IMG/VR virus record: IMGVR_UViG_3300021479_000050
Coordinates: 1-34,035 of that record
DNA length: 34,035 nt
Source: a virus
Direction: 5' to 3' (one strand)
Below, piece after piece: positions 1-34,035 of this stretch. The notes under the pieces were generated by a model that was not told the origin of the DNA, did not search any database, and saw only the letters and a program-made list of their open reading frames with translations. The position numbers and the translations under genes were made by a program. Position 1 is the stretch's first letter, and each line of letters begins with the position of its first letter.

Positions 1-956
1 CGCTCGGTCACAGCTACCGTACCGGAAGAGATCTTCTGCGCACTGGCGGCCGCTATGTCATGCGACTCGTGCGGCGTCCCACTGAGAGTGGCGTACGTAG
101 ACCCAGTCGACGCGGATACGACAGTGTCATGCCCTTCCGTGACGGCGGCGGTCCCGGCGATCGACGTATTAAACGCATGAACCTGATCATGAGACTCGAG
201 AATTGCGCCGACGAGAACGCCCGGGGTGAAGCTACCTGCAGCCACTCGGTCGTGACCTTCATGAATCGCACCACTCATGAATACGGCTGGTGCGATCGTA
301 AAGGCTTCCGACGCCCACGCGCCTTGATCGAAACCCTGAATGATTGCGTCTTCGATATCGAAACCGAACAGCGGTGTGAACGGGACACCGCCCGAACCTT
401 GCGCAAAATAATGATTCGTGACACCTACGCCGGCCGCTACCACGTCGAGATAGCCGTTTTTGTAAAGCGACTGCGTGACAGCATTCGGAACTGGCCCGAC
501 CAGCAAAAATGCGATCGTCATGTCTTGGTGATCGATGATGTATTCGCTGTAGCCGAGCGGATTCCAGAATTGATTCAGCACTCGCTCGCCGCCAGGTACT
601 GTGCCGTCCCAATGGTTGGCGGCCACGGTGGCGTACAGAAGCAAGCGGTATTCGTCATCGGGTAGCGGATAGAGAACCGTATTGCCGCCGACGATTGGCG
701 CCCACGCGCCCTGATCGAAACCCAGGCCCGCGATGTCGAATGAGAAGAACAATCCCGTGATCGGTACGTTAACAAAGCGCGTCGGGCCGATCCATTGCCC
801 GGTGGTATCGAGCTGCGACCCAATCGCCGTGTCGAGATCGTACAACGCAGGAATTCCGTTCGTAACATTCTGCTGATCGACGAGCGGCTGCAGCAACGCC
901 TTCATCACTGCGACGAAGTCGGGCTGACTGAACGGGGCTTGCGGCAACTGGCTCAT
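1..956 (-). CDS. DUF2612-type baseplate protein with C-terminal repeat tail (3' end off window)
   Basis: The minus strand is open from an ATG at 956 to the window edge (318 codons, no stop). The first ~180 residues carry the DUF2612 signature seen in contractile-phage baseplate proteins: DLDTAIGSQLDTTGQWIG, then FFSFDIAGLGFDQGAW, then LPDDEYRLLLYATVAANHWDGT. The rest changes character into ~21-residue repeats of the type GTAAVTEGHD (five copies before the edge). The same repeat occurs in the three LamG proteins of this phage. The gene starts 2 bp after the preceding LamG gene and so belongs to the baseplate operon. The repeat tail probably makes it a baseplate-to-fibre connector; that is inference. 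Confidence 0.8.
   Translation of the reverse strand, partial: MSQLPQAPFSQPDFVAVMKALLQPLVDQQNVTNGIPALYDLDTAIGSQLDTTGQWIGPTRFVNVPITGLFFSFDIAGLGFDQGAWAPIVGGNTVLYPLPDDEYRLLLYATVAANHWDGTVPGGERVLNQFWNPLGYSEYIIDHQDMTIAFLLVGPVPNAVTQSLYKNGYLDVVAAGVGVTNHYFAQGSGGVPFTPLFGFDIEDAIIQGFDQGAWASEAFTIAPAVFMSGAIHEGHDRVAAGSFTPGVLVGAILESHDQVHAFNTSIAGTAAVTEGHDTVVSASTGSTYATLSGTPHESHDIAAASAQKISSGTVAVTE
186..207 (-). repeat. 22-bp exact repeat within the tail repeat module (copy A)
   Basis: The 22 bases here recur exactly at 19200-19221. On the minus strand both encode AILESHD in register, in the DUF2612 protein and in the third LamG protein. The match is in the 21-residue repeat module shared by tail proteins of this phage. 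Confidence 0.85.
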
Positions 957-958
957 GA

Positions 959-1825
959 TCAGAACGCAAAAGGTGATGTCGGCGGAGTGAAGTTCGCCGT
1001 ATATCGAGCGACAGGACTCATTCGAATCTCGTCCAGGAAACAAGGACATGAAATCCCTTGAACCTGATCTCCGAACACTACGCTACCGCCGTCATTTCCA
1101 GGACCCGAAGCGGCCCCTCCAGTAGCGGTAGACCATTGTACTCCATCCAAATAGGCCGCATAAACTTCGCTGCCGCTTATCGCTTGGCCGACAAGCGCAA
1201 AGTGATGCCACGTATTTAACGAAAGGGCAGGGGACGCACTCGACGTGTAATCCCAATTGCCTATAGTAGAGGGGGTACCGACGTTAATGGTTATCTGTCC
1301 GGACGTATTGATAAACGCACCGAACCCTGTGAAATTGAGACTGCTCACGTGCTTGGTATAGATATTGTTGTTCGCAGCAGGATATGCCTGCAAATATACG
1401 AACAACTCGACGGTCCAATTTGACGGAAGATTTAGACTTGGTGCATTCCCACAGTTGATTCCATTCGAACCTACGCTTGATATTTGTAATGATGATGGTC
1501 CGAATTTCGATTGAGCAGTTGAGAGCGCCGCAGAACCTACGAAGGTTATTGTGTTTCCGTATACATCGGTAGTCGTCGTAGCACCGTTGAGTCCGTCAAG
1601 ATGAAGCAATAGAACGGATGAGGTTCCAGAGGTGCCAAGCGCATGCACTATGTCAGAGTATTCCGTTACCGCAATATTACCCAACTGTAGCGATCCGCTC
1701 ACGCGTACGCCATCATGTCCTTCCACAATGTTTGCGCGCGCCAAAATAGGCGCAAGCGGCGGAACCAATAGTCCGCTATTGTGCTCAGGCACAATCAACT
1801 TGATGTATTGGTCGACTAGGATCAT
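959..1825 (-). CDS. LamG/concanavalin-like tail protein, copy 1
   Basis: 288 aa. Residues 1-20 (MILVDQYIKLIVPEHNSGLL) are almost identical to the start of the next gene and probably form a common attachment segment. Two copies of the ~21-residue E-xx-D repeat follow (around IVEGHD and AVTEYSD). From about residue 70 there is a LamG-like beta-sandwich: LLHLDGLNGATTTTDVYGN, then WTVELFVYL, NTWHHFALV, YLDGV and FLDEIRMSPVARYTANFTPP. LamG folds in phage tails usually bind glycans, so a receptor-binding role is plausible but unproven. It lies between a paralogue and the DUF2612 gene with 2-bp gaps. Confidence 0.8.
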   Translation of the reverse strand: MILVDQYIKLIVPEHNSGLLVPPLAPILARANIVEGHDGVRVSGSLQLGNIAVTEYSDIVHALGTSGTSSVLLLHLDGLNGATTTTDVYGNTITFVGSAALSTAQSKFGPSSLQISSVGSNGINCGNAPSLNLPSNWTVELFVYLQAYPAANNNIYTKHVSSLNFTGFGAFINTSGQITINVGTPSTIGNWDYTSSASPALSLNTWHHFALVGQAISGSEVYAAYLDGVQWSTATGGAASGPGNDGGSVVFGDQVQGISCPCFLDEIRMSPVARYTANFTPPTSPFAF

Positions 1826-1827
1826 GA

Positions 1828-2676
1828 TTAGAACGCAAACGGATACGCCGGAGGCGTGAAATTGGACGTGTAACGAGCTACGTTGCTAAACCGGACTTCA
1901 TCTATGTTCCCATCAAATATTTCCCCGATAGCCGCTATATCCCCGCCTATAGCAATCGGATGTCCGTTAGTGGAGACAGTCCCCGTGAGTGTCCCACTGC
2001 CAAAAGAAGTACCTTGAAAGAATGCAATCATTATTCCGGACGAACGAACAAGTGCACAATGCAGCCACTGGCCGGTTGGTACCGTAGGGCCAATTGCGGC
2101 AAATTGATATGCGCCAACACTGTTGCTTGCATAAAAATGAATGAGATGGTTTATATCGCATTGAAGCAGAAGCCATGACGCCCCACCCACCGTTCCTGTC
2201 TGACCTAAGAACGAAGTGTTGATAGCCATAGAAGTTATCGTGTTGAAATACACGAAACACTCGATCGTGAAATCTCCAGCAAACTCCCATTGAGTTGCGT
2301 CAGGCGTAGTGATACGTTGATTAGTAGTGCTAAGAAGAGATGCTGTTCCAAATTTGAAGTTTGCAGTCGATAGTGCCGCACCGTTCACACCAGTCCAAGT
2401 GTTTCCATACACGTCCGTGAAAGTGGTTGAGCCATTCGTACCATCAAGATGCAACAACGCCAATCCGTTCGGCCCGGACTGCAACTGCCCAAATACCGTA
2501 TCTGGAGATTCTTGTACTGCTACTCTTCCAATCGCATTCAAGAAAGAACGAGCACTGACGCGATCATAGCCTTCGACAATCGACGCACGACCAAGTACTG
2601 GACCCAACGGTGGCGCCAATAATCCGCTGTTGTGCTCAGGCACAATCAGCTTGATGTACTGATCAACTAATATCAT
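1828..2676 (-). CDS. LamG/concanavalin-like tail protein, copy 2
   Basis: 282 aa from the ATG at 2676, which overlaps the TGA of the gpJ-like gene (TGATG). A GTG one codon upstream is less likely. The architecture matches the next gene: a conserved 20-residue N-terminus, two 21-residue repeats (IVEGYD, AVQESPD), then a LamG domain (LLHLDGTNGSTTFTDVYGN, FTIECFVYF, GQWLHCALV, NIDEVRFSNVARYTSNFTPP). The N-termini are near-identical while the LamG cores differ strongly. That pattern fits tandem duplication followed by diversification of the binding domain. Confidence 0.8.
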   Translation of the reverse strand: MILVDQYIKLIVPEHNSGLLAPPLGPVLGRASIVEGYDRVSARSFLNAIGRVAVQESPDTVFGQLQSGPNGLALLHLDGTNGSTTFTDVYGNTWTGVNGAALSTANFKFGTASLLSTTNQRITTPDATQWEFAGDFTIECFVYFNTITSMAINTSFLGQTGTVGGASWLLLQCDINHLIHFYASNSVGAYQFAAIGPTVPTGQWLHCALVRSSGIMIAFFQGTSFGSGTLTGTVSTNGHPIAIGGDIAAIGEIFDGNIDEVRFSNVARYTSNFTPPAYPFAF

Positions 2677-3872
2677 CACGTCACCGTGACGACAACATTG
2701 GCAGGCACACAGAATGCCGCAGCATTGAACGCAATTGGAATGTTCACGGTGCCTGTCGGACTCGGAGTCAGACCTACGGTAAGCGCGGTAATGTAATACG
2801 TCGCACCCACCCCGGTTGAATCCAACTGCGCGGCAGGATACAGCTGCGAATAGAACACCTCACCGCCGATTGGGAGAGACTCGAGAAATGCCGAAACTGC
2901 CGATTGGATTGAACCTACGGTGCTACCCGCAAATCCAGGCAGTGCTTTAATCGTAATGCTCACGTAGATCGGAACTTCGGTCAGGACATCGAAGTGAATC
3001 ACGATCGGCAGACCTGAGCCCTGATCGATCACTGTGAATGTCTCGGCGCCGTATGTGCCGGTGCCTTCGGACTTCGTCTTCTGAATCGTGTTCGCGATTG
3101 TCTGCAGATCCCCACCGGCCACGATAACGTCAATCGAGTGACTCGGCACACCGTTGACATCCGTCGAGCTTGTGTTGTTCTCGTAAACCGTCCACTGCGT
3201 TACACCAGGCAGCTGCCCGATTGCCGCAAAGATCGCGGCAAGAGGTGACGTCGCCGGCAGTGCGACAGATTTGGACTGACGCACGCGAAGAGTCGCGTCA
3301 GTTTCAACAGGTGCGCCGGGCACTGCAATATGCACCGGGTTGTTCACTGTCGACCATCCGAGTTGCGGATTGAATATGATGTTTACGCTGTTGGTCGTTG
3401 CGCTAATGGCTCCGATCTGTTGCGCCGTAGCGGTTTCGTCGATTGCGCCCGCGAGAGGGATCGTAACGCTCACGGGCAAATTCCACAGATTTCCATTCGT
3501 GTCTTGCACCACACCGTTGGTGATGGTGGTTCCAGCGGTACCCGTGATAGTTACGACGACGGTACTGTTCGTGGCCACGTCTCGCGTCAGACCGTTAATC
3601 CGAACCAAGCTCGACAGATTGGCCCCTTGAGCAAATGACGGACTGAAAGATTGATATGCCGCTACGATGGCGTTGTTTCCGTCACTGATTGCCTTGGCAA
3701 ATACAGCGAGCATGTTGCCATCCTGGCTGTCCGGAGAGATCACTGCGTCGGACCCGTAGATGCCTTGGAAGCTGGCCTGCAGCGACGCATAAACGTCCGC
3801 ATACGTCGGAATAGTGATACCGGCGCTCGTGATAGTAGGGCCGAGCGTGGCAAGCGGATAGGGTCCAGCCAT
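2676..3872 (-). CDS. Baseplate J-like wedge protein
   Basis: 398 aa. It resembles the baseplate J/gp47 family. The N-terminus has TYADVYASLQASFQGIYGSD and SPDSQDGNMLAVFAKAISD, the usual opening of this family. The middle is a beta-rich region with TNGVVQDTNGNLWNLP and GAPVETDATLRVRQ, and the end has GEVFYSQLYPAAQLDSTGVG. In contractile tails this protein builds the wedge that triggers sheath contraction. It follows the gp25-like gene, as in P2, Mu and AP22-like phages. The ATG at 3872 has GAGGAAACTGCC just upstream. Confidence 0.9.
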   Translation of the reverse strand: MAGPYPLATLGPTITSAGITIPTYADVYASLQASFQGIYGSDAVISPDSQDGNMLAVFAKAISDGNNAIVAAYQSFSPSFAQGANLSSLVRINGLTRDVATNSTVVVTITGTAGTTITNGVVQDTNGNLWNLPVSVTIPLAGAIDETATAQQIGAISATTNSVNIIFNPQLGWSTVNNPVHIAVPGAPVETDATLRVRQSKSVALPATSPLAAIFAAIGQLPGVTQWTVYENNTSSTDVNGVPSHSIDVIVAGGDLQTIANTIQKTKSEGTGTYGAETFTVIDQGSGLPIVIHFDVLTEVPIYVSITIKALPGFAGSTVGSIQSAVSAFLESLPIGGEVFYSQLYPAAQLDSTGVGATYYITALTVGLTPSPTGTVNIPIAFNAAAFCVPANVVVTVT

Positions 3873-3882
3873 GGCAGTTTCC

Positions 3883-4230
3883 TCAAAGACTGAGCGTGAT
3901 CGGCGCGGTGCCGTAAATCGTATCGATGGTTGCAGTGATCGTCAGGGCGCGACCATTCAACTGCGACGAATAATCCAGGATCTGATTCACTCCCGGCGTA
4001 TTCAGGATCGCGCTTTGAATCGCCCCATCGCGGACGCCAGCGGTGCCGAATCCAATCACTTGCTGCAAGTACGGTACCCCGACATTCGTATCGAGAAACC
4101 ACTGGCCTTGCCATAGGCGCAGACGCGTCAGAACCGCCTGGGCTACGCATTGCGGCGAATTCACCAGGAACTGCGTGTGCCCGCTGAAAATCGTACTGTC
4201 GCCGGTTGGAGTGAGCTCGCGGTATCGCAT
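3883..4230 (-). CDS. gp25-like baseplate wedge protein
   Basis: 115 aa, the normal size for gp25/gpW-type wedge proteins. Visible signatures are VAQAVLTRLRLWQGQWFLDTNVGVPYLQQVIG, here spread over residues 30-60, and a C-terminal strand pair (GRALTITATIDTIYGTAP). These proteins join the sheath/baseplate hub to the gpJ-like wedge. The neighbours are the spike gene upstream and the gpJ-like gene downstream. Confidence 0.85.
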   Translation of the reverse strand: MRYRELTPTGDSTIFSGHTQFLVNSPQCVAQAVLTRLRLWQGQWFLDTNVGVPYLQQVIGFGTAGVRDGAIQSAILNTPGVNQILDYSSQLNGRALTITATIDTIYGTAPITLSL

Positions 4231-4238
4231 TTTCGTCT

Positions 4239-4976
4239 CTATGCCACGGGGCCTGAATCGTCGCCGCCAGTTTGAACCAAAGTGTGGAGGTGGGTCTCGT
4301 CGATGCGATGGCCATTGGCAACCACTTCGCCCGCAAATGTACTCGTGGCCGCGGTGATCCCTACAGCTGCGGCATCGATAATTGTGTTGCCTACGGACGC
4401 GACATTGACCTGACCCGCGGCATTCAGATTGATGTCGCCGCCTGCATTGATATTCACATTGGCAGGCGTGTGAATGTTCACAACGTGGCCGCCGGCAATC
4501 TCGATGTACGCCTGGCCATCATCTGAGCGCAATTGTACCGTATTCGTGCTGACGCTTGGCAGGGCATGCGGAAGACTGGAAACGCCCACGCGGACGAATC
4601 CATCGGACAGATCGTGCATCCGAAGATCCCCTTGCTGACTCATTTGGCCAGTCGACCACCACCCGTCGATGCAGCGACTGGAAAATGCCACTGTGCATTC
4701 ATCTCCGGGCTGAATGGGGAATGTCAGGTGATATCCCCCTCCTCCTGGAAACTCCACGGGGCAATCGGCGATCACTGGCATCTGAATGTGTGCGGGCGAG
4801 CCTGTCCGAGGATCATTCCACTGGATGATGATCTGGGGCTGAACCTGACACGTTTGTTTCACCGCGTCGTAACTGACGATCTTCGCCGGCAGAAGAGTCC
4901 ATATGTTCGCCTGACGGCCGCGGATCGCCGCAATCACGGCGCTTCGCAAGTCGTTTACGCGTTCGCGCGGATCCAT
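4239..4976 (-). CDS. gp138-like central spike protein
   Basis: 245 aa. Residues ~10-130 look like the OB-fold N-terminal domain of phi92 gp138/gpV spikes (WTLLPAKIVSYDAVKQTCQVQP, then GGYHLTFPIQPGDECTVAFSSRCID). Residues 150-215 are a run of short Asn/Gly-rich strands (VNIHTPANVNINAGGDINLNA), which suits a trimeric beta-helix. The C-terminus has H223, H229 and H231 (HLH), which resembles the HxH metal site at the apex of membrane-piercing spikes. It acts at the tip of the tail tube, puncturing the outer membrane. Iron binding is inferred from the motif. Confidence 0.85.
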   Translation of the reverse strand: MDPRERVNDLRSAVIAAIRGRQANIWTLLPAKIVSYDAVKQTCQVQPQIIIQWNDPRTGSPAHIQMPVIADCPVEFPGGGGYHLTFPIQPGDECTVAFSSRCIDGWWSTGQMSQQGDLRMHDLSDGFVRVGVSSLPHALPSVSTNTVQLRSDDGQAYIEIAGGHVVNIHTPANVNINAGGDINLNAAGQVNVASVGNTIIDAAAVGITAATSTFAGEVVANGHRIDETHLHTLVQTGGDDSGPVA

Positions 4977-4977
4977 C

Positions 4978-5988
4978 CTAACCTCCGGTCAATGGGTTCG
5001 TTAGAACCGTCGAGGTGGTTTTGTCGGTGGCCAGGCACGTTAAATTGGCGTACCACTTCTGACCGCGCGTGTCACCTTCGTACTCGATGACATATATACG
5101 GTAAACGCCGTCGAACGTCGTCTTTGCAACGTAATCGATGTCCTTGCCTCGGCTGCGAAAACTGACACCTGCCGAACCGCCCTGTGCCAGGTTAATCGAA
5201 CTACCGATGAAGGTGTTGATCAGATCGGCGTTCAGTTGAATCGTGCCGCCAACTTGTAGCAGCGGGTTAATCAAACACTGAATCTTGAGACCCTCATTTG
5301 TCGCTTCCGGAATGCCGACTACGCCTGTCTGTGTCGACATCTGGATCGGAGGCCCCGGCAGATATCGGTTAACCGGAATCAATTGCAGCACGCCTTGCTG
5401 GATTGACCACGAGACATTCAAAGTAGATGCCAGCGTATGGATCGTGTCGCGTGCCGCTCCGAACAACACTTTCGAACGAGGATTCGCGATACCTGTTTTC
5501 AAAGTGTCAAAGTCATCACGAACGACAACGGATGTCTCGCCATTACTCACATTGCTGATAGCTTTGTTTCCTGCGGCAACTGCAGCCGCTATGACTTGCT
5601 GCGGCGTATTGCCTTTCGCCAGAGAAGCGCTCACAAAGCCTTGGTTGTAAAACACGTCAGCGTCGGAACATAGCAAATCAAGATACGTGCGCGTGGCAGT
5701 CTCTTTGCCTTTTCGAAATTGTTTGATCGAACCTGCAAAGATCGCAGCGAATGGCCCATTCTGATAGCCGGCCTGCAGAGTCACCGTTGTGAATTCGAGC
5801 AGGATTTTATTCATCGTTTCGGGTTTCAAGTTGTATACCCGAATGACGGCCGTGTTGGGGTGATCAATGTCCGCAGCCTCAATGCTGAACACGATGCGGA
5901 ATTCTGACAAATCAAGTGTTTCACCTGCTGCACTGGTTATTTGCAGCACGCATTTTCTATTGAACAAACCTATCTGATCGGTAGTCAT
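4978..5988 (-). CDS. Baseplate hub protein (gpD/gp41-like)
   Basis: 336 aa from the ATG at 5988, which overlaps the TGA of the plug gene (TGATG). The N-terminus begins GLFNRKCVLQITSAAGE and continues LRIVFSIEA-type strands, then RVYNLKP, LQAGYQNGPFAAIFAGSI and later VLQLIPVNRYLPG. This is the pattern of hub proteins that cap the tail tube and hold the spike. It sits between the plug and spike genes, the order found in minimal baseplates such as cyanophage Pam3. Confidence 0.8.
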   Translation of the reverse strand: MTTDQIGLFNRKCVLQITSAAGETLDLSEFRIVFSIEAADIDHPNTAVIRVYNLKPETMNKILLEFTTVTLQAGYQNGPFAAIFAGSIKQFRKGKETATRTYLDLLCSDADVFYNQGFVSASLAKGNTPQQVIAAAVAAGNKAISNVSNGETSVVVRDDFDTLKTGIANPRSKVLFGAARDTIHTLASTLNVSWSIQQGVLQLIPVNRYLPGPPIQMSTQTGVVGIPEATNEGLKIQCLINPLLQVGGTIQLNADLINTFIGSSINLAQGGSAGVSFRSRGKDIDYVAKTTFDGVYRIYVIEYEGDTRGQKWYANLTCLATDKTTSTVLTNPLTGG

Positions 5989-6299
5989 CACGGCACCGTG
6001 ATGAAGTAAAGATTTCCGTTGTCGCCCAGATTGCTATATGTCGGCACCGCGTCGGTGTCGTAGTCAGTCATGGCTACGAGCGACCCTCCGAAATTCAAGT
6101 AACCGTACTGTCCGAGGAGATCACAACCTGTGACCAGCGCGATTCCTGTAACGATGTTATTTCCCGACTGATCGGCAATATCGAGTGTCCAGCTGTTCGC
6201 ATTGGAATTGAAATTGAGCGTCAGCGTGTATACCGTGCCGCCCAATGAGATACCCAACTGCTGCTGAGAGCTGGTCAAAGGAATACGATAGGGGGTCAT
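5988..6299 (-). CDS. Baseplate plug protein (Pam3 gp18-like)
   Basis: 103 aa from the ATG at 6299, chosen because it makes an ATGA overlap with the upstream stop and has GGAGTG just before it; a GTG at 6317 is less likely. The sequence RIPLTSSQQQLGISLGGTVY, then WTLDIADQSGNNIVTGIALVTG and YLNFGGSLVAMTD, fits the small plug family (Pam3 gp18). In that family the protein closes the tube end. The assignment is from remembered family pattern and gene order. Confidence 0.75.
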   Translation of the reverse strand: MTPYRIPLTSSQQQLGISLGGTVYTLTLNFNSNANSWTLDIADQSGNNIVTGIALVTGCDLLGQYGYLNFGGSLVAMTDYDTDAVPTYSNLGDNGNLYFITVP

Positions 6300-6970
6300 G
6301 GCGCCACTCCTATCCACACGCCTGCGGCGGTCGCATTGAAGTTGGGTGCGGCCGCAACCGACAAACGACCCGTTAACTGCACCGGATTCGTATCCTGAGG
6401 AGATTGTTGAGCGGACTGAGGCGCAGCCACCGGGACAATTTGCGTTAGCGCAATCAGCACTTGACGCATGTGCAACGTCACTCCGAGCATGTTGACTTTT
6501 TCTTTGTCGGAGTCGGTGGAGATCCCTTGGATCATCATTTGCGGATACTGACGCTTGCTAGTGACAACCGTATAAAGCACGCGCGCCGTCTGACCCTGAA
6601 TCAGTTGCGTGTAAATGGCAGCCAACTGCGCAATGTATTCCGCACCGGGAGTGCTGTTTCCAATTCGACCGAGATCGAATAGCTGTTGCCCCGACCAACC
6701 AATATGCAAAGTGAGCTCGGCAGGCTTCTTGAACGAATGATCGGTGATGGGCGCACCCTGTTCGATCGGGTGATCCTCGATCTCCATCTCGTCGTGATGA
6801 ATCTCTTCGAGCGTGACCTGGCCGATGAATTGAGGATTGTTCGCCTGCGACGCCGGCAGCCCATTCTGCAGAATGTTGTCCTGACCAACGAGCGCGCCCG
6901 TCGTCCCGACCTCGGGGTAGAGGCCGCGAACGAGTTGCAGACCGGGCACTGGTGCGTTTGTGAGAGGCAT
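6296..6970 (-). CDS. Dit-like baseplate/tail protein
   Basis: 224 aa from the ATG at 6970, two bases after the tape-measure stop (a TTG two codons earlier is possible). The motifs TLEEIHHDEMEIEDHPIEQGAPITDHSFKKP (here noted around residues 50-85) and LTLHIGW are typical of Dit-like proteins in this tail type. Those proteins form the ring joining tube and hub. The C-terminal ~40 residues are Ala/Gln-rich and probably flexible. It lies directly after the tape measure gene, as expected. Confidence 0.75.
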   Translation of the reverse strand: MPLTNAPVPGLQLVRGLYPEVGTTGALVGQDNILQNGLPASQANNPQFIGQVTLEEIHHDEMEIEDHPIEQGAPITDHSFKKPAELTLHIGWSGQQLFDLGRIGNSTPGAEYIAQLAAIYTQLIQGQTARVLYTVVTSKRQYPQMMIQGISTDSDKEKVNMLGVTLHMRQVLIALTQIVPVAAPQSAQQSPQDTNPVQLTGRLSVAAAPNFNATAAGVWIGVAP

Positions 6971-6972
6971 GA

Positions 6973-8406
6973 TCAATTCGCAAAAAGACCGACGCCATCG
7001 CGGAACAGATCCGCATTTGTGCGTCGCACTTTCGATTGTACAACTTCACCGACGGCACCCGCATCGGAGCCGCTGATGTTGAAATTCTGCGTTACTTGGG
7101 GCGCGAAGACCTTCGAACCTTCGCCTCGAACTTGCGCATTGACGTCGCCGAGACGCGTATTGCCCAGAATCTTGTTTGGATACTCGGTAGTCTCTTTCGT
7201 CAGCGGGCCATACTTCTTGCCTCCGGCCAGCTGATCGTCTATGCGGCCCGATCCTGCATTGTAGGCTTGTAACGCCAAGCGGTAATTGCCTTTGTATTTG
7301 TCCAGCAACTCTTTCAAGAATTTCGCCGCTTCGAAGATGTCACGCATCGGATCCTGTCCCGCTTCGAACCCACGACCACGCGCAGTGGCCGGCATGAATT
7401 GAGCCACACCTTTGGCACCCGCAGGACTTTCGGCGGTCGGATTCCACGCGGATTCTTGCTTGAGCATGCGCATGAATATGTTCGGATCTAGCCCGAATTT
7501 CATTGCATCCTTTTGCGCTTCGATCTGCAGATCCTGCGTGGATATATTGCTGAACTTAGGTTTCCCCACACCACCGGCAGCCCGTAAACGCGCTTCGTCT
7601 TCAGGCTTCAGTTTCATTGTTGGGAATGCATTCTCGAACATATTTTTCCAATCACCTCTCAACATATGATCGAGTACCGAGGATGCTTTCGTGGCAGTAT
7701 CTACGGCATCATTCATGTAGCTGTTCAACCCGAGCCATTTCGCACCAAGACCAGAGATCTCCTGTCCGATGATGCCGAGCTGTCGATTGAATTCTGCACC
7801 TTGCGATGCGGCCGTCTGATAGTTCTGGCCACTCAGTTTCATGATGTCTTGCGACTTCTTGAACTGTTCGTCCAACACTGGCAACTCTTTAACCAGCTGC
7901 ACGAAGTTGCGCTCATTCATGTGCAACCAGTCTTGGGCCAGCTGGAGGGCCGTGTAGCGCTCGCCGCCCCCTCGGTTGTACATGGCCGCCAACATATGCT
8001 CCACGTCCTTAGCAACGAACTCCGTGGGTTGTTTGGTGTTGATGCCCCATCCGCGCAACAGACTCTCGGTGCCCGGTTTACGCAGCATGTCGCCGATCGC
8101 CTCAATGGCCTCAGTGGCCACGCCGGCCTGCAGTCCCACGCCTTGGAATGCCGCCTCAGTGGCCTTCAAACCGGCGACTGTTGCGCCTGTACGCTCGCTG
8201 ATATAGAAAAGACGTGACAGGCCGTCGGCCATGGACTCGACGAACTTTTCCACCGCCAGACCGACACCGATCATGGTGCCACCGAGAGCCATCGCGCCCT
8301 TGGTGGTCTCGCTGAGTTGCGAGCGAAACTTCTTGCCACCAGCCTCGTCAATCTTGAAGCCGATGGCAATCAGAAACTCTTTTAGGATTTCGGATTCAGT
8401 GGCCAT
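6973..8406 (-). CDS. Tail tape measure protein with lytic transglycosylase domain
   Basis: 477 aa. Residues 1-~280 are helical tape-measure-like sequence with a hydrophobic stretch near 38-53. Residues ~295-400 are a Slt-type lysozyme-like domain with the likely catalytic Glu318 in LKQESAWNP, then GVAQFMPATA (333-342) and AYNAGSGRI (381-389). The enzyme would cut cell-wall glycan strands during DNA injection. The protein is short for a tape measure, which predicts a short tail of very roughly 60-70 nm. Its start overlaps the end of the chaperone frame by 11 bp. Confidence 0.85.
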   Translation of the reverse strand: MATESEILKEFLIAIGFKIDEAGGKKFRSQLSETTKGAMALGGTMIGVGLAVEKFVESMADGLSRLFYISERTGATVAGLKATEAAFQGVGLQAGVATEAIEAIGDMLRKPGTESLLRGWGINTKQPTEFVAKDVEHMLAAMYNRGGGERYTALQLAQDWLHMNERNFVQLVKELPVLDEQFKKSQDIMKLSGQNYQTAASQGAEFNRQLGIIGQEISGLGAKWLGLNSYMNDAVDTATKASSVLDHMLRGDWKNMFENAFPTMKLKPEDEARLRAAGGVGKPKFSNISTQDLQIEAQKDAMKFGLDPNIFMRMLKQESAWNPTAESPAGAKGVAQFMPATARGRGFEAGQDPMRDIFEAAKFLKELLDKYKGNYRLALQAYNAGSGRIDDQLAGGKKYGPLTKETTEYPNKILGNTRLGDVNAQVRGEGSKVFAPQVTQNFNISGSDAGAVGEVVQSKVRRTNADLFRDGVGLFAN

Positions 8407-9012
8407 GGGAATTCGTGTATTCGGTTATGCGATAGCGGTTTTCTTCCTCGACATCGAGAGCCTCATTGGCGAGGACGATGTCCTGTAGATCAAGGGTACC
8501 ATCTTTCAGGTCCCTCAACGTACACATGCCTGCGCGCACCGGCCGGTAGAGAAAATCTTCCCCGCCCGACATGGTTACGAGGTCTACGAGGTTCCCTGCG
8601 TCGCTTCCTCGACGTTCGATGGGCCGTCGAGGAGGCCCGACAAGAAAGGGCGAAAATGCTCCATCAGGACCGCCCATACGATCTGCAGCATGGTTGGCAG
8701 ATCCATCTCACCAAACATCGAGCGTCCATTGACGATCAGCTTCAAAGGCTTCCCGTCGGTCTGCACTTCGACAACGGACAGGCACTTGTGGATGACGTAG
8801 TTCATCTGCTCGTCGGGAATCTTGGACATGTCATCCGACATGACCATCATCATCGCGATCTTGCTGACGGGGATGCCGGCCTGCGCCTGTTTCAGCGACA
8901 TCAGGATCGGGCTGATCAGCGGCATCACTCGACGGAGGACGTGAAACTGGTCCTCACAATTCAACTTGCCAATCAGATAGGTCTTGCCGCCGAAATCAAA
9001 TTCGGTGGCCAT
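8396..9012 (-). CDS. Tail assembly chaperone, -1 frameshift fusion (gpGT-like)
   Basis: Predicted 205-aa product. The ribosome reads 123 codons of the 9012 frame, slips -1 on C CCT TTC (8644-8650), then reads 82 codons ending at 8396. The second frame is open from 8677 to 8396 (LVDLVTMSGGEDFLYRPVR..., then LDLQDIVLANEALDVEEENR) and has no strong start of its own; an ATG at 8572 has a poor ribosome site. This is the lambda G/GT arrangement, in which the fusion loads the tube protein onto the tape measure. It is positioned exactly between tube and tape measure, as in most long-tailed phages. The frameshift is predicted, not shown. Confidence 0.75.
8584..9012 (-). CDS. Tail assembly chaperone, short form (gpG-like)
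   Basis: 142 aa from the ATG at 9012 (MATEFDFGGKTYLIGKLN), right after the tube gene; an in-frame start further upstream would overlap that gene. The helical body (VLRRVMPLISPILMSLKQA, then DDMSKIPDEQMNYVIHKCL) suits phage tail assembly chaperones. The stop at 8584 lies 58 bases after a canonical -1 slip site, so this is the product of ribosomes that do not shift. The protein acts in the cytoplasm during tail assembly and is absent from mature virions in the lambda model. Confidence 0.75.
   Translation of the reverse strand: MATEFDFGGKTYLIGKLNCEDQFHVLRRVMPLISPILMSLKQAQAGIPVSKIAMMMVMSDDMSKIPDEQMNYVIHKCLSVVEVQTDGKPLKLIVNGRSMFGEMDLPTMLQIVWAVLMEHFRPFLSGLLDGPSNVEEATQGTS
8606..8650 (-). promoter_or_regulatory. 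-1 ribosomal frameshift signal
   Basis: On the minus strand the mRNA reads C CCT TTC in the chaperone frame (8650-8644), an exact X XXY YYZ heptamer. Ten bases further is a perfect 9-bp stem TCCTCGACG / CGTCGAGGA (8633-8625 with 8614-8606) closed by a 10-nt loop. In addition GGGC in the spacer (8638-8635) can pair with GCCC at the start of the loop (8624-8621), giving an H-type pseudoknot that would begin five bases after the heptamer. Slip into -1 enters the open reading frame to 8396. Confidence 0.75.
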
Positions 9013-9014
9013 GA

Positions 9015-9464
9015 TTAGACCGCTACTCCGAGCACTTGGGTCGCATCGCCGACCAGGAATGTCCACTCGAACATTTTGCCGGTTTTGTCATATGTGTTGT
9101 CGGGAATTTTCTCGAACGCCACCTGGGACGCCGTCACTTCGTCACCAGTGGCGAAGTTCGTGATGGAGATCACATTGCGGCCCCAGAGTGCCCCGGAGGT
9201 CCGCTGGACTTCGACCAGGGCCATCAACTGTGCATTGACCGGGGACGTTTTCAGGAGGCGCAGGGTCATGCGCGCGCCGCGAGTGGCCTGCAGAACCTGC
9301 ATAGCCGTGGCATCCGCACCGATCTGCATGTGGCCGACATTGTCGACCTGGGCCACGGTGATGCCTTCTTCTGCGACGCCGGCCGTCGAGCCGATGCTGA
9401 TATTCGCCCCCGTGGAGGCGTCCACGAGAGTGGCGTGGACGTCGATGAAGGAATAGGTTGCCAT
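9015..9464 (-). CDS. Tail tube protein (DUF3277-type)
   Basis: 149 aa. MATYSFIDVHATLVD, then GITVAQVDNVGHMQIGADA and a C-terminal KMFEWTFLVGDATQVLG fit the DUF3277 tube proteins that go with DUF3383 sheaths. Tube rings stack into the rigid channel through which DNA passes. It directly follows the sheath gene and has AAGGA six bases before its ATG. Confidence 0.85.
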   Translation of the reverse strand: MATYSFIDVHATLVDASTGANISIGSTAGVAEEGITVAQVDNVGHMQIGADATAMQVLQATRGARMTLRLLKTSPVNAQLMALVEVQRTSGALWGRNVISITNFATGDEVTASQVAFEKIPDNTYDKTGKMFEWTFLVGDATQVLGVAV

Positions 9465-9476
9465 GAACGTTCCTTG

Positions 9477-10994
9477 TTACTGGTTGACAGTGACTGCGAC
9501 GTTGACGGTTTGAACCGCCCCCGCCAGCTTGATTGCGACCTGGATCGGCACCGATTTGCGCGCGAGGCGATCGGTCGGATTCTGCACGTTAACGGATGGC
9601 GCGAAAATGTAGAAACCGGTCGGCATGAAGTCACCTTGCTTCAGCGTCCCGAAGCCGCCCACGTTCCACACCCCCGGCGCGATGAACCCATTGTTGACGT
9701 ACTGCACGCAATCCTTCTTGATCACCGCGGTGATTTGATGCGTACCCGGGTCGGTCTGCGGGATCTTCGTCGGCGACAGATAGAGCAGGTTGTAGAGATC
9801 GGTCTGCATCTGAATGGCAAAGTTGTCCGAACCGATCAGAACGTCAGCATACAGATTCGACGCGCTCACAAACGACTCGAGAATTGCCGTGTTGTTGTTG
9901 TAGGCCGCAAACACATTCGCATTGAACCCTTGCAACGTCGCAAGCTGCGTCGCGTTCAGGTTCTCCGCGGAGATCAGCGGTTCCTGCTTGTACATCAGCG
10001 TGATGACCGTGTTGTTGCCGCCGTAGTTCGTGGTCAGGATCCGTGCGAAAGCGCTGGTGATCGCGTACGGGCTGGTGGCCGAGTATTGCGTGTAGGTGCG
10101 ATTCAGCTTCAGCTGCTTCAGCAAATACGCCACATTGGTCGTGTCCGACGGATTGTTGATGATCGCGCCTTCACTGGTAGTGACGCCGTAGATATGCTTG
10201 TTGCCCGAGCCTTCGATGTAACTGGCAACGGCCACATGATCCGTGTCGCTCGTGATCGTCGGCATGGTCAGTGCGTACCACGTTTGACCGAACAGATTGT
10301 CGAACAGCGTTGCGGCGCTCACGGCGCTCTCGGCAGCCAGGCCCGGTGCCACATACGCGCCCGAGCTCGCGTCGCTCGACAGACCTTCCATCGGACCCGA
10401 GATGTCGGTGCCAGTCGTACCGGCGGTCAGGAATGAAACCGTACTTGCCGAGCCGGTCGTGCCCGAATAGATCTCGAAGCGGGTAAAATTGGCGTTGTAC
10501 ACGCACGTTGCGGTATTGCTGAATGTGGTACGAATTGCGGCCTGAATAACGGCAGCGACACCATTCAGACTCAGCGCGGCCGCGAACGGCGTACCGCTCA
10601 TCACGACTTGCGTCACCGACCCACCATCGAACGCCACTGCAAATGATGCACTGGTCAGTGCAGTCCAGTAACTGAGCAGCAATTGCGCGGGTTCCAGAAC
10701 GCCAGCAATCAGCGCGCCATTGGTTGCAGTCTGTGCCCACCGGCCGATCGCGATGCTAGTCGGCTGCGGGGTCTGAGCGAACCACAGATTGGCTGCCAGA
10801 TACTCGGGCGCGCTCGTGCCGAAGTCAGCGGCGACGGCACCCAAGGTCGTGTAATAACGAATGCGAGTGATCGTGTCGATCACCGCCGAATTGCCAAGCA
10901 CTAGTTCAACGGACGTATTTTGCGCCTGCGCGGCGGCCGGCGACAGATTGACCGAGACCTGGATCAGGGCGTCAATGGAAAGAGTTGCGGGCAT
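9477..10994 (-). CDS. Tail sheath protein (DUF3383-type)
   Basis: 505 aa from the ATG at 10994 (MPATLSIDALIQVSVNLSP) with GGGAG just upstream; an in-frame start at 11051 would run into the previous gene. The sequence has sheath features of the DUF3383 family: TLGAVAADFGTSAPEYLAANLWFAQ in the N-terminal third, ATLFDNLFGQTWYALTMPT in the middle and a C-terminal polymerisation region with GVWNVGGFGTLKQGDFMPTGFYIF. The sheath contracts to drive the spike through the envelope. Its presence marks the phage as contractile-tailed. Confidence 0.9.
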   Translation of the reverse strand: MPATLSIDALIQVSVNLSPAAAQAQNTSVELVLGNSAVIDTITRIRYYTTLGAVAADFGTSAPEYLAANLWFAQTPQPTSIAIGRWAQTATNGALIAGVLEPAQLLLSYWTALTSASFAVAFDGGSVTQVVMSGTPFAAALSLNGVAAVIQAAIRTTFSNTATCVYNANFTRFEIYSGTTGSASTVSFLTAGTTGTDISGPMEGLSSDASSGAYVAPGLAAESAVSAATLFDNLFGQTWYALTMPTITSDTDHVAVASYIEGSGNKHIYGVTTSEGAIINNPSDTTNVAYLLKQLKLNRTYTQYSATSPYAITSAFARILTTNYGGNNTVITLMYKQEPLISAENLNATQLATLQGFNANVFAAYNNNTAILESFVSASNLYADVLIGSDNFAIQMQTDLYNLLYLSPTKIPQTDPGTHQITAVIKKDCVQYVNNGFIAPGVWNVGGFGTLKQGDFMPTGFYIFAPSVNVQNPTDRLARKSVPIQVAIKLAGAVQTVNVAVTVNQ

Positions 10995-11007
10995 GCTGGA
11001 CTCCCAA

Positions 11008-11664
11008 TCAAGTGACCGTCGCCATGGCGGACACGGTATCGAAACCTTCACCTATCGACGCGTCCCCATCAGGCCGAGCCAGCAGGATGGTGGTCGTGTA
11101 CGACTCGTTATTTACGGTCACATTGATGGCGACAAGGTCCTGAATCGCATACCAACGGACAATCTGACGACGTATTCTAACAGGCAAATCCACGCGATAG
11201 AGCCAGCGCTCCTTCACAAGGGAGGGTACTGTACGAAGTTCTCCGGTGTCGACCAGGCTCGCATTTTGGGTATTCAAGATGGCCAAATTCTGGGGAATAT
11301 ACAAGCCATCGCGAAGCAACGCCGCATAATAATCGGCGGTACCGTCAGGGCTGTAAAACGACACCAGGATCTCAAGCGTCTCGTGTGTCTGAAACTCGTC
11401 ATGCTCGGGCATGTTGCCCGACTGAGGCACATGTCGTTGATAGGAGAACTTCGGATTCGAACGCTTTACAACACCAAACGCCGCCCATGGACCTGTTGGC
11501 AGATTCGCGACATCCGGGAATTGCCACCGCGGGAAAAACGATGTGCCAGGCAGACCAGTGATACCGACGAAGATGGGCTGAAGGAAGCGGAATAGATCCT
11601 GACCTTCGAGAGGTGCGGGCGCATTGTACGGCAGCAGGTAACCGCCGATTGCCGAGGTGTTCAT
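11008..11664 (-). CDS. Neck/tail terminator protein (gp12-like, LIC_12616 type)
   Basis: 218 aa, ATGA overlap with the upstream gene. MNTSAIGGYLLP, then LFRFLQPIFVGITGLPGTSFFPRWQ and WAAFGVVKRS match the pattern of neck terminator proteins found just before DUF3383 sheaths. The C-terminus is a beta-rich region ending DGDASIGEGFDTVSAMATVT. It should cap the head-proximal end of the tail. Confidence 0.7.
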   Translation of the reverse strand: MNTSAIGGYLLPYNAPAPLEGQDLFRFLQPIFVGITGLPGTSFFPRWQFPDVANLPTGPWAAFGVVKRSNPKFSYQRHVPQSGNMPEHDEFQTHETLEILVSFYSPDGTADYYAALLRDGLYIPQNLAILNTQNASLVDTGELRTVPSLVKERWLYRVDLPVRIRRQIVRWYAIQDLVAINVTVNNESYTTTILLARPDGDASIGEGFDTVSAMATVT

Positions 11665-12077
11665 CGCGTCACCGTTGCATCAATACGATCCACACTCGTG
11701 GCCACGACGCGCACCCATCCTGGGCCAAAATGGTTCCACGGCAGCACTTGCACGAGCATGAATGTGTCACCGCTCCAAAGTAGCAAATCAGGTTGCCGCT
11801 GCGTGGGCGGAATCGTATTCAGCTGTACCGCAGCAGTGTTCAGCAACGCCCTCGTGAAAATCACTATGTTGCGTTGCCCGTACTGTATGTCGTCGCGTCG
11901 CTTCAGATCCGCCGGCTTGGCTGGCGTTACCACACCGAGTATGTTGCGCGTGATTGTGTCGTTGGTACTGACCTCTCCGAGATTGCTGACGCTCTGCACG
12001 CGCTGGACGACATCGAACCGATCCGTAAACTGCGGATCCAGAAGCATGATGCTCGGATCGAGGAACGGCCCGGCCAT
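11661..12077 (-). CDS. Putative head-tail connector/neck protein
   Basis: 138 aa from the ATG at 12077 (MAGPFLDPSIMLLDPQF), four bases after the upstream stop; the longer in-frame start would overlap that gene. It contains TDRFDVVQRVQSVSNLGEVS and a closing LPWNHFGPGWVRVVATSVD. The composition is beta-rich and the gene sits between head-completion and tail-terminator genes. A neck role comes from position and from general resemblance to neck proteins of this phage type. Confidence 0.6.
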   Translation of the reverse strand: MAGPFLDPSIMLLDPQFTDRFDVVQRVQSVSNLGEVSTNDTITRNILGVVTPAKPADLKRRDDIQYGQRNIVIFTRALLNTAAVQLNTIPPTQRQPDLLLWSGDTFMLVQVLPWNHFGPGWVRVVATSVDRIDATVTR

Positions 12078-12081
12078 GGCT

Positions 12082-12627
12082 TTACCTGCTGCGTCGAGCG
12101 TACAGAATCCCAAGCGCAGTCAGGTCGGTACCGCTGGTTACAGTAACGTTCAGCACAAGATAGACGGTGGTTGGAGTCGACACATTGAACGGTTGCGGTG
12201 CAGGTACATCCGACACAGGTGTCGCCAACGCGATGCCGTAGACGTCCGACGCACAGAGATACGCTGCCGGCAATACCCCCGTCGTGGTGCTGATGCCGAC
12301 AGTCGCTTGCGCAGGCACCGCAGAACCGCCCGTACTGGTCAGAACCATCGAGCCCCACACATCCCAATCACCCGCCGGTAGTGTCAACGAAATCAGGTTG
12401 TGAGTGCCAGTGGCAGCGAATGCCACGGGGCTCGCAGTTACGGCCTGAAGCAACTGCCCCACGGTTCCTGTCGCAGCAGCGCTGCCGTCGGTGATTCCGG
12501 GAATTTGCCCGATCGGCGAAAACACGGACAATCCTTGTGCGGTTTGAATCCCCGACGGAATGCCGTTGGTCAGCTGTAGCAGGCAAATTTCGCCGGCAAT
12601 TCCAAGATCGATGTATGCAACGGCCAT
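12082..12627 (-). CDS. Putative virion structural protein
   Basis: 181 aa, low-complexity Ala/Thr/Gly-rich beta-type sequence. A recognisable stretch is LISLTLPAGDWDVWGSMVLT, a pattern seen in many phage structural proteins of unknown role. A good ribosome site (GGAGAACGAC) precedes the ATG. It lies in the head-neck block, so a decoration or neck-associated protein is possible. No catalytic motif is visible. Confidence 0.6.
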   Translation of the reverse strand: MAVAYIDLGIAGEICLLQLTNGIPSGIQTAQGLSVFSPIGQIPGITDGSAAATGTVGQLLQAVTASPVAFAATGTHNLISLTLPAGDWDVWGSMVLTSTGGSAVPAQATVGISTTTGVLPAAYLCASDVYGIALATPVSDVPAPQPFNVSTPTTVYLVLNVTVTSGTDLTALGILYARRSR

Positions 12628-12636
12628 GTCGTTCTC

Positions 12637-12864
12637 CTACTGGTTCTTGACCAGATCTGTGCGCTCGCGCTTCTGCTTTTCAGAACGCTCGCCCGGATGC
12701 GAACCCGGTGTGAACACCCCCGCACCATTGCGCGGATGTTCTGATTTCTGCAGCGGTTTTCCGGGGCCCGATCCAAACTGTCCGCGACCACCTCGCGGAT
12801 GTTCCTTTGGATCGAAATCGACTGTCCGCGTGCCGGTACTGTCGTGGATGTGGATTTTGATCAT
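12637..12864 (-). CDS. Small hypothetical protein with repeated HPR-G-F motif
   Basis: 75 aa from the ATG at 12864 (MIKIHIHDSTG), six bases after the upstream stop; the GTG at 12873 would overlap it. It is very rich in Gly, Lys, Arg and His and holds two copies of a short motif: EHPRGGRGQFGSG and EHPRNGAGVFTPG. The next gene has a similar KHKREGGKFA. Such motifs are common in disordered parts of phage head proteins. Function unknown. Confidence 0.55.
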   Translation of the reverse strand: MIKIHIHDSTGTRTVDFDPKEHPRGGRGQFGSGPGKPLQKSEHPRNGAGVFTPGSHPGERSEKQKRERTDLVKNQ

Positions 12865-12869
12865 GGCTA

Positions 12870-13124
12870 TCACAGCATCGGGTTACTGGCTTTCGCCTTT
12901 TCATGAGCGGCTTGGCGCGCGGCTTCGACAGCTTCGCGCGAGTGTTTCGCAGCATACGCGGCCGCACCAGTGGCAGGAGTGCGCGCAGGGGCGGTTCCGG
13001 TTTTGGTCGCGAATTTGCCGCCTTCCCGTTTGTGCTTGTTTTCTTCGAATGCACCGGCATCCGCGACGTGTTGTTCGAACATGCCTGGATGCAAATGCAA
13101 ATAAATGTGGGTCACGCGCGCCAT
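12870..13124 (-). CDS. Small hypothetical protein, Ala/Lys-rich
   Basis: 84 aa. It begins MARVTHIYLHLHPGMFEQHVADAG, continues with FEENKHKREGGKFATK and ends in an Ala-rich helix (ATGAAAYAAKHSREAVEAAR). The R-x-GG-x-F motif links it to its downstream neighbour. It starts two bases after the upstream stop, so it is translated as part of the head-neck operon. Function not recognised. Confidence 0.55.
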   Translation of the reverse strand: MARVTHIYLHLHPGMFEQHVADAGAFEENKHKREGGKFATKTGTAPARTPATGAAAYAAKHSREAVEAARQAAHEKAKASNPML

Positions 13125-13126
13125 GA

Positions 13127-13696
13127 TTAGCCTCGGCTTTTGTCTCTGACTATGTATGTTACAGCATTGCGCATCTCTGCCTCGTCGACCAGAGTGTTTG
13201 TTCGAGTTACCCCACGAGCGCGCCGATCGGCCAGTGTGCGTTCCGCCAGCGGCGGGGGCGTATTCGAGTTAATCATCTCTTTTATCGAATCGGCTGCCGC
13301 CAGTCCTGCGGCATGCATTCCTTGATCGACTGACTGCGCATTACCGGCCATGGCCGCGCGCGCTACGGATGCCATCCGTTTGTTGATTTCTTCTCGGGCC
13401 GCCTCGATACCAGGCATCACCGTCGGACGCGCCGGGATATTGGCCTCAGGCGCGCCGTACTCGCTGATGTACAGCCGAGCGGCATTGTTCAGACTTTCAC
13501 CGTCCTGACGATCAGCCTTGTCGGACGGAATCCCCACGAGCACCTCTTGCTTTACGAGGTCATCCAGAGCCTGCAAAACGACCTGTGAGCGATCCTTCGT
13601 CTGGGATGCGCCGTTGCCGCCAATGACTTTGAACGCGTTACCCAGGCGCCCCGCAATCGCGCGCAAGGCCGCTTCATCAAACTGAGGGCCGGCCAT
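13127..13696 (-). CDS. Putative tail completion / gp10-like neck protein
   Basis: 189 aa. The core is VLVGIPSDKADRQDGESLNN followed by AARLYISEYGAPEANIPARP and MPGIEAAREEINKRM. This pattern (short strand, G-x-P, then NIPARPT and a helix) is usual in HK97-gp10-like proteins that complete the tail or neck. The position before the DUF4054 gene product and after small head genes agrees. GGAGTGATCC precedes the ATG. Confidence 0.65.
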   Translation of the reverse strand: MAGPQFDEAALRAIAGRLGNAFKVIGGNGASQTKDRSQVVLQALDDLVKQEVLVGIPSDKADRQDGESLNNAARLYISEYGAPEANIPARPTVMPGIEAAREEINKRMASVARAAMAGNAQSVDQGMHAAGLAAADSIKEMINSNTPPPLAERTLADRRARGVTRTNTLVDEAEMRNAVTYIVRDKSRG

Positions 13697-13699
13697 GGA

Positions 13700-14182
13700 T
13701 CACTCCGAGAAGTCTTCAAACCGAGGACCCGACCAGGCAGGCCCCATCGGGAAGAAGACTCCGCCGAATTGCCCGGCCGGCGCAAATCCCGGACGTGTTT
13801 GGATCGGCCCGGATCCAAATTGACGTGCCAGCTTAACGAACATCGTGCCATAGCGCGTATTCGACCACGGGCCATCTTCCGCGTTCGTTCCGAGAGCCGT
13901 GTCGTAGGCGATCGTGAGTTCGCCGACCGTCTTGCTGGAGATTGGGCCGACCGTCATCCCCGGGGGCGCACCATTGCCGCCCTCGGCCGTAGAGAGCCCT
14001 TGCATCGAGATCTGATGCGCCGTATACAGCTGAGCACCCAAATCGATCGCCGTCTTCCAACGCCTGGTCGACAGGAACGTGTAGGCCCATTGCAGCCACA
14101 TGTTCACCATCGAGTCAGGATAGACCGTGGCTGCCGTGAACTCCGGAAAGTTGGCGCGAAATTGCGCTACGCTGATTGCCAC
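13700..14182 (-). CDS. DUF4054-type head-tail connector protein
   Basis: 160 aa from a GTG at 14182, chosen because it lies just after the upstream stop at 14191 and has AGGGTG before it; the in-frame ATG at 14287 would overlap that gene by 97 bp. The start VAISVAQFRANFPEF and YPDSMVNMWLQWAYTFL, then KTAIDLGAQLYTAHQIS, are typical DUF4054. The family functions as a head-tail adaptor ring. The Pro/Gly-rich C-terminus is longer than I expect for the family. Confidence 0.75.
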   Translation of the reverse strand: MAISVAQFRANFPEFTAATVYPDSMVNMWLQWAYTFLSTRRWKTAIDLGAQLYTAHQISMQGLSTAEGGNGAPPGMTVGPISSKTVGELTIAYDTALGTNAEDGPWSNTRYGTMFVKLARQFGSGPIQTRPGFAPAGQFGGVFFPMGPAWSGPRFEDFSE

Positions 14183-14190
14183 GATACACC

Positions 14191-14541
14191 CTATTGCGGC
14201 GTGACGATGCCGTTGGAGTTCTCCGGATCGTGCTCGTTGGCACCCCACATCTGGTGCACGCGATTCGCATATTCCAGCGTGTCGCATTTAACCGGCATGT
14301 GGCTGCCGTCGTGACCCATACTTGAGCCTTCGCCGTAGCCGAAGTCCATCACCCGCGCGGCCGGGCTGGCGGCACCTGGCGCCTTTGCTTCGAACGGGCA
14401 CTCGTGATCCTTGTTCGCTTCGCGCTTCGTGTTTTCCGCGATGGCGATGGCTTGTTTCATCGGCATGTCGGGATGCGCATGCTTCTCGATGCTGATGTTT
14501 TCGCCGACCGATTTCTCGGTTCCTGTTTTGACCAGAGGCAT
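14191..14541 (-). CDS. Hypothetical protein with KQAIAIA motif
   Basis: 116 aa. The N-terminus MPLVKTGTEKSVGENISIEK and PMKQAIAIAENTKRE resembles a short phage motif (S-x-x-x-NI ... KQAIAIA) found in many small head-region proteins of unknown function. The second half is Gly/Ser-rich with DFGYGEGSSMGHDGSH and CDTLEYANRVHQMWG. GGAGAGCATC precedes the ATG. No function assigned. Confidence 0.55.
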   Translation of the reverse strand: MPLVKTGTEKSVGENISIEKHAHPDMPMKQAIAIAENTKREANKDHECPFEAKAPGAASPAARVMDFGYGEGSSMGHDGSHMPVKCDTLEYANRVHQMWGANEHDPENSNGIVTPQ

Positions 14542-14551
14542 GATGCTCTCC

Positions 14552-14737
14552 TTACCTGATGAAACCTGCAGCGCGGAGTTCTACTTCAGTCCAACCCGCG
14601 GCCAAGAAATCCTTGATTGATATCCCTTGGGCCTTACTCGTCATGCGGATATCCTGGAATTGACTATGCGGTACGGTGCCACCGGCAGGCCGATTTGGAT
14701 CGACACTAGGGGACTTATGGGTAGCGGGTAACAGCAT
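14552..14737 (-). CDS. Small hypothetical protein
   Basis: 61 aa. The second half (GISIKDFLAAGWTEVELRAA) looks like one small helix-turn-helix-sized unit, with the pattern L-x-x-GWT-x-x-x-L-x-x-x-G also seen in other phage small proteins. GGAGAATGAA precedes the ATG. It is the first gene after the hairpin that follows the capsid gene. Confidence 0.5.
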   Translation of the reverse strand: MLLPATHKSPSVDPNRPAGGTVPHSQFQDIRMTSKAQGISIKDFLAAGWTEVELRAAGFIR

Positions 14738-14756
14738 TTCATTCTCCTGAAAGTGA

Positions 14757-14783
14757 AACGGCCTGGGGGTCGCCCAGGCCGTT
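14757..14783 (-). terminator. Hairpin after the major capsid gene
   Basis: A perfect 11-bp stem AACGGCCTGGG / CCCAGGCCGTT with a 5-nt loop lies about 55 bases after the capsid stop. On the minus strand the stem is followed only by TCACTTTC, so it is a weak or partial intrinsic terminator. Partial termination here would keep capsid mRNA high relative to the neck and tail genes downstream. Confidence 0.6.
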
Positions 14784-14836
14784 CCGTTTGCGACCGCGGT
14801 GAGGACGGCCGAGTTCGGCTCGCGGAAAGGACTCTC

Positions 14837-15925
14837 TTACACGCCGTAGCGCGAACCCGCAGTCTCGGGGTACACGACTTCTACGACGCCGAGCCGGCAG
14901 AAGTAGGTCGTCATGTGCCAGATACCGCTGTACTGGATCGGCGTACGCTGAAGCGTGGTCATCGGGAAACGAACCCGGTTGTACTGCTTCGTGTAGCAGA
15001 ACATCACGTCGTTCGAGCTCGTCTTCGTACCCGGGACACCGAAGTTCGGGCTCGACAGACCGGCGTTCAGACCGACCAGCCACTTGCACGGGAAGATCTG
15101 CAAACCACCGCCCTTTTGCGCGCGCACGGTGATGTTGTTCTCTTCCAGGTAGCGCAGGATCGACACGTTGCCGGCATTCGATACCTTCTGCGTGCTGATG
15201 TAGCCGAAAACGATCGGCGGAAGCAGCAGACGGTTCGGCATCACTGCCCACGCCGAGGCGGTCCAAACGCTGGTGATGAGCTCGTTCACGTCGGCCAGGA
15301 TTTCATCCGGCTGCTTGCTCACCCACGGGGTTGAACCCGAGGCGCCCGTCGCCACGATCTTGGTGTTCGTAATCAGCGAGGAGTTCAGCAGGCCGGTATC
15401 GCCCGTGCCCAAGTCACCGACGTACACTTGCTCGTCGATGTCCATCTGGTGCTTCAGCTGCAGGAATTCGAATTTCTGCTGGTCGACAGGACGGCCCGTC
15501 TTCGCAGCGCTTTCGAGTTCCAGGATCGTGAACTTGACTTCCTGTTCCCAGATCCGCAGCGGGTTGGTGATCTTCGCGATGTCCAGCGACTGCGCACCGA
15601 CCTGATTAGTCTGCTTGCCAGCCCACGACTTGCCACGGCCGACGGTGTTGCCGGTGCCGAGGCCGCCCGGCGAACCGCCGGTTGACAGCGTGAAGGACGA
15701 GAGCTCGTCGGCGATCGTCACGTCGGAACGCAGATCGATGTCACGGTGCCAGGTGACCGAAGCCAGCGGCATGTGCAGCGTCTGATCCAGACGTTCGAGC
15801 TCGCCCACCATGAACGCGCCGGTCGAGTCGACCGTGCGAATCACTTGCCCCTTGGAGTCACGCACCTTACCGGGTTGCGACAGGGGATACCCATTGGGGC
15901 CCAGTTGAAGATTCGTCATGTCCAT
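14837..15925 (-). CDS. Major capsid protein (DUF2184, HK97-fold)
   Basis: 362 aa. Family features are the N-terminal GELERLDQTLHMPLASVTWHRDI (residues ~41-63), the WEQEVKFTILELESAAKTGRP region, DEQVYVGDLGTGDTGLLN and the C-terminal MTTLQRTPIQYSGIWHMTTYF. It assembles the icosahedral shell. It follows a protease/scaffold gene and a cement-like gene and precedes the hairpin, a standard head-gene order. Confidence 0.9.
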   Translation of the reverse strand: MDMTNLQLGPNGYPLSQPGKVRDSKGQVIRTVDSTGAFMVGELERLDQTLHMPLASVTWHRDIDLRSDVTIADELSSFTLSTGGSPGGLGTGNTVGRGKSWAGKQTNQVGAQSLDIAKITNPLRIWEQEVKFTILELESAAKTGRPVDQQKFEFLQLKHQMDIDEQVYVGDLGTGDTGLLNSSLITNTKIVATGASGSTPWVSKQPDEILADVNELITSVWTASAWAVMPNRLLLPPIVFGYISTQKVSNAGNVSILRYLEENNITVRAQKGGGLQIFPCKWLVGLNAGLSSPNFGVPGTKTSSNDVMFCYTKQYNRVRFPMTTLQRTPIQYSGIWHMTTYFCRLGVVEVVYPETAGSRYGV

Positions 15926-15965
15926 TGCAGTTTCCTTGGTTGTGCGCTGTCAGGCGTCAGATGGA

Positions 15966-16541
15966 TTAGCCGCCCAGAACAACTTCGGCCACGCCGAATT
16001 GGTCCGCCGGTCCGTTGTAGTACGCGTCGTCGACGATCAGCTGCGAGGTGGCTTGGGGATCGACCACCGATTCGAAGCCGCCAACCGGCAGAGTCGTAAA
16101 GCCGGTGCTGGCCGAAGTGGCTACACGGACGTACACGGGGGCGCCCAGTTGAACCGCCGCTGCGTAGGTGCCAGTCGGCTCATTGACCGTAACGAGAACC
16201 CCGCCGGAAAGCGACAGCACATCAACCACCTGGCCGGCGGTCGGGCCGCCCGCATTGAACGCGGCGGCGCCAAACGTCTCGCCCGAACCGTTGTCTTGGG
16301 TCGGAAACGGACGCGTGGTGATACCGGCGATGCGGACCTTTGTGTTGCCTTTGGCGGTGTCATCGGTAGTGTCGACGGCACGGACAGTGTTGGTCGCTCC
16401 ATGGAACAGCACAGCCTGTCCGAAGTACGTGGCCGGATTCGAGCCCGACGCGTCATTCATGAACGCACGGATCGAGCCGGGATGGATGCGGGTGACTTCA
16501 CCGGGACTGCCGGCGCCCATGCGATACGGAAAAGCGGCCAT
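15966..16541 (-). CDS. Capsid cement/decoration protein (Gp24-like)
   Basis: 191 aa. MAAFPYRMGAGSPGEVTRIHPG starts a beta-rich protein with YFGQAVLFHGATNTVRAVD, later VRIAGITTRPFP and LGAPVYVRVATSAS. This is the pattern of structural cement proteins encoded directly before DUF2184-type capsids. It probably binds the outside of the shell. GGAATCAAC precedes the ATG. Confidence 0.7.
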   Translation of the reverse strand: MAAFPYRMGAGSPGEVTRIHPGSIRAFMNDASGSNPATYFGQAVLFHGATNTVRAVDTTDDTAKGNTKVRIAGITTRPFPTQDNGSGETFGAAAFNAGGPTAGQVVDVLSLSGGVLVTVNEPTGTYAAAVQLGAPVYVRVATSASTGFTTLPVGGFESVVDPQATSQLIVDDAYYNGPADQFGVAEVVLGG

Positions 16542-16572
16542 GTTGATTCCTTGTCGTGGTCAAAAGTGGTTG

Positions 16573-18183
16573 TTACTCGGCAGTTTGTTGAGCCCAATGC
16601 TCTTCGTTCATCCGCTGCACGTCGGCGATCGAGAGAGGTCCGGTACGACCCGCGCCAGCACCCGTCTTTTCGGAGTCCGAGAAGCTGCGCATATCGGCGT
16701 GGTTCGTTTGAGCTTTGTGAATCGCGACGGCCGCCCGGAAAGTGCTGGTCACTTCGCGGCAGCTACAGCCGGCGAAATCGAGATTCCGCGTGACTTGCGA
16801 CAGAACTTTCTTGCCGTCTTCGCTCGCCGAGAACAGAATCAAGGCGTTCTTGCGCAGATTGCAGAGGGTGTCATAACCTTGGGCTGTCGGCAGCTTCGAG
16901 TCGAATGTCGGGATGCTGATAGTCGGGGCCAGGATCGCGGCATCGCGCACCGTGTCGGCGAAAGATTCGACCAACATTTCGGAGTCCCGAGCCTTAATCG
17001 CATCGCCCGTGTACTGAGGCGCTTCTTCTTTAAGCTCACCTTCAATCTTGCGATTGGCCTTCTCGTGCGCAGGCTCTTCGCCCGCGGCCGCATCGACTTG
17101 CTTACCGGCGGTCTTCGCGGCTTCAGCCATGTTGTCCATGTGCTTTTTCATTTCTTCGAACCCGTCTTCGCACGTCTTCTTGATGTGCTCGATCGAATCC
17201 TCCATACCTTTCATCTTCTCGTGAAAGGCCGCGTTGGTTTCGGCATCCGCGAAAAACACTTTGCCACCGAAGGTCGCTGCATGTTCGCCGCCGACCGTGC
17301 CGGCGTTGTCTTTGGCTGAGCTCACGCGTTCTTCTCCTGTTTCGGGCAGCCCACCTTCGGGCTTGGTCGTTTCTGGCGCACCCAGATGGACGTGGATGTG
17401 CGTCGTCGATTCGTTGTGCTCGGGGTCACCGGTGAGTTTCATGATGCCGTCGCTGTCTTCCATGGCCGCCTTCAGGGCAACCTTGTCGTCGCGCAACACG
17501 GCATCTTTGACTCGCTTCATCCAATCGGCAACCACTCGCATAGCACTGTCCTCAATTCGGTGGGTTGTTTCTGCACCACAGGAACAGAGTATATCGGAAC
17601 AATTCGCGTGCGTGCGCTGGCCCCACAAGTCGGGTCCTTCCGGCTGCATGGCGGAATCTCGCACGGCGCATCGAGTGCCGCATCGACCGGGAATATTGCG
17701 CAAGAACGCAACATGATTGATTCGGATCTGTCGTTGTGCAGCGTGACCCGGCCCGTAAATCTCATAGCGCGATTCGTAGCCACAGGAGAGTTCCTGTGTC
17801 GGATCCGCTTCTACTGCTGCGATCGCATCGGGGTGTTTGAAGATCAAATCCGCGAGCAGCAGATCATCCTCGATACCAGTGCCGCGCCGGATGTTCTGCA
17901 TGTGACCACGCGACAGCATTGACCAATTGTCAGGAACAACATCGACGCCCGGATGATTGTCGACAATGTCTTTACCTTCGGCACTAGCCATAGCCTCGGG
18001 CGCGAACACCTCTTCGGGATCGCGCTCGATCTTTATGATGCCGTCGGGGCCAGGCTCCAGTCCAACCTCATTGACGCTGTACAGCTGAAATCCGGTGCGC
18101 GCGATGGCGCACCCGGAGATCACGAGGAATCCCTCGGGCGTCTTTGAGCGATGCTCGGTGAGTTTGACTGGCGTATAAAACAT
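16573..18183 (-). CDS. Prohead protease-scaffold (DUF2213-type)
   Basis: 536 aa. Residues 1-~175 match the DUF2213 protease: GCAIARTGFQLYSVNEVG, RDPEEVFAPEAM, NHPG (76-79), ELSCGY (131-136, candidate nucleophile Ser133), INHVAF and GRCG. Residues ~300-400 are a charged helical/coiled-coil scaffold region (FHEKMKGMEDSIEHIKKTCE). The C-terminus has VQRMNEEHWAQQ. Between the two is an unusual Cys/His-rich stretch, residues 178-210, flanked by RDSAM and EDSAM, which looks like a small insertion or duplication. The protein should build and then clip the procapsid core. Confidence 0.8.
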   Translation of the reverse strand: MFYTPVKLTEHRSKTPEGFLVISGCAIARTGFQLYSVNEVGLEPGPDGIIKIERDPEEVFAPEAMASAEGKDIVDNHPGVDVVPDNWSMLSRGHMQNIRRGTGIEDDLLLADLIFKHPDAIAAVEADPTQELSCGYESRYEIYGPGHAAQRQIRINHVAFLRNIPGRCGTRCAVRDSAMQPEGPDLWGQRTHANCSDILCSCGAETTHRIEDSAMRVVADWMKRVKDAVLRDDKVALKAAMEDSDGIMKLTGDPEHNESTTHIHVHLGAPETTKPEGGLPETGEERVSSAKDNAGTVGGEHAATFGGKVFFADAETNAAFHEKMKGMEDSIEHIKKTCEDGFEEMKKHMDNMAEAAKTAGKQVDAAAGEEPAHEKANRKIEGELKEEAPQYTGDAIKARDSEMLVESFADTVRDAAILAPTISIPTFDSKLPTAQGYDTLCNLRKNALILFSASEDGKKVLSQVTRNLDFAGCSCREVTSTFRAAVAIHKAQTNHADMRSFSDSEKTGAGAGRTGPLSIADVQRMNEEHWAQQTAE

Positions 18184-18189
18184 GACGTG

Positions 18190-18459
18190 TTACTCGATGT
18201 CGTACGTGTCGCCCGATGCGCCGGCAAACAGAACCTGACCAATAGGTCCGTTGTAATTCAACAGGATCGCGCCGGCAACAGTGGCAGTCGGCGTCATCGT
18301 AACGAAATGCGCGCCACCATCCATACTCAAACTGATCGCACGACTGGCGTTCGTCGAGTTCAGCTGGATGCTAAACGGAGGCGAGCCTGCGCCCACACCG
18401 GTCGCGACCGTGCCGCCAGCGGGGATAGTTCCGGATGAAAACAGAGCGGGAGTGTCCAT
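18190..18459 (-). CDS. Small putative virion protein
   Basis: 89 aa, beta-rich and Gly/Ala/Thr-rich (SGTIPAGGTVATGVGAG, NASRAISLSMDGG, GQVLFAGASGDTYDIE). AAAGGATC nine bases before the ATG is a good ribosome site. It lies between the fibre-adaptor-like gene and the protease. It may be a small decoration or collar protein, but only its composition and position suggest that. Confidence 0.5.
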   Translation of the reverse strand: MDTPALFSSGTIPAGGTVATGVGAGSPPFSIQLNSTNASRAISLSMDGGAHFVTMTPTATVAGAILLNYNGPIGQVLFAGASGDTYDIE

Positions 18460-18489
18460 GATTGTGATCCTTTCAGGTGGAATTGTATC

Positions 18490-18819
18490 TCAAATATTTT
18501 CAGTGACGATGAGGCGAAACCCTCGGGGCTCGATACGACCACCGACGGTGTAGATCGTGTTTAGGATGAAATAAGTGCCAATCGTGGGTGACGAGATCCA
18601 CGTCGTGGTCACATTGGTTGGGATGTTTGTCGCGGGCGAGCTCGCGACATTCGGTGCTGGAACAGACCACGTGGAGCGTGCGATCTGATCGAGCGGGGAC
18701 ATGCCGGGCACCGCCGGCAAACCTGCAAGAAAATCGGTCCAATCAAGGCTGTAATCGCGAAACTCGCCTGGCGCCACGACGATGTACCAACCTTGTGCAT
18801 CTTGAATGAAATCGCCCAT
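18490..18819 (-). CDS. Fibre-tail adaptor-like protein (gp77-like)
   Basis: 109 aa. The start DAQGWYIVVAPGEFRDYSLDWTDFL and DQIARSTWSVPAP follow the pattern of small fibre-tail adaptor proteins, and the end YTVGGRIEPRGFRLIV is the usual closing strand pair. It follows the third LamG gene by eight bases, which supports a shared role in attaching a fibre or adhesin to the particle. Family call is by remembered pattern. Confidence 0.6.
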   Translation of the reverse strand: MGDFIQDAQGWYIVVAPGEFRDYSLDWTDFLAGLPAVPGMSPLDQIARSTWSVPAPNVASSPATNIPTNVTTTWISSPTIGTYFILNTIYTVGGRIEPRGFRLIVTENI

Positions 18820-18827
18820 GACGGTCC

Positions 18828-19952
18828 TCAGAAGGGTAGCGACACTATACCGGTATCGCGATACTGCGCCGACACGCGAAGGACACCAGATGCCGCGGGA
18901 AGTCGAAGTGCGGGCCTTGCGATATACGCCATACCGATTGCACGCACGATGTCATTTGTTTCTTGAATGATCGCAGTGGTCACCGGAAGCTTTGCTTTGG
19001 CGATGACCGCGTCTACAAGTTCGCGGATCGCTGCAGTGCCTGATGAAATGACTGTACCGCCCGAATGCGCAATGTCATTATGTTCTTTGATCAGGGCCTG
19101 GCCAATCGACGCAACTGTCGCGTGCGACAGCACCGAGTCGATACGTTCGCGAATCGCCGCAGTACCTGTTGCTATAGGTGAGGCTAACGCGCGAAAAATA
19201 TCATGAGACTCGAGAATTGCGGCAGTTCCTTGATTGGCAATGGAAGTGGCCGAGCCTTGCGCGCGGTCCTGCTGTTCGAGCATGCTCTGCACTGAAAATG
19301 GTGCAGATGGCGGAGTGAAGTTCGCGGTGTAAACCGCTTTCCCCATCGTGATGCGCGCTTCGTCGATGAATCCATTCCACGTGCTATTGGGAGAACCATT
19401 AGCGGATCCGATCGCTTGACCTGTCATGCCTTTAATAATCGACCCACTGTATGAACCGGTTGGCGTTTGCGCAACACCGTCAAGGTACATGGTAAACGTC
19501 GAACCGTATCGCACCCACGCGCCGTGATGCCATGATCCTGTAGATAGAACTGCACTCGGTGTACTTATCGCAACGCTCCAATTGGTAGATCCGTCGGCGC
19601 TACCGCATAGCATGAACATGTCACCGTTATTGAAAAAGCAGAGACATCCCGAAAATCCGGAGCCCTGAGATCCAAACACAACGGTTGATCCGCTAAGGCT
19701 GTTCGCGTATACCCAGGCCTCGAATGTCCAATCCTGAGTCAGCGGGGCAAAGATGTCGTTGCTCGTGCCGATTAATACGCCGCCGCCCAGGCCCAGGGAT
19801 GACGGGCCAAATTTTTGCTGAGTGGTGGAAAGTGCGGCACCGCCAACAGCCGACCACGAGCTACCGAAGACATCGGTGAACGTGGTCGAGCCGTTGGTTC
19901 CGTCGAAGTGCAGTAGCGCTGTCGACGGGTCGGTGTAGAGGGTAGCGGCCAT
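18828..19952 (-). CDS. LamG adhesin with 21-residue repeat stalk, copy 3
   Basis: 374 aa. Residues ~10-225 are a LamG domain (LLHFDGTNGSTTFTDVFGS, WTFEAWVYANSL, STGSWHHGAWVRYGS, MYLDGVAQTP, GFIDEARITMGKAVYTANF), close to the LamG proteins at 959-2676. Residues ~230-345 are about five 21-residue repeats with the core GTAAIRE...D (for example IATGTAAIRERID and SSGTAAIRELVD). Here the lectin is N-terminal and the repeats follow, the reverse of the other two. It lacks their shared 20-residue N-terminus. Receptor or decoration role inferred. Confidence 0.8.
   Translation of the reverse strand: MAATLYTDPSTALLHFDGTNGSTTFTDVFGSSWSAVGGAALSTTQQKFGPSSLGLGGGVLIGTSNDIFAPLTQDWTFEAWVYANSLSGSTVVFGSQGSGFSGCLCFFNNGDMFMLCGSADGSTNWSVAISTPSAVLSTGSWHHGAWVRYGSTFTMYLDGVAQTPTGSYSGSIIKGMTGQAIGSANGSPNSTWNGFIDEARITMGKAVYTANFTPPSAPFSVQSMLEQQDRAQGSATSIANQGTAAILESHDIFRALASPIATGTAAIRERIDSVLSHATVASIGQALIKEHNDIAHSGGTVISSGTAAIRELVDAVIAKAKLPVTTAIIQETNDIVRAIGMAYIARPALRLPAASGVLRVSAQYRDTGIVSLPF
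19200..19221 (-). repeat. 22-bp exact repeat within the tail repeat module (copy B)
   Basis: This is the second copy of the repeat at 186-207, in the same codon frame, within the stalk of the third LamG protein. Confidence 0.85.
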
Positions 19953-19964
19953 GCGCCGCTCCTA

Positions 19965-20567
19965 TTACGCGCCGTTGGCAGTGATCGTCATCGACGAAAC
20001 TGCGACGGTCTGAGGCGAAGTGATGGTCGTCGAGTTCATCGACATGTCGCCGCCGAAGGTGATGGTCGTGGTGTTGGACACCCCGCCCGGCGTGGTGGTG
20101 CTCATGGTCACCGTGGTGCCGCCCACCGCAAGTACGGTGGTGTTGGCCGGAACCCCTGTGCCCGAAATCGTCATGCCGGCAACGACGCCCGTGGTCGAAG
20201 CGAAGTTCAGAACGTTGCCATCAGCGGCCGTTGCGGAGTTGGTCGTCAGAGTGGTCGTCTGATAGATCGTGCCCTGCGCGATGACCGTGGTACCGGCCGA
20301 ACTCGTGCAGATCCGCCAATAGCCAGCCGTGCCGCTGTTCCCGGCCGCTGCGCTGGTGATAGCCGACATGGTCAGCACACCGGCAGATGCCGCGCCGGCA
20401 ATCGGATTGGACATAGGCAGCGACGCGAGCAACGTACCCGTCGCGCCTGTTGCGCAACTGGCCGGCACCGCACCCGAATAAATCAACAGGAAGGCCGTCG
20501 TCGACGCCAGCGTGGTGATGTCATTCATGTTGTCGTTCTGATGGGTAACACTGTATTGCACCGACAT
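19965..20567 (-). CDS. Putative virion structural protein
   Basis: 200 aa, Thr/Ala/Gly-rich. The N-terminal half has LLIYSGAVPASCATGATGTL and GTAGYWRICTSSAGTTVIAQGT, a pattern common in phage structural proteins. The second half (GMTISGTGVPANTTVLAVGG, then TTVTMSTTTPGG) resembles surface beta-repeat units in adhesins and may be a grafted domain. It starts directly after the decayed endonuclease and uses that gene's last codons for its ribosome site (AAGGATGAACC). Confidence 0.6.
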   Translation of the reverse strand: MSVQYSVTHQNDNMNDITTLASTTAFLLIYSGAVPASCATGATGTLLASLPMSNPIAGAASAGVLTMSAITSAAAGNSGTAGYWRICTSSAGTTVIAQGTIYQTTTLTTNSATAADGNVLNFASTTGVVAGMTISGTGVPANTTVLAVGGTTVTMSTTTPGGVSNTTTITFGGDMSMNSTTITSPQTVAVSSMTITANGA

Positions 20568-20570
20568 GGT

Positions 20571-20900
20571 TCATCCTTCATGCGCAAATTTGCGCTTTTT
20601 CCAAATTTCTTTTAACAGAGCCGACTGTTTTGCTCTGACCGCGGGATCTTGATATCGTCGCTTATGAGTATCGGACATTGTCTTCCGAGTCTCCTTCAGA
20701 TGCGACGTATGTTACCACTCCGACATGCGCTGCCGCAATTCTAGCACGATGTTCGGCAGACTTCGGGATACCCCTTTCTTTTTCGCAAAGCCTGTAAACC
20801 TGCGGCCTGACTGGTAAACGAATGATCGCTTTCTGCAGCCTTTTCCGATATAGAAAGGCGTGCCGTCGGGTTTATGATGCGAATACGTATAAAACATCAT
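20571..20900 (-). pseudogene. Decayed GIY-YIG homing endonuclease
   Basis: The first frame (20900 to 20712, 62 aa) begins MMFYTYSHHKPDGTPFYIGKG, a GIY-YIG N-terminal motif. The natural continuation is split between frames. PKSAEHRARIAAAHVG, a NUMOD3-like unit, lies in the -1 frame around 20710-20770. LKETRKTMSDTHKRRYQDP, a second NUMOD3-like unit, is back in the first frame from about 20700 to 20571 after an in-frame TAA. The middle region with the catalytic Glu seems to be missing. It overlaps the end of the MuF-like gene and runs to the next ribosome site, so it was inserted in a gene junction and has decayed. Confidence 0.7.
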
Positions 20901-21670
20901 TCAGGTTCCGGTAGAACCACCTGAGGCCAACAGCGACAATTGGCGTTACACCCGGGATGACTGCGAAATCCTGATCGTTTATCCACGATGGGTGGTTCGT
21001 CCCATCGATGGAATGTACCGTCAAGTTCGTTATGATCCTTTCGCACATCCGAATCCTTTGATGTGCGCCAGAAATAGCCAGGTGATCCCACATACAACGC
21101 CCTGGATTCAACCAGCGTCGAGGACGCGGTTGAGACAGCAGATCTCGCGAGCATGCGCGCCCGGGCAACCGTGACGTCTTCGGTGCGGAGAATCTCTTCC
21201 GCAATCTCCGCGCTGCGCCGGCCGCCGGCATGTGCTTCCATCGCGAGATTGAAGACGCGGCTCGCCGCTTCGAGTGGAATGCTTTTGATTTCGTCGACCT
21301 GATCCGCGATCAGCGTTTGCATCGTGTGACCGATTGGCGTCGACTCGATCGCGTGACGCAGGTTCTGCCCGAGCTCTTGCGCCGTCGCATTCCATGCATT
21401 CGCATCGCGGCGCGCCACTTCATCGACCATGCGCGCAGCTGTGGCGCGCGCCCACGGGTCGAGCACGTCCGAATATTTCTCCAGCGTGGTCACGAGATCG
21501 GTCGGCCGGTGGGCGAGGCCTCGAATGATCGTGCCAACTTGGCGACCGACGGCGACCAGCTGGCGACCGTAACTCTTCTCCGCGTTTCGCACGCGCATGA
21601 AGTGCAGGCGCAAATTACGCGCCATTTGCTTGAAGGAAGGTTTCGCGTCAGTGATCATAAAATTGCCCAT
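20897..21670 (-). CDS. MuF/SPP1 gp7-like head morphogenesis protein
   Basis: 257 aa. The C-terminal third has the family signature VRKDHNELDGTFHRWDEPP followed by SHPGCNANCRCW (the H...G...HPG...NCRC pattern). The N-terminal two thirds are helical, with RAEILRTEDVTVARARMLAR-like segments. These minor head proteins sit inside the portal region of the procapsid. The gene follows the portal, the expected place. An alternative ATG at 21658 would remove four residues. Confidence 0.85.
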   Translation of the reverse strand: MGNFMITDAKPSFKQMARNLRLHFMRVRNAEKSYGRQLVAVGRQVGTIIRGLAHRPTDLVTTLEKYSDVLDPWARATAARMVDEVARRDANAWNATAQELGQNLRHAIESTPIGHTMQTLIADQVDEIKSIPLEAASRVFNLAMEAHAGGRRSAEIAEEILRTEDVTVARARMLARSAVSTASSTLVESRALYVGSPGYFWRTSKDSDVRKDHNELDGTFHRWDEPPIVDKRSGFRSHPGCNANCRCWPQVVLPEPE

Positions 21671-21700
21671 TAAGCCAGATAATGGGAAATATATGTTACA

Positions 21701-21925
21701 TCAGACGACACGATTCAGGCTCTGCGACAGCGTGGGATCGAGCGATGCTTCGGCCTCGCCAGTCATCATGAGCACGTGCTCCAATTCTGATTTTTGCGAC
21801 TGCTCGACATTTTCTTCGGCCGCCTGCTGATAAAAATCCTGTACGAGCGAATCCCACGTGCGAGCGCCGTAGGCCGAGGTATACCCCTCGACCTTCGCCA
21901 TTGCTTCGCGATCAAGCTTTTCCAT
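21701..21925 (-). CDS. Small hypothetical protein between portal and MuF
   Basis: 74 aa, acidic and helical (DSLVQDFYQQAAEENVEQSQ, then LEHVLMMTGEAEASL). Its ATG overlaps the last codons of the portal by 14 bp, with AGGAAGCCAT before it. It has no membrane segment or Cys. It may be a small internal head protein; function not recognised. Confidence 0.6.
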   Translation of the reverse strand: MEKLDREAMAKVEGYTSAYGARTWDSLVQDFYQQAAEENVEQSQKSELEHVLMMTGEAEASLDPTLSQSLNRVV

Positions 21926-24056
21926 ATGGCTTCCTAAGGTGACCGGTTCCGAGCCAGGTCTTGAACTCGTTCATCGACACGCGATGTACGGACATGATGC
22001 GGTCGACGCCCTGCAGATCACTGTAGCTGGACACGTAGGCCGCACACGCGCGTGCCTGCGATGAGAACCCGAGCATGCACTTGTGCTCATCAAAAAATCC
22101 GGTGCGCAGATCCTTCTGGTTGATGATGTATACGGTGTCCGCGCCGCGATCGGGCCCGAGGAAGCAATCCATTCCTTCGTCCGGACCTTCGGCCGAACCC
22201 GTACCGATCACGTAGCCGTAGTCGGCCGCCATGACAGCTTGCCACGGGTTCGCAGGATCACGCGAGGTGCGCGTCGTGCCGCGCTGATTCTCGATGTGCA
22301 ACTTCAACCCGTGGAACTCGCACGTCACTGGGCCGCACGCCGCGTCATCGAACGGCCGCGCACCTGGCATTACACCACTCGGCATGACGTCGGGTTTGGG
22401 TAGAACGTTCGGAGGGTAGCCGGGCTCGCTGTACGGAATAGCGTGACGCTCTTCAGTGCCACCAGCAGAACCTGTCCATGCAGCGTCGCGGCTCTTCCCC
22501 TTTGCAGGAGCCGGTTTCTTACCGCCCGGGGGCGGACCACCTGGCACTGGGGGCTGATCCTCCATGCCCGGCATGACGATCCCCGCGGCAGGAACCGGAA
22601 CATCGGCGGCCGCTTCGATATCTTCTTCCGTGATGTTTGTCCACACGCCGGTTTCGTGCGACTGCTGTTTGAGCTCCTGCATCGCAGTCTTCGTGGACAC
22701 GGTGCCTTTTTCTTCGGCAGCCAGAATGGTCTCGGTGATGGTCTTGGCGATCGTGGCCTTTTCGAGCTCGGTCGGTTGCCACAGGGGCTTGAACGCGATG
22801 CTCATCTCCTCGTTCCACTTGATCCCGAGGGATTGCGCCATCAGCTGATACACGACCGTCATCGGATACAGCAGATCAGCGATTTGGCGTGCCTTGATCA
22901 TGTCGTAGTAGTTGCGCATGTCGGACTCACCCGTGGCGTTCATGCCGGCGGGTGATGTGCCGAACAGCTTTGTCTGCGGCATCTGCAGGGCGCCCGACAA
23001 TTGCTGCCGGAACTCTTGCAGAATCTCGGCCAGCCCCGCGAACGCGGCGTGCTCATGACCTTCGTATTCGTCTTCCAGGTCCATCAAGGTGACACCCTCG
23101 ATGCCCTGCTGCGAGCGCATAACTTCGAGCAGTGCGCGCACACCTTCCATCGCGACTTCGTTCGAGCCGACGAGCTCTTTCAGGCCCTTCAGCTTGTATG
23201 TGCGGATGAACGATTTGTCGATCAGCTGCGCGGCGCCGCTCGATCCGATGTCGAACGCATTGATCCGGTCCTGGATCGTTTCGAGCACGGACAGGCCCCA
23301 GAGATTCTCCTGGATCGCCTGCCAGTACGGAAGCTCGTTTCCGACCATGCGGATCACGCGCGAGTGATGAATTTTCATGCGCGGCAGGGCCGGCGCGTCC
23401 GCGGTGACGCGGTAAAACATCGGCTTGCCGAATTGCGGGGACGCAAAGTCCGTTACCAGCAATTCCAGGCTCGGGTCGACCATCCACCGGTCGAGCGGGA
23501 AGATGCCCTTGAATTGATCCTTGCCGACGGTCTCGATTCGCAGCGGAGTCGAAGGATCCTGGTTGGCGATTATGATGAACCCGAGGCACCCGCCGTACAG
23601 GCGCGACCACTTCAGCACCGACCGGACGCTCGTCCACAGATTAAGCTTCGTGGCCTCGGCATCCATCTTACGGATGTCCTTTGGCTTCATAGGCCCATTA
23701 AGAATGACCCCTTGACGAGTCATGTCTTCCGGGATCACGTCGATGGCGTTCTTGCAGACGAACTGCCCGCGGTACATCCACTCGACCAGCGTGCGGATCC
23801 GGGTCAGCGGGTTGAAACTTGAACTGGAGCTTGAAAGGATGTTCTGCGCGCCGAGCCCGAGCCGGTGCGTGTAGTTGACGAACGAGTCCTGGAATTTGCC
23901 GCCGGCCGTCGCTTTCGCCATCGGGGTAACGGCGTCCATGCCGATACTCTCACGAGCCTTGCTGTCGGCGACTCTCGCGGAGCGTGCTACCTGAGTGACA
24001 CCCACTCGTTTTGGCGCGCCGGCACCGTTACGCTTCCCGCCCCATCCGTTCGCCAT
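21912..24056 (-). CDS. Portal protein with inorganic-pyrophosphatase-like C-terminal domain
   Basis: 714 aa from the ATG at 24056 (MANGWGGKRNGAG) with GAGG eight bases before it. Residues ~70-480 are the DUF1073/HI1409-type portal: VEWMYRGQFVCKNAIDVIPE, WSRLYGGCLGFIII, later QTKLFGTSPAGMNATGESD. A Pro/Gly linker (~495-530) leads to residues ~579-705. That region resembles the InPase-like domain of phage proteins: LKLHIENQRGTTR, MAADYGYVIGTGSAEGPDEG, CFLGPDRG, FFDEHKCMLGF and FKTWLGTGH. The portal forms the DNA gate. The added domain may act on the virion interior or be structural; enzyme activity is not shown. Confidence 0.85.
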   Translation of the reverse strand: MANGWGGKRNGAGAPKRVGVTQVARSARVADSKARESIGMDAVTPMAKATAGGKFQDSFVNYTHRLGLGAQNILSSSSSSFNPLTRIRTLVEWMYRGQFVCKNAIDVIPEDMTRQGVILNGPMKPKDIRKMDAEATKLNLWTSVRSVLKWSRLYGGCLGFIIIANQDPSTPLRIETVGKDQFKGIFPLDRWMVDPSLELLVTDFASPQFGKPMFYRVTADAPALPRMKIHHSRVIRMVGNELPYWQAIQENLWGLSVLETIQDRINAFDIGSSGAAQLIDKSFIRTYKLKGLKELVGSNEVAMEGVRALLEVMRSQQGIEGVTLMDLEDEYEGHEHAAFAGLAEILQEFRQQLSGALQMPQTKLFGTSPAGMNATGESDMRNYYDMIKARQIADLLYPMTVVYQLMAQSLGIKWNEEMSIAFKPLWQPTELEKATIAKTITETILAAEEKGTVSTKTAMQELKQQSHETGVWTNITEEDIEAAADVPVPAAGIVMPGMEDQPPVPGGPPPGGKKPAPAKGKSRDAAWTGSAGGTEERHAIPYSEPGYPPNVLPKPDVMPSGVMPGARPFDDAACGPVTCEFHGLKLHIENQRGTTRTSRDPANPWQAVMAADYGYVIGTGSAEGPDEGMDCFLGPDRGADTVYIINQKDLRTGFFDEHKCMLGFSSQARACAAYVSSYSDLQGVDRIMSVHRVSMNEFKTWLGTGHLRKPYGKA

Positions 24057-24099
24057 CTTGAAACCTCGATTCAAATTGAATCAAGATGGTATCACCGAA

Positions 24100-24336
24100 T
24101 CAAGGCATGCAGTGCTGGTCTAGATCTTCGAGGAAGGGTTTCATCAGCCGGGCGAATTTTTCACCATCAAATTCGCCGGAGGAGGTGCATTGTGTGAATG
24201 CTCCGAGAAGAATCTGGGCGCCACAGCTGAAGCCTGTTTTGTACCCTGCGCACGCCGCCTGCCGAGTGGCCAGGCTGGCATTTTCACATGCCGTCATGGA
24301 GAATTCGGCCAACGACCCCGTGAGCGTGCGAATCAT
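24100..24336 (-). CDS. Small Cys-rich hypothetical protein
   Basis: 78 aa with six cysteines (TACENASLATRQAACAGYKT, FSCGAQ, QCTSSG, QHC). It makes an ATGA overlap with the upstream gene, which argues that it is translated. The spacing of Cys does not match a zinc-binding domain I know, and no signal peptide is evident. Function unknown. Confidence 0.5.
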   Translation of the reverse strand: MIRTLTGSLAEFSMTACENASLATRQAACAGYKTGFSCGAQILLGAFTQCTSSGEFDGEKFARLMKPFLEDLDQHCMP

Positions 24337-24599
24337 TTCCGTCCCCTATTTCGGACCTTCTTATCGAAGGCTTCAAGAGTTGGCGCCGGTTGCCGATGGA
24401 TGCTGTCGGTATCGAGCTTGGCCGCCGGCCGGGTCAAAGTTACGGTCAGACGATCGCCGACGCGCGCCATGTCCACAATGATTGTGCTGGCTTCGCCGAG
24501 GCCGCCCTGCATACGATACGTGCGGTTGTCCTCGGCGTCAAGCTGGACCGCCGAATCGAGAGACAGCGCCTCGATGCGGACCAGGCTCATGACGGTCAC
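24333..24599 (-). CDS. Small hypothetical protein
   Basis: 88 aa from a GTG at 24599 overlapping the previous stop (GTGA); an ATG at 24590 is an equal alternative. Sequence features are short strands (RIEALSLDSAVQLDAEDNRT, RVGDRLTVTLTRP) and a basic tail (KKVRNRGRK). It is part of a run of three small genes joined by 4-bp overlaps directly before the portal. Function unknown. Confidence 0.5.
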   Translation of the reverse strand: MTVMSLVRIEALSLDSAVQLDAEDNRTYRMQGGLGEASTIIVDMARVGDRLTVTLTRPAAKLDTDSIHRQPAPTLEAFDKKVRNRGRK

Positions 24600-24793
24600 G
24601 CAAACTGACTGGTATTCACGGTCTGCGGATTAAACACCGCAGAAGCACCACCAAGGGCCAGCAACACGTTCGCGACCGCGTCGGCCGCATTGTCCGTGTT
24701 CAGCGTGACGACGACCTGGGTGATGGTCTGCGCGCCGCTGAGCGCGTTCGTGACGTTGACCGGAATGGTCATGGTATGGGAAGCGACGGGCAT
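24596..24793 (-). CDS. Small hypothetical beta-rich protein
   Basis: 65 aa. MTIPVNVTNALSGAQTITQV and VVTLNTDNAADAVANVLLALG suggest two strand pairs and a helix. GGAGAATCAC precedes the ATG. About 108 bp upstream of it carries no gene I can support. It may belong to the head module because it is cotranslated with the two genes before the portal. Confidence 0.5.
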   Translation of the reverse strand: MPVASHTMTIPVNVTNALSGAQTITQVVVTLNTDNAADAVANVLLALGGASAVFNPQTVNTSQFA

Positions 24794-24901
24794 GTGATTC
24801 TCCTAAGGAATAGGTGGAGTAGCGTGATAACCCACGCCGGTCACCTTACAACTCCGGGCAACCTTTCGTTGGTACGCACGGGCTCTGTCTGCCGGTCTAT
24901 T

Positions 24902-25498
24902 CTACGCGATCCTGTGCGTCGGTTGGGGCAGACGTGAGCTTGCGCCCAGAACCGGCCTCTGATCGAATGCTTCGCCGGCATTGGGTGCCACAATGACGGT
25001 GGTACCCGGATCGGCCAACACCGGGGGCGCGATCTCGACTGTGCCACCACCCGCCCGCACAACCTCGCCAGTGCGCGGATCGACAGCATGGGGAACGCCA
25101 GTCTCGCGTGTCAGGCGACCGGCTTCAACGTCGCCGGCCGGATTAAGCCAGGTGCCGATCTCGACCATTTCACCTTCGCCATTCTGCGCGAAGCGGCCAG
25201 TACCCTTGAAATGTTTCCCCGTAGTTGCCGGGATTTGCGTCACTTGCAAATCCTTCGATTGCAGGATTGGATCGCCGGCCAGTGCTGACGCTTTCTTCGT
25301 TAGACGCGGCGCGCCGCCACCTGATTCCTTCTTCGAGCGCGGGGCCGTAACGAAATCAAGGGCGGCCTGCAGCTGTTCACGCCACGCTTGGTCATGAGGC
25401 GATCCGGGCTCATTGTCATAGATAAATGACTGCAGCGGATCCATCTGACCGTTCTGCGCAAGCGCAGCGTTGCATTCATCCCAGGTCGGCAGAATCAC
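24902..25498 (-). CDS. Hypothetical protein
   Basis: 198 aa, ATGA overlap with its upstream neighbour. It is largely Pro/Gly-rich and looks partly disordered: an N-terminal helix (WDECNAALAQNGQMDPLQSF), a middle with TGKHFKGTGRFAQNGEGEMV and GTWLNPAGDVEAGRLTRETG, and a beta-like end (GGTVEIAPPVLADPGTTVIV). No domain recognised. Its pairing with the next gene suggests a joint role. Confidence 0.5.
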   Translation of the reverse strand: MILPTWDECNAALAQNGQMDPLQSFIYDNEPGSPHDQAWREQLQAALDFVTAPRSKKESGGGAPRLTKKASALAGDPILQSKDLQVTQIPATTGKHFKGTGRFAQNGEGEMVEIGTWLNPAGDVEAGRLTRETGVPHAVDPRTGEVVRAGGGTVEIAPPVLADPGTTVIVAPNAGEAFDQRPVLGASSRLPQPTHRIA

Positions 25499-26298
25499 TT
25501 CTTTCCTCCTTGTCGAGCGGCATTCGCGGCCACGATGGTCGGAAGTGCCAGATCCAGCATGTTTCGGCGCTGCGCAGCCTTACGATCCTCGACTGCCTTG
25601 TGATCGCCAAACAGCAGTTGTTTGATTCGCTTCTGGTTGTCGCGCGCGCCGGGAATGTTACTGTCGGGCCGGGCCATGCGTTCCCAGATCGAACGCTTCG
25701 CCGGGTTGTCGACGGGCTCTGGACCTGGATCTGGCAGGTATGGTGCTCGTAGATACGCGATCAGCTCGGGCCTGAAATTGTCGATCGCCATGCGGAGTTC
25801 GATCGGAATCTGCGACCGCTGCATGTTCACATAATCGGCGTCCGGAAATGTCGCGGTATCAATCAGTGCACTGATCTCTGGCGGTGCGTCAACCCACGGA
25901 AGGGGGTTGTCCTTTGGATTTCCGTTCGCCACATCCTTCGGATCAGGGACCATGCGAGTCACCCACGGTGTGATGACTTTGATCATGCCCATAGCATTCG
26001 GATGATCAAGCGTGATCGTGATCCCCATCGCGGCCGCAGTACTAATGATCGTCTCGGCGATCGAAGGCTTGGCTGGCTCAGGGGGCGGCAGATCGTCGAT
26101 TGTGAGCTCTTGGCCGCCCCCGTCGCGTTCCTCGATGAATTCGATTAGATCGGCGCGACACTTGCGAATCTCTTGCAGCAAATCGGCCGGGACCTTGCGC
26201 TTTGGCGTGGCCGTCAGTTTACCGTCAGTCGGGTTGATGCGCAGTTTGACTCCGCGCTTTTCACAGGCTTCTACGATCTCAGCTGGCTTCACGTTCAA
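25495..26298 (-). CDS. Hypothetical protein with TubC-docking-like N-terminus
   Basis: 267 aa. Residues ~5-57 (EIVEACEKRGVKLRINPTDG, then LTATPKRKVPADLLQEIRKC and DLIEFIEE) follow the pattern of the TubC N-terminal docking fold (helix, strand G-x-L-x-x-x-P, helix ending in a leucine). The remainder is Pro-rich, with ITLDHPNAMGMIKVIT and a basic helical end. It overlaps both neighbours by 4 bp. The docking resemblance is a weak pattern call; the protein may bind another phage protein. Confidence 0.45.
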   Translation of the reverse strand: MNVKPAEIVEACEKRGVKLRINPTDGKLTATPKRKVPADLLQEIRKCRADLIEFIEERDGGGQELTIDDLPPPEPAKPSIAETIISTAAAMGITITLDHPNAMGMIKVITPWVTRMVPDPKDVANGNPKDNPLPWVDAPPEISALIDTATFPDADYVNMQRSQIPIELRMAIDNFRPELIAYLRAPYLPDPGPEPVDNPAKRSIWERMARPDSNIPGARDNQKRIKQLLFGDHKAVEDRKAAQRRNMLDLALPTIVAANAARQGGKK

Positions 26299-26618
26299 TC
26301 ACCGTCCAAATCGCCATCGGTATCGATCACCGGCAGCGGAGGGTATTGGACACCGCGCACGGCGCCGATAATCGATTCACGCGCATTGCTGATCAAAGCC
26401 TGCAGTTCGGCCGGCAGCGGCGTCGGAGTGTTGTCGGGTTGGAACGGCATCGTGACCGTCATCGTGGTGAAGTTGTTCGACAGAATGACATCGCCTCCGA
26501 GCGCCCGAATCCAGTCGAGCGCATACTGGCCTTTTGTCACTCGCAAACCTGGCGTACCTCCATTGAACATTCCGTCAGGGGCCCCATTGGGCTCGAACAC
26601 GTTAGGCGGGTACGGCAT
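26295..26618 (-). CDS. Hypothetical protein
   Basis: 107 aa from the ATG at 26618 (MPYPPNVFEPNGAPDG), one base after the lipoprotein stop; the longer in-frame start would overlap that gene. It contains LRVTKGQYALDWIRALGGDV and TMTVTMPFQPDNTPTPLPAE and ends with an acidic tail. No membrane segment. Function unknown. Confidence 0.5.
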   Translation of the reverse strand: MPYPPNVFEPNGAPDGMFNGGTPGLRVTKGQYALDWIRALGGDVILSNNFTTMTVTMPFQPDNTPTPLPAELQALISNARESIIGAVRGVQYPPLPVIDTDGDLDGD

Positions 26619-26619
26619 A

Positions 26620-27015
26620 TCAGGCTCCGTGCAAATCAGGCAGTTGAAACATGAACCGGAATTGCTCAGCATTGTCAGGATCACACTTACCAAGGACCGC
26701 TTCTCGCACCATTCGCGGAGTCACTTCGTCATCCATGTCCCATAACGAATGAACGGTTTCGCGCACGCGAGACACGTCTTCTTTGTCTCGGACGTATGTA
26801 AACCAACGACCGTCTTCGAACATCTTCCGCAGACCTTCGTCAGCTTCGTCGACCGACCAACCCTGTATTTTCAGAGTCATGAATCGTTCGGCGTCGGATG
26901 CATACGATATACATTCACCCGGCTGCAGGGTATGTGCGTGCGAGCCGCAGGACACTAAAACAAACATGCTACCGAGAATCGATGCTGTCCAAAAGGCTCG
27001 CGTCAATACGACCAT
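26620..27015 (-). CDS. Phage lipoprotein, paralogue of the next exported protein
   Basis: 131 aa from the ATG at 27015, one base after the upstream stop. The N-terminus MVVLTRAFWTASILGSMFVL leads to a lipobox L20-V-S-C23, so it should be lipid-anchored in the envelope. The mature part is HAHTLQPGECISYASDAERF, then MFEDGRWFTYVRDKEDVSRV and TPRMVREAVLGKCDP. The spacing of Cys, Ala and the C-terminal ...x-VxxxVxxxC helix matches the protein from 27397-27017. It could be an envelope protein that affects superinfection or host defence, but no function is known to me. Confidence 0.65.
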   Translation of the reverse strand: MVVLTRAFWTASILGSMFVLVSCGSHAHTLQPGECISYASDAERFMTLKIQGWSVDEADEGLRKMFEDGRWFTYVRDKEDVSRVRETVHSLWDMDDEVTPRMVREAVLGKCDPDNAEQFRFMFQLPDLHGA

Positions 27016-27016
27016 G

Positions 27017-27397
27017 TCAATCCTTATTCGGCACACCGTGCGATTGGCGCAACGACTCCATCAACCGCTCTTTGCAGTTGCTCTCCACTATATCATGGAC
27101 CTGTTTCGCCGACAGCGTAAGATTACCGTAAATCCAATTCAGGGTATTGATTGCCTGCTGATCGTCGTCGTCGTCTTTGTAGATGCACGTCAGCCGATGA
27201 GCGGGATCGCGACAGATCTCCAGAGTCGCCGCCATCACACCGAGTTGCATCTTGAGGGACGCGTTCTTGACGTCGAACGCTTCCTGCTTCGCGTCCCACG
27301 CGAACGCGTGGCATTCGGTTTCGTTCATCGTGTGGGCAACGGCGGCCCCGGCAACAGCATAGATCGCGAGCATGATCGAAAACGACAGGCTTCTCAT
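27017..27397 (-). CDS. Exported protein with signal peptide, paralogue of the lipoprotein
   Basis: 126 aa from the ATG at 27397, overlapping the thyX stop (TGATG) with AAAGGA nine bases upstream. The first 21 residues (RSLSFSIMLAIYAVAGAAVA) are a signal peptide with an A-V-A cleavage site. The mature sequence HTMNETECHAFAWDAKQEAF, KDDDDDQQAINTLNWIYGNL and SAKQVHDIVESNCKERL parallels the next gene. Four cysteines could form disulfides in the periplasm. Function unknown. Confidence 0.65.
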   Translation of the reverse strand: MRSLSFSIMLAIYAVAGAAVAHTMNETECHAFAWDAKQEAFDVKNASLKMQLGVMAATLEICRDPAHRLTCIYKDDDDDQQAINTLNWIYGNLTLSAKQVHDIVESNCKERLMESLRQSHGVPNKD

Positions 27398-28074
27398 CAC
27401 AGGGTCCTTTCAAATGCGGCCACAGCCGCGGGAACGTATGGGCGAATCAGGTCGAGCATGGCTTCGGCGTAGACCCGTATTTCAAACTGCGCATGCTCGT
27501 GCAAACGAAGCCTAAGGAAACCGAACAAGTTGTGCAGATCGACGGTCGCGAAGTGCTTGCTGTACGTGTTCAGTGGCAGCACGCCGCGCGCGAGCTCGCG
27601 GGGGCAACCGAGCGACAGGAGTTTTCTGTAGCTCCGGAACGATTCCAGACACGCGCATCGGATCTCGTCCTGTATCTCAGCCGCATTCTCATTTACCTCG
27701 TCAGTCCGCATCTGCTTGTTGTGCGTCGACTGCGTCGTGATCTGGTCAAGCGCCGGCACGTAGAAGCACTCTTCGAGTTCGCTGTAGCGACCCGACTGCT
27801 CGTTGTACTTCCAGGTGCGATGCCGATGCCACTGGCGGAAGTTGAAGATTGGCGCCTTCGCCTCGAAGCAGAAAATAACGTGCTCGAACGGCGACGTGTG
27901 CTTGTTTTCCATCAGGTAGGCAATCAGCTTTTCGTCCGACCCATCGTTGCGCGGCGCGGCGTTGTACGACACCCGGGCCGCGCGAACGATCATCTGGTCG
28001 TCGCCCATGTGGTCGACCAGGCGCACCATGCCGTGATCCAGCACGGCGCGCCAATTGAGGATAGGCTCGCTCAT
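27397..28074 (-). CDS. thyX: Flavin-dependent thymidylate synthase
   Basis: 225 aa, normal for ThyX. It makes dTMP from dUMP with FAD, NADPH and methylene-tetrahydrofolate. The ThyX signature RHR-x7-S is present as RHRTWKYNEQS (84-94, with Ser94 at the expected place) followed by GRYSEL; the third position of the classic RHRxxS is Lys89 here. Other family pieces are MENKHTSPFEHVIFCF (55-70) and ARGVLPLNTYSKHF. It overlaps both neighbours by 3-4 bp. A phage copy boosts thymidine supply during replication and is common in phages. Confidence 0.95.
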   Translation of the reverse strand: MSEPILNWRAVLDHGMVRLVDHMGDDQMIVRAARVSYNAAPRNDGSDEKLIAYLMENKHTSPFEHVIFCFEAKAPIFNFRQWHRHRTWKYNEQSGRYSELEECFYVPALDQITTQSTHNKQMRTDEVNENAAEIQDEIRCACLESFRSYRKLLSLGCPRELARGVLPLNTYSKHFATVDLHNLFGFLRLRLHEHAQFEIRVYAEAMLDLIRPYVPAAVAAFERTL

Positions 28075-28493
28075 TTCGTCAGGTACGCCAGGGTCGACTC
28101 GATCGCGGCAACGTGCGCCGCGGGTACGAAGATCATCTTGCCGTCGGCCGGCGCCGGGCTCTGGCCAGGTTCGAAACCTGCGGCGTCACGCACCGCGGTC
28201 CAAAGACCTGCCGCATCCACGGGGCGGTCAGCATGCCACACTGCCGCATAGTAGAGTGCAGTCACGGCGTCGAGCAATGCCCCGCCGTCGTTATCGTTGG
28301 CATATTCGGTCAGCAGTACGGCGGCACGCGCCATGTACGACAGATTCTCCGAGTACAGGCCCTCGCGGTAGAAGCGATCGATCGACATGCGGATCTTCTC
28401 GACCAGCTGTTCGACGGGCATTGCCACGATCTCGGGGAATTCTTTTGGTGGTTTGGCGTCAATGGTCGCGACCAACTTGCTCTTCGGTGTCAT
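28071..28493 (-). CDS. Hypothetical protein between clpS and thyX
   Basis: 140 aa from the ATG at 28493 (MTPKSKLVATIDAKPPKEFP), which gives an ATGA overlap with clpS. The body is helical: MPVEQLVEKIRMSIDRFYRE, LSYMARAAVLLTEYANDNDG, LLDAVTALYYAAVWHAD. The end (MIFVPAAHVAAIESTLAYLTK) is another helix. No membrane segment or catalytic motif. It may form a helical bundle. The tight coupling to clpS makes a shared function possible but unproven. Confidence 0.6.
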   Translation of the reverse strand: MTPKSKLVATIDAKPPKEFPEIVAMPVEQLVEKIRMSIDRFYREGLYSENLSYMARAAVLLTEYANDNDGGALLDAVTALYYAAVWHADRPVDAAGLWTAVRDAAGFEPGQSPAPADGKMIFVPAAHVAAIESTLAYLTK

Positions 28494-28810
28494 GCTACCT
28501 CCATAGTGCATTGCAGGGGATGTCTGTGATTGCTTGCCGTGCCACGAACTTGGTAGACTCGAGTCTCGGCAATTTGATGAGAATATACACCGGCCACGGC
28601 ACGCCCTTCAGTATGAACCTTGAGCATGATATCGACCGCTTCGAAAGCAGTTTTGCCGAAAATCTGGATCAACAACTCGACCACGAATTCGCCCGGCGTG
28701 ATATCGTCATTGATCAGAATCACAGCCCATAGCGGGGGCGGGGCTGGTGGTTGGATTTGATTGGCCAGGATCGGAGTGATTTGGCCCGGCACTGCGAAGG
28801 TTTCACTCAT
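28490..28810 (-). CDS. clpS: ClpS-like N-degron adaptor
   Basis: 106 aa from the ATG at 28810 (one base after the upstream stop), the same length as E. coli ClpS and aligning to it without gaps. The ClpS core is clear: WAVILINDDITPGEFVVELL (28-47), IMLKVHTEGRAVAGVYSHQ (61-79), AETRVYQ and HPLQCTMEV. Substrate-pocket residues N34, D35, D36, T38, V43, M62, V65, H66 and L99 match the E. coli positions. The gatekeeper Met40 is replaced by Gly. A 27-residue Pro-rich N-terminal arm is kept. It should deliver N-degron substrates to host ClpAP in the cytoplasm. Confidence 0.9.
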   Translation of the reverse strand: MSETFAVPGQITPILANQIQPPAPPPLWAVILINDDITPGEFVVELLIQIFGKTAFEAVDIMLKVHTEGRAVAGVYSHQIAETRVYQVRGTASNHRHPLQCTMEVA

Positions 28811-28811
28811 T

Positions 28812-28970
28812 TCATTCCCCACTGAGACGCGTATAGGCGCCCGCACGTTCGAGCTCTTCGATCTCTTCCTCGACTTCTTCGAGCGTCTCGCGATGACCGA
28901 GCCCGGTACGTAACGCCACGCTGACGCGAACCAGAATACCCCGCAGTCGGTTGCGATCCTCGGGAGTCAT
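28812..28970 (-). CDS. Small acidic coiled-coil protein
   Basis: 52 aa from the ATG at 28970 (MTPEDRNRLRGILVRV), overlapping the previous stop by ATGA. The second half, HRETLEEVEEEIEELERAG, is a strongly charged helix. It lies directly upstream of clpS with one base between them. It may be a small oligomer or a regulator of its neighbour; no family recognised. Confidence 0.5.
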   Translation of the reverse strand: MTPEDRNRLRGILVRVSVALRTGLGHRETLEEVEEEIEELERAGAYTRLSGE

Positions 28971-29173
28971 CGCGTCGTGTCCCGAGTGATCAACAGATCC
29001 GGGAAGTGACCCCATGGATGCACACTCATACCGAACGCGTAGTTACGGCATTGCTCCATGTCAATGAAATCTTTCGAATGACTAACTTCCAGTCGTCCGT
29101 CGTACCAAACCTCCCGGCGACTGCTGGTACAGTTGTCGAACGTACCGGTTGGATGCTTCGGTTTCGTGGCCAT
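28967..29173 (-). CDS. Small hypothetical protein
   Basis: 68 aa from the ATG at 29173, overlapping the stop of the small membrane protein (TGATG). Sequence: FDNCTSSRREVWYDGRLEVS, then DFIDMEQCRNYAFGMSVHPW. It has two cysteines and aromatic residues in an alternating pattern, suggesting a compact beta fold. Function unknown. Confidence 0.5.
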   Translation of the reverse strand: MATKPKHPTGTFDNCTSSRREVWYDGRLEVSHSKDFIDMEQCRNYAFGMSVHPWGHFPDLLITRDTTR

Positions 29174-29283
29174 CACTCAGTATCCTTCCAGTTGAATTCG
29201 CTCGGAGTCACTCGAACGAACATCCATGCAAGCAGGACGCCGAACATGACCAGTAATGATAGGAACACTTGATCGGGAGTCAT
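29173..29283 (-). CDS. Tiny single-span membrane protein (36 aa)
   Basis: The ATG at 29283 follows the upstream stop with no gap, and the TGA at 29173 overlaps the next start. The product begins MTPDQVFLSLLVMFGVLLAW, with a single hydrophobic span (~6-24), then a short polar tail FNWKDTE. Being exactly fitted between two overlapping genes argues it is real. Role unknown. Confidence 0.6.
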   Translation of the reverse strand: MTPDQVFLSLLVMFGVLLAWMFVRVTPSEFNWKDTE

Positions 29284-29478
29284 TCAGTCCTCCACGAATT
29301 GCCGGATCTCGGCGTCGAATTGAGTGTCGCGCTCGCGGGCGCCAAGGATGTGTTTGGCCTCTTCGAGCGACTTGAATTTGTCGCGCGTGCGCCGGCCGGC
29401 GCGGTCGGGCGGGTTGAGCATGTTGCGGATGTTCCGCTCGACCGCTTCTTCGTACCGCTGCTGTCGGGTCTTAGCCAT
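29284..29478 (-). CDS. Small basic hypothetical protein
   Basis: 64 aa from the ATG at 29478, overlapping the upstream TGA (TGATG). It is highly charged and helical: AKTRQQRYEEAVERNIRNML, then DKFKSLEEAKHILGARERD. It may bind nucleic acid or form a helical hairpin. No family recognised. Confidence 0.55.
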   Translation of the reverse strand: MAKTRQQRYEEAVERNIRNMLNPPDRAGRRTRDKFKSLEEAKHILGARERDTQFDAEIRQFVED

Positions 29479-29780
29479 CACTTCCCCTTGGCGAGCCGAC
29501 GGACACGGGCGCGTTCTTTCTTCGCCACCTTCAGCAGATCGCTCCAGACGTCCTGCTCGATGCGTATGCGCAACCGCTCGATGAAATTCATCGCATTGAC
29601 GGCCTGCTCCATGACCATCACCGGGCGGGCGGGTTTGTTGCCGATGTCGAACCGGGCGAGCAGAACGTCGCGCAGGGCGTCGATCTCGCGGACATTCAGG
29701 CGGATGTTTCTGATTGCGGTCGCGGTGAGTTTGTTGCGGTCCGGCATGTATTGATACAGATTAGAATCGACCGACTTCAT
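29478..29780 (-). CDS. Small basic helical protein
   Basis: 100 aa. GGAGG lies about ten bases before the ATG. It is rich in Arg/Lys and mostly helical: NKLTATAIRNIRLNVREIDA, AVNAMNFIERLRIRIEQDVW and a basic tail KKERARVRRLAKGK. It starts a run of six overlapping genes ending at clpS. A nucleic-acid-binding role is possible from charge only. Confidence 0.55.
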   Translation of the reverse strand: MKSVDSNLYQYMPDRNKLTATAIRNIRLNVREIDALRDVLLARFDIGNKPARPVMVMEQAVNAMNFIERLRIRIEQDVWSDLLKVAKKERARVRRLAKGK

Positions 29781-29834
29781 AGGCGTTTGCCTCCATCGAG
29801 TGAACAGTCATTATGGCAGTAAATGACGGTCGTG

Positions 29835-29966
29835 TCAATAAATATCGTCGTCATTCTGATCAGCAATCTGCCGGATCAGATCCAGGATCCAACAGCCGGC
29901 CGCCACGAGTGCTGCAGCGCACATTCCTGCAGTAACTGCTTGACAAACCGTCAGATCGTCGATCAT
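29835..29966 (-). CDS. Tiny single-span membrane protein (43 aa)
   Basis: ATG at 29966 with GAGGAAA about seven bases upstream, overlapping the previous stop (TGATG). The product MIDDLTVCQAVTAGMCAAAL then VAAGCWILDLIRQ has one hydrophobic span (~9-28) and an acidic tail. The 54 bases after its stop hold the ribosome site of the next gene. Function unknown. Confidence 0.6.
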   Translation of the reverse strand: MIDDLTVCQAVTAGMCAAALVAAGCWILDLIRQIADQNDDDIY

Positions 29967-30094
29967 CAGAATTTCCTCAAAACGAACATCAGATGATCGT
30001 ACGCTTCGCGCGGAGTGGATCCTCTACGCGCAACCCATCCTAGCCGGCAATACCATACACCGCACTCGCGCCAAAGACGAGGCTTATGAGCCAT
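29966..30094 (-). CDS. Small phage protein, KPRLWRE-type (42 aa)
   Basis: ATG at 30094 with GGAGTG about six bases upstream, stop overlapping the next start. Product: MAHKPRLWRECGVWYCRLGW, then GSTPREAYDHLMFVLRKF. The pattern KPRLWRxxGVWxC...G.TP.EAY is one I recognise from many small phage proteins of unknown function. It has conserved-looking aromatic and Cys positions. Confidence 0.65.
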   Translation of the reverse strand: MAHKPRLWRECGVWYCRLGWVARRGSTPREAYDHLMFVLRKF

Positions 30095-30115
30095 TCGAAT
30101 CACTCCGCGAAAAAA

Positions 30116-30712
30116 TTAAAACTCGGAACGAAGCGACAGGCTGAAAACGCCCCATCCCAATCCTTGGTACTGCGTCTGTACCGAACCAACGTGGACATTC
30201 TCCGTGCGCAAGAGACGATAGTTGAAAATCAATTCCGCCACGGGAGTGCGATATCCGATCCCCGCCAGCGGTGACACAAGGGTTTGAGTGTTGTCCACTC
30301 GTAGACCCTGATGCGGCTTGACCGTCCCATCGGTCCAATCGGGGATATTCATCGCGAATCCCGAACGCGCGACGCCCACCCCGATCTGCGCGAACGCCGG
30401 GCCCCAGTGAGGCTCGTACGCCGCCCAAATCCCATACGGATGCTCTACCCCGTACCAGTGGCTGTACGGAACACGCCCGTCACGACAGGCCGGCTCGTCT
30501 GCGCCACATGCGATCGCAGACGATGTCATCCTCCCCAGGCGCTCTGCCGACACGCTCCAGTTTGAGCCGACCAGCGTGACACCATATGCCACACCTTCGT
30601 TGCGAAACGAATGAGGCTTCTCGGCTTGGTACCACGTACCATTCGGAGGATTCGTTTCGTAGGAGCCGCCGAGCAGCAGCTGCAGACATGCGGTAAACAG
30701 GCAATTCGTCAT
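30116..30712 (-). CDS. Putative outer-membrane beta-barrel-like protein
   Basis: 198 aa, ATGA overlap with the upstream gene. The C-terminal part (AELIFNYRLLRTENVHVG, then YQGLGWGVFSLSLRSEF) shows alternating hydrophobic strands and ends in Phe, as outer-membrane barrel proteins do. Earlier segments GVAYGVTLVGSNWSVSAERL and FAQIGVGVARSGFAMNI are similar strands. The N-terminus is only weakly signal-like (MTNCLFTACLQLLLGG). Phage-encoded barrels (Lom type) change the host surface; that role is inferred here. Confidence 0.5.
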   Translation of the reverse strand: MTNCLFTACLQLLLGGSYETNPPNGTWYQAEKPHSFRNEGVAYGVTLVGSNWSVSAERLGRMTSSAIACGADEPACRDGRVPYSHWYGVEHPYGIWAAYEPHWGPAFAQIGVGVARSGFAMNIPDWTDGTVKPHQGLRVDNTQTLVSPLAGIGYRTPVAELIFNYRLLRTENVHVGSVQTQYQGLGWGVFSLSLRSEF

Positions 30713-30897
30713 TGCGTGGACTCCCTAATTGCTTGACGGGCCAGGTCGAGAATCTCGCCCGGAGTTATAGTTGGGCCGCCGAACGGACAGCGCGCGTGGC
30801 GTGCCTTGATCCATTCGAGATGCTTCCGGTCGAGTGCAGCGAGAAGCACAACGGCTTGTGCAGGACTGAGTGTCGGAACCCCAACGGTGTTGAACAT
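30709..30897 (-). CDS. Small hypothetical protein
   Basis: 62 aa. GGGGGT lies eight bases before the ATG. Sequence: MFNTVGVPTLSPAQAVVLLA then LDRKHLEWIKARHARCPFGG and a helix GEILDLARQAIRE. It is soluble in composition. Function unknown. Confidence 0.55.
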   Translation of the reverse strand: MFNTVGVPTLSPAQAVVLLAALDRKHLEWIKARHARCPFGGPTITPGEILDLARQAIRESTQ

Positions 30898-30912
30898 GTC
30901 GTTACCCCCGAT

Positions 30913-31062
30913 TCATACGTGAACCCACAGAATGACTGCGCAGAGTACTGCAACAAGCGCGTAGTCGAACGCCGCACCGTGATGCGCGTATTTGCCGTAC
31001 GAGAATTCCATGAGGGCGCGCAGAGTGTAGATTGCGCATATGAAGTAAATCAGCCAGTGCAT
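30913..31062 (-). CDS. Tiny two-span membrane protein (49 aa)
   Basis: ATG at 31062 (an ATG two codons earlier is possible) with CCGGAG in front. The product has two hydrophobic spans, MHWLIYFICAIYTLRALM and FDYALVAVLCAVILWVHV, with a short His/Lys-containing turn. It resembles a class II holin in size and topology, but no endolysin or spanin gene is visible nearby, so holin is only one option. Confidence 0.6.
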   Translation of the reverse strand: MHWLIYFICAIYTLRALMEFSYGKYAHHGAAFDYALVAVLCAVILWVHV

Positions 31063-31093
31063 CTTCATCTCCGGTTGCGGATCCAATGCAAGT

Positions 31094-31279
31094 GATGATG
31101 CTGTTCAAGTGATTCGGCGCGGCGCGACCGCCTGCATTGGCCTATGAACGGTGTGCCCGGCAAAGCCAGGTATCCCACCAAAAGTTCGGCACGTCGGACG
31201 GGTCACAGGCAATTAGCACCTCGCCGCTTCGACTCGCAACCGGCGGCGCCGCCGGCCCTATCACTTGAACAGCATCATC
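31094..31279. repeat. 20-bp inverted repeat flanking a tiny gene
   Basis: GATGATGCTGTTCAAGTGAT at 31094-31113 is repeated as its exact reverse complement at 31260-31279, with 146 bp between. The right arm lies in codons 8-14 of the 52-aa gene at 31142-31300 and the left arm lies just after its stop. A shorter inverted pair CCAATGCA / TGCATTGG (31083-31090, 31133-31140) overlaps the left arm. The transcript could fold into a long stem with the gene in the loop. Confidence 0.85.
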
Positions 31280-31300
31280 GAGAGCGAGACTGTAGCACAT
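31142..31300 (-). CDS. Tiny hypothetical protein (52 aa)
   Basis: An ATG at 31300 opens MCYSLALDDAVQVIGPAAPP then GEVLIACDPSDVPNFWWDTW and LCRAHRS. It has three Cys, four Trp/Phe close together and no membrane span. The ribosome site is poor (GATCGG). It follows the intrinsic terminator at 31319-31345, so its expression may depend on read-through or on a promoter I cannot see. Coding status is moderately likely. Confidence 0.4.
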   Translation of the reverse strand: MCYSLALDDAVQVIGPAAPPVASRSGEVLIACDPSDVPNFWWDTWLCRAHRS

Positions 31301-31318
31301 GATCCGATCTGATGCAAG

Positions 31319-31345
31319 AAAAAAATAGGCCCCGAAGGGCCTATT
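31319..31345 (-). terminator. Intrinsic terminator after the secreted-protein gene
   Basis: On the minus strand a 9-bp stem AATAGGCCC / GGGCCTATT is closed by a TTCG tetraloop and followed by seven T residues (31325-31319). This is a classic Rho-independent terminator. It lies just after the stop of the gene ending at 31349. Confidence 0.9.
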
Positions 31346-31348
31346 AGG

Positions 31349-32212
31349 CTATCGCCTAACTGCGTCATCTCCACCACCGCCCCCGCCGCCACTCGGCGGA
31401 GAGACGTAATGCTGCTGCAGACCATCCCCCAAAATCGGAATGTAGGAGAAGAACGTAGCATTGTCGAGGATGCCGCAATTGAATCCACCGCATCCCGAAC
31501 CCGTGAACGTCACCAGATACGTTCCCGGCTGCAACACGTTCCCCGTGCTTTGGTTCAGGACCCATTCGTCGCACCGCACCCAGGTATTGCAGGCGTAGGT
31601 GGCGTGATTGAATTGTGCCACCGTACCGTCACCCAAAAGCGCCGGTTGACCCGTCGAGATCCATTGCTGCAGCATGCACGGCGATCCGCCACAGAAACCC
31701 TGCCCCATCACCGGAACCGTGTTTCCGTTGGCATCAGTCGTAGTCTCCGGCACCGCCTGAACGATCGAGACCAGAGGCGCGCCATTCACGTCTGTTGCCG
31801 GCATGTATGTCAGATACGTCGGCGGAGGACATCCGCGCCCTGAACACACGCCTCGCCCTTCCTGACCGTACAACGTCCACGGCATGTTGGTGATGACCCA
31901 TCCGCCGCCAGCTGCCGTAGCTGCCGCGTCTGACGTGTAATAGCCGGAGAAACTGGCCTGGATAGCACCGGAGAAATCTTCAGTCACCAGAGGGTTGCTA
32001 GTGCCGCCAATGCGGAAAGTGGTCTGCGTGTATGTGCCGTTGACCAGTGCCCCTTGAGAGATAGTCTCACGTCCGCTGTTACCCGCGGTGCTGATCTGCG
32101 GCGGAAACGGATTGGGGGTAGGACCCGCGCATGGCGCGGCATGCGTACACGTCTGCGCGAGCGCAAACGTCGAAAACAGCAATGCGAAACATCCTGCAAT
32201 GAATTGCTTCAT
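31349..32212 (-). CDS. Secreted Cys-rich protein (moron-like)
   Basis: 287 aa from the ATG at 32212, with AGGAAG in front; a start eight codons upstream is less likely. Residues 1-19 (MKQFIAGCFALLFSTFALA) are a signal peptide cut before QTCTH. The mature part has about ten Cys, several in pairs (GVCSGRGCPPP, FCGGSPCMLQQW, SGCGGFNCG), a beta-rich body with FSGAIQASFSGYYTS and WTLYGQEGRG, and a Gly-rich, acidic tail. It is bracketed by two strong terminators, so it is transcribed as its own unit. A host-envelope function is inferred. Confidence 0.7.
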   Translation of the reverse strand: MKQFIAGCFALLFSTFALAQTCTHAAPCAGPTPNPFPPQISTAGNSGRETISQGALVNGTYTQTTFRIGGTSNPLVTEDFSGAIQASFSGYYTSDAAATAAGGGWVITNMPWTLYGQEGRGVCSGRGCPPPTYLTYMPATDVNGAPLVSIVQAVPETTTDANGNTVPVMGQGFCGGSPCMLQQWISTGQPALLGDGTVAQFNHATYACNTWVRCDEWVLNQSTGNVLQPGTYLVTFTGSGCGGFNCGILDNATFFSYIPILGDGLQQHYVSPPSGGGGGGGDDAVRR

Positions 32213-32317
32213 TTTCCCGCTTCCTTTATTCAACATCCCGAGAACCGCTCGGTACGGTGGTTCGATAGCCTGATCTTACCCGAAATCAAAGTCAACTCAT
32301 CCGATCGGTTGAGGGTG

Positions 32318-32343
32318 AAAAAAATCCCCGCATATGCGGGGAT
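32318..32343 (-). terminator. Intrinsic terminator upstream of the secreted-protein gene
   Basis: On the minus strand an 8-bp stem ATCCCCGC / GCGGGGAT with an ATAT loop is followed by seven T residues (32324-32318). It ends transcription coming from the terminase side. Any promoter for the secreted protein must lie between here and 32212; I see TTGACT (32295-32290) and TAAGAT (32278-32273) but with the wrong spacing. Confidence 0.9.
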
Positions 32344-32345
32344 TG

Positions 32346-32482
32346 TCAGTTGGTTGTTACCACGACTGTAACTGAGATCGGTATCGTGGCGTAAATGCGA
32401 CGGTGTCTCCGTCTTTCTCGCCATCTCCGCCACTTGGGTGAGTACCGCCAGTTAAGCTCGCGGACTAGCCCAAGGACCGAGC
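32346..32482 (-). pseudogene. Remnant of a second copy of the 32483-32794 gene
   Basis: At 32390-32346 the minus strand encodes ATIPISVTVVVTTN followed by a stop. It is a close paralogue of the C-terminal ATIPLSVTVTLS of the preceding gene, and most base differences are at third codon positions. Upstream of it the reading frame is broken: the sensible sequence GGTHPSGGDGEKDGDTVAF is in another frame and has no start codon. The region looks like the 3' end of a duplicated gene that has lost its start. Confidence 0.45.
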
Positions 32483-32794
32483 TCACGACAACGTGACTGT
32501 CACGGACAGCGGAATTGTCGCCGTCACGTTCGGCACCGTAAACGGCAGCGAGACCACCGCGGGGGCGGCCGGGCGGGCCGTTTGCGCGTCAATCCGTTCC
32601 GCCGAGATCGTGTAGGTGCCAGGGGCAACGTTGTTGAACGTGACCGACACTTGCGTGCCCGTGCCCGTGGTGTCTTGCCCACTTTGCGTGGACACGATCG
32701 CGCCAGTGCTGTCCAGCAGATTGAAGTTGACCGGCCCTACCAGACCCACGTTAACCGGGCTGCCGAGGCTGGCGACTGCGTTTGCATTCATCAT
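32483..32794 (-). CDS. Small beta-sandwich-like protein
   Basis: 103 aa from the ATG at 32794 with AAAGGAATC in front; a longer in-frame start has no ribosome site. Sequence: NVGLVGPVNFNLLDSTGAIV, then QVSVTFNNVAPGTYTISAER and VPNVTATIPLSVTVTLS. The V-x-F-NNVAPGTYT pattern is typical of Ig-like or prealbumin-like beta-sandwich domains. It has no signal peptide. It may decorate the virion or be a small secreted domain. Confidence 0.6.
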   Translation of the reverse strand: MMNANAVASLGSPVNVGLVGPVNFNLLDSTGAIVSTQSGQDTTGTGTQVSVTFNNVAPGTYTISAERIDAQTARPAAPAVVSLPFTVPNVTATIPLSVTVTLS

Positions 32795-32829
32795 GGTGAT
32801 TCCTTTCGAAGAAGTGAATCGAGAGTATG

Positions 32830-32850
32830 CCACGCTGCAGTGCAGCGTGG
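32830..32850 (-). other. Hairpin between two small genes
   Basis: A 9-bp stem CCACGCTGC / GCAGCGTGG with a 3-nt loop lies between the small membrane gene and the beta-sandwich gene. No T-run follows on either strand. It may stabilise or process the mRNA rather than terminate it. Confidence 0.5.
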
Positions 32851-32866
32851 GGACCCTCTGATTCGA

Positions 32867-33031
32867 TTACAGCTTTTTCACTGCTGATTGAGCAGCTGCC
32901 ACATCGGCCTTGATCTTTTGAGCGATCATCGGATGCTTCGCCTGCACGAACACGCCAACCACGACGGCAGCCGCGTGAGTGCTGATCAGCAATGCGTTGG
33001 TAGCCAGAAATGCGTACACGGAACTGAACAT
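32867..33031 (-). CDS. Tiny single-span membrane protein (54 aa)
   Basis: ATG at 33031 with GGGAGA in front. The product MFSSVYAFLATNALLISTHA then AAVVVGVFVQAKHPMIAQ has one hydrophobic span (~8-29) and an Ala/Lys-rich amphipathic helix at the end (ADVAAAQSAVKKL). It is the first gene after the terminase; the 182 bp between them hold no gene I can support. Function unknown. Confidence 0.65.
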   Translation of the reverse strand: MFSSVYAFLATNALLISTHAAAVVVGVFVQAKHPMIAQKIKADVAAAQSAVKKL

Positions 33032-33213
33032 GGGATTCTCCCAAAAGAATGAGCCTGCGATGGTACTCCGAATTTGACTGTTGCGCGGATGCCACTTTCG
33101 CGTGTCAACTGTCTGGAAGTATCGACCCTGTATCCCGCCAGCAAGTGATATATGGTTACCAGTAGGTCTTTGGCTGATTGGCGGAACAGGACACCATAGT
33201 TCTAGACAGTCGA

Positions 33214-34035
33214 CTACACCTCATCCTCGTCAGGTAGATACCCCACGCGAGTGGGTGTCTCTCCGTCGGCGCGCTCGCGCACCAGGCCGTCGGTGAACTT
33301 GAATTGCGCCAGGCGTTGCACATTTGCAACAGCCTTCAGCTTCTCCAACGTCTCTTCATCCGGGATGGCCAGAACCGCATAGGCGTCAGCGGTCGCGTCG
33401 ACCCCGTCGTCGTGGCGGCAGTCTGGGAACGGCCGGAAGTGATCCTTGACAGCGTCGGCGCAGTGTGCCATGACCGCGACCCACCCCACGTTCAGCTGCG
33501 AGGCGAGTGGGTCTGCGCGTGTCTGTTTATCCGATCGCGCAGGGCGCTCCACAACCGTGTAACCGTCAAGCAGCTGTGTGATGGTCATGAATTGGTCGGT
33601 GCCTGCCTGGCCCGGCTCCACCGGCACCGCTATCTTCACGTCACGTCCGTCGCGATGTGCTGTTGCCTTCATCCGCGCCTTGACCTCGTCCGGACGCGCG
33701 CGGAATAGCACGAACTCCTCGATGACGTAGATATGCACCTGGGGGTAGTATGCCAGCAGCACCGATGCGGTGAAGTCGGGCTCGGTCCTACCCGCCTTGA
33801 GCTCACGCGCGGCCAGGTCCCATCCGCGGCAGGCTAGGCGAGGACCCGGCGGCCGCACCGTGATCACCGGCATAGCGTCGACCTTGAATGTCGTACCCGA
33901 CACGTTGTACGGCTGCTGCATGTACTGCGTTGCGAACTCCCACGGTTTCTGCAAGCGATACGCGTGTAGCCACTCCGTGGTGGCGCCGCCCTCCCACCGC
34001 GAGTTGTCGTTCTCGTCGAGCGCGGTCAGAGTCAG
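33214..34035 (-). CDS. terL: Terminase large subunit, C-terminal nuclease part (5' end off window)
   Basis: The frame is open to the window edge, so this is the last 273 residues. It begins in the linker that joins ATPase and nuclease (LTLTALDENDNSRWEGG, then FATQYMQQPYNVSGTTFK). The RNase H-like nuclease follows: RGWDLAA with the first Asp, YVIEEFVLF with a strand-2 acidic residue, PVEPGQAGTDQ, and near the end DDGVDATADAYAVL with the last Asp pair. It cuts the concatemer during packaging. The N-terminal ATPase lies beyond 34035. An internal TTG at 33954 is not the start. Confidence 0.9.
   Translation of the reverse strand: MTLTALDENDNSRWEGGATTEWLHAYRLQKPWEFATQYMQQPYNVSGTTFKVDAMPVITVRPPGPRLACRGWDLAARELKAGRTEPDFTASVLLAYYPQVHIYVIEEFVLFRARPDEVKARMKATAHRDGRDVKIAVPVEPGQAGTDQFMTITQLLDGYTVVERPARSDKQTRADPLASQLNVGWVAVMAHCADAVKDHFRPFPDCRHDDGVDATADAYAVLAIPDEETLEKLKAVANVQRLAQFKFTDGLVRERADGETPTRVGYLPDEDEV

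Follow-up and report, generated by a model that had tools for sequence, protein, structure and literature searches.

A phage ClpS with glycine in place of the Met40 gatekeeper: a probable N-degron adaptor and candidate for broadened N-degron choice

Introduction

The adaptor ClpS decides, on the basis of the N-terminal amino acid, which bacterial proteins are passed to the ClpAP protease. One residue in ClpS decides which N-termini are degradation signals, and bacteria almost never change that residue. In E. coli it is Met40, the gatekeeper that excludes beta-branched residues (PMC12493166). Here we asked what a ClpS encoded by a phage may do when this methionine is replaced by glycine. The gene is found on an IMG/VR virus record of 34,035 bases, which was analysed over its whole length (the window) and has no cellular genome behind it. 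An earlier sequence-only reading had described the protein as a phage ClpS with an opened gate and, possibly, a broadened choice of N-terminal residues.

The clpS gene and its neighbours

The phage is contractile-tailed, with genes for the head, portal, tail sheath and baseplate in the window. The clpS ORF is intact from 28810 to 28490; the coordinates of the earlier reading were right, and the strand, which it left out, is minus. The features of the region are listed below.

28490 to 28810, minus strand: clpS, 106 aa, with the ATG at 28810 and the stop TGA at 28492-28490
28691 to 28693, minus strand: gate codon 40 of clpS, GGC (Gly), where E. coli has Met and the sister contig L002 has GCC (Ala)
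28733 to 28810, minus strand: N-terminal extension (NTE) of ClpS, residues 1-26, with the proline-rich junction PPAPPP at its end (from the sequence and comparison with L002)
28493 to 28732, minus strand: ClpS core domain, residues 27-106, with the pocket and the amino-group contacts N34/D35/H66 (from Pfam, alignment and Foldseek)
28661 to 28810, minus strand: mosaic patch of clpS, codons 1-50, carrying the NTE and the gate (from divergence from L002)
28071 to 28493, minus strand: ORF downstream of clpS, function unassigned, probable start ATG 28493
27397 to 28074, minus strand: thyX, flavin-dependent thymidylate synthase, 225 aa (Pfam Thy1, E = 3.9e-52; PHROG 85)
28812 to 29015, minus strand: small ORF upstream of clpS, 67 aa, ending 1 nt before the clpS start

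The clpS gene is part of a tight gene row, in which the 67-aa ORF is followed by clpS, by the ORF whose ATG at 28493 overlaps the clpS stop (ATGA), and then by thyX, which belongs to the same accessory block. An alternative ATG at 28511 would give the downstream ORF a longer start. No match in Pfam or PHROG was found for this ORF or for the 67-aa ORF. In L152, a related contig, the genes for terminase and portal lie at a shorter distance, with no ClpS or ThyX, and for this reason the clpS/thyX block looks like accessory cargo. ClpS was not found in 11 contigs with related portal genes, several of them short, nor beside thyX in the phage with the nearest ThyX (MW202455).

Promoter and terminator scans of the window gave matches at chance level. 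Upstream of the clpS gene row, at 29838-29810 on the minus strand, there is a TTGACA-17-CATAAT site with TG before the second hexamer, and the count of such sites is at the level of chance. The portal protein (21912-24074) has a C-terminal inorganic pyrophosphatase-like domain (PF18823). The relatives of the tail sheath protein come from Burkholderia, Bordetella, Edwardsiella and Acinetobacter phages, and were rejected as a guide to the host because their identity, below 50%, is too low.

Family, fold and binding pocket

The window protein matched the Pfam ClpS family (PF02617) with E = 2.2e-29 and 101.5 bits against a cut-off of 23. Its end-to-end alignment with E. coli ClpS, also 106 aa long, had no gaps, as the sequence-only reading had it, and 39 of 106 residues were identical (37/84 across residues 23-106). 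The pocket residues said to be kept (N34, D35, D36, T38, V43, M62, V65, H66 and L99) were all found to be the same as in E. coli, as was L32, and with them all three contacts to the alpha-amino group of the substrate (N34, D35, H66). The changes include Y37I, E79Q, K84R and the gate itself, where the codon at 28693-28691 is GGC and gives Gly in the string DDITPGEF, just as had been read. The gatekeeper of the canonical Leu/Phe/Tyr/Trp specificity is absent, with Gly40 in the window and Ala40 in L002.

An AlphaFold2 model of the protein had a mean pLDDT of 89.5 and about 98 in the core, with low confidence solely in approximately the first 20 residues. Foldseek matched this model to ClpS structures with E-values down to 2e-11. 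The superposition on Caulobacter ClpS M53A (3g1b_A) had an rmsd of 0.4 Å over 79 columns and a TM (target) of 0.98, and the window ClpS has the M53A combination of a small gate residue with the remaining pocket residues kept. Identity was 51% to Caulobacter ClpS as compared to 34% to A. tumefaciens ClpS2. We rejected an identity as alphaproteobacterial ClpS2, since the protein is closer to Caulobacter ClpS and the second ClpS copies included in our tree (L108, L109) are placed elsewhere.

The NTE of the window ClpS has a normal length and retains the proline junction. ClpS NTEs typically have tandem prolines at the junction and are poorly conserved, and this extension fits delivery to ClpAP (PMC9663308). 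On the face that contacts the ClpA N-domain the protein has Q79 and R84. Both changes are conservative, as the earlier reading had proposed and the alignment bore out, and both are uncommon: E79Q was found in 5 and K84R in 7 of 103 viral and other sequences, and neither in 30 Pseudomonadota sequences. Because they are uncommon, the strength of docking is uncertain.

A sister phage with a different small gate

IMG/VR yielded a single close relative, the 71.8-kb contig L002, which shares 97.3% identity with the window across 11.6 kb. Codons 51-106 of clpS and positions 28213-28612 were 100% identical in DNA between the two phages. Codons 1-50 had 82-93% DNA identity inside otherwise nearly identical DNA, and this divergence is, from the sequences, best explained by recombination between the two phages. 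The gate codon is GGC (Gly) in the window and GCC (Ala) in L002. In the NTE, codons 2-19 changed freely (pN 0.28, pS 0.27). Codons 20-50 had nine silent changes and one amino-acid change, which is the gate, and so few amino-acid changes have P of about 3e-5 under neutrality. The same nine to one over codons 20-106 indicates a protein that is maintained and is not the product of error. Judged from these substitutions, clpS is under purifying selection in the lineage of the window and L002. A small gate in both alleles supports selection for smallness, short of proof because two alleles are few.

More divergent patches in near-identical DNA were seen in comparison to L002, at 29113-29412, 27813-28112 and 24902-25498. 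They contain the 5' part of thyX, a 198-aa ORF and DNA between small ORFs, and suggest frequent local exchange.

The gate residue in bacteria and in other phages

ClpS was present in 372 of 398 Pseudomonadota genomes, and 344 of the 398 had the Met40 motif N-D-[DE]-x-T-P-Met-[DE]-F-V in its strict form, to which all our motif counts refer. The matching Gly/Ala motif was found six times across 84,980 species genomes. Three of these matches were true ClpS domains: Ala40 occurs in a clpS directly upstream of clpA in Rhodovibrio sodomensis and in a second ClpS of Roseibium sediminis, and Gly40 in Bradyrhizobium sp. CSA207, where the ClpS domain is joined to an AAA protein. The other three (L101, L103, L104) were chance matches outside ClpS and were discarded. 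The CSA207 fusion (L102:1458-3269, minus strand) is a 604-aa AAA protein with the ClpS domain at its N terminus, and three further ClpS matches were found in that genome. The opened gate proposed earlier is real and extremely rare; two related phages share it, as Gly or Ala, in a protein that is under purifying selection. On the question of whether Gly40 is specific to phages, these counts show Gly/Ala40 to be rare, yet not strictly phage-specific. The genome scan with the two-phage alignment gave no close bacterial donor of the window clpS.

ClpS is encoded in at least 588 IMG/VR contigs. Among the loci that were read (the best 80 and reference phages), residue 40 was Met in 77, and Ile, Phe, Leu or Val in a few. 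Eight IMG/VR contigs had the Gly/Ala motif, namely L002, six members of one Ala40 clade (L092, L093, L095, L096, L098 and L099) and L097, which likewise has Ala40, carries isocitrate lyase, may be bacterial and was left uncounted as a phage case. The six-member clade is nested inside the main viral ClpS clade with 100/100 support and the window lineage lies outside, which gives small gates in phages at least two origins; the tree has 85 columns and does not resolve a donor or ancestor of the window lineage.

In the Ala40 clade, the neighbours of clpS are genes for Hsp20 and for a ClpX-like protein that has a zinc finger and an AAA domain (L098:8098-11036), a row that is a phage-borne proteostasis cluster. 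The jumbo phages L005, L008 and L009 have a small heat-shock protein gene followed by clpS, and in Atu_ph07 and Phosso a thymidine kinase gene lies between the two. Elsewhere in the pocket, Thr62 was found in 50 of 103 viral ClpS as compared to Met62 in 30 of 30 Pseudomonadota, and Ile at position 65 in 43 (a few of the 103 sequences are bacterial; the observation on residue 62 was made in the IMG/VR ClpS loci L013-L091). These residues suggest that the pocket may have been retuned in phage ClpS generally. Bacterial ClpS was also found inside virus collections, with L028, L051 and L053 reading as E. coli ClpS. The match to Acinetobacter 'phage MD-2021a' (CAKLQH020000043, L004) was rejected, being bacterial DNA with argC, clpS and clpA.

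Proposed function and alternatives

Taken by analogy with M53A, the window ClpS is probably a functional, delivery-competent phage N-degron adaptor whose choice of N-degrons would be broadened. Wang et al. in 2008 and Roman-Hernandez et al. in 2009 are said to have found that M53A ClpS mediates degradation of proteins starting with Ile or Val. To our knowledge, experiments at position 40 have been done with Ala and none with Gly. In the proposed mechanism, beta-branched side chains would no longer be excluded from the pocket once the Met40 side chain is gone, and the adaptor would bind proteins starting with Ile or Val besides those with Leu, Phe, Tyr or Trp. It would then dock on the N-domain of host ClpA, its extension would enter the ClpA channel, and the bound proteins would be handed to ClpAP. 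During infection, host N-degron proteolysis would be widened or redirected in this way. The further suggestion of the sequence-only reading, that the new targets may be host defence or regulatory proteins, is speculative, and its interpretation was supported in part.

Broadened binding, as the sequence-only reading had suggested, is supported by the engineered M53A analogue, which has the same fold and admits Ile and Val. The reading as a functional adaptor is supported by the Pfam and fold identity and the kept pocket residues, and by two sister alleles that are both small-gated, with the gate half exchanged by recombination. The dominance of Met40 in bacteria and phages, against which Gly and Ala are rare, and a second phage clade with Ala40, by which small gates arose more than once, point the same way. 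As a counterpoint, Gly could loosen the start of helix 40-51.

The alternative that survives best, to which we give a low but real probability, is that the gate change is of little consequence, a small residue being merely tolerated, and that occupancy of ClpA by the phage protein shifts ClpAP from ssrA-tagged or direct substrates to ordinary N-degron substrates. ClpS does inhibit the degradation of ssrA-tagged substrates (PMC9663308), Met40 phage ClpS, the majority, must serve a purpose with ordinary specificity, and some phages vary at position 40 to I, V, L, F and others. However, bacteria and phages almost always have Met40, and the two exchanged alleles of the window lineage keep small residues in an otherwise unchanging core. 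A neutral site should show other residues too, though two alleles are few.

It is rather improbable that the pocket was enlarged for one specific N-terminus (an unusual or modified residue, say, or the end of one phage or host protein) instead of for Ile and Val broadly. Gly gives more room than the Ala that was studied, and phages seem to retune ClpS pockets at other places, as the Thr62 counts show (50/103, against Met62 in 30/30 bacteria); yet the remaining pocket of the window protein is canonical, and in its structure M53A has the fold of the wild type. A dominant inhibitor, which would bind ClpA or N-degron proteins without delivering them and so block host N-degron proteolysis, could be read from E79Q and K84R on the ClpA-contact face and from an NTE free to vary in sequence. 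We consider it very improbable, as the NTE keeps its normal length and proline junction, the core is under strong purifying selection and both contact changes are conservative. Sequencing error, gene decay or contaminating bacterial DNA is refuted by the different small residue at the same place in the sister contig, the open frame with its excess of silent changes and the phage structural genes that flank clpS.

We therefore retain the broadened adaptor as the preferred reading. A wider proposal, which we offer tentatively and regard as doubtful, is that phages repeatedly evolved small-gate ClpS so that host ClpAP degrades proteins with otherwise spared beta-branched N-termini, with Gly and Ala alleles circulating and recombining in one population. 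The small-gate finding is modest, clearly delimited and readily testable. With a small-gate phage lineage and an independent second case, the exclusion of Ile and Val can be studied in a natural experiment, and targets from host or phage can be sought directly with such proteins. They are also ready-made natural candidates for the binders of N-terminal Ile and Val that are wanted for protein sequencing.

Comparison with known systems

It was previously suggested that phage ClpS brings targets to host ClpAP (PMC7824862), and the new part here is the natural small-gate variant. In the literature searched, which took in few subscription papers, no natural ClpS with Gly or Ala at position 40 was reported. 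Natural binding of Ile and/or Val is reported for cyanobacterial ClpS2 and apicoplast ClpS (PMC7966870); these are distant sequences that possibly took other routes to this specificity. The clpS of Rhodovibrio sodomensis shares Ala40 with L002, but is chromosomal and next to clpA.

As a stand-alone phage adaptor the window ClpS resembles those of Sinorhizobium phage Phosso, Agrobacterium phage Atu_ph07 and IMG/VR contigs. The ClpS of jumbo and other phages differ from it in having mostly Met40 and in many cases Thr62, and in forming a separate clade of the tree. The six-member clade shares a phage Ala40 with L002, but differs by Thr62/Ile65, low GC, its Hsp20 and ClpX-like neighbours and an independent origin.

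With canonical ClpS of E. coli and Caulobacter the window protein shares the fold, the amino-group contacts, the pocket and an NTE with a proline junction. It departs from them by Gly in place of Met40 and by E79Q, K84R and Y37I, and its gene lies near thyX and not beside clpA. Caulobacter ClpS M53A (PDB 3g1b, 3g3p) is similar in the small gate, the fold and the remaining pocket, at 51% identity in the structural alignment. M53A, however, is a laboratory mutant with Ala, whereas the window has Gly at this position and its sister L002 has Ala.
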